A stretch of DNA of 64,000 bases, taken from contig NZ_JAAKEN010000002.1 in the NCBI RefSeq assembly GCF_011039175.1, positions 62,001 to 126,000 on the forward strand. Reading direction: 5' to 3'. The position numbers were made by a program, and so were the translations under genes. This document shows positions 1-64,000 of the stretch, piece after piece. The number at the start of each line of letters is the position of its first letter. Position 1 is the stretch's first letter. Below the pieces are notes generated by a model. The model saw only the letters and a list, made by a program, of their open reading frames with translations. It made no database searches and had not been told where the DNA came from. Source of the DNA: Slackia sp. ZJ119 (GTDB lineage: Bacteria; Actinomycetota; Coriobacteriia; Coriobacteriales; Eggerthellaceae).

Positions 1-467
1 GCCGAGACGAGCGCGACAAGCGCCGTGGCGGCGCCGGACGGCCGGGCAAGTCGGCGCGGACCTCGGAGCGCGGACGCGACGCCGCGAAAGCGAACGAGCG
101 CAGCACCCGCGGATTCCGGGGCGATTTCCACACGTCGCAAGAGCAGGACAAGCGGTCTCGGTTCGCCAGCCGGCCGCAGAAGGGCGCAAAGGGCGGACGC
201 TCGTCGTCGCGCACCGATCGCAGCGACGAGCGCCGCGGCGGCTATCGCGGCAACCGGGACGAACGCCGAGGCGGCTACCAGGGCGGCGGCACCCGAGGCG
301 CACGCCGCGACGAGCGCAGCGATCGCCGGCCGGAAAACTCCAACGCGCACAACGCCCAGCAGCGCATTCGCCAGACGGCCAAGAAACACCAGGTCAACGA
401 CCAGGCTGTCGGCCCGGACAAGCCGACCAAGCACAGCACGTACGACTACAGCAAGTTCATGAAGTAG
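1..467 (+). CDS. C-terminal tail of an RGG-rich, probably RNA-binding protein (5' partial)
   Basis: The gene enters from the left edge. The first complete codon is at base 3 and the TAG stop is at 465-467, giving 154 visible residues. The tail is very basic and rich in Arg, Gly, Asp and Glu, with repeated RRGGY and DERRGG-type blocks, and ends in a more ordered stretch finishing TYDYSKFMK. Such tails are typical of DEAD-box RNA helicases and other RNA-binding proteins, where they bind nucleic acid non-specifically. No helicase motif is inside the window, so the helicase assignment is inference. An overlapping open frame starting at base 25 gives only Ala/Arg/Thr low-complexity sequence and was not chosen. 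A strong terminator follows at 545-578. Confidence 0.6.
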   Translation, partial: RDERDKRRGGAGRPGKSARTSERGRDAAKANERSTRGFRGDFHTSQEQDKRSRFASRPQKGAKGGRSSSRTDRSDERRGGYRGNRDERRGGYQGGGTRGARRDERSDRRPENSNAHNAQQRIRQTAKKHQVNDQAVGPDKPTKHSTYDYSKFMK

Positions 468-544
468 CTGGCCGCAAGGCTGCGGAGCGTCGAAGCGGGG
501 GCGCCGCGGCCTTGCGCGAACGCGGCCCGAACGAAAGCAGGCAC

Positions 545-578
545 AAGCGGGGTCCCATGCGCGGGGCCCCGCTTTTTT
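545..578 (+). terminator. Rho-independent terminator after the RGG-tail gene
   Basis: An 8-bp perfect stem, AAGCGGGG at 545-552 with CCCCGCTT at 567-574, leads into a six-T run at 573-578. It lies 78 bases after the stop codon of the first gene and faces the end of the minus-strand kinase gene at 647. Confidence 0.85.
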
Positions 579-646
579 ACGGGGCACGTCCTCTTCGTCC
601 GCCCTCGAGAGGCGCCGGTTCGTTTCGCCGGCTTTGGTCGGCACCC

Positions 647-2293
647 CTAGCGCCGCCGGGTGATGTCGAACAGCACCCACACCGACAGCACCGCTGCGCC
701 GAGGTACCCGAAAAAGCCCAGCACCGGCACGCCGAGCAGCCGCGGCTCCATCGACGACAGCGACAGCATGGAAGACCCCACGAACAGCCCCGCAATAATG
801 ACGCCCAGCACGAGACGGTTCACCATGCTCCCCAGCCGGTTCAACAGCTCTGGCGATCCGGACATGGTCATGTTCATTTTCAGCTGGCCGCGCGTCAACA
901 TGCGCAGCGCTTCCCCAGAATACTGCGCCGCGCTCATCGCTCCTGCCGCCGACGCCCGCGTCTGCAGCACCATGTCTTCAAGCATGTCTTTCAGCAGGTC
1001 GAACCGGTCGCTCGTGTTCTCGATGTGCGCGTTGATGATGCCCACGACGTTGCTGTTGGGAATGTAGGGCCCGATGGTGCCTTCGATGGAGACGATGCCG
1101 CGCGAAATGCTCGTGATGGTGGACGGCAGCGTGACCTTGCACACGCGCGTGAGCGACAAGATGTCGGTGAGGAATTGCCCGATGTCGATGTCGGCCACGT
1201 CGCAGCTGCCGTATTGCTCCAGCAAAAGGTCCAGGTCAGCGAGGAATCTCGGATGGTCGATGACGCTGTTGTCCTTCGCCACGGCGAAACTGACCAACGC
1301 GTCTTTCAGCTTCGTGGAGCTTTGCAGCCCGACGGCCTTGATGATTTCGCCGAACCCGAAGCGGTCGCGCGGCGACAGGCGGCCCATGTTGCCCAGGTCG
1401 ATGTAGACGATCTTCCCGCCGCGCACGATGACGTTGCCCGGATGCGGATCGGCGTGGAAAAAGCCGTGGTCGAGAATCTGCGTGGCGTAGTTGTCGAGCA
1501 GCTTCTCGCCGATTTCCTCCAAGTCGTAGCCGGCCGCCTCAAGCGCCTCGCGGTTGCCGATGGAGATGCCGTCGATGTACTCCATGACCACGACGTTTTC
1601 GCCCGACAGCTCGTCGTAGACTTTCGGGCAATCGATGAACGCCACGTTTTTGTTCAGCTGAGCAAATTCTTTCAAGTTCGCGGCTTCTCGCTGGAAATCG
1701 GTTTCCTCGAGGAAGGTGACCCACATCTCTTCGACCACGGCCTGCAAATCGATCATTTGCTCGCCCTTGATCAGGCGCGACAGCTTTCGAGCCGCAGACC
1801 GCATGATGTCGATGTCTTGCGCCATGACCTCTTTCACGCCCGGTCGCTGGATCTTTATCGCCACCACGTCGCCGTTGCGCAGCCGCGCCTTGTGCACCTG
1901 CGCAAGACTGGCGCTGCCGAGCGGCGTCGGATCGATGGCGTCGAACAGCTCGCCTTGCGCGTCGCCGTAAATGTCGTCGAGCACCCGCAGAATGTCCTCG
2001 AACGGCAGCGGATCGCACTCGGTCTGAAGTTTCGCCAGCTCAGCGCAGTAGGCTTGCGGCAAAATCTCCGAGCGCGTCGACAGCGTCTGGCCGATCTTCA
2101 CGAAACTGGGGCCCAAATCTTCCAACACCGCGCGGAAACCTTTGGGCGTCACGCCGCTTATCACGTCGTGCTGGCGCAGGATCGAGAAGATCTGGCGCAG
2201 GCGGCGCGTGCGCGACTGGCGCGTGAGATCGAACTCGTCTCCGCGGTCGACCGAGAGGCTGAAGAATCGGTTGATCAGTGTGTTGCTAGGCAT
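647..2293 (-). CDS. AarF/UbiB (ABC1) family atypical protein kinase-like protein
   Basis: 548 residues from an ATG at 2293 preceded by an AGGAG site; a longer frame to 2383 has no better start. Family landmarks are present in order: the KxGQ motif (66-69), the Ala-rich nucleotide loop PLGSASLAQVH (124-134), the AIKIQRPG lysine (147), a catalytic HADPHPGN (about 280-287) and a DLGNMG metal-binding segment (299-304). Two hydrophobic segments at the C-terminus suggest a membrane anchor. In other bacteria and mitochondria, members support quinone or isoprenoid-lipid metabolism as ATPases. A phasin-like gene lies upstream on the same strand with a 156-base gap. The substrate in this organism is unknown. 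Confidence 0.9.
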   Translation of the reverse strand: MPSNTLINRFFSLSVDRGDEFDLTRQSRTRRLRQIFSILRQHDVISGVTPKGFRAVLEDLGPSFVKIGQTLSTRSEILPQAYCAELAKLQTECDPLPFEDILRVLDDIYGDAQGELFDAIDPTPLGSASLAQVHKARLRNGDVVAIKIQRPGVKEVMAQDIDIMRSAARKLSRLIKGEQMIDLQAVVEEMWVTFLEETDFQREAANLKEFAQLNKNVAFIDCPKVYDELSGENVVVMEYIDGISIGNREALEAAGYDLEEIGEKLLDNYATQILDHGFFHADPHPGNVIVRGGKIVYIDLGNMGRLSPRDRFGFGEIIKAVGLQSSTKLKDALVSFAVAKDNSVIDHPRFLADLDLLLEQYGSCDVADIDIGQFLTDILSLTRVCKVTLPSTITSISRGIVSIEGTIGPYIPNSNVVGIINAHIENTSDRFDLLKDMLEDMVLQTRASAAGAMSAAQYSGEALRMLTRGQLKMNMTMSGSPELLNRLGSMVNRLVLGVIIAGLFVGSSMLSLSSMEPRLLGVPVLGFFGYLGAAVLSVWVLFDITRRR

Positions 2294-2449
2294 GAAACTC
2301 CTGGTGCCGAATAGGGTTGAGGTCGATGGCACCCCCAGCGGCAGCAACGCCCGCAGAGGTTCGCAGTCCGCGCGGCGGCGCAAGTCCGGGCGCAGGGGCC
2401 AGGCGCGTCCGGCCCCTGGTCAGCCGCGCAAACGGCCGCCCCGCCCGCG

Positions 2450-2827
2450 CTACTCGTCCTTCGCGTCCGCCGCAGCGTCTTCCGCGGCCGCCTCGACGAC
2501 CCCGGCTTCGACCGCATCGGCGACGCCGGCCGCAGCGGTCTGGCCCTTCGCCTTCTCGGCGAATTCGACCGCCTTCTGCACGAATTCTTCGCGCTGCTCG
2601 GGCGTCATGGCGCCCATAGCCTTCTCCAGCGCCTCGTAGCGGATCTTTCTCGTGGTTTCGCTCGCCTTTTGCGTGAGCTCGGAATTCAGTTCTTTGCCCT
2701 GCTCGACCGTGATCTCGCCCTTGTCGATAAGTGCGTCGATCAGGCCTTTCGCCTTTTCGCCCGTCAGCGCCATCGCACCGACGCCCGCGAAGAACACGTC
2801 TTTGAAGCCGTCGCTCAAACTGGACAT
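2450..2827 (-). CDS. Phasin-like small helical protein
   Basis: 125 residues from an ATG at 2827 with a clear GGAGG site. After a short hydrophobic start (DVFFAGVGAMALTGEKAKGLIDALIDKGEIT) the protein is almost entirely charged helix and ends in an Ala/Asp/Glu-rich tail. The GEKAKGLIDALIDKGEITVEQGKEL layout resembles the PhaF/PhaI-type phasin superfamily, whose members coat granules or act as membrane-associated helical adaptors. Small phasin-like proteins are often found next to AarF/UbiB genes, and that is the case here. No PHA synthase is visible, so a granule role cannot be assumed. Its upstream flank carries an inverted-repeat element at 3045-3293. Confidence 0.7.
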   Translation of the reverse strand: MSSLSDGFKDVFFAGVGAMALTGEKAKGLIDALIDKGEITVEQGKELNSELTQKASETTRKIRYEALEKAMGAMTPEQREEFVQKAVEFAEKAKGQTAAAGVADAVEAGVVEAAAEDAAADAKDE

Positions 2828-3044
2828 GACAAACCTCCGTACTCGAAATGTGCGGCCGCATCCGTAGATCGCGCGCTGAGAGGAGTCGCGCCGCGGCACG
2901 GTATCCATGATGCAACAAATAAGCGAAAGGCGCGTGAAAACGAGGTGGTTGTCGACAAATGGTTGCCGCCGACCGATGACGCAAGCAAACAAGCGGGCGA
3001 ATTTTCCGCGCGTGTTCTCGGCGACGGTCGGAGACGCTTGACAG

Positions 3045-3293
3045 GTGCAGTTATGCAGGCTGTGGCAGCGTTTGACAACGGATTCTCGTTTTTCGTGCAG
3101 TTTTGCAGGTTATGGCAATGGGCCTTCAACGCCGGAAAAACCCGCACGCTTCCGACCTGGGCTTTTCTCTACTAGTTATTTTATTGCAAGTAAAAAACGG
3201 CCCAACTTTGCGGGAATCCTTGCCACAGCCTGCACAACTGCACAAAATTCCCGCCTTCGTTGTCAAACGCTGCCATAGGCTGCATAACTGTAC
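3045..3293. repeat. Intergenic inverted-repeat element, family 1, copy A
   Basis: The left arm holds two 23-base units starting at 3045 and 3095, beginning GTGCAGTTNTGCAGG and ending TGGCA. They are 50 bases apart with the conserved linker GCGTTTGACAACG. The right arm has two inverted copies (3221-3243 and 3271-3293), again 50 bases apart, with the complementary linker. The centre (about 3165-3205) is AT-rich in a GC-rich genome. A second copy is at 52036-52324. The 611-base gap between the phasin-like gene and the HAD gene holds nothing else I can identify. Confidence 0.8.
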
Positions 3294-3438
3294 CGATTTT
3301 CCTCGCCCATCCGCCAAAACGAGACTTAGCGAAGAGAAAGCCGTTGTTTCCTCCACAACCTTTTCAACCAAGCGCTGCCGATGATCCGCCAAAGCTCTTC
3401 CAACTGGCATCGCCGGCGGCCCCGCCAAGCCGGCCTTC

Positions 3439-4098
3439 CTACAAATCCGCGATCGAGACCACGTCTGACCTGGTATGGCAAAGAAACGTGGGGTTCTCGC
3501 GCGTAAGAACGCTTTGGGGGAACATGCCCCACAGGGCCGCCGCGGTGGGACATCCGGCGCCGCTGCCGGCCTGTATGTCAAAGGGGCTGTCGCCCACGTA
3601 CAGGCAGTTTTCAGGATCGACGCCCAACTGCTGGCAGCCGTGCAGCACCGGACCCGGCGCCGGCTTGTGCTCGGGGAAGTCGTCGGACCCGATCAGCACG
3701 CTGAAGAACCCGTCCAGCCCGAACAGCTCCAATCCGTGGGCCGCCAGCCAATGCCGCTTCGACGTCACCACGCCCAGGCGCATCCCGGCCCCGCGCAGCG
3801 CTTCGAGCATTTCGCGCGTGCCGGGAAACGCCCGCACCAGCTCGTCGTGCACGCGGTGGTTGTACGCGCGATACACGTCCAGCAGCTCTTTTTGTTTCTC
3901 CACGTCGTCGGTGAAGTCGACCATCTGCGCTTCCAGCGGCTGGCCCACCTTGCGCATCAGCACGTCGTCAGGCAGCGCCGCCCCAAGCACTTCGCGCGTC
4001 GCGTGGCGCATGCTCGTCAGGATGGCTTCATGGGTGTCAAGCAGCGTGCCGTCCAAATCGAACAGCACGCCGCGCAAAGACAGAGCGGGGGTTTTCAT
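3439..4098 (-). CDS. HAD-superfamily hydrolase, phosphoglycolate phosphatase/PpaX-like
   Basis: 219 residues. The ATG at 4098 is better spaced from the AAAAGGA site than the ATG two codons upstream at 4104. Motif I is LFDLDGTLLDT with the nucleophile at Asp14, followed by an alpha-helical cap (about residues 20-85). Motif II is the VVTSKRH segment and motif IV is YVGDSPFDI. The cap-1 layout and length fit phosphoglycolate or pyrophosphate phosphatases; the natural substrate cannot be read from sequence. It starts 18 bases after the proS stop and is probably co-transcribed with it. Confidence 0.85.
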   Translation of the reverse strand: MKTPALSLRGVLFDLDGTLLDTHEAILTSMRHATREVLGAALPDDVLMRKVGQPLEAQMVDFTDDVEKQKELLDVYRAYNHRVHDELVRAFPGTREMLEALRGAGMRLGVVTSKRHWLAAHGLELFGLDGFFSVLIGSDDFPEHKPAPGPVLHGCQQLGVDPENCLYVGDSPFDIQAGSGAGCPTAAALWGMFPQSVLTRENPTFLCHTRSDVVSIADL

Positions 4099-4116
4099 CG
4101 ACATGTCCTTTTCCGG

Positions 4117-5874
4117 CTAGCCCTCGACCATGCCGCGCAACGAGGCGATGACCTTGGGAATGTCTGCGCCGTTGCGCTTTGAGAACGAGACCATTTCCTC
4201 CAGCGTGGCCAGGCTGACGTCCCGGCGCTCGCCGGTCGAACGCCGCTTGACTTCGACGTTTCCTTCCGCCAAACCGCGCTTGCCCACAACGACCTGGATC
4301 GGCCAGCCGATGAGGTCGGCGTCGGCGAACTTCACGCCCGGGCGCTCCTTGCGGTCGTCGATGACCACTTCCACGCCCAGATCGGCGAAGTCCCGCGCCA
4401 GCTTCTCGGCCACCGGCTGCACGTCTTCGTCGCCTACCGTCAGCGGAACGATGCACACGTGCGCCGGCGCGACGGACGCGGGCCAGGAAATGCCGTGCTC
4501 GTCGTTGTGCTGCTCGACGATAGCGGCCATGGTGCGCGAAATGCCCACGCCGTAACAGCCCATGATGTAGGGCTGTTCGCTGCCGTCTTCGGCCATGTAG
4601 GTGGCGTTCATCGCGCGGGAGTACTTGTCGCCCAGCTGGAACACCTGCGACACCTCGATGCCGCGGGCGCTTTCGAGCGGCAGGCCGCATTCGGGGCAGC
4701 TGTCGCCGGGCTTCACCGTGGAAAGGTCGGCCCACTCGTCCACCGTGAAGTCGACGCCGGGCTGGGCGCCCACCAGGTGGAAGCCGTCCTCGTTCGCGCC
4801 GACGACCCACTTGGACACCGCCTGCAAGCTGCGGTCGGCGATGACGTAGGCGCCTTCAGGCAGGCCCACCGGACCCATGGAGCCCTTGTGCAGGCCGTAC
4901 GCTTCCATGTCCTCGTCGGTGAGCAGGGAAAAGCCGCCGGCCACGCGGGCGGCCTTCAGCTCGTTGACCTCGTGGTCGCCGGGGACGAACAGCACGACGA
5001 GTTTGCCTTCGTCGTTTTTGCCCGACAGCGCCTTGACCGTCGACGTTTCGGGGATTCCCAAGAATTCGGCCAGCTCGGCGATGGTGTGCACGCCGGGCGT
5101 GGCGACCTTTTCCATGGCCGGCACGTCGTAGACCGTCGGGAACGCGATGCACTCGCCGGCTTCGGTGTTGGCCGCATAGCCGCAGCTGCAGTAGACCAGC
5201 TCGGCCTCGCCCGCATCGGCAAGCGCCATGAATTCGCAGGTCACCGAGCCGCCGATCTGCCCGCCGTCAGCCTGGACAGGGCGGTAGTCAAGGCCGGTGC
5301 GGTCGCAGATGCGCCCGTAAGCCCCCATCATGTCGTCGTAGGTCTGCTGCAGCGATTCCTGCGAGGTGTGGTAGCTGTACGCGTCCTTCATGATGAACTC
5401 GCGGCTGCGCAAAAGCCCGAAGCGCGGGCGGATTTCGTCGCGGAACTTGACCTGAATTTGGTACAGCGTGAGCGGCAGCTGCTTGTAGGAGCGCAGTTCG
5501 TTGCGCACCAGCGCCACGATGAGCTCTTCATGGGTGGGACCCAAACACACGTCGTGGTCGTGGCGGTCGCACAGACGCATGAGCTCCGGGCCGTAATCGT
5601 TCCAGCGGCCGCTTTCGTGCCAAAGCTCCGCCGGCTGCAGCACCGGCATGAGGATCTCCTGGCTGCCGATGGCGTCCATTTCCTCGCGCACGATGTTCTC
5701 GATCTTTTTGATCACCTTGTAGCCGAGCGGCAGAAACGTGTAGATGCCCGACGCCGTCTTGCGGATGAAGCCGGCACGCAGCAGCAGCTGATGGCTGGCG
5801 ATTTCCGCATCGGTGGGCGTCTCTTTCAGCGTGGGGACGTACAGCTCGCTCATGCGAAGGATGTCAGTGCTCAT
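4117..5874 (-). CDS. proS: Prolyl-tRNA synthetase (bacterial type)
   Basis: 585 residues. Class II synthetase motifs are present, including GPTHEE (112-117) and FRDEIRPRFGLLRSREF (144-160). An insertion-type editing domain lies between motifs 2 and 3 (about 230-390), and an anticodon-binding domain is at the C-terminus. The enzyme charges tRNA-Pro in the cytoplasm. The start ATG at 5872-5874 overlaps the ispG stop (ATGA), so the two are translationally coupled. This is the usual last gene of the uppS-cdsA-dxr-rseP-ispG-proS series. Confidence 0.97.
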   Translation of the reverse strand: MSTDILRMSELYVPTLKETPTDAEIASHQLLLRAGFIRKTASGIYTFLPLGYKVIKKIENIVREEMDAIGSQEILMPVLQPAELWHESGRWNDYGPELMRLCDRHDHDVCLGPTHEELIVALVRNELRSYKQLPLTLYQIQVKFRDEIRPRFGLLRSREFIMKDAYSYHTSQESLQQTYDDMMGAYGRICDRTGLDYRPVQADGGQIGGSVTCEFMALADAGEAELVYCSCGYAANTEAGECIAFPTVYDVPAMEKVATPGVHTIAELAEFLGIPETSTVKALSGKNDEGKLVVLFVPGDHEVNELKAARVAGGFSLLTDEDMEAYGLHKGSMGPVGLPEGAYVIADRSLQAVSKWVVGANEDGFHLVGAQPGVDFTVDEWADLSTVKPGDSCPECGLPLESARGIEVSQVFQLGDKYSRAMNATYMAEDGSEQPYIMGCYGVGISRTMAAIVEQHNDEHGISWPASVAPAHVCIVPLTVGDEDVQPVAEKLARDFADLGVEVVIDDRKERPGVKFADADLIGWPIQVVVGKRGLAEGNVEVKRRSTGERRDVSLATLEEMVSFSKRNGADIPKVIASLRGMVEG

Positions 5875-7079
5875 AAGGTTCCTATCTCTTCCATCAATGC
5901 GTCCACAATGGCCTCTTCAGGCACCTTGCGAACGGTTTTTCCTTGGGAAAACACAATGCCGGACCCGTTTCCGCAGGCCACGCCAATGTCGGCGTCGCGA
6001 GCCTCGCCCGGACCGTTCACCACGCAGCCCATGACCGCCACTTTGAGCGGCTTGTTCAGCGTGCTGATGCGCTCCTCGACCTGCTGCGCAAGTTCGATAA
6101 GGTTAACTTGGCAGCGCCCGCACGTGGGGCAGCTGATGAGTTCGGGGTTGCAGCGGCGCAGATCGAGCGCGGAAAGCAGCGTCCAGCACGCGCGGACTTC
6201 CTGCACGGGGTCGTCGGTAAGCGAGATGCGCAGCGTGTCGCCGATGCCTTCTTCCAGCAGAATGCCCAGGCCAGCGGCCGATTTTATGACGCCTTGGAAT
6301 GCGGTGCCGGCCTCGGTGACGCCGATGTGCAGCGGCACGTGCGGCAGCTGGGCCGCCAGCAGGCGGTACGTGCGCACCGTGGTCATGACGTCGTGGGCCT
6401 TCGCGCTGACCACCAGATCGGCAAAGCCCTGGCCTTCGCAGAAGCGCACGTAGTCGACGGCCGACCGCGCAAGCTTTTCGGAAAGCGTCAAGTCGTCGCG
6501 AGCAGCCAGGCCGGCGTCGAGCGAGCCGGCATTCACCCCGATGCGGATGGGAATGCCCGCCTGCCGCGCCGCTTCCAGCACGGGAACAGTGGCATCCAGC
6601 CCGCCGATGTTGCCAGGGTTGATGCGCAGCTTGGCCGCGCCGCGCCGGGCGGCCTCGATGGCGATGAGCGGGTCGAAGTGGACGTCGGCGACGACCGGCA
6701 GCGGAGAAGCGGCGCACACGGCCTCGAACGCGTCCAAACAGTCGCGCCGCGGAATGGCCATGCGCACGATTTCGCAGCCAGCCTCGGCCAAACGGTCGAT
6801 CTGCGCGAGGTTTTCGGCTGCGTCGTCGGCCGGGGCGTTGAGCATCGACTGCACGGCCACGGGAGCCCCGCCGCCGACGGTCACGCCGCCGACGCGCACG
6901 GGACGCGTGCGCCCGCCCGGACGCGAAGGACGCGCAGAAGCCTCCGAGGGCTGCGCCGAGGCGGGCGTCGCCGCGCTTTTCGCAGCTGAGGCAGCGCCTG
7001 ATGCGTACGCACGTTCGGACGCTTCGGCATCTCCTTCGCATCGTGCCTGGTCAGACGCTGTTTCTATTTCCTTTGTCAC
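5871..7079 (-). CDS. ispG: 4-hydroxy-3-methylbut-2-enyl diphosphate synthase
   Basis: This is the penultimate step of the MEP isoprenoid pathway, a 4Fe-4S enzyme converting MEcPP to HMBPP. The cluster cysteines are visible in SCPTCGRCQ and VMGCVVNGPGE. The TIM-barrel part begins at RPVRVGGVTVGG. I chose the GTG at 7079 because a G-rich site (GGGGGG) precedes it, giving 402 residues. That leaves an unusually long Ala/Ser-rich N-terminal extension of roughly 50 residues, so a more internal start is possible. The gene overlaps proS by 4 bases and is separated from rseP by plus-strand pckA. Confidence 0.93.
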   Translation of the reverse strand: MTKEIETASDQARCEGDAEASERAYASGAASAAKSAATPASAQPSEASARPSRPGGRTRPVRVGGVTVGGGAPVAVQSMLNAPADDAAENLAQIDRLAEAGCEIVRMAIPRRDCLDAFEAVCAASPLPVVADVHFDPLIAIEAARRGAAKLRINPGNIGGLDATVPVLEAARQAGIPIRIGVNAGSLDAGLAARDDLTLSEKLARSAVDYVRFCEGQGFADLVVSAKAHDVMTTVRTYRLLAAQLPHVPLHIGVTEAGTAFQGVIKSAAGLGILLEEGIGDTLRISLTDDPVQEVRACWTLLSALDLRRCNPELISCPTCGRCQVNLIELAQQVEERISTLNKPLKVAVMGCVVNGPGEARDADIGVACGNGSGIVFSQGKTVRKVPEEAIVDALMEEIGTL

Positions 7080-7291
7080 ATCCCCCCGCTTCTCTCGGCC
7101 AGCATTGACGCGTTGATCGCCTATTGTACCGCCGACCTCGCCCCGCCGCCCGCGCCCCACACCGATTCCGCAAAGTGGCGCGAGAAGGACGCAACCGTTT
7201 TTCGCCCTTCCGCCCCGATTCCGCAGGTGACGGACATTCCGTGGTAAACTACATCAGAACTCCAATAGACGCGCAAACGACCGGAGCCCCT

Positions 7292-8908
7292 ATGAATCCT
7301 TCCGCCGCACCCTCTCTTGACCTGGGCTATCTTGGCCTGAGCAACGCCATCGTCCACCGCAACCTGACGCCTGCGCCCCTGGTGGAGCAAGCGATCCGCC
7401 GCGAAGAAGGCATGCTTTCCGACACCGGCGCCTTGGTGGTTGCGACCGGGGCCCGCACGGGCCGCTCGCCCCACGACCGCTTCATCGTCGACTCCCCCGC
7501 CGTGCACGACTCGGTGGCTTGGGGGCCGGTCAACCGCCCGATGACGCAGGGTGCCTTCGACGCGCTGTGGGACAAGGCCCTGCGCTACCTGGACGGCCGC
7601 GAGCTGTTCGTGTTCGACGGGCTGGCCGGCGCCGACCGCGCCCACGCCAAGCGCATCCGCGTCGTCAACGAGTCTCCTGCGCAAAACCTGTTCATCCATC
7701 AGCTGCTCGTGCGGCCGACAGCCGCCGAACTGGAAGCGTTCGGCCAGGGCGACTACACGCTGCTCGCCGCGCCGTACCTTCTGCTCGACCCGGCCGTCGA
7801 CGGCACGAATTCGGAAGCCGCCGTGGCCCTCGACTTCGCCTCGCGGCGCATCCTGGTGGCCGGCACGCAGTACTCCGGGGAGATCAAGAAGGCCGTCTTC
7901 ACCACGCTGAATTACGTTTTGCCTGACGAAGGGGTGCTTCCGATGCACTGCTCGGCCAACAGCGACCTGCACAGCGGATCGGTCGCGGTGTTTTTCGGCC
8001 TGTCCGGCACGGGCAAGACCACGCTTTCGGCCGACCCCGCACGCGGCATCATCGGCGACGACGAGCACGGTTGGAGCGATGCGGGCGTGTTCAACTTCGA
8101 AGGCGGCTGCTACGCGAAATGCATCGATTTGACCGAAGCGTCCGAGCCGGAGATCTTTCGCGCCGTCCGCTTCGGGTCGGTGGTCGAAAACGTCGTGGTT
8201 GACCCGGCGACGCGCACGCCCGACTACGCCGACGGGAGCATCACCGACAACACGCGGGCGGCCTACCCCATCGACTTCATTCCCAACGCGGTGGAATCGG
8301 GCACGGGACGCACGCCCGACGTGGTGCTGTTCCTCACCGCCGATGCGTTCGGCGTGCTGCCTCCGCTTTCGCGGCTGAGCCCCGAAGCGGCCATGTACCA
8401 CTTCGTGACCGGGTTCACGTCGAAGCTGGCCGGCACCGAAGTGGGCGTCACCCGCCCCGAGCCGACGTTTTCATCGCTGTTCGGCGAACCGTTCATGCCG
8501 CGCCCGGCACACGTGTACGCCGACATGCTCGGCCAGCGCCTGCGCGAAGGCGGCACGACCGTCTACCTGGTGAACACGGGCTGGTCCGGCGGCGGCGCGG
8601 CCGAAGGAGCCAAGCGCATGAAGCTGGCCTACACCCGCGCCATGGTGTCGGCGGTTCTGAACGACCAGCTTGACGACGCAACGTGGCGCCACGACGACGT
8701 GTTCAACGTGGATGTGCCGACGAGCCTGCCAGGCTGTCCGGCGGAAATCCTCGATCCGCTGGCGTGTTGGCAAGCGAACGGGCGCAGCGCCGAAGAATAC
8801 GCAGAAGCCGCCGACCGTCTGGCGAGCCTGTTTCAGCAGAACTTCGCTAAGAAGCACGCCGACCTGCCGGCCGAAATCGCCGAGGCGGGCCCGCGCCCGC
8901 GCGGCTAG
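7292..8908 (+). CDS. pckA: Phosphoenolpyruvate carboxykinase (ATP)
   Basis: 538 residues from an ATG at 7292; the frame is open further upstream, but the first 56 codons look non-coding. The P-loop GLSGTGKTT is at about 236-244, followed by the DDEHGW metal-binding segment. RSPHDRFIVD and NTGWSGGGAAEG are typical of the ATP-dependent family. The enzyme interconverts oxaloacetate and PEP. In anaerobes it often runs as an anaplerotic CO2-fixing, ATP-yielding step. It stands alone on the plus strand between rseP and ispG, interrupting an otherwise conserved series. A TAAACT box 43 bases upstream could be its -10 element. Confidence 0.97.
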   Translation: MNPSAAPSLDLGYLGLSNAIVHRNLTPAPLVEQAIRREEGMLSDTGALVVATGARTGRSPHDRFIVDSPAVHDSVAWGPVNRPMTQGAFDALWDKALRYLDGRELFVFDGLAGADRAHAKRIRVVNESPAQNLFIHQLLVRPTAAELEAFGQGDYTLLAAPYLLLDPAVDGTNSEAAVALDFASRRILVAGTQYSGEIKKAVFTTLNYVLPDEGVLPMHCSANSDLHSGSVAVFFGLSGTGKTTLSADPARGIIGDDEHGWSDAGVFNFEGGCYAKCIDLTEASEPEIFRAVRFGSVVENVVVDPATRTPDYADGSITDNTRAAYPIDFIPNAVESGTGRTPDVVLFLTADAFGVLPPLSRLSPEAAMYHFVTGFTSKLAGTEVGVTRPEPTFSSLFGEPFMPRPAHVYADMLGQRLREGGTTVYLVNTGWSGGGAAEGAKRMKLAYTRAMVSAVLNDQLDDATWRHDDVFNVDVPTSLPGCPAEILDPLACWQANGRSAEEYAEAADRLASLFQQNFAKKHADLPAEIAEAGPRPRG

Positions 8909-8980
8909 CAGCCAGAAGCGAGGCGGCGCGAGAAGGCGCAGCCCGAGGGGAGAGCCGCGCCCGCGGGGCTTCCGCCTTCG

Positions 8981-10093
8981 CTAGCCCCAGTTCCCAAACA
9001 CGAAGCGCTGAATGTCTTGGTTTGCCATGACCAGGAAAAACCCGAGGAACAGCACCATGCCGGCAACGCTCATGTAGTTCATCGCGCGGGTCGACACCGT
9101 GCGGCGCGACAGCTTCTGGAACGCCTCGACCACAAACCGGCCGCCGTCGAGCGGCGGAATGGGCAGCAGGTTCATGATGCCGAGCGACACCGAGATCATC
9201 GCGACGAATTCCAAGACCGTGGTCAACCCTGCGTCGAACGCGTCCTTCGACATGGCCGCGATGCCGATGATCGACGTGGAGTTCGACACCGTCTCGGCCG
9301 CCGTCGCCGGGTTGAACAGGCCTGCAACCATCTGCACGACCAGGCCGATGTACTGGAATCCGAACTGGATGGACTCTATCGGCCCCAGCACCACGTGCTG
9401 CATCATGCCGGTCGTGGGATTTTGCACGTCCACGCCGATGAGCGAAAACAGCACGATAAAGATGACTATGGCGCACAGCAAATTCACGAAGATGCCCGCC
9501 AGCAAAATGACCGTGCGCTTCCAAAACGGCAGGCTGCGGTACTGCTGCCGGTACTCGCTTTCATAGAAGGCCTCTATGTCCGCCACGGGGCGCGGGCTTC
9601 CCTCCGCAAAGGCCGCCGGCTCGGGATCGCCCGCCGCCAGTGCGCGTTTGACCTCGCTTTTCGACGGCTTGACCTCGGGCGTGCGATACGTGTTGTACGG
9701 GTCCTTCTTCGTCGGCCCGGTGATGGAGCCCCACTCGACCAGCTCTTCCAGCGCGTCGTAGGCCTCGTCGTCGGTGATGCCGCAGTCGCGTGCAACGTCT
9801 TCCATGTTCGCCGTGCCCCGCGCGTAAAGAGACGCCAGCACCGGCTTCAGGTGAGGGCTCATCTCGCCGGCCTCCATGCCGCACACTTTCGCATAGCCGC
9901 CGAGCAGGATGGGGGTCACGCCGAACTTCGTGCCCCATTTTTTGAACCCGATGCTCGGCCCGGGCATGCCGATCATGAACTCGGTCACGCGCACGCCGAA
10001 CAGGCGCGACGCCAGGTAATGGCCGCCTTCGTGGATGAACACCAGAAAACCCAAGACGAGCGTGGCATACACGATCATCTGCAAAACGTCCAT
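8981..10093 (-). CDS. rseP: Site-2 intramembrane metalloprotease, RseP/RIP family, without a PDZ domain
   Basis: 370 residues from an ATG at 10093 placed after AAGGAG; a GTG at 10108 would overlap that site. The zinc site HEGGH is at 21-25 in the first transmembrane segment, and the third zinc ligand is in NLLPIPPLDGG (Asp316). The FWKRTVILLAGIFVN segment is the usual family helix. The PDZ domain expected after it is missing: only about 25 residues separate it from the next hydrophobic part. Instead a roughly 45-residue winged-helix-like segment (about 83-125, NMEDVARDCGITDDEAYDAL) lies in the cytosolic region after the first helix. Family members cleave membrane-bound anti-sigma factors or signal-peptide remnants. 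It lies downstream of dxr. Confidence 0.9.
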   Translation of the reverse strand: MDVLQMIVYATLVLGFLVFIHEGGHYLASRLFGVRVTEFMIGMPGPSIGFKKWGTKFGVTPILLGGYAKVCGMEAGEMSPHLKPVLASLYARGTANMEDVARDCGITDDEAYDALEELVEWGSITGPTKKDPYNTYRTPEVKPSKSEVKRALAAGDPEPAAFAEGSPRPVADIEAFYESEYRQQYRSLPFWKRTVILLAGIFVNLLCAIVIFIVLFSLIGVDVQNPTTGMMQHVVLGPIESIQFGFQYIGLVVQMVAGLFNPATAAETVSNSTSIIGIAAMSKDAFDAGLTTVLEFVAMISVSLGIMNLLPIPPLDGGRFVVEAFQKLSRRTVSTRAMNYMSVAGMVLFLGFFLVMANQDIQRFVFGNWG

Positions 10094-10342
10094 GGACAAC
10101 TCCTTCACAAGCTCGCAAAGGGAAAACGGAAAAACGGCGAACGAGCCATGAAAACGCCCCGCTCACCTGCTGGAAAACGATTCGAACGCCCACATTATAC
10201 GGAGCCGGCCCCGCCCGTGCCGCCACCGTGCCAAAAAGCATACAAAAGCGCTTCCCTCATCCATGAGGGCTTCAAAGGACTACTCCAGACGGGGTAGGAT
10301 CGGGCAGGATCGGGCAAGGCCGCCCGCCCTTGTTGTCCGGTT

Positions 10343-11590
10343 TCAGCGGATGTGCCGCGCGGCCTCTTCTCGGGCCCAAGCGTCTGCCGCCTCCAGCTGC
10401 TCGACGCTTTCCGCCGGCTGCACGCCGCCGGCCCCGCCTGCCGCATGGGCGTCCATGACGGCCTCCACGCATTCGGCGATGCCCAGATAGGTGCCCTCGC
10501 CGGCCAAAAACGCCGCAACCGCCACCTCGTTCGCCGCATTCATGACCGCCGGCAGCGTGCCGCCCGTCTCGCCCGCGCACCGGGCGAGCGCAAGGCAGCG
10601 GAACGTGTCGGTGTCGGGCGCTGCGAAATCGAGCGAGCCGATCTTCGTGAAGTCGAGCGGCTCTACCGGCGCGTCCCACCGCTCGGGGTAGGACAGTGCG
10701 TACTGGATGGGGATGCGCATGTCGGTCGTGCCCAGGTGCGCCTTCACGCTGCCGTCGACGAACTCGACCATGGAATGGATGGCGCTCTGCGGCTGCACCA
10801 CCACCGAAATGCGGTCGTAGGGCATGGCGAACAGGTGGTGCGCCTCGATGACCTCAAGCCCTTTGTTCATGAGCGTGGACGAGTCGATGGTGATCTTTGG
10901 CCCCATTGACCAGGTGGGATGCGCCAGCGCCTCGGCTGCCGTAACGCAGGACAGCTGCTCGCGCGAACGTCCGCGGAACGGGCCGCCCGAAGCGGTGACC
11001 CATAAACGGGACACTTCACGGGCCTCCTCGCCAATAAGGCACTGATAGATCGCCCCATGTTCCGAGTCGATGGGCATGAGGGCGCCGGCCGGACCGGCCT
11101 TCGGCGCCTTGCCTGCGACGCGCCGCGCCTCGTCGACGCGCCGGGACAGCGGCATGATCAGGTCGCCGCCCACCACGAGCGATTCTTTATTGGCCAGCGC
11201 CAGAACGCGGCCGCCTTCCAGCGCCTCGACGCTTGCCCGCAGGCCTGCAGCGCCCACCAGGGCGTTCACCACCACGTCGGCGCCGGGCGTCTGGGCAAGG
11301 CCGACCACGGCGGCCGGCCCGAAACCCAGCGAGCCGTCTTCGCCACCCGAGCGGGCCTGGGCCCGCAAAAGGTCGCCGACCGGGGCGCTTGCCAGCGACT
11401 CGTCGGCCAGCGCCAGACAGTGCACGTCGAACTCGGCCGCCTGGGCAAGCAGCAGCTTCGCATTGGAATGGGCCGCCAAGCCGACGACCTGCAGCTTTTC
11501 GGGATGCTGGCGTACCACGTCAAGCGTCTGGCGCCCAATCGACCCCGTCGACCCCAGCACCACGATCTTCCTGCGAGCATTCCCAGCCAT
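10343..11590 (-). CDS. dxr: 1-deoxy-D-xylulose 5-phosphate reductoisomerase
   Basis: 415 residues from an ATG at 11590 with an AGGAGG site. It catalyses the committed step of the MEP pathway, NADPH-dependent conversion of DXP to MEP. The N-terminal Rossmann motif VVLGSTGSIGRQTLDVV, the LALANKESLVVGG segment, the PIDSEHGAIYQ active-site stretch and the ASGGPFRG loop are all present. It lies 76 bases after cdsA and upstream of rseP in the usual order. Apart from possible promoters, the 250-base gap to rseP shows nothing. Confidence 0.97.
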   Translation of the reverse strand: MAGNARRKIVVLGSTGSIGRQTLDVVRQHPEKLQVVGLAAHSNAKLLLAQAAEFDVHCLALADESLASAPVGDLLRAQARSGGEDGSLGFGPAAVVGLAQTPGADVVVNALVGAAGLRASVEALEGGRVLALANKESLVVGGDLIMPLSRRVDEARRVAGKAPKAGPAGALMPIDSEHGAIYQCLIGEEAREVSRLWVTASGGPFRGRSREQLSCVTAAEALAHPTWSMGPKITIDSSTLMNKGLEVIEAHHLFAMPYDRISVVVQPQSAIHSMVEFVDGSVKAHLGTTDMRIPIQYALSYPERWDAPVEPLDFTKIGSLDFAAPDTDTFRCLALARCAGETGGTLPAVMNAANEVAVAAFLAGEGTYLGIAECVEAVMDAHAAGGAGGVQPAESVEQLEAADAWAREEAARHIR

Positions 11591-11666
11591 TGACGAGCCT
11601 CCTTTTGTGCCTGCCGTTCCGCCTGTTCGAGCGGTTATGTCGTACCTTGGACCGCCGGCCGCGACC

Positions 11667-12653
11667 CTACAGCCCTGCCAGCGGAATGCACCCGAAGCCC
11701 GCCAGCAGCGCCACCGACGTGATGGACACGGTGAACAGCGAGTCGCACCGATCAAGCAGCCCGCCGTGTCCCGGCATGATGGTGCCGGAGTCCTTGAACC
11801 CCGAATTGCGTTTGATGCGGCTTTCGGCCAAATCGCCCACAACGCCCATCGTGCCGCTCACCAGGCCGAACGCCACGGCTTCGGGCAGGCTCATCGACAC
11901 GCCGGGCACCAGCGTCATCAAACACCAGAACAGCGCCGACCCCGCCAGGCCCGCGACGAACCCTTCCCAGCTTTTCTTCGGGCTGACCCGCGGGGCCAGC
12001 TTGTGCTTGCCGAACTTGCGCCCGACCAGATACGCGAACGCGTCGCTGCCCCACACGCTCAAGAACAGCAGCAGCACGAGCACCGCGCCCCACGGCTTGG
12101 GCAGCGACATGCGCACGACGAGCAGGCCGCACAGCAAAAGCCCGCAGTACGCGGCGCCGAAAAAGCTGACCGCCACGTCTTCCACGCGGGCAGGCTGGTA
12201 CAGCACGTACCACACGATGAGCACGACCATGAGCAGAATGGCGACGTACAGGCCGCCCGCCATGCCCCAGAAAAACACGCCGATGGGAAAGCATGCCGCG
12301 CCGATGGCGCCCACCAGCTCGTTGGGCAGCTTCGCGTCGCTGCGCAGCATGTAGAAGAACTCGCCCGAGCAGATGGCGGCCGTCACCACCAAAAGCGCGA
12401 GCATCGTCCAGTTGCTCGCCAGCACGCACAGGATGGAAACCATGACGTACACGAAGCCGGTACGGAAACGAACTTGCAGGTCGGACGGGTTTTTCAGCTT
12501 CTCGGGCGTCTTGTCGTGGGCGATCTCTTTGATGCGCTGCGCCCGCGGCCCCGATTCCGGCACGGCATCGGGCGATCCGGCTTTGATGGCGCGTTCGCGT
12601 TCCCAGCGCGTCAATTCCTCTTCACGCGCCTTGTCGGTATGCTCGGCATCCAT
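11667..12653 (-). CDS. cdsA: Phosphatidate cytidylyltransferase
   Basis: 328 residues from an ATG at 12653 preceded by AGGAGGGG. A charged 50-residue cytosolic start is followed by about eight membrane segments. The C-terminal signature GVVGDLAESRIKRNSGFKDS...PGHGGLLDRCDS is diagnostic; a metal is bound by the two aspartates. The enzyme makes CDP-diacylglycerol for phospholipid synthesis at the membrane. It starts 38 bases after uppS. Confidence 0.96.
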   Translation of the reverse strand: MDAEHTDKAREEELTRWERERAIKAGSPDAVPESGPRAQRIKEIAHDKTPEKLKNPSDLQVRFRTGFVYVMVSILCVLASNWTMLALLVVTAAICSGEFFYMLRSDAKLPNELVGAIGAACFPIGVFFWGMAGGLYVAILLMVVLIVWYVLYQPARVEDVAVSFFGAAYCGLLLCGLLVVRMSLPKPWGAVLVLLLFLSVWGSDAFAYLVGRKFGKHKLAPRVSPKKSWEGFVAGLAGSALFWCLMTLVPGVSMSLPEAVAFGLVSGTMGVVGDLAESRIKRNSGFKDSGTIMPGHGGLLDRCDSLFTVSITSVALLAGFGCIPLAGL

Positions 12654-12691
12654 GATCGACCCCCTCCTGCCTTCGGCTTCCTCGTCGGCGA

Positions 12692-13471
12692 CTATTCGAC
12701 GCCGCCGAAGCGCCGGTTGCGTCCCTGATACTCTAGCAGACAGCGCAAGAACTCGTACCGGTCGAAGTCGGGCCACAAAACGTCGGTGCACACGAATTCC
12801 GCATAGGCGATCTGCCACAGCAGGAAGTTCGACACGCGCATCTCGCCGCTCGTGCGAATGAGCAGGTCGGGATCGGGAATGCCGGCAGTGTACAGCCCGC
12901 GTTCGAACAGCTCTTCGGTGGGCGACGAAAACCCGCCGGTCTCTTCGGCCTCGAGCACGGCATGGCGCATGCATTCCTCGACCGCCCGCAAGATTTCCTG
13001 GCGCCCTCCGTAGTTGACCGCGACGACCAGCGTCATGCCGGTGTTGTCCTTGGTCTTGCGCCACGCCTCGTCGAAGGCTTCGCGCGTTTCGGCCGGCAGG
13101 ACGCTCAGGTCGCCGACAGTCTTCACGCGCACGTTCTCTTCGTGCAAGCCGTCCACTTCGGCGAGCATGGTCTTCGCGAACAGGTCCATCAATCCGACGA
13201 CCTCGTCTTTTGGCCGCTTCCAGTTCTCCGTGGAAAACGAATAGATCGTAAGGTAGCGCACCCCCAGGTCAGAGGCGCAACGGATGGTTTCGCGCACCGC
13301 TTCGATGCCGGCTTTGTGCCCGCGCAGGCGGTTGAGCGCACGCTTTTTCGCCCAGCGGCCGTTGCCGTCCATGATGACGGCAACGTGCTGAGGCACCCGC
13401 GCCGGATCGAGCGCCGTCGGGTCGAGGCCCGCCGGCGGCGCCGGAAATATGTAGTCCAACGGCTTGTTCAT
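12692..13471 (-). CDS. uppS: Undecaprenyl diphosphate synthase (cis-prenyltransferase)
   Basis: 259 residues from an ATG at 13471 (GGGAGG site). The catalytic HVAVIMDGNGRWAKKR motif, YSFSTENWKRP and the C-terminal IRTSGEMRVSNFLLWQ are standard. It makes the C55 lipid carrier used for peptidoglycan and for the surface polymer encoded next door. It heads the minus-strand uppS-cdsA-dxr-rseP run. Confidence 0.97.
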   Translation of the reverse strand: MNKPLDYIFPAPPAGLDPTALDPARVPQHVAVIMDGNGRWAKKRALNRLRGHKAGIEAVRETIRCASDLGVRYLTIYSFSTENWKRPKDEVVGLMDLFAKTMLAEVDGLHEENVRVKTVGDLSVLPAETREAFDEAWRKTKDNTGMTLVVAVNYGGRQEILRAVEECMRHAVLEAEETGGFSSPTEELFERGLYTAGIPDPDLLIRTSGEMRVSNFLLWQIAYAEFVCTDVLWPDFDRYEFLRCLLEYQGRNRRFGGVE

Positions 13472-13821
13472 AAAAGCCTCCCACACTGCGAAGCGTCCTG
13501 CCGCGTTCGCGCAGGACAGTTGGAATTGTACCGTACCCGGTCATCGACAGGAGCGGGCAGCAGCCGAACGGAATGCTCGGCAAGCAGAGAGGCGTCGGCC
13601 GCCGCCCAGCCGCCGACGACGCCGAAACGCCGCGCCGATCAGGGGCGCGTCGTCACGGCCCTGCCGCTTTGCACGCCTTGCAAGCCGTCGCGCCACAGTC
13701 CGTCCGATCACGGCCCCTGCTTGCAAGCCACGCTGAAATACATACAATGTCGATACCAACCTCCTATAATAGCGAGAATTCGTATCAATCCGTTCAGACG
13801 ATCCAAGGGGGAACGCTGTTT
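13472..13821. promoter_or_regulatory. Divergent intergenic region with a candidate -10 box for the membrane protein
   Basis: 350 bases between two divergent genes. A TATAAT hexamer at 13765-13770 fits a plus-strand -10 box and would place transcription start downstream of the alternative ATG at 13747, favouring the ATG at 13822. The matching -35 is weak. No other feature was seen. Confidence 0.35.
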
Positions 13822-15879
13822 ATGTGGGCAACCTTCTTTACGTGCATGGCTGTCGCAACCCTGTTTCTCTACGTGCCCGGGTTCCTTTTCGGCAAGGCGC
13901 TCAGGTTCGATTCCCTGCTCGCCCTCGCCTGCGCACCGGTCGCAAGCGTCGCCGCTTTTGCGCTGGTCGCCGTCGTTTACGGCGCGGTCGGCATTCCCTG
14001 CACGTGGCTGAACATGCTGCTGCCCCTCGTGATCGCCTTCGGCGCTCTTTTCGCCGTGGCGCGGTACCGCTCTTCGGACAAGCCCGCACGCATCACCCGC
14101 GCCGAATGGATGACCGCCGCCTTGTACGTGGCCATCGGCTTGGCGCTGTGCCTGTTCGTCTTCGTCAAAAGCCTCGACGGACCTGCCTCTTTCCACTGCC
14201 GCAACGACAACGTCACCCATCTCAACCTCGTCCGGGCGTTCCACGAATCCGGCATTTGGTCAACGCTGACGACCAGCAACTTCCTCGCTTCCGACCCAGG
14301 CGAAGGGTCTTACGCCGGAACCGGGTTTTATCCTGCCGCGTGGCACGTCGTGGTCGCCTTGGTGCTCTCTTTCGTCGAATGCGACGTGACTGTCGCCGTC
14401 AACGCGATGAACGCCGTCGTGACCGGCGTGGTCTACCCCCTTTCCATGGCCGTTTTCATGCGTGCGCTCTTCCCCAAAAAGCCGCTCGTCGTAGCAGTCG
14501 GAGCGTTCGTCGCGCTCGGCTTCACAGCGTTTCCCTGGGGTTTCCTCATCAAAGGGCCGCTTTTCCCCAACCTGCTTTCGTTCGCGCTTTTGCCGTCGGT
14601 GCTGGCAGTGCTCGTCAACGCGCTTGAGCGCATCCCCATCCCCAAAAGCACCCTGGTGCGCTCTGTCGCCTTCGCCCTCGTCTCCATCGTCGCCCTTGCA
14701 CTGTCGCAGGCGAACGCCCTGTTCACCGCCTTTGTTTTTGCCGTCCCCCTCGTCTGCTGCCGCCTGCACGGCTATTTCGTCGCAAAGCAGGGCAAACATG
14801 GCGCCGGCCCGAAGGCGAACGCGACCTTCTACGTCGTCTACGCCGTCGTCGTGGCGCTGCTGTGGGCAGCCATGTTCAAGTTCCCCGCCCTTTCCAAGGT
14901 CACGACGTACGAACTTCCTCAAGACGTCAACCTCAGCATAGTGAACGCCCTGTTCAACACGGTGTCGTTTTCGTTCATGACCGCCTTCCCGCAGTGGCTT
15001 TTGGTGGGCGTCACGGCGATCGGCGCCGTATGCCTCGTCGCGTCGAAGAAGACCTGGATGGTGCTGCCGGGCGCATACATGCTCGTCGCCTACGTGCTTA
15101 CAAAATCCGTGCTCGGGCTGCCCAAGCAGCTGCTCGCAGGGTTTTGGTACAGCGACCCATGGCGCATCGCCGCCTGCGCCGCCTTGTTCTTGGTCCCCGT
15201 CGCCGCCGTCGGCCTGGCCGCCCTTGCCACGACCGCCGCAAACTGGATCGGCCGTCTGACTGCGCCGGACGAAAAAGCAAGCAACCGGCATCGTCCGACC
15301 AGGCGAAACCTTGCTCTTTGCTCGGTGTCGGTCCTGCTCGCGTTCAGCCTTGTCAACTATTTCCCCAGCTATACCGAGCTGCGCAACGACGACAAGTTCG
15401 TGACCTCGTTCGGCTACATCAAAGCACGGTTGGCCGACAGCTATTCGCAATCCCGAGAGCAGGTCTACAGCGCGAAGGAAGAGGCGTTCGTGAAGAAGGC
15501 CCAAGACGCGATCCCTGAAGACGCCCTCGTCGTGAACGCCCCCATCGACGGAAGCGTGCTCGCCTATGGGATCGACGGGCTGAACACGTACTTCCGGTAC
15601 AAGTTCCCTGAAGAGCTGACCGAAGAAAGCGCCTTGATCAGAGGCTGGCTGAACCAGATCAGCGAAAAGCCCGACGTCCGCGCCGCCGTCGAAAGCGTCG
15701 GCGCCGAATACGTCTTGCTGCTCGACCAGGGAGCGACGCTTGAAGACGGCAAATGGTTCACCTACCAAACGCAAAAAGGCCTCGACTGTTGGAGAGGCAT
15801 CACCGGCATCACCGACGAGACGCCCGGGTTCGAGGTCGTGCTGGCAGAAGACGACATGCGCCTGTACCGGATTTTATAG
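13822..15879 (+). CDS. Large polytopic membrane protein, DUF6541/GT-C-like
   Basis: 685 residues from the ATG at 13822, which follows a GGGGGA site; an ATG at 13747 lacks one. There are about a dozen membrane segments in the first 500 residues, then a soluble C-terminal part of about 180. The layout, with an early extracytoplasmic FHCRNDNVTHLN segment and YPAAWHVV, resembles the DUF6541 group of GT-C-fold-like membrane proteins found in actinobacterial surface-polysaccharide loci. It probably handles a lipid-linked sugar, but no catalytic residues can be assigned with confidence. It is convergent with the TagF-like gene, which supports a role in the same surface polymer. Confidence 0.65.
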   Translation: MWATFFTCMAVATLFLYVPGFLFGKALRFDSLLALACAPVASVAAFALVAVVYGAVGIPCTWLNMLLPLVIAFGALFAVARYRSSDKPARITRAEWMTAALYVAIGLALCLFVFVKSLDGPASFHCRNDNVTHLNLVRAFHESGIWSTLTTSNFLASDPGEGSYAGTGFYPAAWHVVVALVLSFVECDVTVAVNAMNAVVTGVVYPLSMAVFMRALFPKKPLVVAVGAFVALGFTAFPWGFLIKGPLFPNLLSFALLPSVLAVLVNALERIPIPKSTLVRSVAFALVSIVALALSQANALFTAFVFAVPLVCCRLHGYFVAKQGKHGAGPKANATFYVVYAVVVALLWAAMFKFPALSKVTTYELPQDVNLSIVNALFNTVSFSFMTAFPQWLLVGVTAIGAVCLVASKKTWMVLPGAYMLVAYVLTKSVLGLPKQLLAGFWYSDPWRIAACAALFLVPVAAVGLAALATTAANWIGRLTAPDEKASNRHRPTRRNLALCSVSVLLAFSLVNYFPSYTELRNDDKFVTSFGYIKARLADSYSQSREQVYSAKEEAFVKKAQDAIPEDALVVNAPIDGSVLAYGIDGLNTYFRYKFPEELTEESALIRGWLNQISEKPDVRAAVESVGAEYVLLLDQGATLEDGKWFTYQTQKGLDCWRGITGITDETPGFEVVLAEDDMRLYRIL

Positions 15880-16012
15880 CAGCTGCACAAAAACAGCAGC
15901 AAGGGAGTTTGACACAGCCGGCGCCGGCTGCGCCGCATAGGCGGCCGCGCCCCACCAGCGCCGGCTGCAACACGCCGCCGACAGCGCATGGGACCAGCGG
16001 CGCCCCTTCTTC

Positions 16013-18316
16013 CTACGCCTTGGCCCCGGCTTCCTTCTGAGCCGCTTTCAGGCGCTTGACCTCGCCCCGCAGCTCTGCCGCCTTCGATTCGTGGCCCAAC
16101 ATCTGCACATACGACTCGTGCATCATCACCGCGAGCGCCTCGTTGACGCCCTCGTCGTACAGTGCGCGGAAAAACGCCTTTTGCCAGGCCGATGTAAGAT
16201 CGTCCACCCGAATGCCCAGCCCGTCGGCGCCGACTGCCCGCATATATCCCGCCGCCGCCGCAAAGCCTTCGTAGCCCCGCATGTTGCGCAACATGTACGT
16301 CAGGCTGGACGACGCGCGGTTCGAAAAGCTGGCCGCCGGAAAGACGCCCCGCTCCACCAGCTCGTTCTTCGTGGCGATCCACGTTTTGACCGGATCGAGC
16401 GGCGTGCGCTCCAGGCTGTTCGTCAGCGCGACGCCCTGGTTGCGGCGATACGTGACCAGATCGTCGGGCACCACGGTGACGGCGTCGGCGGTGCACAGTG
16501 CGCACGCGACGAACTGCACGTCGTTGTTGCTGCGGCTTGCGGCAAAGCGCAGGTTGCGGCTTTCAACGAACTCCCTCTTGAACAGCTTGTTCCATACCGT
16601 CATCGTCGTGAAGTTCAAAATGGTGTCGGGCGTCGTGTCGATGTTGAACGGCAGCTCGTCGGGAACCATTCGGCTCACGACATACATCTTTCCATGGACG
16701 ATGCGTCCCGTGTCGCAGAACAGCTGGCGTGCGCCGCACACGCACACGTCGGCGCCGTCGGATTCGCACTTGTCGTAGAGCTTTTGCAGCGTGTCCAGCG
16801 CGAAGTAGTCGTCGGAATCCCAAAAGGCCAGGTACTTTCCTCGCGCCACGCGCATGCCCTCGTTGCGGGCCACGCCAGCGAACCGGCGGTCTTGCGTCAG
16901 CACCGTCATGCGCGGGTCGCGGGCGGCGTACTCGTACAAGATGTCGAGCGACGAATCGGTCGAGCCGTCGTCGACGCAGATGATCTCGATGGCCTCAAGC
17001 GTCTGACCTGCGATGCTGTCCAAACATTGCCGCAGGTGAGTCTCGGCGTTGCACACCGGCACGATGACCGACACCAGCGGATCGACCACATTGTCCCACG
17101 CGCCGGCCCGCGATGCTTCCAACACCGCTTTGCCAAAGACGGTCTCGATGATCCGGTCGGTGGCATGCCCGTCGCACGCGCTCATGAACTTGTCCTTGAA
17201 CGCGACGACTTCCGCCCGATCAAAGCGCTCGTCGACGTGCTCGATATAATCGATGACCTCTTCGGTCGTCGTAAACACCGGCCCTGGCGTCAGCGCCTCG
17301 TAGTCGTAGTAGAAGCCGCGCCAGTCGTCGTAGTCGGCCTTGTCGAACGCGAAGAAGATCATCGGCCGCTCGAACAGCGAGTATTCGAACACCAGCGACG
17401 AGTAGTCCGAAATGCAGATGTCGGCGCAGCAGATGAGCTCGTTGATCGACAGCGCGTGCGACACGTCGAAGGCGAAATCGGCGCAGTCGGGATCGATCTC
17501 GGGCGGCTTCTTCACGAAGGGGTGGTGCTTGACGAGCAGCACGTATTCGTCGCCAAGCGCGGCCTTCATCGCGGGAATGTCCAGCTTATCGGGTCCTTGC
17601 GCCTTCGCGACCCGACCGCGGAACGTCGGCGCGTACACGATGATCTTCTTGCCCCGTATCTCGGGCACGGCTTTGTACACGTGCCAGCGGCTGCGCGAGA
17701 GGTACTTCTGGTCGAAAAACACGTCGGTGCGGCTCACGCCGATCGGGCGCACCGTGCTCGGCTGGTCTTCCAGCACCATGGCCTCGACGTAGGCCCAGCA
17801 CACCTCCGAACTGCTGACGGTGACAAGCGACAGGTTCTTGTAGTACGGATGCCTCAGCAGCTGTTCGCGCGAGCCGCCGAAAATGAGGTCGGCCGTGCTC
17901 ATGCCCCACTTTTTGAAGGCGCCGCATCCGTGCCACAGCTGGATCGCCGTGGTTTCGGGACGCAGCCGCACGCAGCTCACGATGTTCGAGGCGTCGTTCA
18001 AGACGAGGTATTCCGCCGTGGCCGCCTCGCGCAGAAAAGCGACGCAGTTCTTGAAGAACTGCCGGAAGCGCACGCGCGTTTCGCGCAGCGTCATGAACTT
18101 GAGCTGCAGGTCAGGCACGTAGGTCAAGCGGTCGTAGAGCACCTGGAAGCTGTCAGGCAGCTCGCTTTCCTTGTTGTCGAGAAAGATGGTCTTCCCCGGC
18201 ACGACCGGCTGCTTCGCCGCCTTCCGATACAGGCGCGGGTAATACCACGACAGCAGGAACTCTTTCGCCCACCGTTTTCCGACCGCCAGAGCCTTCTTCT
18301 TCACACGCTGCAGCAT
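16013..18316 (-). CDS. Fusion of a TagF-like polyol-phosphate transferase and a family 2 glycosyltransferase
   Basis: 767 residues. Residues about 90-400 match the CDP-glycerol/CDP-ribitol glycerophosphotransferase family: the QLWHGCGAFKKWG helix with His129, LVKHHP, and DYSSLVFEY (304-312). From residue 413 a GT-A type glycosyltransferase starts (VSVIVPVCN, CVDDGSTD at 447-454, WDSDDYF at 499-505 as the DxD motif). A coiled helix ends the protein. A GGGGGAT site lies upstream of the ATG. One polypeptide could thus add polyol-phosphate and sugar units to the same polymer on the cytoplasmic face. It follows the tarJ-like gene by 24 bases, giving an apparent operon tarI-tarJ-tagF/GT2. Confidence 0.88.
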   Translation of the reverse strand: MLQRVKKKALAVGKRWAKEFLLSWYYPRLYRKAAKQPVVPGKTIFLDNKESELPDSFQVLYDRLTYVPDLQLKFMTLRETRVRFRQFFKNCVAFLREAATAEYLVLNDASNIVSCVRLRPETTAIQLWHGCGAFKKWGMSTADLIFGGSREQLLRHPYYKNLSLVTVSSSEVCWAYVEAMVLEDQPSTVRPIGVSRTDVFFDQKYLSRSRWHVYKAVPEIRGKKIIVYAPTFRGRVAKAQGPDKLDIPAMKAALGDEYVLLVKHHPFVKKPPEIDPDCADFAFDVSHALSINELICCADICISDYSSLVFEYSLFERPMIFFAFDKADYDDWRGFYYDYEALTPGPVFTTTEEVIDYIEHVDERFDRAEVVAFKDKFMSACDGHATDRIIETVFGKAVLEASRAGAWDNVVDPLVSVIVPVCNAETHLRQCLDSIAGQTLEAIEIICVDDGSTDSSLDILYEYAARDPRMTVLTQDRRFAGVARNEGMRVARGKYLAFWDSDDYFALDTLQKLYDKCESDGADVCVCGARQLFCDTGRIVHGKMYVVSRMVPDELPFNIDTTPDTILNFTTMTVWNKLFKREFVESRNLRFAASRSNNDVQFVACALCTADAVTVVPDDLVTYRRNQGVALTNSLERTPLDPVKTWIATKNELVERGVFPAASFSNRASSSLTYMLRNMRGYEGFAAAAGYMRAVGADGLGIRVDDLTSAWQKAFFRALYDEGVNEALAVMMHESYVQMLGHESKAAELRGEVKRLKAAQKEAGAKA

Positions 18317-18340
18317 ACCCGCGCAATCCCCCTGATCAGA

Positions 18341-19363
18341 CTACATGTTCCATTTGATGACCGTCTTGCCCATGGGCTTGTGGATGTCGTCCTCGAACGC
18401 CCGCGAGATGTCCGCGATCTGCGCGGCTTCGTTCACGCTGCACACGAGCGCCGACAGGTAGTCCAGCACTTCGGGGCGCTCGCGGTACAGCTCGACGGTG
18501 TCCTCGAAGTCCTTGCGGCCGCTGCGGCTGCTGCCGAACAGGCGCAAGCCCTTCTCCAGCACCATGCGCGTGCTGATGGGCACGTTGTTTTCAGACACGC
18601 CCAAAAGCGACACGGTGCCTTCGGGGTTGATGAGGTCGATGATCTGCTCGATGGCGGCCACCGAGCCCTCGCCGCCGGCGCACTCGAACGCGTGGTCGAC
18701 CAGCTGCACGCCGGCCACGTCGCCGACCAGGTGCGTTTCGTCGACGAACGTGAAGTCGTTGAGCTTCAGGGCGTTGCGGCCGAAGACGACGACCTTCGAA
18801 TCGGGATGGCGCAGGCGCAGCAGCAGCGACACGATGTAGCCCATGTTGCCGTCGCCCCACACGCCGATGCGGTCGCGGCGGCCGTGCGCGATGGCGTCGA
18901 AGCGCGAGATGGCATGCATGGCCACGCTGACCAGCTCGGTGAACGCGGCCACTTCGCTCGCGGCGTCCTGGGGCAGCAGCACGACGCGCTCAGGCGGCAG
19001 CACCATGCTTTCCTGCATGAAGCCGTCGAAGCCGCTGCCGCAGAACTTGCTGCTGCGCAGGTAGTTTTCCGCTATGTAGTCGTCTTTCTCGACCGGCGCG
19101 TTCGGCAGCATGACCACGCTGTCTCCCGACTTGAACGTGCCGGAATCGTCGCTGACCACGCGGCCGATGCCCTCGTGGATGAGCGCCATCGGCAGCTTCT
19201 TGTCGAGCACTTCCTTGCCGCGAATGCCCTGGTAATAGCGCTGGTCGGCATTGCAAATGGACAGGTGCGTCGGGCGCACGACCACCTTGCCGGCAGTGTC
19301 TTGCGACACGACGACCGGCACGATGGTGCGAGGCGCGACGAGACGGTACACGGTGTTCAGCAT
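18341..19363 (-). CDS. tarJ: TarJ-like ribulose-5-phosphate reductase (zinc alcohol dehydrogenase family)
   Basis: 340 residues of the medium-chain dehydrogenase type. There is an N-terminal GroES-like part with [12 protein letters not shown], and the Rossmann [16 protein letters not shown] (about 168-183). Together with the adjacent TarI-like cytidylyltransferase this pair would make CDP-ribitol from ribulose 5-phosphate, so the role is taken from both sequence and context. The start lies 4 bases after the tarI stop. The polymer could contain ribitol phosphate, but a different polyol is not excluded. Confidence 0.82.
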
Positions 19364-19367
19364 ACGC

Positions 19368-20072
19368 CTACGCCCCCAACATCGACTCGGCGACGCGCAG
19401 GTCCTGCGGGTAGGTGATCTTTATGTTCGCCACGTCCCCGCGCACGAGCGCCACGTCTTTGCCGCGCAGCACGAACGCCTTGCACGCGTCGGTCAGGATG
19501 GCGCTTTCTTCCGCGGACAGCGACTGCAGCGTTTCTTTCAGGTCGCGCATGTTGAAGCTTTGCGGCGTCTGCCCCTGGTACAGGATGCTGCGATTGGGGA
19601 TCGACGAGATGACCTCGCCGTTTTGGCTTTCCACGATGGTGTCGGTGGCGGGAACCACCGTGTCGCAGGCGCCGTATTTCAGCGCGGCGGCGATGTTGTC
19701 CTCAATGATGCGCAGCGACACGAACGGCCGCACCGCGTCGTGCGTGACGATGATGGCTCCGTCGTCGGCGTTGCACTTCGACTCGAAGTAGGAGATGGCG
19801 TTCATGATGGTGTCGTTGCGCTCGGCGCCGCCCGCGATGACCGCGATAGAGTCGGCATACTGCGGGCAGAACTTTTTCACGATGTCTTTCGTTTGCTGGA
19901 TCCACGTGCCAGGCGTCAGCACGAGAATGCCGTCGAAACAGCCGGCGGCGCAGAACTTTTCGAGCGTGTGCACCAAAATAGGGCGGTCGCCCAGGTAGAA
20001 AAACTGCTTGGGTTTGCTCGGATTGCCCATGCGAACCCCCGAACCACCAGCCAAAATAGCTGCGAACTGCAT
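19368..20072 (-). CDS. tarI: TarI-like ribitol-5-phosphate cytidylyltransferase
   Basis: 234 residues from an ATG at 20072 (AGGAGC site). The nucleotidyltransferase motif is AAILAGGSGVRMG...KPKQF, followed by THDAVRPFVSLRIIEDN and IPNRSILYQGQTPQSF. The text is closer to TarI than to its relative IspD, for example GDRPILVHTLEKF and ILTDACKAFVLRGKDVALV. Because the cell uses the MEP pathway, an IspD role should be kept in mind, but the neighbours argue for TarI. It is first gene of the surface-polymer operon. An extended -10-like TGCTAAAAT lies upstream on the minus strand (about 20122-20130). Confidence 0.85.
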   Translation of the reverse strand: MQFAAILAGGSGVRMGNPSKPKQFFYLGDRPILVHTLEKFCAAGCFDGILVLTPGTWIQQTKDIVKKFCPQYADSIAVIAGGAERNDTIMNAISYFESKCNADDGAIIVTHDAVRPFVSLRIIEDNIAAALKYGACDTVVPATDTIVESQNGEVISSIPNRSILYQGQTPQSFNMRDLKETLQSLSAEESAILTDACKAFVLRGKDVALVRGDVANIKITYPQDLRVAESMLGA

Positions 20073-20300
20073 AGAAGCTCCTAACGATGGGAAAGTAGCA
20101 CATATTGGTTTGATTCGCCATTTTAGCATCCCGCCCCCGCCAGCAAGAAACCCCGACCGATGCTCCATCGACGCTCCAACACGCCCGGACGTTGAGGGGA
20201 GGGGGCAGGCAGCAGCGCGAGGGAGAGGCGGAAGCCCGCGGGGGCAGGGTCGCGGGGGTGGCAATGGCGCTTCGCAACGCCGCCTTGCTGGTTTTAGATG

Positions 20301-20545
20301 TGAAGGTTTTGTGTGGTGGAGATTATTAGGGGGAAATTTGGCAGCTTGCGCATCTTTTTAGCGCAATTTCCCCCTGCAACACCCCGATTGAGCGCAAGAT
20401 TTTCGCAAGTTGCTTGATTTATGCATCAGTTTTACCCCGCAAACGGGCAATTCACACCTCGACAGCCCAAGAAATGGGTCAAAATGATGCAGAAGACCCC
20501 GAAACGGCAGCTCAAAATCTCCAACACACAAATTCTTCACATTAA
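20301..20545. repeat. Intergenic inverted-repeat element, family 2, copy A
   Basis: The left end (from 20301) reads TGAAGGTTTTGTGTGGTGGA followed by GATTATT. The right end (to 20545) is its approximate inverse: in the reverse complement TGAAGAATTTGTGTGTTGGA, followed by GATTTT. Inside each arm is a GCATC(A)TTTT block. A local 10-bp perfect stem, GGGGGAAATT (20329-20338) with AATTTCCCCC (20365-20374), sits in the left half. The related copy B is at 56141-56396. The 707-base gap between tarI and frr otherwise holds only the frr terminator. Confidence 0.75.
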
Positions 20546-20713
20546 AACGTCAGCCGAAAGGCGCCTGTTCGAAATCCCCTCCCCGAAAGCTTCAACGCAC
20601 CCGCACCCTGCTGCGCCTCAACCCCAACGCGCCAACATCTCAATACGCCCAGGTCCGGCACGCCCTGCGCAGGCCAACGCCCCAGGTCAAAAGCACACAC
20701 AGCCCCTATCAAT

Positions 20714-20752
20714 CAAAAACGGCGACGCCTCTTGAAGAAGCATCGCCGTTTC
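20714..20752 (-). terminator. Terminator after frr
   Basis: A 9-bp perfect stem AAACGGCGA/TCGCCGTTT (20717-20725 with 20743-20751) leads into a T-run on the minus strand at 20719-20715, 28 bases past the frr stop. Confidence 0.85.
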
Positions 20753-20779
20753 CCGGAGCTCGGAGATGTGCCGAGTTTC

Positions 20780-21337
20780 TTAGATCTCCATGACCTCCGC
20801 TTCCTTCTTCTTGTAAGTCTCTTCAACCTTCTCGATGTAGCGGTCGGTGAGCTTCTGCACGTCGGCTTCGGCGCGGCGCTGTTCGTCTTCGGGCAGGTTG
20901 TCGTCCTTGCCGGAGCGCTCAATGGCGGTATTGGCGTCGCGGCGGGCGGCGCGAACGGCCACGCGAGCCTCTTCAGCGTAGACTTTGCACTGCTTTGCCA
21001 GTTCGCGGCGGCGCTCCTCGGTCAACGTCGGGAACGGCAGGCGGATGACCGAGCCGTCGTTGGAAGGCGTCACGCCCAGGTCGGAACCAATGATGGCGTG
21101 CTCGATGGCTCGCAGCATGCCCTTGTCCCACGGCTCGATGACCAACATGTGCGCGTCGGGCGTTTTCACGCCGGCCATCTGATTGATGGGCGTGGGCACG
21201 CCGTAGTAGTCGACCTTGATCTTGTCGAGCACCATCGCGTTCGCCCGCCCCGTGCGCACCGAGCCGAACGCCTCGTGCAACGACGCGATGGCCTTTTCCA
21301 TGCGCTCTTCGGCCTCCATCATAATGTCTTCAACCAT
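20780..21337 (-). CDS. frr: Ribosome recycling factor
   Basis: 185 residues, the standard family length. It has the typical long three-helix text: ERMEKAIASLHEAFGSVRTGRANAMVL, the central beta-sheet part, then RRELAKQCKVYAEEARVAVRAARRDAN. It splits post-termination ribosomes together with EF-G. It follows pyrH with a 61-base gap, the conserved pyrH-frr order. The next usual gene, uppS, is displaced 7 kb downstream by the surface-polymer island. Confidence 0.98.
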   Translation of the reverse strand: MVEDIMMEAEERMEKAIASLHEAFGSVRTGRANAMVLDKIKVDYYGVPTPINQMAGVKTPDAHMLVIEPWDKGMLRAIEHAIIGSDLGVTPSNDGSVIRLPFPTLTEERRRELAKQCKVYAEEARVAVRAARRDANTAIERSGKDDNLPEDEQRRAEADVQKLTDRYIEKVEETYKKKEAEVMEI

Positions 21338-21398
21338 GAAAACTCCCCTTCCGCAGAACTGCTTTCGTTTCCAAACTGCCAGCGATTTCCGTTGGTGC

Positions 21399-22115
21399 CT
21401 ATTCTACCTTTGTTCCGACGTTCTCGCCTTTGAGCGCCCGCGAAATGTTACCCTTTTTCGTCAGGTCGAACACAATCATCGGCAGATCGTTGTCCATGCA
21501 CAGCGACGTTGCCGTGGCGTCCATGACGTGCAGCCCCTGCGACAGCACGTCCATGTACGAAATGACGTCATAGCGCTTGGCGTCGGGGTTGGCGACCGGA
21601 TCGCAGTCGTACACGCCGTCGACCTTCGTGGCCTTCATCAGCACGTCGACGTCCAGCTCGCACGCACGCAGCGCGGCGGTGGTGTCGGTGGTGAAATACG
21701 GGTTGCCCGTGCCGGCCGCCAAAATGACGACGCGGCCTTTCTCCAGGTGGCGAATGGCGCGGCGGCGGATGTAGGGCTCGGAAACCTCTTGCATGTTGAT
21801 GGCGCTTTGCACGCGCGAGAAAATGCCGTGACGCTCGAAGGCGTCCTGCAGCGCAAGAGAGTTCATGACGGTCGCCAGCATGCCGATGTAGTCGGCCTGG
21901 GCGCGGTCCATGCCCTCGGCCGATCCGGCCAGCCCGCGGAAAATGTTGCCGCCGCCGACCACAATGGCCACCTGCACGCCGTCTTTCACGATTTCAGAAA
22001 TCTGATCGGCCAGGTCATCGACCACTTTTGGATCGATGCCGTACCCAAGGTCGCCTGCCAGCGCTTCGCCCGAAAGCTTCAGAAGCACGCGGTCGTACGC
22101 ATAATCTCCAGCCAT
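21399..22115 (-). CDS. pyrH: Uridylate kinase
   Basis: 238 residues from an ATG at 22115 (GAGAGG upstream); an ATG at 22142 is less well placed. Amino-acid-kinase fold motifs are present: LLKLSGEAL near the start, [10 protein letters not shown], and [13 protein letters not shown]. It phosphorylates UMP to UDP and is usually GTP-activated and UTP-inhibited. It pairs with frr. The rpsB-tsf genes that often precede it are not here. Confidence 0.97.
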
Positions 22116-22476
22116 ACAGTATCCTCTCAGAATGGGATTCACGATGCTGAAAGCCTAGGATACCAGAACAGCGCCGACCAGCCCGCCCAAGCCGACCATC
22201 TCCACGAACGGAGGCGAGCAGGCGAAGGGGCGAAGCCGAAATCGCGAACGCCGCACGCTGGCAGAAGGACGGATCGTCGAAGAAGACCGACAGCACTGGC
22301 GAAACGCAGCGAAACGAGGTTCGCCCTTGCGGGCGGCGGCTCGCTCAAGTAGGCTTGCCTTGGGAACCGCCGATCGCTTCCGCCAGCCCTGCGCAGGCAG
22401 GACGGCTTTCATCGGTGCTTCCCTCGCAATGCGCCTGTACGCCCAAGCACCTTCTCCCTCGAGAAAAGAGGCCGCC
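22116..22476. other. Divergent intergenic region, nothing specific recognised
   Basis: 361 bases between pyrH and the lipoprotein gene, transcribed in opposite directions. Several overlapping open frames here have no ribosome site or recognisable product. Promoters for both genes must lie here, but no convincing pair was seen. Confidence 0.4.
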
Positions 22477-24768
22477 ATGATCCGCCCTGCCGCTTTCCCC
22501 GCACTTCCCGCCTTGCAAAAGGGGCTCGCCGCCGCACTTGCCTTGGCGCTGGCCGCGACGCTGGGCGGCTGCTCGACCGCCGGCGACCCGGGCGGCTCGA
22601 ACGACCCCGGCCAAGGACCCGGCCAAACGGCCCCCGACTCCGAATTCGCACCGGTGGAAGAGGTGCACGCCGCCGCCGACTACGACGAGGTGTACCAAAT
22701 TCTAGACAGTGCAAACGCCGCCATGCAGGCCGAACAGGCCGCCTGGGAATCGGACGCTGGCGCAGACGGCATTGCGGAAAGCGCCAACGGAACGTCCATC
22801 GGATCCGCCGACGCCGCGGCAAGCAAAAGCGAATCCGCCAGCGGGCCAGAAGCCGAAACGCCGTCCGAAACCGCTGCATCCGTCAGCGCGGACGCAGCGA
22901 CCGGCGCGGCGGCAGACGCAGAAGCAGCGAACTATTCAGGCACGAACGTGCAGGTCGAAGGCATCGACGAAGGCGACATCATCAAGACGGACGGGAAATA
23001 CCTCTACCGCCTGAGCGCCGGCCAAGACGTGGTCATCCTGTCGGCCGACGGCGCCGACTCGGCCGAAGTCGCACGCATCAGCCTGCCCTTCGAGACCACG
23101 TCCGACGACGGCACGGTCAGCAGTTCGTGGCCGGCAGCCCTGTACCTGCACGACGGAAAGCTCGTGGTCGTGCGCACGGTGAATTACTGGAAAGAGGGCC
23201 AGCATCGCGTCATGCCTTTCCTGGGAGCCGAAGTCGGCAGAACGGCTGAAGCAGCCGAAGAAAGCAAGGCCGAAGCGAACAGCGCCGATGCAACGGCCGA
23301 GCCCGAAACCGCCGACGAACCTGCCGCGATCGCCGGCATGGGCGGCGTCACCGACCCCCACGGTTCCGCGCTCTCGGCTTCGCGCACCCTCGTCGACGTG
23401 TACGACGTGTCCGACCCCGCCAGCCCCGCCGCCCTCTACTCGGTCGCGCAGGACGGCACGTACAACGACTCGCGCCTCATGGACGGCTCGCTCACGCTTC
23501 TGACCAACAGCCACGTGTGGGACTTCGACGCCGCCAAGGCCGACGACCCCGCCACCTACGTGCCCTGCACCTACGACGACCAAGAAAAAGCCACTCCCGT
23601 CGCCGCCACCGACGTGTGCATCCTTCCCGGGAAAGACGCCTACGGCTTCGAAAGCTACACGACCGTTTCGCTCATCGACCTGGCCGGCGGCTCCTTCTTT
23701 GACTCGTTGACCATGCTGGGCGAGGCCGAGCAGATCTACATGTCGCCCAACGCGCTCTACGTCACGCAATCTGCCTGGGAAGAAACCAAGTCCGAGCCGT
23801 ACGAGGAAAGCGTCTACACCGTCACCGACATCGAAAGCAGCTCGTCGACCACCATCACGCGCCTGCCGCTCGGCGACGGCACCATCGACCTGGGAGCCTC
23901 GTGCACGCTGCCGGGGTATCTGCGCAACCAGTTCAACATGGACGAATACGACGGAAACCTGCGCGTGGCGCTCAACGACGACCGCACGAAAGGCCGCCAG
24001 CTGGAAGACCCCTCGCACGGCGTTTCCAGCTATGAATACCTGGAAGAAACGCAGGTCAACGCGCTGTACGTATTGGATGAGTCAATGGAGGCAATCGGCA
24101 GCATCGAAGATTTGGCACCCGGCGAAGAGATCAAATCCGTCCGCTTCGACGGCGCGGCCGGCTATGTGGTCACGTTCAAGCAGATCGACCCGCTGTTCGC
24201 CATCGACCTGTCCGACCCGGAAAGCCCTGCCGTTCTGTCGGCGTTGAAGATCCCCGGATTCTCGTCGTACCTGCATCCGTTCGGCGAAGGACGACTGCTC
24301 GGCTTCGGCCAGACGGTGGAAGGCGACGTTGCGACCGGCCTGAAGCTGTCGATGTTCGACACGAGCGACCCGACCGACGTGCGCGAAATCGCCCAGCTGC
24401 CCATCGACGGCGACTACTCCGACGGGCTGTACGACCACAAGGCGGTGTTCGTCTCGGTGGAGCACGGCATCATCGGCGTGCCTGTGGACGAAGGCTACCA
24501 GCTGTTCACCTACACGGACGCCGACGGGTTTGCGCCCTTCCCGCTGAGCGACGGCGGCGACGCGCTGGACGCCCAGACGCTCGGGTCCCACGCGCAGCCG
24601 CGCGGCCTGTTCAGCGGCGACGACCTGTACGTGTGCTCAGACTGGACGCTCGTGGCATACGGCCTGGCAGACGGCGAGCTGTTGACCGTGCTGCCCTTCA
24701 AAGACCAGCCCGAACCGGCAGTGTACAGCAGCGAAGAGACGGGCCGAGAATCCGCAATCGCAGAGTGA
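22477..24768 (+). CDS. Secreted beta-propeller lipoprotein
   Basis: 763 residues from an ATG at 22477 (AAAGAGG site). A type II signal peptide ends in the lipobox LGGC with Cys32. A low-complexity Ala/Glu/Ser-rich linker of over 100 residues follows. The bulk matches the family of secreted proteins with a C-terminal beta-propeller: NVQVEGIDEGDIIKTDGKYLYRL, LVDVYDVSDPASP, FDTSDPTDVREIAQLPI. It should be anchored on the outer face of the membrane. The function is unknown; propellers of this type usually bind proteins or ligands. It may be in the same physiological context as the HtrA protease encoded convergently downstream. Confidence 0.85.
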   Translation: MIRPAAFPALPALQKGLAAALALALAATLGGCSTAGDPGGSNDPGQGPGQTAPDSEFAPVEEVHAAADYDEVYQILDSANAAMQAEQAAWESDAGADGIAESANGTSIGSADAAASKSESASGPEAETPSETAASVSADAATGAAADAEAANYSGTNVQVEGIDEGDIIKTDGKYLYRLSAGQDVVILSADGADSAEVARISLPFETTSDDGTVSSSWPAALYLHDGKLVVVRTVNYWKEGQHRVMPFLGAEVGRTAEAAEESKAEANSADATAEPETADEPAAIAGMGGVTDPHGSALSASRTLVDVYDVSDPASPAALYSVAQDGTYNDSRLMDGSLTLLTNSHVWDFDAAKADDPATYVPCTYDDQEKATPVAATDVCILPGKDAYGFESYTTVSLIDLAGGSFFDSLTMLGEAEQIYMSPNALYVTQSAWEETKSEPYEESVYTVTDIESSSSTTITRLPLGDGTIDLGASCTLPGYLRNQFNMDEYDGNLRVALNDDRTKGRQLEDPSHGVSSYEYLEETQVNALYVLDESMEAIGSIEDLAPGEEIKSVRFDGAAGYVVTFKQIDPLFAIDLSDPESPAVLSALKIPGFSSYLHPFGEGRLLGFGQTVEGDVATGLKLSMFDTSDPTDVREIAQLPIDGDYSDGLYDHKAVFVSVEHGIIGVPVDEGYQLFTYTDADGFAPFPLSDGGDALDAQTLGSHAQPRGLFSGDDLYVCSDWTLVAYGLADGELLTVLPFKDQPEPAVYSSEETGRESAIAE

Positions 24769-24782
24769 CGCGAGGCCGGCGA

Positions 24783-24876
24783 GGCGGCGGCGCCAGCGGC
24801 GAAACCGCCTCGTTCCCACCTTCTGCCGCCAGCGGCGAAGCGCCCCGACCCCGGCGGCGGCGCCAGCGGCGAAACC
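24783..24876. repeat. GC-rich direct repeats
   Basis: The string GGCGGCGGCGCCAGCGGCGA occurs at 24783-24802 and 24853-24872, both followed by AACC, with a shorter related copy (GCCGCCAGCGGCGAAG) at about 24825-24840. They lie just after the lipoprotein stop. No function is evident; the remainder of the 358-base convergent gap holds one hairpin (24965-25005). Confidence 0.6.
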
Positions 24877-24964
24877 CTCCCCCTCGCTCCGCCATCGGCT
24901 GCCGGCCGCGCCAGCAAACCCCTGCCGGCAGCCCGGCGCCGGCACGCGCCATGCGCCCCGCGCA

Positions 24965-25005
24965 AAACGGCCGGCCGGTGCAACCTTGGAAGGTGCGCCG
25001 GCCGG
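24965..25005 (-). terminator. Possible terminator of the htrA-like gene
   Basis: A long GC-rich stem of 11 pairs with one G-T wobble (24971-24981 with 24995-25005) is followed on the minus strand by only four T (24967-24964). It lies about 120 bases past the protease stop, so the call is tentative. Confidence 0.45.
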
Positions 25006-25126
25006 GGCGTTCGCCTGCCGCAGCAAGTCCGGTAAGGGGGAACGGACTCGCCGCAACAGGCAAGGAGGAAGATCGGATCCTTCTGGCCGCGCTTTCGCAC
25101 GACACGGCCAGAGGATGCGGAATATG

Positions 25127-26770
<1,644 letters not shown>

Positions 26771-27002
26771 GGTTGCACGCTCCTTGCTGGTATGTTCGCT
26801 GTTTGGTTGCGCTTCGTCGAGCACTGCGTTTCGAAAGGTGATGGCGTCAAGATATCACGCCGAAACCTCTCCAGAAAGCGATGCGCCGCGATGTCATAAG
26901 CGTGTCATGGAAGTACTCCATGCGGTGTACCGTCCGTAACCTCCGCTACATCCAAAAAGCTACATTCAGAAGCAAGCGCACCGTTTTTCCCAGGTGAATC
27001 CA

Positions 27003-27027
27003 GAAAAAGCGAGCACGTTGCTCGCTT
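27003..27027 (-). terminator. Terminator after the small Cys-rich gene
   Basis: A perfect 8-bp stem AGCGAGCA/TGCTCGCT (27008-27015 with 27019-27026) with a 3-base loop is followed by five T on the minus strand. The rest of the 321-base gap up to htrA shows nothing else. Confidence 0.85.
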
Positions 27028-27091
27028 CCAAAACGCAAAAGCCAACCATGCCCACCCGCATGACCAAGCCCTTGGCCGTGAAACCGTTCGC

Positions 27092-27316
27092 CTACAACTG
27101 TCCGGCGGCACGCTTTTCCTGAAGCGTGCGGCGACGATTCATGCAGACGGAGACCACGCCGCCTTGGGGATTGATGAACATGCTCTTGTAGCCGCAGTTG
27201 CCGTACCCGCTGCAGCTGCGACAACGAATGTCTTCCAGATCGAAGCCGTCCAGCACCTCGGCAGTCAACGTGCGCAGGCCGCGCGCGGCCTTCGGCGCCT
27301 TTCCCAAATCAGCCAT
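27092..27316 (-). CDS. Small cysteine-rich protein of unknown function
   Basis: 74 residues from an ATG at 27316 with a strong AGGAGGG site and a terminator 65 bases downstream, so it is a convincing gene despite its size. The centre carries CRSCSGYGNCGYKSMF and later VCMNRRR; the four cysteines could hold a metal or an Fe-S centre. The start is basic and the end is charged. I do not recognise a family. It is divergent from the fic-like gene across a 304-base gap that contains the palindromic site at 27564-27616. Confidence 0.7.
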   Translation of the reverse strand: MADLGKAPKAARGLRTLTAEVLDGFDLEDIRCRSCSGYGNCGYKSMFINPQGGVVSVCMNRRRTLQEKRAAGQL

Positions 27317-27563
27317 GAGCCCTCCTATCGCGCTCGTCCAGAATCGAAAGAAACGCCCCTACTATAGCACCACCGTCGACTTCCGGCAGGCGTCGTGTCT
27401 GGTCACGGCCGTGAACAGGCCGCAGAATCTCCATCGCCCCATACGCGCCGCACAGCAAGCGCACATCCCCGGCGAACGCCGCACGCCCTCACACGCCTCA
27501 ACCAGAAACCGCCCCTAGGGAATTCTGCCGCAATCAACCCCCCGCCTTCCGCTTTCCCCTTGA

Positions 27564-27616
27564 AAAAGAAAGGTTAAAGATATAACCTTTCTTTTAAGAT
27601 GCAGAAAAGAAAGGTT
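27564..27616. promoter_or_regulatory. Candidate operator: 13-bp perfect inverted repeat plus a third half-site over the fic ribosome site
   Basis: AAAAGAAAGGTTA (27564-27576) is followed after six bases by its exact inverse TAACCTTTCTTTT (27583-27595). A third copy of the first 12 bases, AAAAGAAAGGTT (27605-27616), covers the ribosome-binding site of the fic-like gene, whose ATG is at 27621. The arrangement suits an autoregulatory DNA- or RNA-binding site. The palindrome alone could also form an mRNA stem. Confidence 0.65.
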
Positions 27617-27620
27617 GCCC

Positions 27621-28874
27621 ATGGGAACGTATCTCGACCGATATTGGCAGCCCGACGGAAGCGGCATGAACAAGCGCGAACGGATGGGCGGCGCGTATCA
27701 TCCTTATTCGCCCGACCGCCTTGCAAACGCGCCGCAATCGCTGGAAGCCTCCTGCGCTCGGGCCGTGGCAGATGCTCAACAAGCCCTTTCCGACCTCGAC
27801 CGGCACGGCACCCTTACCGACACCGAGCCTTTGGCCCGATTGCTGCTCCGAGCGGAAGCCGTCTCGTCTTCAAGGATCGAAGGATTGGAAATGCCGGCGT
27901 CCAAGCTGCTTGAATACGAGGAGCTGGACAGGCTCGGAGTCGACCATCGGCTTGACAGCACAGAAGCCCAAGTGCTGGGAAACCTGCATGCGCTCGTCGA
28001 AAGCATCGAAGAAGTCGCCAGCGGGCCTCTGACGGTGCAGGGGATCTGCGACGTCCATCGCATACTGCTTGCAGGCACCCACCTCGAAAGAGAAGCCGGC
28101 AAGATTCGAACCGAACAGAACTGGATCGGAGGAAACCGCGTCAACCCCGTAGGCGCCTCCTATGTTCCGCCCGAGCCCCAGGAAGTGCCCGAGCTTCTCG
28201 ATGACCTGGTTGCGTTCGCCGCCACGTCAGCCTTTCCCCCGATTGCGACAGCGGCGATCGTCCATGCGCAGTTCGAAACCATTCATCCCTTCGCCGACGG
28301 CAACGGCCGCACCGGCCGCACCCTTGTCCATGCAATACTGCGCAAAGCAGGCTTGCCCAGAGTCACCGTTCCGCCCGTATCGCTCGTGCTGGCAACCGAC
28401 CGCGAGCGATACATCGCAAACCTCAGCTCATGGAGAACGGTCGGAAACGAAAGCCGGCACGAAGCGCTCAACAACTGGGTCGAGTACTTTGCCGGTGCCC
28501 TTGCCCTCTCCTGCCGCAAAGCAGCGGAATTCGAAAGCCGCATAGACGCGATCCGAGCCGATTGGCTTGAACGCATCAAGCCCCGACGCGGATCTGCCGT
28601 CAGCCAACTCATCGAGGTGCTTCCAGGCACACCCGTCATAAGCATTGCAACGGCACAGAACCTGACGGGTAAAAGCTATCCGGCAGCCCGCTTGGCAGTG
28701 CTGGCCTTGGAAGAAACAGGCGTTCTGCGGCAGAACGCGAAGAACAGAAAGAGCGGCATCTACGTAGCCGACGACATCATGCACGCCTTCAACCTCTACG
28801 AACGGTCGTTGGCCACAGTTTCGGGAGACACAGCATCGGAAAAGCCTCGCAGGCATGTCCCGCAACGCAGGTGA
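27621..28874 (+). CDS. Fic-domain protein with a C-terminal winged-helix domain
   Basis: 417 residues from an ATG at 27621 with a GAAAGG site. The Fic catalytic motif HPFADGNGRTGR (222-233) is intact, so AMP or another nucleotide could be transferred to target hydroxyls. An N-terminal inhibitory motif of the class II type is visible (SxxxEG at 83-88 within VSSSRIEGLE), so the enzyme should be self-restrained. The C-terminal 100 residues (SVSQLIEVLPG-like segment, TGKSYPAARLAVLALEETGVL) form a winged-helix DNA-binding domain. Together with the palindrome over its own promoter this suggests autoregulation. No separate antitoxin gene is adjacent. A terminator follows at 28939-28981. Confidence 0.9.
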   Translation: MGTYLDRYWQPDGSGMNKRERMGGAYHPYSPDRLANAPQSLEASCARAVADAQQALSDLDRHGTLTDTEPLARLLLRAEAVSSSRIEGLEMPASKLLEYEELDRLGVDHRLDSTEAQVLGNLHALVESIEEVASGPLTVQGICDVHRILLAGTHLEREAGKIRTEQNWIGGNRVNPVGASYVPPEPQEVPELLDDLVAFAATSAFPPIATAAIVHAQFETIHPFADGNGRTGRTLVHAILRKAGLPRVTVPPVSLVLATDRERYIANLSSWRTVGNESRHEALNNWVEYFAGALALSCRKAAEFESRIDAIRADWLERIKPRRGSAVSQLIEVLPGTPVISIATAQNLTGKSYPAARLAVLALEETGVLRQNAKNRKSGIYVADDIMHAFNLYERSLATVSGDTASEKPRRHVPQRR

Positions 28875-28938
28875 GCAAGCCGGTCGCGAGTCCGTGAACA
28901 AAGCACCTTGCGCTCCCCCTTGGCGCCAAAACGCGAAA

Positions 28939-28981
28939 AGGAGGTCGGAAGATCCCTCTTCCGACCTCCTGGGCGTTTTTT
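28939..28981 (+). terminator. Terminator after the fic-like gene
   Basis: A 14-bp perfect stem (28939-28952 with 28957-28970), loop TCCC, then GGGCG and six T. A second 9-bp hairpin (CACTGCGTC at 28986-28994 with GACGCAGTG at 29002-29010) follows between the convergent genes. Confidence 0.85.
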
Positions 28982-29050
28982 CGGCCACTGCGTCTTTGGC
29001 TGACGCAGTGGCGCGACACGCACCCTTGACCACCAAGGCGGGGCCGCGGG

Positions 29051-30064
29051 CTAGTCCCCGAAAATCTTGCGCTGGGAGATCAGGCCCTTGGGCTTGTCTA
29101 TCACCCAATCGAGATGCTGCCGCATTTCCGGAGACGACGGCTTGGCGGCGAACTCGAGGCATGCGGCATTGATCGACTGCAGCATGTCTTCAAGCGAGGC
29201 GCCCCCTTTGCGGGCGAGGTATTCCTTGAAGGCCGGATACAGGTCGCTCCGCTTTCCTGCGCGGATGCCGGTCGCCCGTGACAGCATCCAGTAATGGATG
29301 GCGGCGTCCAGGTATATGTCCTGCTCAGACCCGAATTTTTGGAAGGCCTCGTCTATGGGCGACCAGTACACGTCGAACAGCCTCTCCTGCTCGTCGGTGC
29401 CGTATTTCACCAGCAGCGTGTTGCGCAGCAAATCCGTCGTGGAAAGCGGGCGGCCCTTCGAATTCAGGCTTTCAAAGACCTGCTGCGGGGAATCGTTTGC
29501 GCCGAGTTCGACGGAAACGACCTTGAGCTCCTTCAGCCCAGAAAACAGCGTGTCCGCGTCAAACGACGAATCCTGCATCTTTCCCCTGAAAAACTCCAGG
29601 TTGTCGAAGAGGAACTGGGAGTTCTTCGGGTCACAGTCAAGCTCCTCGCCGTCCAAAAGATGCCGCAGGACCGCGTCGTCGGACTTCGACAGCCTGAGCT
29701 TGCAGGCCTCGCCGGCATGCAAACAGCCGGCGTCGATGCGTTCCGCAAGTTCCGCCTGCGCCGCGTTCCCCTGCCTCAGCTCGTCTCTCAGAGCCATGAG
29801 CGCCAGCGTGATCGTGGTGAACCGCTGCTGCCCGTCTATCAGGCTGGCGTGCGTGAGGCCGCCTTCTGCGCAAGCCTCGTCCGGCAGGTATATCAGGGTT
29901 CCCATGAAGTGCATCTTGCGAGCGGCGCCCGCCCTCATCATGTCGTTCCAAAGCTGCTCGCACTGGCGCGTGTTCCAAGAATAGACGCGCTGGAATACCG
30001 GTATCACGTATTGGACGTTCGGCTTGCCAAGGACGTCCAGTATCGACTCAAGCGATGCTTTCAT
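29051..30064 (-). CDS. DUF262-only (GmrSD N-terminal type) protein, second of a tandem pair
   Basis: 337 residues. It starts with SILDVLGKPNVQYVIPVFQRVYSW and has the SLIDGQQRFTTITL motif (about 75-88), the signature of the ParB/Srx-like DUF262 domain that binds or hydrolyses nucleotides in GmrSD type IV restriction enzymes. The conserved FESLNSKGRPLSTTDLLRN segment follows. The HNH-type DUF1524 nuclease domain that normally completes GmrSD-like proteins is absent: the protein ends in helices. Its start is 9 bases after the stop of a paralogue of the same layout, so they form a two-gene operon. Confidence 0.85.
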   Translation of the reverse strand: MKASLESILDVLGKPNVQYVIPVFQRVYSWNTRQCEQLWNDMMRAGAARKMHFMGTLIYLPDEACAEGGLTHASLIDGQQRFTTITLALMALRDELRQGNAAQAELAERIDAGCLHAGEACKLRLSKSDDAVLRHLLDGEELDCDPKNSQFLFDNLEFFRGKMQDSSFDADTLFSGLKELKVVSVELGANDSPQQVFESLNSKGRPLSTTDLLRNTLLVKYGTDEQERLFDVYWSPIDEAFQKFGSEQDIYLDAAIHYWMLSRATGIRAGKRSDLYPAFKEYLARKGGASLEDMLQSINAACLEFAAKPSSPEMRQHLDWVIDKPKGLISQRKIFGD

Positions 30065-30073
30065 CCGTGCCTC

Positions 30074-31147
30074 CTACCATCGCATATCTGTCTCTCTCAG
30101 TTCCCTGCGGACGCGTTCGGCGTATTCCTCGTTGTCCGCCTTCTTCAGCTTGCGTCCCGCGGTGATGGCAGGCGCACCCAACTCTGCCCAGTTCGACCCC
30201 GATTTGAACTTCTTCACCCCGTGGTAGCGGTAATTCTCCGCCCACATCAGGCAAAAGCCGCGAAGCTCGCGAAGGATGGGTTCTTTGTCTCCCTGGTAGA
30301 CGTCTTCGACGTACTTCTTGAACGAGCTGTACGTCTGCTCCGGGCTCAGAATGCGGGCGCCCTTGAGCCTGATGGAAAGCCAGCTTTTTATCGCCGTGTT
30401 GAGCCTGAGGGAGCCGGGGTCCGGCGCAAACATCTCCTGGCTCATCGCCCAGTATTCGTTGTACAGATACGTCTGCCGGTCGTGGTCCTCCGACAACAGC
30501 AGGTAGTTGCGGACCATGTCGGCCAGATTGAGCGGCACGCCCTTGGAGTTGATGCCCTCGAAGATCGACTGTGCCTCGCTCGCGTCCTCCACCTCGACCG
30601 AGATGATCATGAGGCGCTCAAGACCGCGAACGAGCGTCGAGGGATCGAAGTCGTCCTGCTGCATCTTCGACAAGAAGAAGTCAAGATTGCGGGTTATCGC
30701 CGTCATGCGCTCGGGACGCGTTCCCTGCAGCTCGCAGGCGTACGCCTCGGCGTCGCTGCGCGAGGGGGTGAAGCGGGCGATTTTGCCCTTCCCCGCGGGA
30801 TCGTCGACGAAAAGGCAGCGGTCCTCGAGACGGTCGACGTCCGCGCCTGCTGCGGCCGCATCGCGCACATGCCTCGCCAGGGCCAAAACGATGAGCGACA
30901 CGCTGGTCACCCGCTGTTGCCCGTCTATGAACTCAAGGACGTCCATGCCCTCTGCGGCAGCAGACCGCGAATAGAGCACGGTTCCCAAAAAGTGATTCCG
31001 ATCAGCCCTTCCGGCTCGCAGCACGTCCAGCCACAACTCCTCGCATTGGCTCGCGTTCCACGAGTAGATGCGCTGATAGGGCGGTATGAGAAAGCGCGTT
31101 TCGCCCATTCCCAGGAAATCCAAGAAGCCACGTTGCGTCACTATCAT
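30074..31147 (-). CDS. DUF262-only protein, first of a tandem pair
   Basis: 357 residues. The same architecture as its downstream neighbour: FLIPPYQRIYSW, the EFIDGQQRVTSVSL motif (about 72-85) and IFEGINSKGVPLNLADMVRN. No DUF1524 nuclease follows. The two proteins are clearly paralogues but have diverged widely. The promoter lies in the 107 bases shared with a divergent TetR-type regulator, which carries a palindrome at 31208-31226. The best guess is a nucleic-acid-related defence or stress function; the activity is not proven by sequence. Confidence 0.85.
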   Translation of the reverse strand: MIVTQRGFLDFLGMGETRFLIPPYQRIYSWNASQCEELWLDVLRAGRADRNHFLGTVLYSRSAAAEGMDVLEFIDGQQRVTSVSLIVLALARHVRDAAAAGADVDRLEDRCLFVDDPAGKGKIARFTPSRSDAEAYACELQGTRPERMTAITRNLDFFLSKMQQDDFDPSTLVRGLERLMIISVEVEDASEAQSIFEGINSKGVPLNLADMVRNYLLLSEDHDRQTYLYNEYWAMSQEMFAPDPGSLRLNTAIKSWLSIRLKGARILSPEQTYSSFKKYVEDVYQGDKEPILRELRGFCLMWAENYRYHGVKKFKSGSNWAELGAPAITAGRKLKKADNEEYAERVRRELRETDMRW

Positions 31148-31207
31148 ACGTATACCTTACCTTTCGCACGTGTCCCGATTATGGGCTATTGCCTTTTCGA
31201 ATGCCAT

Positions 31208-31226
31208 ACAATATCGTACATATTGT
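31208..31226. promoter_or_regulatory. Candidate TetR operator between the regulator and the DUF262 pair
   Basis: ACAATAT at 31208-31214 is followed after five bases by its exact inverse ATATTGT at 31220-31226, in the divergent intergenic region. It overlaps AT-rich promoter-like sequence, so binding could repress one or both directions. Confidence 0.6.
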
Positions 31227-31254
31227 TCAATAACTCAGGGACGAAAGGCCCGCC

Positions 31255-31812
31255 ATGCCCAACACGACCGACAAGCGCTTCAAGAAATGCGAAGAGCGCA
31301 TACAGACCGCCCTGGTCAAGCTGCTCGCGTCCAAGCCCTTGACCGAGATCGGTGTGAGCGAGCTTTCCCGCGAAGCCCACGTCAGCAGGGCGACGTTTTA
31401 CGCCCACTACGAAAACGTCGGCGACGTCTACGACCAACTGGTCCAAAAGGCGATGACCGACGTGCAGCCGCTCTCCGAACGCTTCGCCTGCGACAGGTTT
31501 TCGTGCGACAGCTCGGGCAAGCCGACGTATTGCGAGCGAATCCGATCGGGCGGAGATTTGTCCGGTGTCATCAAAGACCCGAGGTTTTTCACGGCCATGA
31601 TGGAGATAGGCAGAGACACGGCCGTCCTTTCAGATTATGCCGCCCGAACAGGCATTTCGAAGGATTTGGCCGAAGTCGTCATGCTGTTTCAAATGAGCGG
31701 ATGCCACGCCGTCGCCACCTCGAAGTTTGCCCAACGCAGCGACTGGCCCCAGATACGAGAGCTGATCGACCAGTTCATCGAAGGCGGCATGAGCGCCCTC
31801 GGAAAACGCTGA
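31255..31812 (+). CDS. TetR-family transcriptional regulator
   Basis: 185 residues with an N-terminal helix-turn-helix (about 28-50: TEIGVSELSREAHVSRATFYAHYENVGD is the textbook TetR form). A ligand-binding helical part follows with several cysteines (FACDRFSCDSSG). It is divergent from the DUF262 pair, with a palindrome between them, so it most likely controls that operon and itself. The inducer is unknown. Confidence 0.9.
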   Translation: MPNTTDKRFKKCEERIQTALVKLLASKPLTEIGVSELSREAHVSRATFYAHYENVGDVYDQLVQKAMTDVQPLSERFACDRFSCDSSGKPTYCERIRSGGDLSGVIKDPRFFTAMMEIGRDTAVLSDYAARTGISKDLAEVVMLFQMSGCHAVATSKFAQRSDWPQIRELIDQFIEGGMSALGKR

Positions 31813-31986
31813 AGGGGCGCATCGGCTGCGTTCGCAGGGTCAGCCCGACGCAGGAATAAGATGATGCGTTTGATCATCGTTTTCCGGTCGCAGCGCCGCA
31901 GCTGCTTCTGCGAAACACCGGCGGCACCCGCGCGGCAAAACCGCCCCGACGCCTGGCTCCAGACGCCTCCAAGCCCCACACAAAGA

Positions 31987-32018
31987 AAGCGGGACGACGG
32001 CCTCCCGTCGTCCCGCTT
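31987..32018 (-). terminator. Terminator after tig
   Basis: A 14-bp perfect stem AAGCGGGACGACGG/CCGTCGTCCCGCTT with a 4-base loop is followed on the minus strand by TTTCTTT. It sits between the convergent TetR and tig genes. Confidence 0.85.
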
Positions 32019-32070
32019 CGTCGTGTTGCTCTGACGGCGTTTGGTGCCGGCACCTGCGCGGCCGTCCGGC

Positions 32071-33381
32071 TTAGGAGAGGGGCACAGGCTCGCCTTCCTC
32101 TTTCACGATGGCGTGGTCGAGCACCCACTGGTTGGCCTTCCTGCGCTCGGCCGCTTCGCGCAAAACGAACCCACGTCCCGACTGCTCGTACTGGCGGCGG
32201 GTCTGCTTGGGGTCCACCCGCGGATTCATGGCCTTGCACGTCGCCTCGATGTCCTCGTCGGTGAGCACCATGTTCTCGTGGCGGAACACTGCGTCAAGCG
32301 CGAACCCTCGTATCAGCACCTCGCGCGTCTGCATCATCATCATCATGGACACCTGTTGCTCGCCGCCGTTCTGCTGCACGAAGTCGTCCCAGGTCATGCC
32401 CTGCTGCTGCACGCTGGCATGGAGCTGGCCCCTCATGATGTTGCGCATGGCCTCGTACGCCTCGTCGGCGATGCGGCCCTCGAAGCGCTGCACGAGAGCC
32501 GACGACGCCATGCCGAGCCGGTAGTCCTCGTACTGGGCGCGCATCTGCCGTTCGATGTCGCCCCGGACTTTGGCGCGAAACGCCTCCAGGGTGTCGAACA
32601 TGGGCAGGTTGGCCTTGACCCATTCGTCGTCGATGGTGGGAAGCACCGGATTCTGGATCTCTTTCACGGTCACGGTGCAGTCCACGACCTGGGTGGTCGG
32701 GTTGCCCTGGTCGTCCATGTTGGGGCCTTCGAACGAGAACGTTTTCGTCTCGCCAGGCTTCATGCCGATAATGGCCTCGTCAAAGCCGTCGGGCATAAGG
32801 CCCGCGCCCGTGGTGTAGGTGCGGCCGTCGGTGGTCAAGCCCTTGATTTCCACGCCGTTTTCGGAAGCGGAAAGCGCTATCAGGCAGCTGTCGCCCTTCT
32901 CGACCGTCTTGTCCTCGGCACTCACGTAGGTGGTGTAGTTCTCGGCCATCTCGCCGATCTGCTTGTCCACGAGCGACTCGTCCATGACGAACGGCTGCAC
33001 CGTGATCTCGACGGGGTCGTAGGACTTCAGCTCGTATTCGGGCTTGAGCGTCACTTCCAGATCGAACTGGAATTCGCGGCCTCGCTTGAGCACGGTCTTC
33101 GTCACCGGCTTGGGCGGGAACAGCGGCACCACGTTCTTCTTGTCAAGCGCCAGCGGCACCAAATCCTCGATGGCGCTGACCTCCACCACCGAATCAAGGT
33201 TCTTTATGCCCAGGCGCTCTTCAGCGATCTGGGCTACCGTCTTGCCGTGTTCGGGCTGCAACCCCATGGACTGCGCAAAGGCGAACTGCGCACTCTGCAG
33301 CGCAACGTCCACCTCTTTGGCGGTGGCGGTCGCCGTCAGGAATACCTTGTCGCCCTCTTTTTTCTTCTGAGTCACTTTCAT
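32071..33381 (-). CDS. tig: Trigger factor-like ribosome-associated chaperone
   Basis: 436 residues. The N-terminal ribosome-binding domain is followed by a PPIase-like middle part (about 150-240: GDSCLIALSASENGVEI and MPDGFDEAIIGMKPGETKTFSF are FKBP-type). A long helical C-terminal chaperone domain rich in Met, Gln and Glu comes last. It assists folding of nascent chains. The N-terminal signature is somewhat divergent from the classical one. It is last in a run with an FKBP-type isomerase and a small unknown gene; a strong terminator follows. Confidence 0.9.
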   Translation of the reverse strand: MKVTQKKKEGDKVFLTATATAKEVDVALQSAQFAFAQSMGLQPEHGKTVAQIAEERLGIKNLDSVVEVSAIEDLVPLALDKKNVVPLFPPKPVTKTVLKRGREFQFDLEVTLKPEYELKSYDPVEITVQPFVMDESLVDKQIGEMAENYTTYVSAEDKTVEKGDSCLIALSASENGVEIKGLTTDGRTYTTGAGLMPDGFDEAIIGMKPGETKTFSFEGPNMDDQGNPTTQVVDCTVTVKEIQNPVLPTIDDEWVKANLPMFDTLEAFRAKVRGDIERQMRAQYEDYRLGMASSALVQRFEGRIADEAYEAMRNIMRGQLHASVQQQGMTWDDFVQQNGGEQQVSMMMMMQTREVLIRGFALDAVFRHENMVLTDEDIEATCKAMNPRVDPKQTRRQYEQSGRGFVLREAAERRKANQWVLDHAIVKEEGEPVPLS

Positions 33382-33617
33382 GCGACGCCTTGCTCCTTCA
33401 ATAATCCAACAGGCTCGTCTGTTCGTTCAAGCGCGGCTGCAAAACACCTGCGCTGGTTTTCATCGCCCGCAACGAATCCCTTCTGCCGCTCTCCGAAAGC
33501 GGCCAGGCACGCTTTGCGGCACAAGCTGCCGCAAAGCAACGCGCACCCGACTATGTCCGGCCCTCCGTTTGCGGGACGGCCGACAGCCGCCGCAGACGGG
33601 ATCGCACGGCCAGCACC

Positions 33618-34133
33618 TTATCGGTAGTCTTCACCCGGGTCGCCGCCAAGAAGCTTCGACTGCTCCTTCATGTGCGCCGCCTTTTCAGCCGCCGAAACGA
33701 AGTCTTCGGGGGCATCCTCCACCTCGAGCAGCTCCACCTCGAACGTGAGGGTCTTGCCGGCAAGGGGATGGTTCAGATCGAAGGTGACCAAGCCGTCTTT
33801 CACCTCGAGCACCGTGGCAGGCGCCGGCACGCCCTCGTCGCTTCCCAGCATGATGCGACGACCCACCTTGATGTTTCCCACGGGAATCTGCTCGATGGGA
33901 ATCCGGGCCACATGCCCTTCCAGGTATTCGCCATAGCCTTCGCGCTCGTCCACGGTGAACGTCTTGCGCTCGCCCACCTCGTTCATCTCCAAAATGGCCT
34001 TCTCGAACCCGTCGATGGCCATGTCCATGCCCGTTTGGAACCGCATGGGGTTTTCTTTTGTGGCGAAGCCGAATACCTCGCCGTCGTCCAAGGTGCCCTT
34101 GTAGGTCAGGGTCACCGTTGAGCCAAGTTGCAT
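33618..34133 (-). CDS. SlyD-like FKBP-type peptidyl-prolyl isomerase
   Basis: 171 residues from an ATG at 34133 (GGGAAGG site); codons upstream do not look coding. It begins GSTVTLTYKGTLDDGEVF and contains the MRFQTGMDMAIDGFEKAILEM core, the insert-in-flap region (YGEYLEGHVARIPIEQIP) and the FDLNHPLAGKTLTFEVEL ending, which is the SlyD layout. The His/Cys-rich nickel-binding tail of E. coli SlyD is absent. It is probably a folding helper acting together with the trigger factor encoded downstream. Confidence 0.9.
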   Translation of the reverse strand: MQLGSTVTLTYKGTLDDGEVFGFATKENPMRFQTGMDMAIDGFEKAILEMNEVGERKTFTVDEREGYGEYLEGHVARIPIEQIPVGNIKVGRRIMLGSDEGVPAPATVLEVKDGLVTFDLNHPLAGKTLTFEVELLEVEDAPEDFVSAAEKAAHMKEQSKLLGGDPGEDYR

Positions 34134-34249
34134 GTTCGTGCCTTCCCTTCGCAAAGAAACGATCTGTCGAAACAGCAATGCGGCTGCGCCTTCCGCACGC
34201 CCGCATGCCGCGGTCAAAAGCTTGCGGCGCCCGCGAAAAAACCTGTTCG

Positions 34250-34588
34250 CTAGCGGGTTTCCTCCCACGGCGCACCCGCCGCGTTGAGCTTGCGGCGCCC
34301 GGCCAGCTCGTCGGCGAACATGATGCAGTAGCGCAGACCCTTGAGCGTCACGTACAAACTCGCGATCTCGTGCTTGGTGCCATGGTTGAACACCTCGTAG
34401 GTGAGGTACTCGCGGTCGATCATCGGCTGGTAGACGGGGCTGCCCTCCACCTTGCTCAGCAGCAGGTTGGTGGCCTGGCGGCCCAGCTCGTCCTGCTTGA
34501 GCGAGATGTTGTACAGGATGTTTTCCTGCTCGGGCTCAAGCCGGCCCAGCTGTGCCACTTCTGCTCGGATCTCTTCTTCAGTAGACAT
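34250..34588 (-). CDS. Hypothetical protein next to folding genes
   Basis: 112 residues with an AGGAGG site upstream of the ATG at 34588. An acidic helical N-terminal third (STEEEIRAEVAQLGRLEPEQENILYNISLKQDELG) is followed by a mixed part with FNHGTKHEIASLYVTLKGLRYCIMF. There are no signal or membrane segments. I do not recognise a family. It starts after the terminator that closes the molybdoenzyme operon and lies 116 bases upstream of the FKBP gene, so it probably belongs with the folding genes. Confidence 0.65.
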   Translation of the reverse strand: MSTEEEIRAEVAQLGRLEPEQENILYNISLKQDELGRQATNLLLSKVEGSPVYQPMIDREYLTYEVFNHGTKHEIASLYVTLKGLRYCIMFADELAGRRKLNAAGAPWEETR

Positions 34589-34683
34589 ATGACATGCCCT
34601 CCTTCAATCGCTTTCTTTCCTTCAGGCAAACGTCCTGCCGCGAGGATGCTTGCCTGAGGGGACTCGTTTCAAACACTATAAAG

Positions 34684-34713
34684 AAGGCCCGCCCCGCAGT
34701 TGGGGCGAGCCTT
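34684..34713 (-). terminator. Terminator of the molybdoenzyme operon
   Basis: A 12-pair stem with one C-A mismatch (34684-34695 with 34702-34713), 25 bases after the stop of the 91-residue gene, followed by TTCTTTATA on the minus strand. Confidence 0.75.
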
Positions 34714-34738
34714 TCCAGACGGCGAAGCTCTTTCGAGC

Positions 34739-35014
34739 TTACACGCCCTGATAGCCCTTGGACGGGTCGCTGTTGCCAACACCGTTGTCGCTGTCGCCGG
34801 CCTCGTTGCCGGTACGCTTCGTGGACGTGTAGCCGCCCCAAGCGCGAGCGATGTACTTGTCCTTCACGAAGAAGATTTGAGCCTTCATCAGGTCCGCCTT
34901 GGCCAGGCCGAACTCAGCCAAAGCCTCGTCTTGGGTCTTGCCCTGCGCAAGCAATTCGTTGAGCTTCTCGGCGCCTTCGCGGGCGTCAATCGCCAAGAAT
35001 TCGTCCTTGGTCAT
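34739..35014 (-). CDS. Small hypothetical protein at the end of the molybdoenzyme operon
   Basis: 91 residues from an ATG at 35014 with an excellent AGGAGG site. It is mostly helical (FLAIDAREGAEKLNELLAQGKTQDEALAEFGL), ending in a Gly/Asp/Asn-rich flexible tail. The first 50 residues read like a small helix-turn-helix-type or adaptor fold, but no family is recognised. It follows the small subunit by 91 bases and is closed by the terminator at 34684-34713, so it is probably part of the same transcript. A chaperone or maturation role for the molybdoenzyme is only a guess. Confidence 0.7.
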   Translation of the reverse strand: MTKDEFLAIDAREGAEKLNELLAQGKTQDEALAEFGLAKADLMKAQIFFVKDKYIARAWGGYTSTKRTGNEAGDSDNGVGNSDPSKGYQGV

Positions 35015-35105
35015 GGTACCCTCCTAAAAATTTGTCGAAAACACAGCCTGCTGTGGCTGCCGAAACAGACGCCCGACAGCCACAGCAGTTAGAACCACGT
35101 GCAGG

Positions 35106-35465
35106 TTACAGCTGGAACAGCACCATGGGGCGGTCGAACTCCGCCATCTTGGCCTGCATTTCCTCCAGCGTGCCATAGTACATGGACGCCGACTCCTCTA
35201 CCTGAACAGCCAGAGGACGCTGACCGGCCTTGTCGCCGTTCGTTCCCCAGTGCTCAGAGAAGATGGACGTGGGGCACGGAATGTAGAACCACTCCCACGC
35301 ATCGCCGTCAGCACCTTCGCCCTTGCGGAACGGACCGACTTCGACTTCCTTGATGCCGAACTGATCCAGCGGAAGGCCAAGCTCTTCCTTGCAGGCGATC
35401 TCGGCAGCGTGGTTGCCCGAGAAGTACGTGTAATCAACGAGCAGCGCGTATTTCTGATCTGCCAT
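35106..35465 (-). CDS. DmsB-like small subunit lacking the Fe-S cysteines
   Basis: 119 residues from an ATG at 35465. The text aligns by eye with the ferredoxin-type subunits of DMSO-reductase family enzymes: KYALLVDYTYFSGNHAAEIACKEE stands where such proteins have DYxxCxxCxxCxxAC. Three of the four first-cluster cysteines are replaced (Phe15, Asn18, Ala21) and only Cys25 remains. The later PTxxCxxC and PxCxxxC stretches read PTSIFSEHW and RPLAVQVEESA, again without cysteine. The ending MYYGTLEEMQAKMAEFDRP is typical. So the fold is probably kept as a structural partner with no electron-transfer role. It follows the catalytic gene by 20 bases. Confidence 0.8.
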   Translation of the reverse strand: MADQKYALLVDYTYFSGNHAAEIACKEELGLPLDQFGIKEVEVGPFRKGEGADGDAWEWFYIPCPTSIFSEHWGTNGDKAGQRPLAVQVEESASMYYGTLEEMQAKMAEFDRPMVLFQL

Positions 35466-35485
35466 TTGCGTCACTTCCCTTTCTG

Positions 35486-37798
35486 TTAGTCCTGGTCCAG
35501 GCTGCGGACGCGACGGACGTTGCACATAACGCCCTTGTACGGCGCGCCGAACCCGAGCTTGCCAACGTTGAAGTGCGGGACGAGGCTGTTGAAGTTGGAC
35601 TTCCACACGCCGAACAGGTTGGGCTCTTCGCCGTCCTGCTCAGGGAACCACCAGCCATGAGCGCAGTTCAGAATGCCAGGCTTGATGACAGGCGTGATCT
35701 CGGCCTTGAAGCGAGCCTCGCCGAACATGTTGTAGACCTCGCACCAGTCGCCGTCGGTGATGCCGTATTCCTTCGCGGTCTCAGGATTGATCTGGACCCA
35801 CGGCCACGGATCGATCTGACGCAGGGAAGGCACCTGCCTGTGCTCGGAATGGAACGAGCTGTAGCGGCGCGAACCAGACGTGGTAATGAGCGGATACTGC
35901 GCAGCAAAGTCAGGCTTGCTGATCTGCGAGTAGTTGGGCTCCTCGTAGTACGGCAGCGGATCCTCGCCCCAGGATTCGTACAGAATCGAGTAGGCTTCGA
36001 TCTGGCCGGTGATGGTGTTGAAGCCGGGCTCGCCGTCGAAGCGCAGGAGGCCCTTCTCGTACTTCTCGTACTCGAAGCCATGAGCGCCGGGCTGATACAG
36101 GCCAGCCTCGCGGAACGAATCCCAATCGTAGCCGACTTCCTTCAGCTGATCGCTGTAGAAGTCCTTGACAGCCTTGTCGAGAGCCTCGAGGTCAAGCGAC
36201 TTGCCGTCGGCGGGCTTGTACCACGGCCACCACGAGGGGTTCAGGCGCTGGCCGAACATCAAGCAGATTTCCACGTCGGACTTGCACTCGCCCACCGTGA
36301 GAGCCTTGTTCATGGGGCCCATGAACACGGTGTTGCGGCCGTAGTGCGTGAGCACGATGCCGTCATGCTCAGCCCAGGTGGAGATGGGCAGGAAGTAGTC
36401 GCCCACAGCCATGGCCGTCGGGGTCATGGTAGCATCCTGCACGACCACGAACTCGAGCTTCTGCAGGGCCTTGTGCCAACGCTTCGGCTGAGCAGAGCAG
36501 GTCGGGGTCAGGAAGTTGGAGCTGTTGAACCAGCCCATCTTCAGAGCGTAGGGCTCGTCGGTCTCCATGGTGTTCAGCGTCTCGTCAGGCTGGGTGGTAG
36601 CCATGCCGGTGGACAGGCCGGGCCACGCAGCAGCGCCGATGCGCTTCTCCCACACGGAGTCGTCCATGGCGCCACGCTGCTCCATGCGCCACTTGCCGAG
36701 CAGAGCCGACGGAGGACCGAGGGTCACGCCACCGGGACGGTCGATAGAGCCAGCCAGGGCCGCCAGCACGATGAACGCCTGCGACAGCTGCACGCCGTTC
36801 TTGTTCTGGTCGAAGGCCAGGCCCCACGCCCAACCGATCGGGCGCTCGGTGCCGATGATGTGGGCCACGCGGCGGATGTCCTCGGCGTCGACGCCGGTGA
36901 TCTCGGCCACTTTGTCCACGGGATACTCAGCCGCACGAGCCTTGATCTCGTCCAGGCCGTAGATCCACTTCTCGGCGAACTCATGATCGTACTCGTCCGT
37001 CTCGAACATGAGGTTCATGATGGCCAGAGCCATCGCGGTGTCGGTCTGAGGACGCACCTGCAGGTTGATGTTGCCGTCATGGGCGCCAACCCAGGTGACG
37101 CGCGGGTCGACGGAGATGATGTGCGTGCCGCGCTTCATCAGGTCGACGAGGCAGTGACCGAAGAAACCGTCGCCGTTGGAAGGCAGCGGCTCCTTGCCCC
37201 ACACGACAACCCACTTCGGGAGCGTGTAGCGCGGGTCGTCGTAGCTGCCCGGCAGATGACCGGCGTAGTCGAGCTCGGGATAGCCGGCGCCCAACACGTA
37301 GTCGGAAATGGAGCAGCGGGGGCCGTAGCACGACCAACCGGACTGCGTGTAGCAGCAGTTGGGCGACTGCAGCACCGAGAACGTCAGCGCGTAATAGAAG
37401 ATGCAAGCCTCACGGCCGGTGCCACCGAAGCAGACGATGGACTCGGGGCCGTAGGTGTTCTGGAAGTAACGCACCTTCTCGCAAATGGTGTCCATGGCCT
37501 CGTCCCACGTGGTGCGGACCCATTTGTCCTTGCCGCGGTCTTTGGGATCGCGCTTCATGGGGTAGATGATGCGCTCGGGCGCGTAGGTGTACTCGCGCAG
37601 GGCGAGGTTCATCGCGTTCACGCGGCCCGTGGTGATGGGATTGTCGTCGTCGCCTTCAATGCGGATGAGCTTCCCATCCTTCGTGACAACCTTGACGCCA
37701 TATCCTACCGGATGGCTTCCCGGAGGCGACCACGTGTTGCTGCGGGTGACGACGGTGCCGTCCTCCATTACGGTTTGCCACTGTTTACCGTATGCCAT
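35486..37798 (-). CDS. Molybdopterin (DMSO reductase family) oxidoreductase catalytic subunit without the N-terminal Fe-S cysteines
   Basis: 770 residues from an ATG at 37798 (AAGGAG site). Family landmarks include the SPPGSHPVGYGVKV start, TTWDEAMDTI, SGWSCYGPR, VVWGKEP, WAWGLAFDQ, and a C-terminal cofactor-binding domain from about 650 (TTSGSRRYSSFHSEH). Relatives of this type bind a 4Fe-4S cluster through cysteines near residues 28, 33 and 61; here these are Ser28, Tyr33 and Asn61. There is no twin-arginine signal, so it is cytoplasmic. It resembles the catechol-dehydroxylase/transhydroxylase branch found in gut Coriobacteriia more than respiratory reductases. The substrate is unknown; an aromatic or phenolic compound is likely given the neighbouring transporter. 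Confidence 0.9.
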   Translation of the reverse strand: MAYGKQWQTVMEDGTVVTRSNTWSPPGSHPVGYGVKVVTKDGKLIRIEGDDDNPITTGRVNAMNLALREYTYAPERIIYPMKRDPKDRGKDKWVRTTWDEAMDTICEKVRYFQNTYGPESIVCFGGTGREACIFYYALTFSVLQSPNCCYTQSGWSCYGPRCSISDYVLGAGYPELDYAGHLPGSYDDPRYTLPKWVVVWGKEPLPSNGDGFFGHCLVDLMKRGTHIISVDPRVTWVGAHDGNINLQVRPQTDTAMALAIMNLMFETDEYDHEFAEKWIYGLDEIKARAAEYPVDKVAEITGVDAEDIRRVAHIIGTERPIGWAWGLAFDQNKNGVQLSQAFIVLAALAGSIDRPGGVTLGPPSALLGKWRMEQRGAMDDSVWEKRIGAAAWPGLSTGMATTQPDETLNTMETDEPYALKMGWFNSSNFLTPTCSAQPKRWHKALQKLEFVVVQDATMTPTAMAVGDYFLPISTWAEHDGIVLTHYGRNTVFMGPMNKALTVGECKSDVEICLMFGQRLNPSWWPWYKPADGKSLDLEALDKAVKDFYSDQLKEVGYDWDSFREAGLYQPGAHGFEYEKYEKGLLRFDGEPGFNTITGQIEAYSILYESWGEDPLPYYEEPNYSQISKPDFAAQYPLITTSGSRRYSSFHSEHRQVPSLRQIDPWPWVQINPETAKEYGITDGDWCEVYNMFGEARFKAEITPVIKPGILNCAHGWWFPEQDGEEPNLFGVWKSNFNSLVPHFNVGKLGFGAPYKGVMCNVRRVRSLDQD

Positions 37799-37961
37799 AT
37801 TCTCCTTCTTTCTACACTCTCACTCGTGTTAGTAGAGGCATGTGCGCATTACACGCAAGCTGATACTGGCCTAGTGTCGGCGACCACCCCCTCTCATAGC
37901 GCGTTGGCGTGCGCGGAGCCTTCCTTGCGGACGGGCCGCCGCGCACCGTCTGCCGGCCGTC

Positions 37962-38228
37962 TTACGCGACGGGAGGCTTGGGAGCGCCGGGCGCGGCGGG
38001 AGCGCCGGGGGCCTTGGGCGCGCCGGGGGCGGCAGGGGCGCCGGGTGCGGCCGTCGGGATCTCCTTGGTGCCGTCGAGGTAGGGCGTGAAGTCCGCCTTG
38101 CAGAACGGGCAGGCCTTCAGCATGATGCCGCCCATCGTCTGAATGGTCTTCCCGCACTCGGGGCACTTGTTCGGGCCGCCGCCTGCGCTAGCGTCTGCTG
38201 GTCTGAAGCACATAGAACAAACCTCCAT
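37962..38228 (-). CDS. Zinc-ribbon protein with a Pro-Gly-Ala repeat tail, copy A
   Basis: 88 residues. Three CxxC pairs (Cys4/7, 22/25, 40/43) make a zinc-ribbon or rubredoxin-like head. The tail from about residue 59 is a collagen-like series of PGAPAAPGAPKAPGAP units. A near-identical protein is encoded at 41279-41545. The ATG at 38228 keeps all three CxxC pairs, but the best ribosome site (GGAGG) lies inside these first codons and would serve a Met five codons later (38213), so the start is uncertain. It is the first gene before the molybdoenzyme on the same strand, with 163 bases and no terminator between. Function unknown; a metal- or cofactor-related helper is plausible. Confidence 0.75.
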   Translation of the reverse strand: MEVCSMCFRPADASAGGGPNKCPECGKTIQTMGGIMLKACPFCKADFTPYLDGTKEIPTAAPGAPAAPGAPKAPGAPAAPGAPKPPVA

Positions 38229-38238
38229 CTTGGTCCGC

Positions 38239-38274
38239 GACCACCTGCGCTTGGCGCGGCGCGCACGGGCGGTC
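38239..38274 (-). promoter_or_regulatory. Leader hairpin upstream of zinc-ribbon copy A
   Basis: In transcript sense a 12-pair stem with one mismatch and two G-U pairs (38274-38263 with 38250-38239) ends 11 bases before the annotated ATG. The same place in copy B has a perfect 14-bp stem of different sequence, so pairing is conserved although bases are not. Confidence 0.6.
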
Positions 38275-38340
38275 TTTGCAGTAACCTTCGCCAGACATGA
38301 CCTGGCAAGTGATCAGATTACGTGTCTGGCGCAGAACAGG

Positions 38341-38416
38341 CATCGAATCACGGGGACAATTTATGGTGCCGCAGCATCGTACCGATGGGATGATTTTCAT
38401 CATCCTTTAGGAACGG
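38341..38416 (-). promoter_or_regulatory. Conserved upstream block, copy A
   Basis: 76 bases nearly identical to 41667-41742, starting CATCGAATCACGGGGACAAT on the plus strand. It includes the small palindromes CATCG-TAC-CGATG and GATGA-TTT-TCATC. It lies about 115 bases upstream of the zinc-ribbon ATG, the right place for a shared promoter and regulator site. The CATAAATT on the minus strand could be a -10 region. Confidence 0.6.
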
Positions 38417-38586
38417 TTTCTTACATAATGGCTGGTAGGTAGCTTGTTTTCAAATTGCGCAGCCGCACACGAAACCACGCCGGATCGCCTTTTGGCACCC
38501 ATTTGGCATGATGCGCGACGCATGCTGCCCCATTAGAATCGGGGGACGTGGAAAGGCGTTTCTCGGCCTTCCCGGAAAGGATTCCT

Positions 38587-39177
38587 ATGAAGAACAACAA
38601 GGCGTATTTTTCTGTCGACGCCCTTGCGAGCGAACGCGACTTCGACGTGTGGTATGCCGACGGCGACGTGTTTCTGAACATCAGGGGCCCCTGGACGAGC
38701 GAGCGCGATCGAGTGACCATCTTCGGACGCATGGGCGGCGAGATGGGCTGCATCAAACCCGACGCGAAGGCGCTCACCTATTACCTGAAGCTGGAGCGTT
38801 GGGAATACGTGTTCCATACGCTGCGCGTGTTTGAAAACTACTTCGTGGAAGGCATGAAGTGGCGAGCTGACGGCAGCCTGGCAAACCCGCCCTTCGACTT
38901 CGTGAACGAGGACACCGGACGGTCAGAAGTCCATGTGCAGGTGACGCATCTCAAAGGGCGCGGAGAGTGCTTCGAGGTGCGTGCTCGCGACGTGGCGGCC
39001 CTGCGCATCGCCGTGGCGGCCGTCATAGCCATGGGCATCAAAGAGCACCACAAAGGCCTGAGCGAGGGCTTTCTGGACACCAGCAGGTCACGCCTTGCCA
39101 GGATAAAGAGCTGGCTGTTCGCCGACAAGGGCATCACCTACGAAGAGCTGCAAAGGCAAAAGGAACTTGAGAGCTGA
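38587..39177 (+). CDS. Hypothetical protein, 196 residues
   Basis: From an ATG at 38587 with an AAAGGA site (an ATG 13 codons upstream has none). A soluble mixed alpha/beta protein: YFSVDALASERDFDVWYADGDVFLNIRGPWTSERDRVTIFGRMGGE reads as beta-strands of a barrel-like fold. The C-terminal third is helical and basic (DTSRSRLARIKSWLFADKGIT). No family is recognised; a tubby-like or LURP-one-like barrel would fit but is unproven. It is transcribed divergently from zinc-ribbon copy A and is flanked by a strong terminator, so it is a separate unit inside the molybdoenzyme locus. Confidence 0.7.
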   Translation: MKNNKAYFSVDALASERDFDVWYADGDVFLNIRGPWTSERDRVTIFGRMGGEMGCIKPDAKALTYYLKLERWEYVFHTLRVFENYFVEGMKWRADGSLANPPFDFVNEDTGRSEVHVQVTHLKGRGECFEVRARDVAALRIAVAAVIAMGIKEHHKGLSEGFLDTSRSRLARIKSWLFADKGITYEELQRQKELES

Positions 39178-39211
39178 AAGCGCTGATCGACAAGTTCGCT
39201 CAGCGCACGCG

Positions 39212-39261
39212 AAAGGGCCCCGATGCCGGCTGGAGCAACCTCCCGGCATCGGGGCCCTTTT
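39212..39261 (+). terminator. Strong terminator between convergent genes
   Basis: An 18-bp perfect stem (39212-39229 with 39243-39260) and a short T-run on the plus strand, 35 bases after the hypothetical gene. It may also serve the MFS gene ending at 39328 on the other strand. Confidence 0.88.
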
Positions 39262-39327
39262 CATGAAAAGGCGAAGCGCCGCAGGCGGCACCTGCAGCGC
39301 TCCGCTTGAAACCGATAGGCAGAAAGC

Positions 39328-41028
39328 CTATTTCTTCGAAGACATGACAGCCTTGTTCTTGGCAAGCTGCGCACCGCCGAACACGAAGAAGTACGCGAAG
39401 GGCAGCAGCAGGCCGACGGCCATGAGCGGCAACGCGTAGGGCTGCTTGGACCAGGCAGGCACAACCAGCGGGCACACGATGCAGAGGATGGCCAGAATGG
39501 CCACGATCGCCAGCATGATCATGAAGCGCGTGTTGCCGTCGCTCTCGGACGCACCCAGCTTCTCTTCCTCGGCAGCCAGCTGATCCATGGTCTTGCCAGC
39601 CGTTTCCTTCACGAACAGCACCGTGCAGACAAAGCCCAGGGCGAACGGCACGATGAGCACCAGCACGACGGTCGACCAGTTGGTGGTGCCGGCAGCGGTC
39701 TGGAAGAACGCCATGCCGGCGATGCCGCCGAGCACGATGGACGAGGCCGAACCGCCGAAGCGGGCGAACGCCTGGCACCACGAGGTGCCGGTGTTGCGGA
39801 TGGCCGTAGGATAGCTTTCAGGCATGAGCGGCTGCACGGCCGTGATGGCGTAGTTCAGCGCGAAGCCGAACAGCAGCATCAGCGCGATGCACAGGCCCAT
39901 GTTGTTGGGAGCCACGAACAGCGAGCACAGCACGATGGCCACGATGCAGAACAGCCACGAGAACGCCAGGTTGCGCTTGCGGCCCACCTTGTCGGACACG
40001 AAGCCGACCGTGATGTTGGACGCGATGGCGGCCACGTTGTTCCACGTCTGCAGAGCAACGGAGTCGGCCTGAGAGTAGCCCAGACCCACGAACCACGTGG
40101 GAATCCAGGCGTTCATGCCGTACACGCAGAACTGGCCCACGAAGTACGCGGCCCAAATGGCGCACGTAGCAACGATGAACTTGCTGGAGAACAGCACCGA
40201 AGGACCGGTCTTGGCAGGCTTGGGCGGAACGATGAGCAGATTGGGGTCGTACTCGTGAGAGGTGTGACGCGTAGCCTGCTCGATCTGCGTGAGGCGCTTG
40301 CAAGCCATCACCTTGTTGCCGGAGTTGGCATACCAGTGCGGCGTCTCATGCATGAGGAAGATGAGCACGACGCCATAGAGCAGCGGGATGGCGCCGATCA
40401 GGTAGCACAAACGCCAGTTGGCGTACATGGTGGCCGAGCTGCCGTCAGCCATCGTATAGGTCACCTCGTTCGTGAAGCCGCCCAAGATAGGACCGGCGGC
40501 GTTGCAGATGGGGTTGGCGATAAGGCCGGCCAGAACCCAGCCCACGACCATGAAGGCCATGCCGAACGTCACGAACACGCCGCGCTGCTTGGACGGCATG
40601 CTCTCAGAGAACACCGTGGTGACGACCGGGATGCAGGAGCCCACGCCGAAGCCGGCGATGAGGCGGAACGCCGCGAAGAACGCCAGGTCGTTCGCGAACG
40701 CCTGCGGCAGCGTGAACAGGCCGTAGAACATAACGGCGACCACGAGCGTCTTCTTGCGGCCGAAGCGGTCGGAAGCGATGCCGCCGACTGCGCCGCCCAA
40801 AACCATGCCCAGAAGACCCCAGGTGGTCAGCGAGCCCATGAGGGCGCCGGGGTTGGGATCGTTGGGCCAGAACGTATGAGCCACAAACAGGTTGGTTGAA
40901 TTGACGATCATGAAGTCATAGCCGTCGAAGATCATGGCGAAAGCGAGCAGCACGAACACGGTCCATGTGTGCCCACTGATGCCGATAGAGTCAATGACCT
41001 CTGAGATCGTAAACTCTTTTTTGTCCAT
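39328..41028 (-). CDS. MFS transporter, aromatic-acid:H+ symporter-like
   Basis: 566 residues with an AAAAGGAGG site. The first helix carries FDGYDFMIVN, the D-G-Y-D motif characteristic of AAHS-type carriers for benzoate-like acids. The loop 2-3 motif is GGIASDRFGRKKT and the matching loop 8-9 motif is GFVSDKVGRKRN. Twelve helices are followed by a charged segment (ETAGKTMDQLAAEEEKLG) and two extra C-terminal helices, so the protein is longer than usual. It is preceded by zinc-ribbon copy B on the same strand. It probably imports the substrate of the molybdoenzyme encoded 1.5 kb downstream. Confidence 0.9.
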   Translation of the reverse strand: MDKKEFTISEVIDSIGISGHTWTVFVLLAFAMIFDGYDFMIVNSTNLFVAHTFWPNDPNPGALMGSLTTWGLLGMVLGGAVGGIASDRFGRKKTLVVAVMFYGLFTLPQAFANDLAFFAAFRLIAGFGVGSCIPVVTTVFSESMPSKQRGVFVTFGMAFMVVGWVLAGLIANPICNAAGPILGGFTNEVTYTMADGSSATMYANWRLCYLIGAIPLLYGVVLIFLMHETPHWYANSGNKVMACKRLTQIEQATRHTSHEYDPNLLIVPPKPAKTGPSVLFSSKFIVATCAIWAAYFVGQFCVYGMNAWIPTWFVGLGYSQADSVALQTWNNVAAIASNITVGFVSDKVGRKRNLAFSWLFCIVAIVLCSLFVAPNNMGLCIALMLLFGFALNYAITAVQPLMPESYPTAIRNTGTSWCQAFARFGGSASSIVLGGIAGMAFFQTAAGTTNWSTVVLVLIVPFALGFVCTVLFVKETAGKTMDQLAAEEEKLGASESDGNTRFMIMLAIVAILAILCIVCPLVVPAWSKQPYALPLMAVGLLLPFAYFFVFGGAQLAKNKAVMSSKK

Positions 41029-41278
41029 CAGTCCCTCCTTTTGAGGTAACTCGTTGCATTAGGTGCCAGTGCGATGCTCGTTCGCCTTGCACAAACGAAC
41101 ATTGCACCAACGTTTGAAACTCTCTTTCTGCAGCAGCAAGATCGAAATTTGCAGCAGGCTTGCCGCCAGCCCGCCTGCCCTGTGAAAAGCAGCTGCTCAC
41201 ATCCCCCTCTCAGGATGTGTCGACGCTGCGCGGAGCCTTCCTTGCGGACGGGCCGCCGCGCACCGTCTGCCGGCCGTC

Positions 41279-41545
41279 TTACGCGACGGGAGGCTTGGGG
41301 GCGCCGGGTGCGGCGGGAGCGCCGGGGGCCTTGGGCGCGCCGGGGGCGGCAGGGGCGCCGGGGGCCGCCGTGGGGATCTCCTTGGTGCCGTCGAGGTAGG
41401 GCGTGAAGTCCGCCTTGCAGAACGGACAGGCCTTCAGCATGATGCCGCCCATCGTCTGAATGGTCTTCCCGCACTCGGGGCACTTGTTCGGGCCGCCGCC
41501 TGCGCTAGCGTCTGCTGGTCTGAAGCACATAAAGCAAACCTCCAT
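41279..41545 (-). CDS. Zinc-ribbon protein with a Pro-Gly-Ala repeat tail, copy B
   Basis: 88 residues, almost identical to copy A at 37962-38228; residue 5 is Phe instead of Ser. The three CxxC pairs and the PGAP repeats are kept. The same start ambiguity applies (ATG at 41545 or at 41530). The 3' flank of about 50 bases is also the same as in copy A, so the whole cassette of promoter block, leader, gene and flank was duplicated. It lies 250 bases upstream of the MFS gene on the same strand. Confidence 0.75.
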   Translation of the reverse strand: MEVCFMCFRPADASAGGGPNKCPECGKTIQTMGGIMLKACPFCKADFTPYLDGTKEIPTAAPGAPAAPGAPKAPGAPAAPGAPKPPVA

Positions 41546-41555
41546 CTTGGTCCGC

Positions 41556-41601
41556 GACTGCTTGCGCACACCGCGCCGCGCCGCGCCGTGCGCAAGCAGT
41601 C
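41556..41601 (-). promoter_or_regulatory. Leader hairpin upstream of zinc-ribbon copy B
   Basis: GACTGCTTGCGCAC (41556-41569) pairs perfectly over 14 bp with GTGCGCAAGCAGTC (41588-41601), with a GC-rich loop. The base lies 11 bases upstream of the annotated ATG, exactly as in copy A, and the stem sequence has changed in a compensatory way. Confidence 0.7.
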
Positions 41602-41666
41602 TCTGCAGTAACCTTTCGCCAGGCATGACCTGGCCTCTGACAGATTAGTGGCCGCTGCAGGCAGGG

Positions 41667-41742
41667 CATCGAATCACGGGGACAATTTATGGTGCCGCGG
41701 CATCGTACCGACGGGTTGATTTTCATCATCCTCGAGAAACGG
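41667..41742 (-). promoter_or_regulatory. Conserved upstream block, copy B
   Basis: Nearly identical to 38341-38416 apart from a few positions around the palindromes (GACGGGTTGAT instead of GATGGGATGAT). It is the probable promoter and regulator-binding region for the zinc-ribbon/MFS unit. The LuxR regulator gene starts 205 bases further on in the opposite direction. Confidence 0.6.
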
Positions 41743-41946
41743 AGCCGGAATAGTCCCAGATGAGAAGCTTCGAGCTTCAACGAAGTCCTCTTTGAGCGCC
41801 AGAACGAACGCGCTTGTCGCGCAAACCCGCCCAGGCCTATAAAGAGTGGCACGCCGGCGACATTTAGTGTATAAATTAAGGCTAAGTAGCCCTGAGGAGA
41901 CTATACCTTCCGCTGCATGATCGAGAAAATACAAGGATAACCGCCG

Positions 41947-43698
41947 ATGAACATCAACCTTCCGCGCATAAGCATCATCGTGGACGACAGCCAGGGCATG
42001 GGGGCCCAAGGCGAACTGAACACCTTGTCGCTGGGCCTCGGCCTTCATCAGGCATGGATTTATGCGGCCATGTTCGGCGCGAACCGCCTGTTCCATGCCG
42101 AGCCTCTCAGCTTCCAGGAAAACGCCCAGACCCTCGTCTCCTGCTTCCTCCTGATTTCCATTGTGACGTTTGGCGCCTCGCTTCTGTTCGCCGTCGTCAC
42201 CGACCAGAAGCTTCTCAGGTTCTATACCGCCAAGCGCGTTTTGGCGGGTGCCAGCGCTTTGACCGCATCGGGCACGCTCGCAGCGTTCGCCGGGCCGATT
42301 CCCGGCGCGTTGGGAGTTCTGGCAACCGTGTTCGCAGGCGTATCGACCGGCATAGGCTCGGCGCTGCTTCTGCTGTTCTGGGGCACTGCCTATTCCCGCC
42401 ACAGCGCCGCCACCATCACGATGAACACGGCGGTGGCCATCGTGATAGCCGTGGCCGTCTACCTGTTTGCGCTGCACGCGCTGCCCTACCCTTACGCAGG
42501 AGTGTTCACCGCCCTGCTGCCGCTGCTGGAGCTGCCGTTTTTGTGGCAGTTGACGCCGGTGAGCTATGCGGTGCGCCACGCGGTGCCCATCTTCAACCCC
42601 TTGCCGGTGAACAAAGGCCCGTTTTCGCTGCGCCTGGCGCTTCCGATGCTTCTGTTCGGCTTTGCGCTCGGAGCGCTTCGCAGCACGTCTTTGCAGATCA
42701 TCCTGCCTTCGTCGGACCCCATCACGCAGCTGCTCGCACTGTTCGCAGGCGGGGCCGCCACCGTGCTTTTGCTGATAACCGTGTTCTCGCTCGACAGGCG
42801 CAGCAGCTGGGACTTCCTGTTCCGCCCGCTTGTCCCCTTCATCGCCATCACGCTGTTCTTCCTGCCTTCCGCCGCGCTCAACGATTCAACGTTCGCCACG
42901 TTGGTGCTGCTCACGGGCTACATGTGCTTCGAAGCGCTCATGTGGGTCTTTTTCGGCGAGATGTCCCAAGAGTTCCGCCTGTCCCCCATTTTCGTGTTCG
43001 GCGTGGGACGGAGCTGTCTTGCTTTCGGATCGCTGGCCAGCGTGCTCGCCATGTCCAACCCGAGCCTGATCAAGGCCATGACGCCGTTCGGCGAGGCGGG
43101 CGGAGCCATGATCGTCATGGCCTGCTTGATCGTCGGCTATGCGCTTTTGCCGCGCGTGCGCGACATCAGGCACGCCGTGGTGCAGGGCGTGCACAATTCG
43201 AACGCCATAGAAAGTTTCAACGACCAGGCGGCGGACCAGGAGGCGCAGGCCGCTTGCGAGACCCAGAAGGCTCAAGAGGCTCAGGAAGGCCAGGCGGCGC
43301 AGGACGGCGCGAACGTGGCGATCGTCAAAAGCGAGGGGCCGGAAAGCGCAGGCGGCAGCGATGCGCCAGCAAGCGAAGACGCGCCCCCCGCAGCCGAAAC
43401 GCCCGCAGAGGCCGCCTTGGCCCAAGAGAGTCGTGCTCGCAAGAGCGGGCGCTTCCGCACGCAGTGCGAGATCATAGCCGACCGCTACCTGCTCTCGCGG
43501 CGCGAGACCGAGGTCATGTTCCTGCTCGCCAAAGGCTACAACGCCGCCTTCATCCAGGACAAGCTGTGCATTTCGAAGAGCACGGCCAAAACCCACATCG
43601 GCCACATCTACCGCAAGCTGGACATCCACAACCAGCAAGAGCTGCTGGCCATGGTGGAAAAGACCCGCGAAGAGCTGCTGGAAGACGACAGCCGGTAG
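41947..43698 (+). CDS. LuxR-type regulator with a 12-helix membrane domain
   Basis: 583 residues. The first ~420 residues form about 12 membrane helices in an MFS-like pattern. A Glu/Ala/Gln-rich cytosolic linker follows (about 425-505). The LuxR helix-turn-helix is at the end (about 515-575: LSRRETEVMFLLAKGYNAAFIQDKLCISKSTAKTHIGHIYRKL). Such membrane-tethered regulators are abundant in Eggerthellaceae and are generally taken to sense a small molecule at the membrane and control the adjacent genes. It is divergent from the zinc-ribbon/MFS unit and is the natural candidate to bind the two conserved upstream blocks. Confidence 0.9.
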   Translation: MNINLPRISIIVDDSQGMGAQGELNTLSLGLGLHQAWIYAAMFGANRLFHAEPLSFQENAQTLVSCFLLISIVTFGASLLFAVVTDQKLLRFYTAKRVLAGASALTASGTLAAFAGPIPGALGVLATVFAGVSTGIGSALLLLFWGTAYSRHSAATITMNTAVAIVIAVAVYLFALHALPYPYAGVFTALLPLLELPFLWQLTPVSYAVRHAVPIFNPLPVNKGPFSLRLALPMLLFGFALGALRSTSLQIILPSSDPITQLLALFAGGAATVLLLITVFSLDRRSSWDFLFRPLVPFIAITLFFLPSAALNDSTFATLVLLTGYMCFEALMWVFFGEMSQEFRLSPIFVFGVGRSCLAFGSLASVLAMSNPSLIKAMTPFGEAGGAMIVMACLIVGYALLPRVRDIRHAVVQGVHNSNAIESFNDQAADQEAQAACETQKAQEAQEGQAAQDGANVAIVKSEGPESAGGSDAPASEDAPPAAETPAEAALAQESRARKSGRFRTQCEIIADRYLLSRRETEVMFLLAKGYNAAFIQDKLCISKSTAKTHIGHIYRKLDIHNQQELLAMVEKTREELLEDDSR

Positions 43699-44011
43699 GG
43701 CGCTGAAACAGCGTCGCGCACAAGGCCCGGCCCTGCGCTTTTCGCAGAACGCCGCCCCCGCCGTGGAGCGCCGCCCGCGTTCTCCGGCGGGAGATTAATG
43801 CTGACCAACTTCATCAGCAATTATGCCGGCCCCGCAAGGTGCGACGGCGACGGTCGGCGCTCCTTCGCGACTCGCGGCATCGAGCCCTTACAATGCCGTC
43901 ATCTTCCTATGACGTTTCGGTAAAAGCAGGACAGCGACGCTCTTATTTGTGGCAAGATGGAATCTCGGTCCGAAGAACTGCGCTCATCGCGGCGGCAAAG
44001 GAGAGATTCAC
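43699..44011. promoter_or_regulatory. Intergenic region before the FHA/PknB cluster
   Basis: 313 bases. A GAACGC/GCGTTC-ended imperfect hairpin (about 43749-43782) and a TACAAT box near 43889 are visible; the latter may be the promoter of the fhaA operon. Both are weak calls. Confidence 0.3.
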
Positions 44012-45022
44012 ATGGGCTTTCTTTCGAGGTTCGAAGGCAAGATGGAAGACACCTTCGAAGGGGCGGCCGACAAAGTTTTCGACTCCCCCATCTCACCCGT
44101 CCAAATTGCGAAAAAAGCCGAAAAGCAAATGAAGCGCGAAAAGATGGTCGGCGCCGGCAAGCAGTACGCCCCGACGCTGTACACCGTGCTCGTCAACCCG
44201 GACGACGACAAGCGTCTGTTCGGATACTACCCCACGCTGGCCGGCGAAACGGAAACGTACCTGGTCGCGAAAGCGGCCGAGCACGGCCTGGTCATGGACG
44301 GCCAGCCGCTGGTGCGCTTCATCGTGGACGACGGGCTGAAAAGCGGCAAGTTCGACATCATCGCCGAAGCCGTGGCCGCGCCCATCGTGATGCAGCTGCG
44401 CAACGAAGAAATGCAACGCTACGGCCTGGTCCCGCAAACCCCCGGCATCGCTGCCGCGCCGAGCTACGGCCAAGCCGCCCCCTACGGCGGCCCGCAGCCC
44501 TACGCGCCGGACCCCTACACGCCTTCCCAGCCCGCCCCGGCCGACGCCTACGAGCCGTACGACCCCTACCAGCCCGTTGTCCCGGCCGTGGCCCCTGCGG
44601 CTGCTTTCGCCGGCGGGGCTGCAGCGGCCGGAATCGGAGCCGCCGGAGCTGCTTCCGCCGTGCCTGCGCGGGGCAGCCACACCATCGTGATCCCCCCTGC
44701 CGGCGCCGCCCCTGCCCCGGCAGGCGCCGCCGGCGGAGCCCAGGCGCAGCTCATCGACGTGGCAACCAACCGCCCCTTCGCGCTCAGCGGCGCACGCGTC
44801 ACCATGGGCCGCGAATCGGTCAACGACATCCAGGTCCACGACATCAACGCGTCCCGCAAGCACGCCGAGCTGACGCTGCAGCAAAACGGCGCCTGGGCCA
44901 TCACCGACGTGGGGTCCACCAACGGCACCATCGTCAACGGGCGGCCCGTCGCATCGCAGGTGCTCCGGCCCGGCGACCGCATCACCATCGGCACCACGGA
45001 ATACACGTTCGTCGTCGCGTAA
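44012..45022 (+). CDS. fhaA: FhaA-like protein: DUF3662 domain plus FHA domain
   Basis: 336 residues from an ATG at 44012 (AAAGGAG site). The N-terminal 125 residues match the DUF3662 domain (GFLSRFEGKMEDTFEGAADKVF). Then comes a Pro/Ala/Tyr-rich linker and a C-terminal FHA domain (about 255-335) with the phosphothreonine-binding signatures MGRESVNDIQV, SRKHAEL and GSTNGTIVNG. It is expected to bind phosphorylated partners of PknB and so link kinase signalling to peptidoglycan synthesis. It is the first gene of a compact five-gene operon. Confidence 0.93.
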   Translation: MGFLSRFEGKMEDTFEGAADKVFDSPISPVQIAKKAEKQMKREKMVGAGKQYAPTLYTVLVNPDDDKRLFGYYPTLAGETETYLVAKAAEHGLVMDGQPLVRFIVDDGLKSGKFDIIAEAVAAPIVMQLRNEEMQRYGLVPQTPGIAAAPSYGQAAPYGGPQPYAPDPYTPSQPAPADAYEPYDPYQPVVPAVAPAAAFAGGAAAAGIGAAGAASAVPARGSHTIVIPPAGAAPAPAGAAGGAQAQLIDVATNRPFALSGARVTMGRESVNDIQVHDINASRKHAELTLQQNGAWAITDVGSTNGTIVNGRPVASQVLRPGDRITIGTTEYTFVVA

Positions 45023-45043
45023 AGCGACCGGTTAGGCACGCTC

Positions 45044-45457
45044 GTGATCGACATCGTCCTGCTCATCGTCCGGCTGCTGTTCATCGCCCTGCTGTACCTC
45101 TTCTTGTTCGCAATCATGAAGACGGGCATCGGGCTGGTGCGCGGCCAGCGCAAAAAAGAACGCACCTGGAACCTCACGGTCGAGAAGGGCCCCAAGGAAC
45201 TGCGCGGGGTCTCCATCGTCGTGCGCGGGCCGGTCATCGTCGGACGCTCTCCCGGCGCCGACATCGTCATCGGCGCCGGCTACGTGTCCGGCCGCCACGC
45301 CCGCTTCGAGCTGATGGGCCAAAACCTCTTCGTCGAGGACCTGGGCTCCACCAACGGCACGGCCGTCAACGGGCAGCGCATCTTTGAGCCCACGGCGCTG
45401 CACAACAACGACGTGGTCACCGTCGGCGACGTCGCCATCAAGGTAAGGTTTTCCTAA
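45044..45457 (+). CDS. fhaB: FhaB-like membrane-anchored FHA protein
   Basis: 137 residues with a GTG start at 45044, 21 bases after fhaA. One N-terminal transmembrane helix (VLLIVRLLFIALLYLFLFAI) is followed by a basic segment and an FHA domain with VGRSPGADIVI, SGRHARF and GSTNGTAVNG. This matches the short FhaB/FipA type that in mycobacteria lies in the same operon and binds phosphorylated division proteins. The stop overlaps the pstP start by one base. Confidence 0.92.
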   Translation: MIDIVLLIVRLLFIALLYLFLFAIMKTGIGLVRGQRKKERTWNLTVEKGPKELRGVSIVVRGPVIVGRSPGADIVIGAGYVSGRHARFELMGQNLFVEDLGSTNGTAVNGQRIFEPTALHNNDVVTVGDVAIKVRFS

Positions 45458-46737
45458 TGGCGAAGAAGAAACGCTCCTACACCTCAACCGAACACACGCG
45501 CCGCGAAGCGCTGACGCCTTTCGGCAGCCGCACCGACATCGGCTGCGTCCGCGACCACAACGAAGACAGCCTGGTCGTGTCGCCGCCGCTGTACGTGGTG
45601 GCCGACGGCATGGGCGGGCACGCAGCGGGCGAAGTGGCGTCGGAAATCGCCGTGAACGTGATCGCCGCCGAAGCGCCGCAGGAGCCCGACGCCGAAGCGC
45701 TGGCCCAAGCCGTGGAAGCGGCCAACCGCGAAGTGTTGCTGGCCAGCCGCGACGGCCGCGGGCGCACCGGCATGGGCACCACGGTAACGGCTGCCATCTT
45801 GGAAGAAGAACGCCTGGTCATCGCGCAAGTGGGCGATTCACGAGCCTACCTTTTGCACAAAGGGGAGCTGCAGCAGCTCACGCGCGACCATTCGCTGATG
45901 GCAGACCTCATAGAAGCCGGCCAGATCACGCCGGCCGAAGCCCGCACGCATCCGCAGCGGTCGGTCATCACGCGGGCCCTCGGCAGCGACCCGCTCATGC
46001 GGCCCGACCTCTACGAGATCAACGTGGAAACGGGCGACCGGCTGCTGCTGTGCTCCGACGGTCTGTCCAGCATGCTCACCGACGAGCAGATCGCCGCCAC
46101 GCTGCAACGCTTCCCCGACCCGCAACGCTGCGCGACGCAGCTGGTCAACGAGGCCATCGCGGCAGGCGGCTATGACAACGTGACCGTCATCGTGCGCGAC
46201 GTGGAAGGCCACGCCAAGCAGAAGATGAAGAAGACGGTCCGCAAGTCGCGGCGCTGGCTTGCCCTGATCATCACGCTGTTCGTGCTCATCGTCGCCGGCG
46301 CGGCCGCCGGTTTTGGGTACTACGCGTCCCATTCGGCCTTCGTGAAAGACGACAACGGCAAGGTCGCCGTGTATTCGGGCCTGCCGGGCGACTTCTTCGG
46401 CGTTTCGCTGTCGCTGCACGAGCGCACGACCAACGTGTCGGTGGCCGATTTGCAGCCGGGCATCGCGAACCGCCTGAAAGAGGGCATTCGGGTCGACGAT
46501 TTGGAGGCGGCCGAAAAGCTCGTCGCGGAATACCAGAAAGAAGTCGATCAGAAAGCCGCGTCGGCCGTGCCCGACGACGAGGGCGCGAAAGAGGCCGAAG
46601 CCGCAGGCGAAGGTGCGAAAGACGCGGCAGGCCAGCCCGCAGCGGAAGACGCCGCCAACGCCGCCACGAGCGGCCAAGCGGCAGAAGCCGACAAGGGCGC
46701 CGACGCGCCCGCCAAAGCCGAAAACGCCGAGGCGTAG
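45457..46737 (+). CDS. pstP: PP2C-type Ser/Thr phosphatase, PstP-like
   Basis: 426 residues. The catalytic domain has the metal-binding motifs DHNEDS, VADGMGGHAAGE, GDSRAYL, LCSDGLSSML and GGYDNVTVIV. One membrane helix (about 265-290) separates it from a short extracytoplasmic part and an Ala/Glu-rich tail. It reverses PknB phosphorylation. It overlaps fhaB by one base and is followed after 5 bases by the rodA::pbp fusion. Confidence 0.95.
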   Translation: MAKKKRSYTSTEHTRREALTPFGSRTDIGCVRDHNEDSLVVSPPLYVVADGMGGHAAGEVASEIAVNVIAAEAPQEPDAEALAQAVEAANREVLLASRDGRGRTGMGTTVTAAILEEERLVIAQVGDSRAYLLHKGELQQLTRDHSLMADLIEAGQITPAEARTHPQRSVITRALGSDPLMRPDLYEINVETGDRLLLCSDGLSSMLTDEQIAATLQRFPDPQRCATQLVNEAIAAGGYDNVTVIVRDVEGHAKQKMKKTVRKSRRWLALIITLFVLIVAGAAAGFGYYASHSAFVKDDNGKVAVYSGLPGDFFGVSLSLHERTTNVSVADLQPGIANRLKEGIRVDDLEAAEKLVAEYQKEVDQKAASAVPDDEGAKEAEAAGEGAKDAAGQPAAEDAANAATSGQAAEADKGADAPAKAENAEA

Positions 46738-46742
46738 CAGCC

Positions 46743-49523
46743 ATGACGCGTCGCAACATCGAACTCGTGCTGCTGTGCATCGCGGCTCCGCTCGTGGGGC
46801 TGCTGTTTGCCATGATAGCCATCAACAACGGCCAGGTCGTCGACATGAACACGCTCGGAGTGCCGCTGGGCATCTTCGGCGCGTTCTTCGTCGCCCACCT
46901 CACCTTGCGTGCGTTCGCGCCCGGCGCCGACCCGGCCATTCTGCCGCTGTCGTTCGCGCTGTCGGGCATCGGCATCGCGTTCGTCACGCGCCTGCGGCCC
47001 GATCTGGCGGTCGGCCAGCTTTTGTGGCTGTTCGTCGGCATCGGGTGCATGATCGTCATCGTGGCGTTCTTCCGCAACCTCGACAAGGTCGTCAACTACA
47101 AATACACCCTTATGATCGTCGGCTTCGTGCTGCTGCTGTCGCCGCTCATCCCGGGCCTTGGCCAGGAGATCTACGGCAGCCGCATCTGGCTGCACTTTGG
47201 CAGCTACTCGTTCCAGCCCGGCGAGGTCGCAAAGCTCGTCATCGTGCTGTTTCTCGCCGGCTACCTGGCCCAAAACCGCGAAATGCTGTCCGTCTTCACC
47301 GTGCGCGTCGGCCCCTTCCGCCTGCCCGACGCCCGCACGCTCATGCCGCTGCTGCTCATGTGGGGCGTCGCGCTGCTCATCGTCGTGTTCGAGAAAGACC
47401 TCGGCAGCGCGGTGGTGTTCTTCTTCGTGTTCCTCATCATGCTCTACGTGGCCACGGGCAAGAAGTTCTACCTCGTCTGCGGCCTTTTGCTCATCGTCGT
47501 GGGCGGCTTGGGCGCGTTCGCGGCGTTCGACCACGTGCAAATCCGCGTGCAGACCTGGCTCGACCCGTTCGCCGACGCGCAGAACACGGGATACCAGCTG
47601 ACGCAGGCCATCTACTCCATCGCCGACGGCGACCTGTTCGGCGTGGGGCTCGGGCGCGGCCTGGCGGGCGACATTCCCATTCCGGTGGTGGAAAGCGACT
47701 TCATTTTCGCCGCCATCGCTGAAGAGATCGGCCTTTTGGGCGCTGCGGGGCTGCTGCTGCTGTTCTTGTGCTTCTGCATCCGCGGCTTCGTGACCGCCGC
47801 ACGCGCGAAAAGCGACGTCAGCTCGTTCATCGCCGTGGGCATGACGAGCATCATCGTGCTGCAGGCGTTCATCATCGTCGGCGGCGTGACCAGGCTCATT
47901 CCGCTGACCGGCCTGACGCTGCCCTTCATCAGCCAGGGCGGCTCGTCGCTGCTTGCCAGCTTCATCGCCGTGGGCTTTCTGCTGCGCTGCGGCGACGAGG
48001 GCACCGGCGTCGCCAAGGAAATGACGAGCGCCACCGCCGCGCTTTCCACCAACAGCGTGCTCGGGCGCGTGTCGCTGGGGAAGCGCCTGACCAACACAAT
48101 GATTATCTTTTCACTCATGTTTGCGGCGCTCGTGGCGAACCTCACGTGGATCATGGTCATCCAGGCCGACTACTACCAAAACCATGCGGGCAACAACCAC
48201 GTCATGATGAAGGAGGCACGCAACGAGCGCGGCACCGTTTCAACCTACGACGGCGTGGTGCTGGCGCAAAGCGTGCTGACCGACAACGGCACCTACGAGC
48301 GCACCTACCCCGCCGGCGACCTGGCCAGCCACGTGATCGGCTACGCGTCGGACCAGTACGGCACCGCGGGCATCGAGGCGGCGTGCAACGACACGCTGCG
48401 CGGGCAGGAAAACTTCGCGAGCATCACCGACGTCATGAACTCGCTCGCCGGCGCGAGCGTGCCCGGCAACGACGTGACGCTCACGCTGAACGCGACGATC
48501 CAGCAAGCCGCCCAGGACGCGCTGGCGGGATCGGTCGGCGCTTGCGTCGTGCTTGATCCTGAGACAGGCGCGGTGCTGGCGATGGCCTCGGCGCCCACCT
48601 ATGCCGCCGCCGACTTCGCCACCATGCTCGAAAACGCCGCATCCGATGGCGCCGCCGACGAATCGGCCCTGCTCAACCGCGCAACCCAGGCGCTTTACGC
48701 CCCCGGCTCCACGTTCAAGATGGTCACGCTGGCCACCGCGCTGCAAGACGGCATCGTCGACGAGAGCACCGTGTTCAACTCGCCCGGCACCATGACCATC
48801 GGCAACGCGCCGGTCACGAACTTCGAAGGCAACGACTACGGCCAGCTGACGGTCGCGCAGGCAACCGCGCTGTCGTCCAACACGGTGTTCGGCCAGCTGG
48901 GCGTCGAGATGGGAGCGCAGCTCCTCGTGGAAGGGGCCGACCGGTTCGGCTTCGACCGCACCGTCGACTTCCCGCTGCCGCTGTACGACTCGCTCATGCC
49001 CGACCCCGCCGACATGACGGAATGGGAGACCGCCTGGGCCGCCGCCGGCGAGCCGGTGGGCGAAAACCAAACCGAAAACCACCCCAGCCCCAGCGGCCCG
49101 CAGGCCACCGTGCTTGAAATGGCCCTGGTAGGAGCCGGCATCGCCAACCAAGGCGCCATCATGCAGCCCTACCTGGTGGACGGCATCTACAACGCCAACG
49201 GCTCGCGCAGCTTCACCGCCGCGCCGAGCAAGCTTTCGCAAGCGGTGGACGCCGAAATCGCCGACCGCACGAAAGAGGTGCTGAAATCCGTCGTGACCTC
49301 GGGCACCGGCACCGCGGCGGCCATCCCCGGCGTTGAAGTGGCCGGAAAGACCGGCACCGCCGAAAAGGAAGACTCCAACGACAGCTGGTTCGTGGGCATG
49401 GCGCCCGCCGAAAACCCGCGTGCCGTTGTCGCGATCATCATCGAAGACGGAGCTGAAGGAGCCGGCGCCGAAAAAGCGCAGAATGTGTTGAAAACCGCCC
49501 TGGAAGTTCAGGGGCTTTTATAA
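46743..49523 (+). CDS. RodA/FtsW-PBP fusion: SEDS glycosyltransferase joined to a class B transpeptidase
   Basis: 926 residues in one frame. Residues 1-420 are the SEDS part with about 12 helices and the hallmark LTLPFISQGGSSLL (391-404). After a short linker and one further helix (about 453-473), a penicillin-binding part begins at 485 (EARNERGTVSTYDGVVLA). Its active-site motifs are SxxK (STFK at 656-659), SxN (712: SSN at 711-713) and KTG (869-871). In mycobacteria rodA and pbpA are separate neighbours; here they are one polypeptide, giving polymerase and cross-linker in fixed ratio. The PBP part is of the short PbpA type without the large N-terminal dimerisation domain. Confidence 0.93.
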   Translation: MTRRNIELVLLCIAAPLVGLLFAMIAINNGQVVDMNTLGVPLGIFGAFFVAHLTLRAFAPGADPAILPLSFALSGIGIAFVTRLRPDLAVGQLLWLFVGIGCMIVIVAFFRNLDKVVNYKYTLMIVGFVLLLSPLIPGLGQEIYGSRIWLHFGSYSFQPGEVAKLVIVLFLAGYLAQNREMLSVFTVRVGPFRLPDARTLMPLLLMWGVALLIVVFEKDLGSAVVFFFVFLIMLYVATGKKFYLVCGLLLIVVGGLGAFAAFDHVQIRVQTWLDPFADAQNTGYQLTQAIYSIADGDLFGVGLGRGLAGDIPIPVVESDFIFAAIAEEIGLLGAAGLLLLFLCFCIRGFVTAARAKSDVSSFIAVGMTSIIVLQAFIIVGGVTRLIPLTGLTLPFISQGGSSLLASFIAVGFLLRCGDEGTGVAKEMTSATAALSTNSVLGRVSLGKRLTNTMIIFSLMFAALVANLTWIMVIQADYYQNHAGNNHVMMKEARNERGTVSTYDGVVLAQSVLTDNGTYERTYPAGDLASHVIGYASDQYGTAGIEAACNDTLRGQENFASITDVMNSLAGASVPGNDVTLTLNATIQQAAQDALAGSVGACVVLDPETGAVLAMASAPTYAAADFATMLENAASDGAADESALLNRATQALYAPGSTFKMVTLATALQDGIVDESTVFNSPGTMTIGNAPVTNFEGNDYGQLTVAQATALSSNTVFGQLGVEMGAQLLVEGADRFGFDRTVDFPLPLYDSLMPDPADMTEWETAWAAAGEPVGENQTENHPSPSGPQATVLEMALVGAGIANQGAIMQPYLVDGIYNANGSRSFTAAPSKLSQAVDAEIADRTKEVLKSVVTSGTGTAAAIPGVEVAGKTGTAEKEDSNDSWFVGMAPAENPRAVVAIIIEDGAEGAGAEKAQNVLKTALEVQGLL

Positions 49524-49606
49524 AACGTGTATGCTGGAAGGCCAAGTGTTTCTATGAACAACAACAGATTCCATAGCCCCAGCATGTGTCCAAAAGGAGT
49601 TTAAAC

Positions 49607-51739
49607 GTGACCGGAACCATGATTGGACGGACCTTCAACAGCCGTTACCAGATAACGGAGCGCATCGGCATCGGCGGCATGGCCGAGGTGTACCAGGCCC
49701 AGGACAAGGTCTTGGGGCGCATGGTCGCCGTGAAAGTCATGCTTCCGCAGTACGCCTCCGACCCCGCCTTCACCCAACGCTTCAAGCAAGAGGCAGCCGC
49801 AGCCGCCAACCTGCAAAGCCCCTACATCGTCAACATCTACGACTGGGGCCAGGACAAGGGCACGTATTACATCGTCATGGAATACGTGCGCGGCAGCGAC
49901 CTGAAGACGGCCATCAACGAACGCGGCATCATCAACCAGCGCAAGTCGGCAGAGATCGCTTCCCAGGTGTGCCAGGCGCTTTCCGTCGCGCACGGGCTTG
50001 ACATCGTGCACCGCGACATCAAGCCGCAGAACATCATGGTGCAGCCCGACGGCAACGTGAAGGTGATGGACTTCGGCATCGCCCGCGCGAAGAACTCCGT
50101 CATGAGCAAGACGTCGACCGTGCTGGGCACCGCGCACTACATTTCGCCTGAACAGGCCCAAGGCAAGGACCTCACTGCCGCAAGCGACATCTATTCGCTC
50201 GGCGTGGTGCTGTACGAATCGGTCACCGGGCAGCTGCCCTTCGACGGACCCGACGCGGTCAGCGTGGCGCTCAAGCAGGTGAACGACCTGCCGCTGCCGC
50301 CAGGCGACATCAACCCCGACGTCGACCCAGACCTCGAGGCCATCATCATGAAGGCCATGCAGAAAGACCCGAACGCCCGCTTCGCCACCGCCAAGGACAT
50401 GCGCCTGGCCCTGAACGACTACCTGGCCGGACGCCCCGTCAACCTGCCCGCCAGCTTCGCCGACGCCCAAACCGAGCTGCTCGGCGCCGTCCCGCCCATC
50501 GACACCGGCGCCGTCACCACGGTCATTCCGCCGGCGGGCGGCCTGCACACCAACCCGGCGAACTCGGGGCCGCTCGGAGGCTCCGGCGGCACGTCGACCA
50601 TGGACATGCCGAAAAAGTCGAGCAAGAAGGGCATCGTGGTGGCGATCGCCGTCCTCGCGGCGCTGGCCGTCATCGGCGGCATCGCGTTTGCGCTGATCGG
50701 CGGCGGGGGTGGCAGCGACAGCGAGCGCATCGTCGTTCCGGACGTGACCAACAAGCCGCTGGAAACAGCCGTCGCCACGCTCGAAGAAGAAGGCTTCGCC
50801 ATCGGCACCATCGAGGAAGTGCCCAACAAGACGGTCGAGGCCGGCAACGTGATCAGCACCGACCCGTCGGCCAACACGAAGCAGGACCGCGGAACCGCCA
50901 TCAATCTGAAGGTGTCGAAGGGCGAAGACGAGTCGAACGAGCTGATCGACGTGCCCGACCTGACGAACAAGACCGCGTCCGAAGCGCGAAAGGCCTTGGA
51001 AGACGCGGGACTGAAGGCCAAAGAGGGCAAGGCTGAGAATTCCGACGACGTCGAGAAGGACCGTGTGGCTCGCCAAGATCCGACGGGCGGCACGCAGGTG
51101 GAAGAAGGCTCGACCGTCACCTATTACCTGTCGCTCGGCAAAAAGCAGGAAAAGGTGCCCAACGTCATCGGCCAGACGCTTGAATCGGGCGCAAAGATCC
51201 TGAACGACGCAGGCTTTTTGGTGGGCAACTACGACAGCCCCACCTACGTCGAAAGCGACCAGCCCTACAACACCATCCTGGCACAAGACCCGGTGGCAGG
51301 GTCTGACCTGGGCAAGAACGGCAGCGTGAACGTGACCCTCAGCCGCGGCCCGAAGCCGACCTCCTACGGCGTGTACGTCAACGCGAGCGGCGGCGGGTCG
51401 GTCACCACGTCCAGCTCAACCGTGGACGAAGGCGGGTCGGTGACCGTGACCATCGTGCCTGATGCCGGCTATGAAGTCAGCTCGGCGACCGGCGTCGACG
51501 GCGTGGCATCGAACGGCGGCACGTACACCATCAGCAACGTGCAGGGCGACGTAAGCGTCAACGTGACGTTCCAGCAGGTCCCGCAGCCGACGCCCGACAC
51601 CAATACTGGAACCGGCACTGGCACCGGCACCACGACCAACCCGTCCGAGCCGACCAGCCCCGACACGTCGTCCACAGACAGCGAACCGGTCGCCGCCTCT
51701 CTAAGCGGCGACGGCAGCACTGCGACGACGAGCTACTAG
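49607..51739 (+). CDS. pknB: PASTA-domain Ser/Thr protein kinase
   Basis: 710 residues from a GTG at 49607, which stands 8 bases after AAAAGGAG; the ORF continues upstream without support. Kinase domain: G-loop GIGGMAEV (21-28), Lys43, HRDIKPQN (from 135), DFG (155-157). A transmembrane helix follows at about 340-365. Three PASTA repeats start VPDVTNKPLETA, VPDLTNKTASEA and VPNVIGQTLESG. A fourth ectodomain (YGVYVNASGGGSVTTSS to DVSVNVTFQQ) resembles an InlB B-repeat/Ig-like module, and a Thr/Ser/Pro-rich tail ends the protein. It should sense wall fragments and regulate wall growth together with the upstream genes. Confidence 0.95.
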   Translation: MTGTMIGRTFNSRYQITERIGIGGMAEVYQAQDKVLGRMVAVKVMLPQYASDPAFTQRFKQEAAAAANLQSPYIVNIYDWGQDKGTYYIVMEYVRGSDLKTAINERGIINQRKSAEIASQVCQALSVAHGLDIVHRDIKPQNIMVQPDGNVKVMDFGIARAKNSVMSKTSTVLGTAHYISPEQAQGKDLTAASDIYSLGVVLYESVTGQLPFDGPDAVSVALKQVNDLPLPPGDINPDVDPDLEAIIMKAMQKDPNARFATAKDMRLALNDYLAGRPVNLPASFADAQTELLGAVPPIDTGAVTTVIPPAGGLHTNPANSGPLGGSGGTSTMDMPKKSSKKGIVVAIAVLAALAVIGGIAFALIGGGGGSDSERIVVPDVTNKPLETAVATLEEEGFAIGTIEEVPNKTVEAGNVISTDPSANTKQDRGTAINLKVSKGEDESNELIDVPDLTNKTASEARKALEDAGLKAKEGKAENSDDVEKDRVARQDPTGGTQVEEGSTVTYYLSLGKKQEKVPNVIGQTLESGAKILNDAGFLVGNYDSPTYVESDQPYNTILAQDPVAGSDLGKNGSVNVTLSRGPKPTSYGVYVNASGGGSVTTSSSTVDEGGSVTVTIVPDAGYEVSSATGVDGVASNGGTYTISNVQGDVSVNVTFQQVPQPTPDTNTGTGTGTGTTTNPSEPTSPDTSSTDSEPVAASLSGDGSTATTSY

Positions 51740-51959
51740 CAGGCGAGAGGGCGCCGGCGGGCAGCGGCGGGCAGCGCGACGAGAAAGCCCGCAGACGAGA
51801 GGGGCGCCTTCCCGAAAAAGACCGAAACCCCGGCAGGCGGCGGCGCGGGAATGGCAGCGGCGGTGCGGCGGGCGGTTCCACCAGACGCCTCGAAGCGGCG
51901 ATGATGGCGGCATAAGGTGCTAGCACGCAAAGAGCGCCAACACCTTCCCGAAGCAGACG

Positions 51960-52003
51960 AACCCCCGGCAGCGGAAGAGGCTGCCGGGGGTTCGAGGTTT
52001 TTG
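51960..52003 (+). terminator. Terminator downstream of pknB
   Basis: A 13-bp perfect stem AACCCCCGGCAGC/GCTGCCGGGGGTT (51960-51972 with 51980-51992), then CGAGG and five T. It lies 220 bases after the stop. The remainder of the 675-base gap to the peptidase gene is the repeat element at 52036-52324. Confidence 0.75.
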
Positions 52004-52035
52004 CGCTCGAGTGAACCGGCAGAGGACGGGCACTC

Positions 52036-52324
52036 GTGCAGTTTCGCAGGTTGTGGCAGAGGAAGCCCCGACTCTTGTGCAGTTGAGCAGCTTGTGGCAG
52101 CGTTTGACAACGGATTCTCGTTTTTTGTGCAGTTGTGCAGGTTATGGCAGAGGCCTTCTTCCCCCGGAAGTCACCGCAAGCCTCTGAACTGGGGATTCTA
52201 TAATACTCTTATTTATATAAGCATAAACAAGCCTCAAATGCCCCGAATTCGCTGCCACAAGCTGCACAACTGCACAGTATTTGCGCCTTCGTTGTCAAAC
52301 GCTGCCACAGCCTGCTCAACTGCA
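52036..52324. repeat. Intergenic inverted-repeat element, family 1, copy B
   Basis: The same 23-base units as in copy A (3045-3293). Three units are on the left at 52036, 52077 and 52127; two inverted units are on the right (52253-52275 and 52302-52324). The 50-base spacing and the GCGTTTGACAACG linker are the same. The centre has a TATAAT (52198-52203) and other AT-rich sequence. It lies between the convergent pknB and peptidase genes. Confidence 0.8.
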
Positions 52325-52414
52325 CCAGTCCCGACGCGTCACCCCCCCCAGGCGGCGAACCGGACGCATCTCAAAGGGACGCTGGCAGCACTGCGGCGAC
52401 GATCCAGCGCACCC

Positions 52415-53392
52415 TTATGCAGCCTCGTACGCCCAGAAGTTACGTGCCTGGCGGATAATGCGCTCGATCGGCCAGGTGCGCTGGGAGTTTTCGGGGCTGT
52501 TGGGGTCGTGCACGACGGCCCCCCCGCTGTCGGCAAGCTTCTCGAGCGCAATGAAGTGCCCTTCGCTCGTGAAGTCGCCGGGGCCCACGCTCACAATGAC
52601 GGGCCGTCCCTCTGCCAACGCGCCGGCTATGACGCCTTCGGTGGCCGGCAACTCTTCGGCGACCAGGCCGAATCGGGCTGCTCCGTCGGTCATGAAGTCC
52701 CAGCTGGTCATGCCGTCGACCACATAGCCGCCGCTTTCGCTGAACACCGCCATGGCTGCCGGATCGCAGTCGGTCTTGCCGGTCAGCATCACGTACACCA
52801 TGCTCAGGCACGTGGGGCCGCAGCCGGTCTTCTCGATGACGCCGCCCGCATAAGGCTCGTTCGCCCACTGCACGTCGGTCTGGTAGAGATACGGCTTCAC
52901 GCCGCGGGTCCACTGGTTGCGCGGCGTGCTCGTGCGGGAAAAGCCGCCGTCCTCCTGGGAGAAAGGCGCGAAAAACCCCTGGTCGGAAGCTCCTTCTTGA
53001 GGTGTAGCACCCTCGTGTGAGGCCGCGAAAAGCGCGAACGCGAACAGGCCTGCCGCCGCGACGGCCGCTGCCGCCAAGACGCGCATCAGGAAGCGAGGGC
53101 GCTCCCAGCCGCGGGGCGCGTACGACGTGCGGGGGCCGCGCACGCGAGGAACGCCGGGGAAGCTCTCACGCGACGACGGCTCCTGCGGCAGCGGGGCGGC
53201 ATAGCGGCGGGGCTGCGCCTCCGGGACGGACTGCGAACCCCGGCCGCCCGCCGATTGCAGCCGCGAAACGTTCGCAGAGACCCGGCAGCGCGGCTGCTCT
53301 CGCGCACAGCCCTTCAAGCACGTCGGCCGGCCGGCGAACGTGCCCGGCGCGGCCCCGCCTTCGAAACGCCCTTGCTGATCTCCCGTCAACAT
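52415..53392 (-). CDS. Membrane-anchored C39-like cysteine peptidase
   Basis: The catalytic domain sits at the C-terminus. The active-site Cys is in EKTGCGPTCLSMVYV, the His in SEGHFIAL and the Asp/Asn in VVHDPNSPENS, the papain-like arrangement of the C39-like family. An Arg/Pro-rich cytosolic part of about 100 residues is followed by one transmembrane helix (MRVLAAAAVAAAGLFAFALFA). I placed the start at the ATG at 53392 (GGTGA upstream), giving 325 residues; the frame stays open to an ATG at 53563, and an ATG at 53500 has a GGGGAAG site, so the N-terminus is uncertain. The target is unknown; wall or secreted-peptide processing is plausible. Confidence 0.8.
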   Translation of the reverse strand: MLTGDQQGRFEGGAAPGTFAGRPTCLKGCAREQPRCRVSANVSRLQSAGGRGSQSVPEAQPRRYAAPLPQEPSSRESFPGVPRVRGPRTSYAPRGWERPRFLMRVLAAAAVAAAGLFAFALFAASHEGATPQEGASDQGFFAPFSQEDGGFSRTSTPRNQWTRGVKPYLYQTDVQWANEPYAGGVIEKTGCGPTCLSMVYVMLTGKTDCDPAAMAVFSESGGYVVDGMTSWDFMTDGAARFGLVAEELPATEGVIAGALAEGRPVIVSVGPGDFTSEGHFIALEKLADSGGAVVHDPNSPENSQRTWPIERIIRQARNFWAYEAA

Positions 53393-53648
53393 TGCAATCA
53401 CCCGCTTCTGATCATGCGAACCCTTCGAAAACCTCAAGGGGCGCCCGAGTTTTCGACGCCCCCTGCAGCGCCGGAAACGGCCTGCCCAGCTGACGCCCAT
53501 CAGGGCTTCCCCTTCCGTTTCCGACTCGTCCAGCCTACCAACGACCGCGCTTACGTTGCCCATAGCGACTTCTTACATTCGCCTTACTTTCTCGTGAACG
53601 ACCGCCCCATCAGGCCCGTCGCGGTCGCAAAGGCGCTACACTGGTCGC

Positions 53649-54401
53649 ATGGAAAACGCGCCCCACATCCTCGTTGCCGACGACGATCCCGAAATCGCCA
53701 GCCTGCTGCGCGAAACGCTCGGCCGCGAAGGGTTTGCCGTCGAGTGCGCGTTGGACGGTGCGCAGGCCCTGGATTCGTTCAGGCGCACCGCTGCGTCCGA
53801 TACCCCTTTTGACCTGGTGATTCTCGACATCATGATGCCACGCATGAACGGATTCGAGACGTGCCAGGCCATCCGGCGCCTGTCCGACGACGTGCCCGTG
53901 CTGTTTCTGTCGGCGAAGGACGAGGAATCGGACCAGGTCATCGGGTTTGCGCTGGGAGCCGACGACTACGTGACGAAGCCGTTCAAAAGCCGAGAGCTCA
54001 TCGCCCGCATTCGAGCGCGGCTTCGCAGGCAGGCGACGTCGCACGCCGACGCGCCCTCGAGCCTGCTGACGGTCGGCAACCTGGAAATCGATCTGCTGCG
54101 CCACGCCGCTTTTCTTCACGACGAGGCGCTGTCGCTCACACCGAAAGAATTCGGGCTGCTGCACGCGCTCATGCTTGAGCCCGGATGCCCCGTATCGACA
54201 AAACGCCTGTTCGAGACCGTATGGAACGAGCCGTACAACACGTCGGACAGCAACACGGTCATGGTGCACATCCGGCGTCTTCGCAAAAAGTTAGCTAAAG
54301 TTGACTCACGTTGCAGCCATATCGAGACCGTGTTCGGCGTCGGGTATCGCATTCCCGACTCGCCCGTCGGACCGTCCGCGACTCAGGAGCGTCATGGGTA
54401 G
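53649..54401 (+). CDS. OmpR/PhoB-family response regulator
   Basis: 250 residues. The receiver domain has acidic residues at 11-13 and the phosphoacceptor Asp60 (LVILDIMMP), then Thr/Ser LSAKD and Lys in TKPFKS. The winged-helix DNA-binding part follows (LTPKEFGLLHALML to GVGYRIP). The ATG has no ribosome site, and a TACACT box ends 5 bases upstream, so the mRNA may be leaderless. It overlaps the histidine kinase by 8 bases, so the two form a VanRS-like pair. Confidence 0.95.
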   Translation: MENAPHILVADDDPEIASLLRETLGREGFAVECALDGAQALDSFRRTAASDTPFDLVILDIMMPRMNGFETCQAIRRLSDDVPVLFLSAKDEESDQVIGFALGADDYVTKPFKSRELIARIRARLRRQATSHADAPSSLLTVGNLEIDLLRHAAFLHDEALSLTPKEFGLLHALMLEPGCPVSTKRLFETVWNEPYNTSDSNTVMVHIRRLRKKLAKVDSRCSHIETVFGVGYRIPDSPVGPSATQERHG

Positions 54402-55974
54402 GCTGCGCAGCGACCAGGCAAAAGCGCTGCGCGGCAAGGCGGTGCGTTCGGCCTTGCTCGCATTCGTCGTGTACACGCTCGCGTTTTCCGGCGTCGTTTT
54501 GATGCTGCGCGACTTCTCCCCCGTCATTGGCAACGCCGTCGCCGACGCCACATCGCACTGGCTCTACGTGTCAAAGGAGACGCTTTCCGAACATGGCGAG
54601 ACCATAGACGACAACATCCAGGCGCTCGTCGAGCCAAACGGCCAGATAGCCATGCGCGACCTGTCGACGTACTACGCGGTGCGCAACCTGAAAGAGCCCC
54701 TCTTGCTTGCGCTGTATGTCGCCGGGCTGGCCGTCATATGGTTCCGCAGCGTCTCGAAAACCATCGGGTACGTCGACCGCGTGTCGCAAGCGCTTTCGGT
54801 GTCGTGCCTGATCGAAGGCGAAAACGTCGAGCTGCCCGACGAGCTGGCGTCCACGCGCGTCGCCGTGGGGGCCGTGAGGACGCGCATCGCGGCGAGCGAG
54901 CTTGCCGTCGTCAACGCCGAGCAGCGGAAAAACGAGCTGGTAGCGTATTTGGCGCACGACATCAAAACGCCGCTGACCTCGGTCGTAGGGTATTTGGAAC
55001 TGCTGGCCGACGCGCCGGAGCTGCCCGACGAAAAGCGGCGCGACTATGCCGCTCGCGCACTGGCGAAAACGGACCGGCTCGAAGAGCTGATGGACGAGTT
55101 TTTCGAGATCACGCGGTACAACCTGCAGGCCATCCCCATCGAGCGCAGCACGGTGGACCTGCTGCTGTTCTGCGAGCAGGTGGCAGACGAGTTCGCGCTG
55201 GTCGCCCAGGAGCGCAGGCAGCGGATCGTGGTCGAAGCGCCGGCCGACACGCCGGTGTTCATCGACAGCGCGAAAATGGCCCGCGCGGTCGGCAACGTCA
55301 TGCGCAACGCGCTGGCCTACGGAGACGCCGGCACGGTCGTGCGGCTGCAGGCCGGGGTAGCAGGGGCGGCAAGGGTTGCAGAGGTAGCGAGAGAAGTGGC
55401 AGAGGTGGCGGCAAGCGCGTGTGAGCTGGGGAAGGGCAGCGTGACTGATGAGGCAGGCATGAGGAAGGGCGACACCGCTGACGAGGCAGATGAAGAGGCG
55501 GTTGGAACCGCTGACGAGCCGGGCGTCGAGAGAGGCAGCACTGCCGATGAAGCGGGCGCAGATGCGGTCGAAACCGCAAGCGAGCTGGGTGCTGGGAGGG
55601 GCAGCGCGACCGATGGGGCAGGAATGAGGAAGGGCGACACCGCTGACGAGGCAGGCGCAGAGGCAGCTGGAACCGCAGATGAGCTGAGCTCCGAGAGAGG
55701 CGGCGCGACTGGCGGGGCGAAGGACGCGGGGGCGCTCACCATTGTGGTCACCAACCAAGGGCGCGAGATTTCAGCCGCCCACCTGGAGCGCATCTTCGAG
55801 AAGTTCTACCGCGAGGACGTCTCGCGCAAGCAGGGCAAAAACGCCGGCCTCGGTCTGGCCATCGCCCGCGAGATCGTGCAGGCGCACCGCGGCAGCATCA
55901 CCGCCGCCAGTGAAAACGGCACGACCACCTTCACCATCTCCCTGCCGCAAGACCCGCGCCGACAGATCGGCTGA
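54394..55974 (+). CDS. Sensor histidine kinase with a repetitive insertion in the ATPase domain
   Basis: 526 residues from an ATG at 54394 (AGGAG site), overlapping the response regulator. Two membrane helices (about 18-38 and 101-120) bracket a short sensor loop. HisKA has His188 (AYLAHDIKTPLTS). The N box is at 299-306 and the G boxes at 453-456 and 484-489. Between them is a 126-residue Gly/Ala/Glu/Thr-rich insertion (about 322-447) with near-repeats such as MRKGDTADEA, where normal kinases have about 20 residues. The insertion is an in-frame expansion and probably forms a disordered loop; whether the kinase still works is unclear, but all core motifs remain. Confidence 0.92.
   Translation: MGRLRSDQAKALRGKAVRSALLAFVVYTLAFSGVVLMLRDFSPVIGNAVADATSHWLYVSKETLSEHGETIDDNIQALVEPNGQIAMRDLSTYYAVRNLKEPLLLALYVAGLAVIWFRSVSKTIGYVDRVSQALSVSCLIEGENVELPDELASTRVAVGAVRTRIAASELAVVNAEQRKNELVAYLAHDIKTPLTSVVGYLELLADAPELPDEKRRDYAARALAKTDRLEELMDEFFEITRYNLQAIPIERSTVDLLLFCEQVADEFALVAQERRQRIVVEAPADTPVFIDSAKMARAVGNVMRNALAYGDAGTVVRLQAGVAGAARVAEVAREVAEVAASACELGKGSVTDEAGMRKGDTADEADEEAVGTADEPGVERGSTADEAGADAVETASELGAGRGSATDGAGMRKGDTADEAGAEAAGTADELSSERGGATGGAKDAGALTIVVTNQGREISAAHLERIFEKFYREDVSRKQGKNAGLGLAIAREIVQAHRGSITAASENGTTTFTISLPQDPRRQIG
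55459..55654 (+). repeat. Internal direct repeats in the histidine-kinase gene
   Basis: A 31-base string starting ATGAGGAAGGGCGACACCGC occurs exactly at 55459-55489 and 55624-55654, 165 bases (55 codons) apart. Degenerate related segments (GCTGACGAG, GGCAGC) lie between. This is the likely origin of the in-frame insertion in the kinase. Confidence 0.75.
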
Positions 55975-56140
55975 CGCACCGAGGGAACGCCAGCGGTATG
56001 CCCGCCGGCACGCCGGTGCGCTCCGCCGCAGTCCCGACGTGCTGCCAACGTCGCCACTGGCGCACCACCGGCGACACTTTCGGGTACTGACGTCATCGTC
56101 GACACCTCACGCGTGCGCCCCTCCTTTCGCTGCTTCTCAT

Positions 56141-56396
56141 ATGAAGAAATTGTGTACCGGAGACTATTCGTGGCAATTTTCTCCTTCCCTGCATCATTTT
56201 GTTGAAAATTCCGGAGTTTTGCCCGCGAAATCGACCTTTGAGCCCTCTTTTAGGGTCGATCTCGGTGCCGAGAAGACCAAAATTACCGCATATATACATA
56301 ATTTTATATTATCCTCAACTAACCCTAATCTAAAAATGATGCGTAAGTTGCAGAAATGGATACCAATAATCTCCAATACACAATTTCTACAAACAT
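56141..56396. repeat. Intergenic inverted-repeat element, family 2, copy B
   Basis: The left end reads ATGAAGAAATTGTGTACCGG, followed by AGACTATT; the reverse complement of the right end reads TGTAGAAATTGTGTATTGGA, followed by GATTATT. GCATCATTTT occurs in both arms (56191-56200 and, inverted, at about 56334-56343). The centre (56280-56335) is AT-rich, unlike the genes around. Related to copy A at 20301-20545. The 576-base gap between the two kinase/regulator pairs otherwise shows nothing. Confidence 0.75.
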
Positions 56397-56550
56397 AATT
56401 GCCGTCAAGACGCGTCGATCGCCGCTCAGAAGCGAAGCCCGCCGTCTTTTGCTGCAAAAAAGCAGCAAGACCAGGGCTTCGCCGCCCTCTTGGACGAAGT
56501 GCCGGCCTGGGCGATAATGGCACCTGCAAGCAAAACGGAAGGCGGCGCCG

Positions 56551-57261
56551 GTGAACCATATATTATTAGTAGAGGACGACGGAGATCTGGCTCGCATCGT
56601 GGCTCGGTATCTGGAAGGCGAAGGGATGGCCGTGCGTGTGGCGCCTAGCGCTGAAGACGCCTACGACCTGCTGACGCATTCGGTGTTTGATCTGGTGGTG
56701 CTTGACATCAACCTGCCGGGCGACGACGGGCTTGCGGCTTGCCGGAACCTGCGGGCCGCAAGCGACGTGCCGATCATTTTCGCGACGGCCCGCATGGACG
56801 AGGGGGACCGCGTGGCCGGGCTCGATCTGGGCGGCGACGGCTATCTGTCGAAGCCGTATTCGCTGCGCGAGCTGCGGTCTTACATCGAAGCGCTGCTGCG
56901 ACGCTTTGGGAAGGCGGCGGGCGGCAGCGTCGTGCGGCAAGGGCCGTTCGAGCTCGACACGGCTGCCGGAGTCGTTCGCAAGGCGGGCGAAGCAGTCGCG
57001 CTGGCACCGAAGGAATATGCGCTGGCGGCGTTCCTCATGATGCACGAAGGCGAAATCTTGTCAAAAGAACGCCTGATCAGCGAAGTATGGGGCGCGTTTT
57101 GCGACGTCGAGCCGCAAACGGTGGCCGTGCACATGAGCTGGCTGCGGTCGAAGTTGGAAGACGACCCGGCTCACCCGGCGCACTTCCTCACCGTCCACGG
57201 GCGGGGGTATCGGTTCGTCGCGAAGCCGAATGACAACCCGTCACAGCAAGGGCGGCTATGA
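56551..57261 (+). CDS. OmpR/PhoB-family response regulator, second pair
   Basis: 236 residues with a GTG start at 56551 (GGAAGG upstream). Receiver: acidic Glu/Asp at 8-10, Asp52 in VVLDINLPG, Thr in FATARMD, Lys in LSKPYS. A winged helix follows (LAPKEYALAAFLMMHEGEILSKERL to GRGYRFV). It overlaps the next histidine kinase by 4 bases (ATGA). Confidence 0.95.
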   Translation: MNHILLVEDDGDLARIVARYLEGEGMAVRVAPSAEDAYDLLTHSVFDLVVLDINLPGDDGLAACRNLRAASDVPIIFATARMDEGDRVAGLDLGGDGYLSKPYSLRELRSYIEALLRRFGKAAGGSVVRQGPFELDTAAGVVRKAGEAVALAPKEYALAAFLMMHEGEILSKERLISEVWGAFCDVEPQTVAVHMSWLRSKLEDDPAHPAHFLTVHGRGYRFVAKPNDNPSQQGRL

Positions 57262-58574
57262 GCGGGCAGGCGGCAGGTTCGGAAGGGAAGCGCATCACCC
57301 GGCGTCTCATAGGACTTTCACTGACTGCAACGGTCATCATTGCGGCATCGGGGCTGGCAGCGGGCTGCATTGCCTTGAACGACGCCAGCTCTCAGGCGCT
57401 GCAGGCACAGATCGTCGCCCTCAACGACACCCGGGTCGCGCTGCAAAAAAGCCGCGGGACGGAAGATCTCGCGGAAAACGGCACCGCCAGCCCCACCGAG
57501 ACAAGCGCGTCGGAAGCCGAACGCGAATCCGACGCGGAAGGCGAACCGACCGGCGCCGACAACCCCGCCCAAGCCGCCGACGCCGCGCTCGCGCAAACCC
57601 AAGACGCGCTGCGCAAGGTGGCCGACGCGCAAAACGCCTCTGTCGCCTTCGCCATAGCGGCCGTCACGCTGCTGGCGATCGCGGCGGTGTGGGGCCTTGT
57701 CGCCTACCTGTACGTGACCGTCGTGCGCCCGTTTCTGCACCTGGAATCGTTCGCCGCCGACGTGGCGGCCGGAAATCTCGATGCTCCGCTCACCTACGAA
57801 CGCAGCAACCCGTTCGGTCGTTTCACCTGGGCTTTCGACGCCATGCGCATCGATCTGAAACGCGCCCGAGCCGCCGAAGCACAAGCTGTCGAAGCCGCAA
57901 AGACCACCGTCGCCTCGCTTTCTCACGACATCAAAACGCCCATCGCGTCCATCCGCGCGTACTCCGAAGCCTTGGAGCTGGGCCTTGACCGCACGCCCGA
58001 GGAACGCGCCGAATACACCGCGCTCATCATGCGCAAGTGCGACGACGTGGCGGCGCTGGCCAGCGACCTGTTCACGCACTCGCTCGCCGAGCTGGACCGC
58101 ATCGCCGTGAAGCCCACGCCGACCCCCATCGCCGCAACCGTGCGTGCCGCCGTGACCGATTTCGACGCTTCGGGAAAAGTTAGCCTAGCACAACTTGACG
58201 AAGCGACGGTCTGCCACGACCCGCAGCGCTTGGCCGAAGCGCTCGAAAACCTGCTCGCCAATGCCCGCAAGTACGCGCCTGACGCATCGGTCGAGGTCAG
58301 CGGCGCTCGGTGCCCCGACCGCGCCGTCTACCAGCTGCACGTGCGCGACTTCGGCCCCGGCATGCCGGCCGAGGACCTTCCCTTCACCTTCGACCGCTTC
58401 TTCCGCGGCTCCAACGCCGGCGACGCCCCCGGCGCGGGCCTGGGGCTCTATATCGTGCGCCACCTGGTCGAACGCATGGGCGGCACCGTCCACGCCGAAA
58501 ACGCCGGCCCCGGCCTGCGCGTCGTCATCGCCCTGCCGTTGGAAGACCCTCTGCGACACGACCCGAAGGTTTGA
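57258..58574 (+). CDS. Sensor histidine kinase, second pair
   Basis: 438 residues. Two membrane helices (about 16-40 and 128-155) flank an Ala/Glu/Thr-rich extracytoplasmic loop, followed by a HAMP-like segment (RPFLHLESFAADVAAGNLD). HisKA has His223 (LSHDIKTPIAS). The ATPase domain has the N box ENLLANARKYAP, FGPGMP and GAGLGLYIVRHLVERMGG. The start ATG overlaps the regulator stop. The signal is unknown. Confidence 0.95.
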   Translation: MSGQAAGSEGKRITRRLIGLSLTATVIIAASGLAAGCIALNDASSQALQAQIVALNDTRVALQKSRGTEDLAENGTASPTETSASEAERESDAEGEPTGADNPAQAADAALAQTQDALRKVADAQNASVAFAIAAVTLLAIAAVWGLVAYLYVTVVRPFLHLESFAADVAAGNLDAPLTYERSNPFGRFTWAFDAMRIDLKRARAAEAQAVEAAKTTVASLSHDIKTPIASIRAYSEALELGLDRTPEERAEYTALIMRKCDDVAALASDLFTHSLAELDRIAVKPTPTPIAATVRAAVTDFDASGKVSLAQLDEATVCHDPQRLAEALENLLANARKYAPDASVEVSGARCPDRAVYQLHVRDFGPGMPAEDLPFTFDRFFRGSNAGDAPGAGLGLYIVRHLVERMGGTVHAENAGPGLRVVIALPLEDPLRHDPKV

Positions 58575-58670
58575 CGCATTCTCCGTCCGCTCCATGAACG
58601 ACTCGCCCTGAAAAACAATATTTCCCCTATACTGCTTTTCATATCGTCAGCGCCGCAGAAAGGAGCGCTT

Positions 58671-60143
58671 GTGGCTGTTGTCTCGCAGTTTTCCCAGCTA
58701 CGCCAAGCGCAGGACGCCAACGGCGCATGGCAGCTTCTCCGCGCCCGCAACGCCGCGCTCATCATGGCCGTCCTTGATGCCCACTTCGACGAGCGCAACC
58801 GGCGCATTCCCGTGTCCGACCTCGCAAATTCGGTCGACTTCGCCCTTCAAGAGCTCCGCTTCCGCGCCAACATCGACTACGAGCACACCGGCGCAGACGC
58901 CTGCGAGCAATGGCGCAAGAAGGGCTACCTTGTCAGGCGAGCGTCCAAGCAGCGCCGCGAAGAAACGTATGAGCTTTCCTCGGAAGCCATGGCCGCCATC
59001 GCATTTGCAAAACAGCTGGTGCAGCCTCGACGCACGGCAACGCAGTCTCGATTGTCCCTGATCATGGATGCCGTCCACGATCTTGCCGTCGCGAGCAGCA
59101 GCGACGTTGAACGACGCAAAAAATCCCTGCTCGCCGATCGGGCCGCCATTGACGCCGAACTTGAGAGGATAGAGCAAGGCACCTACGTCGTAATCGATGA
59201 CTCAGAAGGCCTTGAGCGGCTCAGCGACATTTTGGCGCTCATAAACGAAATCCCTGAAGACTTCGCCCACGTGAAAACCGAATTCGCGCAGCTCAACAAA
59301 ACCATCTTCGAATCCATCATCAGCTACAGCGACAACTACCGCGACATCCTCGACGACATCTTCGCCGGCGTAAACCATATCGCACAATCGCCCGCCGGCC
59401 GTTCGTTCCAAGGATTCTACGATCTGCTGCGCGACAACGACCTCACCGAATCGCTCCAAGACGATATCGACGACATCCTCGGCACGCCGTTCGCAACCGC
59501 GCTCGCTTCTGAAAAACGCCGACAACTTCACAGCATGACACGGAACTTCCTCGAGCAAAGCGGCGACGTCAACGAAGCCAAACTGTCTTTCGGGCACGGC
59601 CTGCAGCGTTTCGTGCAAAGCCATCGATACCAAACGGACAGGCAGATCAAGAAAGACATCGACCGCACGCTCGCCAATCTCCATAGGCTTTCCTGCATCG
59701 CTTCGCCACAAAAGACAATCGACGCAAGCCTTCACCTTTCGTCGCTTTCCATACAGCCCATCGCGCGATGGCAGCTGCGAAATCCTGCGGAAACCGTCGC
59801 AGCGCCGCTCGAAGAGATATCCAGCGCCCAAGCCGGACGGCTGTCGCTCGAAGATCTATACCAAAAAGCACGGCAATCCGAGATCGACTTCGAAGAGCTG
59901 ATCGAAAACATCAACGACGTTCTTCGTTGCGAACGCGAACGCCGCACCGCAAGCGTGAAAGACGTGCTCGAAAAGCACCCCGCCACCCAAGGCGCTGCCA
60001 GCATTGTCGGACTCCTCAGCCTTGCGTACCAAAACGGCCGTCCAGCCGAAGGAGAAGACGAACTGGCATGGGAAACCGAACACGGCACCTGGCGATGTGC
60101 ACTCGCTCCCCGATACGAATTCTACCAGGAGGTTCAGCTGTGA
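58671..60143 (+). CDS. jetA: JetA, kleisin-like DUF3375 subunit of a Wadjet (MukBEF-like) system
   Basis: 490 residues with a GTG start at 58671 after AAAGGAG. It matches the DUF3375 layout: an N-terminal winged-helix-like part (AALIMAVLDAHFDERNRRIPVSDLANSV), a long central coiled part (about 145-330) and a C-terminal winged-helix region. In Wadjet complexes JetA is the kleisin bridging the SMC heads. It overlaps jetB by 4 bases (GTGA), and jetB overlaps jetC in the same way. A TATACT box at 58628-58633 could be its -10 element. Confidence 0.9.
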   Translation: MAVVSQFSQLRQAQDANGAWQLLRARNAALIMAVLDAHFDERNRRIPVSDLANSVDFALQELRFRANIDYEHTGADACEQWRKKGYLVRRASKQRREETYELSSEAMAAIAFAKQLVQPRRTATQSRLSLIMDAVHDLAVASSSDVERRKKSLLADRAAIDAELERIEQGTYVVIDDSEGLERLSDILALINEIPEDFAHVKTEFAQLNKTIFESIISYSDNYRDILDDIFAGVNHIAQSPAGRSFQGFYDLLRDNDLTESLQDDIDDILGTPFATALASEKRRQLHSMTRNFLEQSGDVNEAKLSFGHGLQRFVQSHRYQTDRQIKKDIDRTLANLHRLSCIASPQKTIDASLHLSSLSIQPIARWQLRNPAETVAAPLEEISSAQAGRLSLEDLYQKARQSEIDFEELIENINDVLRCERERRTASVKDVLEKHPATQGAASIVGLLSLAYQNGRPAEGEDELAWETEHGTWRCALAPRYEFYQEVQL

Positions 60144-60883
60144 CAGACCTGGATGTTTTTTCGGAATCCCCTGTCGAAGCCGTCTCAAGCGCACCTGACG
60201 CTTTGCACGATGACAGCCTTTGGCCCGGCGACGCCGGAACGCTTACGTTGACCGGGCGGCGCACGCTTCTGCAGCTTGTTCACGGACCGTTCCTTGACGC
60301 GCGACGTCACAGCGACCTGTGGAAAGAGCTCCTGCGCAACCAGCAGGCAATCGCAGCGCGCTGCAACGATCTGCTGCTCGATCTGGTCGTCGACGTCGAC
60401 CGCGGAATCGCCTTCGTCCGCAACGCAACGTCTCCCGCAACCGAGCTGCCGAAAGCCACGCGCTCGATCACCCTGACGCTGCTCGACACGCTGCTCGTTT
60501 TGACCTTGCGCCGCGAACTGCTCATGTCGGCCGAAGACCGCGTCGTCGTCGACAAGGACGAGATCCTCTCCTCGCTCGGCCAGTATCAGCCGCTCGAGCG
60601 CATTGACGAGGCGGCGTTCAGCAAGCGCCTCGATCGGGCCTGGGGAAAGATGCGCGACAACAACATCGTGCTCCCTCTCCCCGACACGCCCAACCGATTC
60701 GAAATCTCTCCCGTGCTCGCCATCGTTTTCGGCACCGAAGAAGCACGAGCGGTCGCCGCGTCAATTGACGAGTTGTTGGAAAGCACCCTTGAGCAGAATG
60801 CTGCAGCTGAAAGAGACGACGCCTCTATCAACCGGCAGAGGGAATTGCTGATCACCGAACTCAAGAAAAGGAATCGGTCATGA
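60140..60883 (+). CDS. jetB: JetB, DUF4194 kite-like subunit
   Basis: 247 residues from a GTG at 60140 with an AGGAGG site 7 bases upstream; the frame is open far upstream, but the overlap with jetA argues against a longer protein. After a 30-residue start comes a winged-helix pair typical of DUF4194 (RRTLLQLVHGPFLDARRHSDLWKELLRNQQAI and EILSSLGQYQPLERIDEAAFSKRLDRAWGKM). These are KITE-type subunits that bind the kleisin in MukBEF/Wadjet complexes. Confidence 0.9.
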   Translation: MTDLDVFSESPVEAVSSAPDALHDDSLWPGDAGTLTLTGRRTLLQLVHGPFLDARRHSDLWKELLRNQQAIAARCNDLLLDLVVDVDRGIAFVRNATSPATELPKATRSITLTLLDTLLVLTLRRELLMSAEDRVVVDKDEILSSLGQYQPLERIDEAAFSKRLDRAWGKMRDNNIVLPLPDTPNRFEISPVLAIVFGTEEARAVAASIDELLESTLEQNAAAERDDASINRQRELLITELKKRNRS

Positions 60884-63800
60884 GCACGCCCCGAAAGCAT
60901 GTCGGGCAGTGGCGGTTGGCGCACCTGGAGGTCGTCAACTGGGGAACGTTCTGCGGACACCATGCCGTCAAGGTCAGCCCGCAGGGGCTTCTCATCACTG
61001 GCGATTCCGGATCGGGCAAGTCGACATTGCTCGACGCAATCGCCACAGCCCTCACCCCGCCAGGAAAACGCCAGTTCAATGCAGCAGCAAAAACGAATGG
61101 ATCCCTTAGAGACGACCGCTCGCTCGTCAGCTACCTGCGCGGAGCCTACGCCCATGTCGCCACCGCCTCCGGAGAGATCGCCAGCCAGTTCCTGCGCGAC
61201 CGCGCAGCCACCTGGAGCGGCATCCTTCTGCGCTACGACTGCGGCATCGTCGACGGCCTTCCCATCCACCGGCCCGTCAATCTCGTCGTGCTTTTCCACC
61301 TTAAAGCCGGATCAGTCAGCCAGACCGACGTTTCGTCGCTCTACGTTGTCGCACGCGGCGCCTGCACGTTGCTCGACTTCAAGCCCTTCATCGAACGCGG
61401 AGCCGACCTCGCAGCGCTCAACCGGTATCTTGGCACGTCAGGGAAAGGCCACCGATCGTTTGCGCCCTATGCTGCGCTTTTTTGTCGCTCCATGGGAATT
61501 CGCAGCACCCAAACGCTCGAATTGCTCCATAAAACCCAAGCTGCCAAAAATTTCGGCTCGCTTGACGAACTTTTCCGCAGGTTCATGCTCGAGAAGCCGC
61601 CGACCTACGAACTGTCAGACGCCGCTGTGGACCAATTCACATCCCTGTCCGACGCCTACGCCGGAGTCGTTGAGCAGCGCAAGCAAATGCTGGCGCTCGA
61701 GCCGCTCGAAGGCCTTGCCGAAAAACTCTCCACAGCTCAAAACAACCTGCAAAAGAGCGAACGCCTGAGCGCACAGCTCGGCCCGTTCACCTTGTCACTT
61801 GAAAAGTCCTCCGTCGAAGCAGCGATAACCGCACTCCATCACCGGGCGGAAACCGCCGCCATTCAGCAAACCGAAGCCGAAGCAGAAGTTCGCAACGCTG
61901 AAGTGGAGCGCGAGCGAGCCGTTGCGCTCTACGACAAAAATGACGGCCTGGCATTGGCCATGGCGGAAAAAGACGCCGCCACGGCGCGACTCAAGTGCAC
62001 CGACATCGCGCAGCGCCGCAAACATCTCCTGCGCGACCTGCGCTGTCTTGGAATCGAATCGATCCCTGCCTCCCAGGCGCAATTCACAGACCTGCAACGT
62101 CGGTTGGAGAGAGAGTCCCTCGAAACCGAAAAGGCAAGCGAAACCGCCTCGCTCGAAAACATGCACATCGCCGCCCGCATCGAAGAGTGCAAAGCCCGAG
62201 CGAAGGCCACCGAAGAGGAATTGCGCCATCTCAGGGAAAATCCGACGAACATTCCCGAAAAGCTGCATCGCATCCGCCATCAGCTTGCCGGTGAGTTGGG
62301 TCTTTCCGATCATGACGTGCCTTTCTTCGGCGAACTCGTTTCTGTGCGGCCGCAAGACAAAGCCTGGCAAGGAGCGCTCGAACGGCTGATCGGGCGCCAA
62401 GCGCTGGTGCTGCTCGCGCCAAAAAAGGCCGGCCCCAGCGTGTCTGCCTGGGTCAACGGGCACAATCTGGGCACGCGCTTCGAATACGAGCTTGTTCCCG
62501 AAGCCATCGAGGTTCCCAACGTCAAGCTGTCCGAGCATTCGAGCGTCCGAAAACTCGTCGTAAACGACGCGCCGGCGCATCCCGAATTCTCCTTATGGGC
62601 CAATCGCGAAATCCGCCGTCGCTTCAACTACGAATGCGTTCTTTGCGTCGAAGACCTGGCAAAGCATCAATACGCCCTCACCCAGGAAGGTTTGATCAAG
62701 CGCGCAGAACGTCACGTGAAAGACGACCGCTATCGCATAAACGATCGAACGCGATGGCTTCTCGGCACGTCGAACGCGCAAAAGATCGACGTGCTTGTCG
62801 GCAACTTGCAAACATGCCGCGAAGAGCTTGAGCAGGCGCAGACGTCATACCACCAGGCACAGAAGCAACTCCGAACGTCTTTCGACCTTCAGCGAACCTG
62901 CGAAGTCTTGCGAGAGGCCGCATGGGAAAACTACGACCTAAGCGCTGCAACCGAAGAACTTGAAGCCGCCAACCGCTTCCTGGAAACGCTGAAGAAGGGC
63001 AATGCGAAACTGGCCGAGGCGGCCCGCTTGCGCGACGCTGCCATAGAGCGAGAGCGGACCGCTCGAAAAGCCTATGCCGACGCCCAAAGCGCACTGAGTG
63101 ACATCGCGGCGAAAACGAGCAAACTGGAAGACACCCTCGCCTCCATTGCCGAGAAGATGCCTTCTGACTGGCACATAAGCGACACCGATCGCATAGAGCT
63201 CACGAACCTTATGAATAAGGCCAACAGCGCATACCTTGCCGATTCAGCAGCCCTTTGGCAGGCTTCATCAGACGTTCATGGCGTCATCATCAGGCGCAAG
63301 GACGACGAAACGACTGCAATTCAACGAGCAGTGCGCGCCATCGAAGCCATCCTCGTGTCGTTCAAGCGTGATTGGCCTGCCCAAGCCGCCCATTTCGACG
63401 CCAGCATCAAAGACCTCGACGGATACGTCGCCATCCTGCGGCGCATACGCGCCGTCGGGCTGCCCGATTACGAAAACCGCTTCCTGCAGATCCTTTCGGA
63501 ATTCAGCCGCGACCGCATAACGGCGCTCAACACCGCCATCCGCGGCGCCTTCGCAGAGATTCGCGAGAAGCTCGAACCCGTCAACCGCTCTCTCGCGCTG
63601 TCGGATTACGCACCCAGCATTCACCTGCATATCGAGCTGCAGAAAAACCTTCCCGTTGAAGCACGAGACTTTCTTTCCAGTCTGCGCACCATCGTCGAAG
63701 GCAGCTGGAACATCGACGATATCGACGAGGCAGAACAGCGATTCCTTGCATTGTCGCAGATCATCAATCGGTTAGGGTCGGAAGAGCCTGCCGACAAGCG

Positions 63801-64000
63801 ATGGAAGGACCGTTGTCTTGACACGCGCCTGCATGTGGCGTTCGTCGCAAAAGAGCTTGACGCGACAGGAAGCGTTTGCAACGTCCACGCAAGCGATGCA
63901 GGCCTCTCGGGCGGCGAGAAGCAAAAGCTCGTCATCTTTTGCCTGGCAGCAGCACTTCGCTATCAGCTGTCCGACGAGTCGGAAGAAGAGCCCTCCTACG
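60880..64000 (+). CDS. jetC: JetC, SMC/MukB-like ATPase of a Wadjet system (3' partial)
   Basis: 1040 residues are visible from an ATG at 60880; the frame stays open to the end of the window. Walker A is GDSGSGKST (41-49). Long coiled-coil segments follow (about 250-460 and 640-800) around a hinge-like middle. The signature LSGGEKQKLVIFCLAAALR starts at residue 1009. The order JetA-JetB-JetC, the start/stop overlaps and the family text fit type I Wadjet, which detects and cleaves small circular plasmids by loop extrusion. The nuclease subunit JetD would lie just beyond the right edge. Confidence 0.9.
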   Translation, partial: MSTPRKHVGQWRLAHLEVVNWGTFCGHHAVKVSPQGLLITGDSGSGKSTLLDAIATALTPPGKRQFNAAAKTNGSLRDDRSLVSYLRGAYAHVATASGEIASQFLRDRAATWSGILLRYDCGIVDGLPIHRPVNLVVLFHLKAGSVSQTDVSSLYVVARGACTLLDFKPFIERGADLAALNRYLGTSGKGHRSFAPYAALFCRSMGIRSTQTLELLHKTQAAKNFGSLDELFRRFMLEKPPTYELSDAAVDQFTSLSDAYAGVVEQRKQMLALEPLEGLAEKLSTAQNNLQKSERLSAQLGPFTLSLEKSSVEAAITALHHRAETAAIQQTEAEAEVRNAEVERERAVALYDKNDGLALAMAEKDAATARLKCTDIAQRRKHLLRDLRCLGIESIPASQAQFTDLQRRLERESLETEKASETASLENMHIAARIEECKARAKATEEELRHLRENPTNIPEKLHRIRHQLAGELGLSDHDVPFFGELVSVRPQDKAWQGALERLIGRQALVLLAPKKAGPSVSAWVNGHNLGTRFEYELVPEAIEVPNVKLSEHSSVRKLVVNDAPAHPEFSLWANREIRRRFNYECVLCVEDLAKHQYALTQEGLIKRAERHVKDDRYRINDRTRWLLGTSNAQKIDVLVGNLQTCREELEQAQTSYHQAQKQLRTSFDLQRTCEVLREAAWENYDLSAATEELEAANRFLETLKKGNAKLAEAARLRDAAIERERTARKAYADAQSALSDIAAKTSKLEDTLASIAEKMPSDWHISDTDRIELTNLMNKANSAYLADSAALWQASSDVHGVIIRRKDDETTAIQRAVRAIEAILVSFKRDWPAQAAHFDASIKDLDGYVAILRRIRAVGLPDYENRFLQILSEFSRDRITALNTAIRGAFAEIREKLEPVNRSLALSDYAPSIHLHIELQKNLPVEARDFLSSLRTIVEGSWNIDDIDEAEQRFLALSQIINRLGSEEPADKRWKDRCLDTRLHVAFVAKELDATGSVCNVHASDAGLSGGEKQKLVIFCLAAALRYQLSDESEEEPSY

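What the first reader, a model, noticed from the sequence alone, without database searches (positions are those of the whole stretch)
35106..37798. Molybdoenzyme pair in which both subunits have lost their Fe-S cysteines
Seen: in the catalytic subunit, the positions where this branch of the DMSO-reductase family has cluster cysteines read Ser28, Tyr33 and Asn61 (SPPGSHPVGYG and GRVNAMNLAL). In the small subunit, a DmsB-like sequence keeps its frame and typical ending but has Phe15, Asn18 and Ala21 in place of three first-cluster cysteines and no cysteines in the later cluster segments. Known: such enzymes normally pass electrons through these clusters; some relatives (transhydroxylase type) run net non-redox reactions and lack the cluster in the large subunit. 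Inference: this pair may catalyse an isomerisation, transfer or hydration, or take electrons directly from a soluble donor, with the small protein kept only as a scaffold. Concerted loss in both partners argues against random decay.
Basis: partly seen in the sequence, partly recalled or inferred. Interest (0 to 1): 0.88.

Follow-up and report, generated by a model that had tools for sequence, protein, structure and literature searches.

The report
Iron-sulfur-free gut catechol dehydroxylase
This gene pair is a gut-bacterial molybdenum enzyme of the kind that strips a hydroxyl group from the coffee and vegetable compound hydrocaffeic acid; it has lost every iron-sulfur cluster its close relatives use as an electron wire, yet its counterpart in Gordonibacter is a proven working reductase, so how electrons reach the metal is open.

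Summary
Both subunits lack their Fe-S cysteines: S28, Y33, N61, N64 in the large one (bridging Arg63 is Met), and 7 of 8 gone in the small one. It is not decay. The same substitutions are fixed in a pair conserved across many genera of gut Coriobacteriia, under strong purifying selection, nested inside a clade with intact cysteines. Length (770 aa), host species, an HcdR-like LuxR regulator and two-subunit make-up identify the pair as the orthologue of Gp Hcdh ('Unk-9', Bae et al. 2024). That hydrocaffeic-acid dehydroxylase is the most transcribed catechol dehydroxylase in two human gut datasets; it was purified, contains Mo, is active with viologen/dithionite, and is needed for hydrocaffeic-acid-driven ATP formation. 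Best explanation: a Gordonibacter-type catechol dehydroxylase that reduces its substrate at Mo-bisMGD without Fe-S relays, electrons entering directly from an unknown donor, the small subunit kept as a structural partner. Function is by orthology; the electron route is inference. The texts I could read do not mention this enzyme's lost cysteines. New variant of a known kind.

The parts
35486..37798 (-). Large (catalytic) subunit, 770 aa, Mo-bisMGD DMSO-reductase family; orthologue of Gp HcdhA; C157 is the predicted Mo ligand
   Evidence: (aligned with acetylene hydratase Cys141)
37607..37717 (-). Vestigial N-terminal Fe-S (FS0) site: codons for S28, Y33, N61, M63, N64; relatives have C/D, C, C, R, C
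35106..35465 (-). Small subunit, 119 aa, half-length DmsB-like protein with 7 of 8 cluster cysteines replaced
35391..35423 (-). First vestigial cluster motif F15-x2-N18-x2-A21-x3-C25
35196..35261 (-). Second vestigial cluster motif F69-x2-H72 ... A86-x2-V89/E90
34739..35014 (-). g0, 91 aa, conserved next gene of unknown function; also weakly present beside the intact sister clade and the FS0-lost class
34250..34588 (-). g1, 112 aa, conserved fourth gene; among the loci read, found only with the Cys-free pair and not detected in one deep branch (L126)
37962..38213 (-). 83-aa protein with two CxxC motifs (zinc-ribbon or rubredoxin-like), first gene of the unit in many orthologous loci
   Evidence: (family hits below cut-off)
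38322..38416 (-). Shared promoter or operator-like element upstream of the enzyme unit (contains inverted repeat GGTTGAT-GAAA-ATCAACC in Gordonibacter)
39328..41028 (-). MFS transporter, probable substrate importer
41648..41742 (-). Second copy of the shared element, upstream of the transporter unit (85% identical)
41947..43698 (+). Membrane-type LuxR regulator, 583 aa, 46% identical to the E. lenta HcdR candidate; the marker that links the locus to Gp Hcdh

Best explanation
The pair is the window organism's hydrocaffeic-acid dehydroxylase, orthologue of Gp Hcdh (Unk-9): a cytoplasmic two-subunit Gordonibacter-type catechol dehydroxylase that removes the para-hydroxyl of a catechol at a Mo-bisMGD centre. 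Its lineage has discarded the whole Fe-S relay, the site in the catalytic subunit and both clusters of the small subunit, without giving up reductive chemistry. Electrons therefore most likely enter at or near the Mo cofactor directly from a soluble donor, as in other DMSO-reductase-family enzymes that lack FS0 (DorA is the documented case). The small subunit is kept as a structural or docking partner. Shown: the sequence state, its fixation, its phylogenetic origin and gene neighbourhood. Shown by others for the Gordonibacter orthologue: reductive activity, Mo content, ATP coupling. Inferred: that the window copy has the same substrate, that no Fe-S is present in the protein, and the route of electrons.
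For: Pair conserved at 78-95% (large) and 76-98% (small) identity, down to 71% and 60% in two deep branches, with identical replacements. Cys-free clade monophyletic (FastTree support 1.0) inside members with intact cysteines. Mo-ligating C157 and many other residues invariant across intact and Cys-free members. Identity with Gp Hcdh: exactly 770 aa in G. pamelaeae 7-10-1-b with no upstream Met, against 770 aa in the paper; same named hosts, Gordonibacter, Paraeggerthella hongkongensis RC2/2 A, Ellagibacter DSM 104140, Raoultibacter. The best HcdR-like LuxR in each genome tested lies at this locus (only Raoultibacter G040 shows a second one above threshold, at 32%, near its second Cys-free pair); in G. 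pamelaeae it has 45.3% identity and 61% positives to the HcdR candidate against the paper's 44% and 60%. That E. lenta regulator lies about 7 kb from a TAT-bearing molybdoenzyme with a Met giving 1193 aa, the published Hcdh length. No other molybdoenzyme of the clade lies within the 27 kb read in G. pamelaeae. Biochemistry of Gp Hcdh: purified enzyme, kcat 28.3 per min, Km 0.24 mM, Mo equimolar, deletion loses activity and ATP formation.
Against: Identification with Gp Hcdh rests on several concordant markers, not on the published sequence itself (supplement not readable here). Iron content of Gp Hcdh is not reported in the main text. No electron donor is known, and no conserved redox protein lies in the neighbourhood except possibly the two-CxxC protein, which also sits near intact relatives and was not detected in some orthologous loci. 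Structure predictions were of low confidence, so the scaffold role and the filling of the cluster pockets are not shown.
Confidence: 0.78

Rival explanations
1. One reading: a net non-redox enzyme (isomerase, hydratase or transhydroxylase).
For: Acetylene hydratase is the closest solved structure, and pyrogallol transhydroxylase also lacks FS0 in its large subunit (established knowledge).
Against: The orthologue performs net two-electron reduction and supports ATP formation. Acetylene hydratase similarity is shared by the whole dehydroxylase clade (PMC7028382), and acetylene hydratase has its own Fe-S cluster. Pyrogallol transhydroxylase uses a Ser Mo ligand (PMC10100899); here it is Cys.
Confidence: 0.05
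2. Ping-pong two-substrate enzyme: in the cell the Mo centre is re-reduced by oxidising a second small molecule (formate or another phenol) in the same active site, so no electron wire is needed; viologen merely replaces it in vitro.
For: Loss of all relays including the Arg63 next to FS0; transhydroxylase precedent; no clear conserved redox partner in the neighbourhood.
Against: Hydrocaffeic acid supports ATP formation like DMSO, which fits a respiratory or electron-sink role better; no co-substrate is known.
Confidence: 0.12
3. A cluster is still present, bound by relocated or non-cysteine ligands.
For: Six cysteines of the large subunit are conserved in this clade and rare elsewhere.
Against: Most of them are shared with the intact sister clade L142/L156, other subclades have 4-15 such clade-specific cysteines, and of the conserved ones only C148 is absent from all near relatives listed. 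The small subunit has no more than two widely kept cysteines.
Confidence: 0.06
4. Degenerate copy or pseudo-enzyme.
For: None beyond the lost cysteines.
Against: Intact frames in all complete loci; dN/dS 0.02-0.09; fixed replacements; strongest gut transcription of its family for Gp Hcdh.
Confidence: 0.01

Closest known systems
Gp Hcdh (Unk-9), hydrocaffeic-acid dehydroxylase of Gordonibacter pamelaeae (PMC11585353)
   Same: Orthologous locus: 770-aa catalytic subunit, small accessory subunit, HcdR-like LuxR; 94% identity of the large subunit in G. pamelaeae.
   Different: Nothing structural found; its cysteine loss is not mentioned in the main text read here.
Other Gordonibacter-type catechol dehydroxylases (Dodh, Cldh/Eddh, Eadh)
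   Same: Same two-subunit cytoplasmic architecture, MFS and LuxR neighbours, same clade.
   Different: Typical clade members keep the cysteines at 28/33/61/64 and eight in the small subunit; the window class keeps none of the first and one of the second.
FS0-lost class in the same genome (C17) and in Raoultibacter (L149, L151)
   Same: Lost the large-subunit cluster cysteines (E28, W33, N/S61).
   Different: Small subunit keeps both clusters; two separate places in the tree. It shows the large-subunit site can be lost alone.
DorA and TorA DMSO/TMAO reductases
   Same: Reductive DMSO-reductase-family enzymes; lack of FS0 is documented for DorA (PMC10100899), for TorA from general knowledge; working analogy for direct electron entry.
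   Different: Periplasmic, Ser ligand, haem-protein donors (general knowledge), no vestigial Fe-S subunit.
Pyrogallol transhydroxylase
   Same: Catalytic subunit without an Fe-S cluster, phenolic substrate.
   Different: Ser Mo ligand, Fe-S small subunit, net non-redox reaction.
Acetylene hydratase
   Same: Closest solved structure, Cys metal ligand.
   Different: Has a [4Fe-4S] cluster, monomeric, hydration of acetylene.

Membership tests
Gordonibacter-type catechol dehydroxylase | Catalytic subunit about 770-800 aa, DMSO-reductase family, no TAT signal, in the same clade | tested here: met
   770 aa, starts MAYGKQWQ; nested in the clade
Gordonibacter-type catechol dehydroxylase | Adjacent small electron-transfer subunit with Fe-S clusters | tested here: not met
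   Homologous small subunit present, but 7 of 8 cluster cysteines replaced; so it is filed as a variant, not a typical member
Gordonibacter-type catechol dehydroxylase | MFS transporter and membrane LuxR regulator nearby | tested here: met
   window 39328-41028 and 41947-43698
Gp Hcdh orthologue | 770-aa catalytic subunit in G. pamelaeae and the same host list | tested here: met
Gp Hcdh orthologue | Co-localised LuxR closest to E. lenta HcdR, about 44% identity | tested here: met
   45.3% identity, 61.0% positives in G. pamelaeae; 46% in the window; best HcdR-like hit in each genome
Gp Hcdh orthologue | Published protein sequence identical or near-identical | not testable with these tools
   Sequence is in a supplement that could not be read
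Gp Hcdh orthologue | Hydrocaffeic acid dehydroxylation | not testable with these tools
   Needs an assay; 93-94% identity to Gordonibacter orthologues
Pyrogallol transhydroxylase | Ser ligand to Mo and Fe-S small subunit | tested here: not met
   C157 aligned with acetylene hydratase Cys141; no Fe-S motif in the small subunit
Acetylene hydratase | Single subunit with one [4Fe-4S] cluster | tested here: not met
   Cluster cysteines absent; two-subunit gene pair
Complex iron-sulfur molybdoenzymes (CISM) | Fe-S clusters in catalytic and/or electron-transfer subunit | tested here: not met
   No cluster motif in either subunit

The most novel reading that the evidence does not exclude
The most transcribed catechol dehydroxylase of the human gut works with no Fe-S cluster at all, closing its Mo cycle by a route not seen in this family: either a dedicated non-Fe-S protein donor or a second substrate oxidised in the same active site. 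The former electron-transfer subunit has become a cluster-free structural subunit.
Probability: 0.45. Interest if true: 0.8.

Novelty: new variant of a known kind. Interest (0 to 1): 0.64.

Why it matters
Papers and a review describe Gordonibacter-type dehydroxylases as passing electrons through an Fe-S small subunit. If the family's most expressed member in the human gut has none, that model cannot be general. The clade also offers a rare series of states (intact, site lost in the large subunit only, all sites lost) for asking what Fe-S relays are needed for in a respiratory molybdoenzyme. It warns against reading lost cysteines as lost redox chemistry.

Tried and rejected
Decay: rejected by conservation and dN/dS. 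Shifted or relocated cysteines: rejected by comparing clade-specific cysteines with other subclades. Non-redox enzyme: rejected once the locus was matched to Gp Hcdh. Another widespread Gordonibacter-type enzyme (L141/L162/L169 type) as the true Gp Hcdh: rejected because its LuxR is only distantly related to HcdR. AlphaFold2 models of both subunits had mean pLDDT 56.7 and were not searched against structure libraries. Pfam had no hit for the small subunit and none above cut-off for g0 or g1. Relatives outside Coriobacteriia: none named among the loci from a scan of 84,980 species genomes at pattern sensitivity, and in a sample of 296 genomes of the phylum only two members, both of the window's own family. 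IQ-TREE bootstrap run timed out without supports; FastTree supports were used instead.

Full report
Setting. The finding's coordinates hold two genes on the minus strand: a 770-aa molybdopterin oxidoreductase (35486-37798) and a 119-aa protein (35106-35465). Pfam does not recognise the small one. NCBIfam gives only a sub-threshold DmsB hit, but its homology to ordinary Fe-S small subunits of the same enzyme clade is clear (about 35-46% identity, E down to 1e-26).

Observation. Relative to 68 clade members with an intact site, the large subunit has S28, Y33, N61 and N64 for C/D, C, C and C, and Met63 for the Arg between the last two. The small subunit has F15, N18, A21 for the first three cysteines and F69, H72, A86, V89/E90 in the second cluster region; C25 alone remains and is itself replaced in one deep branch. 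A caveat from the literature: a review states that Gordonibacter catalytic subunits lack the Fe-S motif found in Eggerthella ones (PMC11574389). I find four conserved cysteines with unusual spacing in nearly all of them, so an FS0-like site there is likely but is itself an inference.

Not decay. The pair's small subunit is found in 38 of 398 sampled Coriobacteriia genomes at the strict threshold, two or three of which are borderline members of other kinds, and in 42 named loci, including Gordonibacter, Paraeggerthella, Raoultibacter, Ellagibacter, Adlercreutzia and several animal-gut metagenome genomes. A wide score gap separates it from other small subunits (above 230, then 164 for two deep members, then 93 bits). 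The replacement residues are fixed. dN/dS against G. pamelaeae is about 0.09 for the large and 0.02 for the small subunit. The two genes are followed by two further conserved small genes, g0 and g1. Upstream come, in many loci, a two-CxxC protein, an MFS transporter and a membrane LuxR.

Origin. In the large-subunit tree the Cys-free clade is monophyletic and lies among members with intact sites. A second class has lost only the large-subunit site and keeps an intact small subunit. One such enzyme is in the same genome (contig C17), others in Raoultibacter, and the tree puts them in two places. Counts: Cys-free large with Cys-free small, 31 (plus the window); intact large with intact small, 50; site-lost large with intact small, 3; intact large with Cys-free small, 0.

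What it does. The clade is that of the Gordonibacter-type catechol dehydroxylases (PMC7028382, PMC11887054, PMC12771579). Bae et al. 2024 (PMC11585353) describe Unk-9, renamed Gp Hcdh, a two-subunit enzyme with a 770-aa catalytic subunit encoded by Gordonibacter, P. hongkongensis RC2/2 A, E. isourolithinifaciens DSM 104140 and R. massiliensis, next to a LuxR regulator 44% identical (60% similar) to E. lenta HcdR. Testing each marker: the Cys-free large subunit of G. pamelaeae 7-10-1-b is exactly 770 aa. In genome G070, whose size (3,632,260 bp) matches what I recall for E. lenta DSM 2243, the best match to the window's LuxR lies about 7 kb from a molybdoenzyme with a TAT signal and a Met giving 1193 aa, the published length of E. 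lenta Hcdh. In five further genomes and the window's own, the best HcdR-like regulator is the one beside the Cys-free pair, and in G. pamelaeae it is 45.3% identical and 61.0% positive. No other molybdoenzyme of this clade lies in the 27 kb read there. A competing widespread enzyme has only a distant LuxR. I take the assignment as very likely; the published sequence itself was not readable.

Consequence. Gp Hcdh was purified natively, reduces hydrocaffeic acid with methyl viologen and dithionite (kcat 28.3 per min, Km 0.24 mM), contains equimolar Mo, and its deletion in G. urolithinfaciens abolishes activity and hydrocaffeic-acid-driven ATP formation. So this is a reductase, not an isomerase or hydratase. 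The nearest intact relatives (54-58% identity) belong to the same dehydroxylase clade. Losing the Fe-S chain therefore did not mean losing redox chemistry. The main texts searched do not mention the lost cysteines of this enzyme; supplements could not be read, so I cannot say nobody has noticed.

Mechanism. Shown: Cys157, aligned with the tungsten ligand Cys141 of acetylene hydratase (chain position 138; numbering offset from general knowledge), is invariant. Inferred: electrons enter directly at the Mo cofactor from a soluble donor. Precedent: DMSO-reductase-family members without the N-terminal cluster, such as DorA (PMC10100899). Candidate donors in the neighbourhood are weak; the two-CxxC protein also accompanies intact relatives and was not detected in some orthologous loci. 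A ping-pong second substrate cannot be excluded. Relocated clusters are unlikely. Structure predictions were too uncertain to help.

Verdict. Real, selected, and mostly explained: a cluster-free variant of a known enzyme type whose function is already known for its orthologue. The surprising, testable remainder is the electron route.

Noticed in passing
window 37910-38209 and 41227-41526: Two copies, 98% identical over 300 nt, of the two-CxxC (MCFRPAD...) gene, one before the enzyme genes and one before the MFS gene; the encoded 83-aa proteins are identical, suggesting recent duplication or gene conversion.
   Followed up: partly
window 38322-38416 and 41648-41742; L088:4060-4143, L089:814-875, L054:16306-16337: A shared 60-95-nt element with a short inverted repeat (GGTTGAT-GAAA-ATCAACC in Gordonibacter) precedes both the enzyme and transporter units in several genera; it looks like a common operator, possibly for the HcdR-like LuxR.
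   Followed up: partly
L021 (own genome contig C17), L149, L151, L155: A separate class of catechol-dehydroxylase-like enzymes that lost the large-subunit cluster cysteines (E28, W33) but, where a partner was found, keep an intact Fe-S small subunit.
   Followed up: partly
L142, L154, L156, L161, L165, L167, L176: Clade members with Asp in place of Cys28 and a Cys at position 21; these may have an unusually ligated cluster.
   Followed up: no
L070 (Raoultibacter-like genome G040): A second, more diverged Cys-free pair (78% large, 88-89% small) in the same genome as an ordinary copy; it may have a different substrate. A more distant HcdR-like LuxR (32%) lies close to it.
   Followed up: no
window 38548-39177: 208-aa gene of unknown function, on the opposite strand to the unit, that recurs beside the Cys-free pair in many loci but has no Pfam match.
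   Followed up: no
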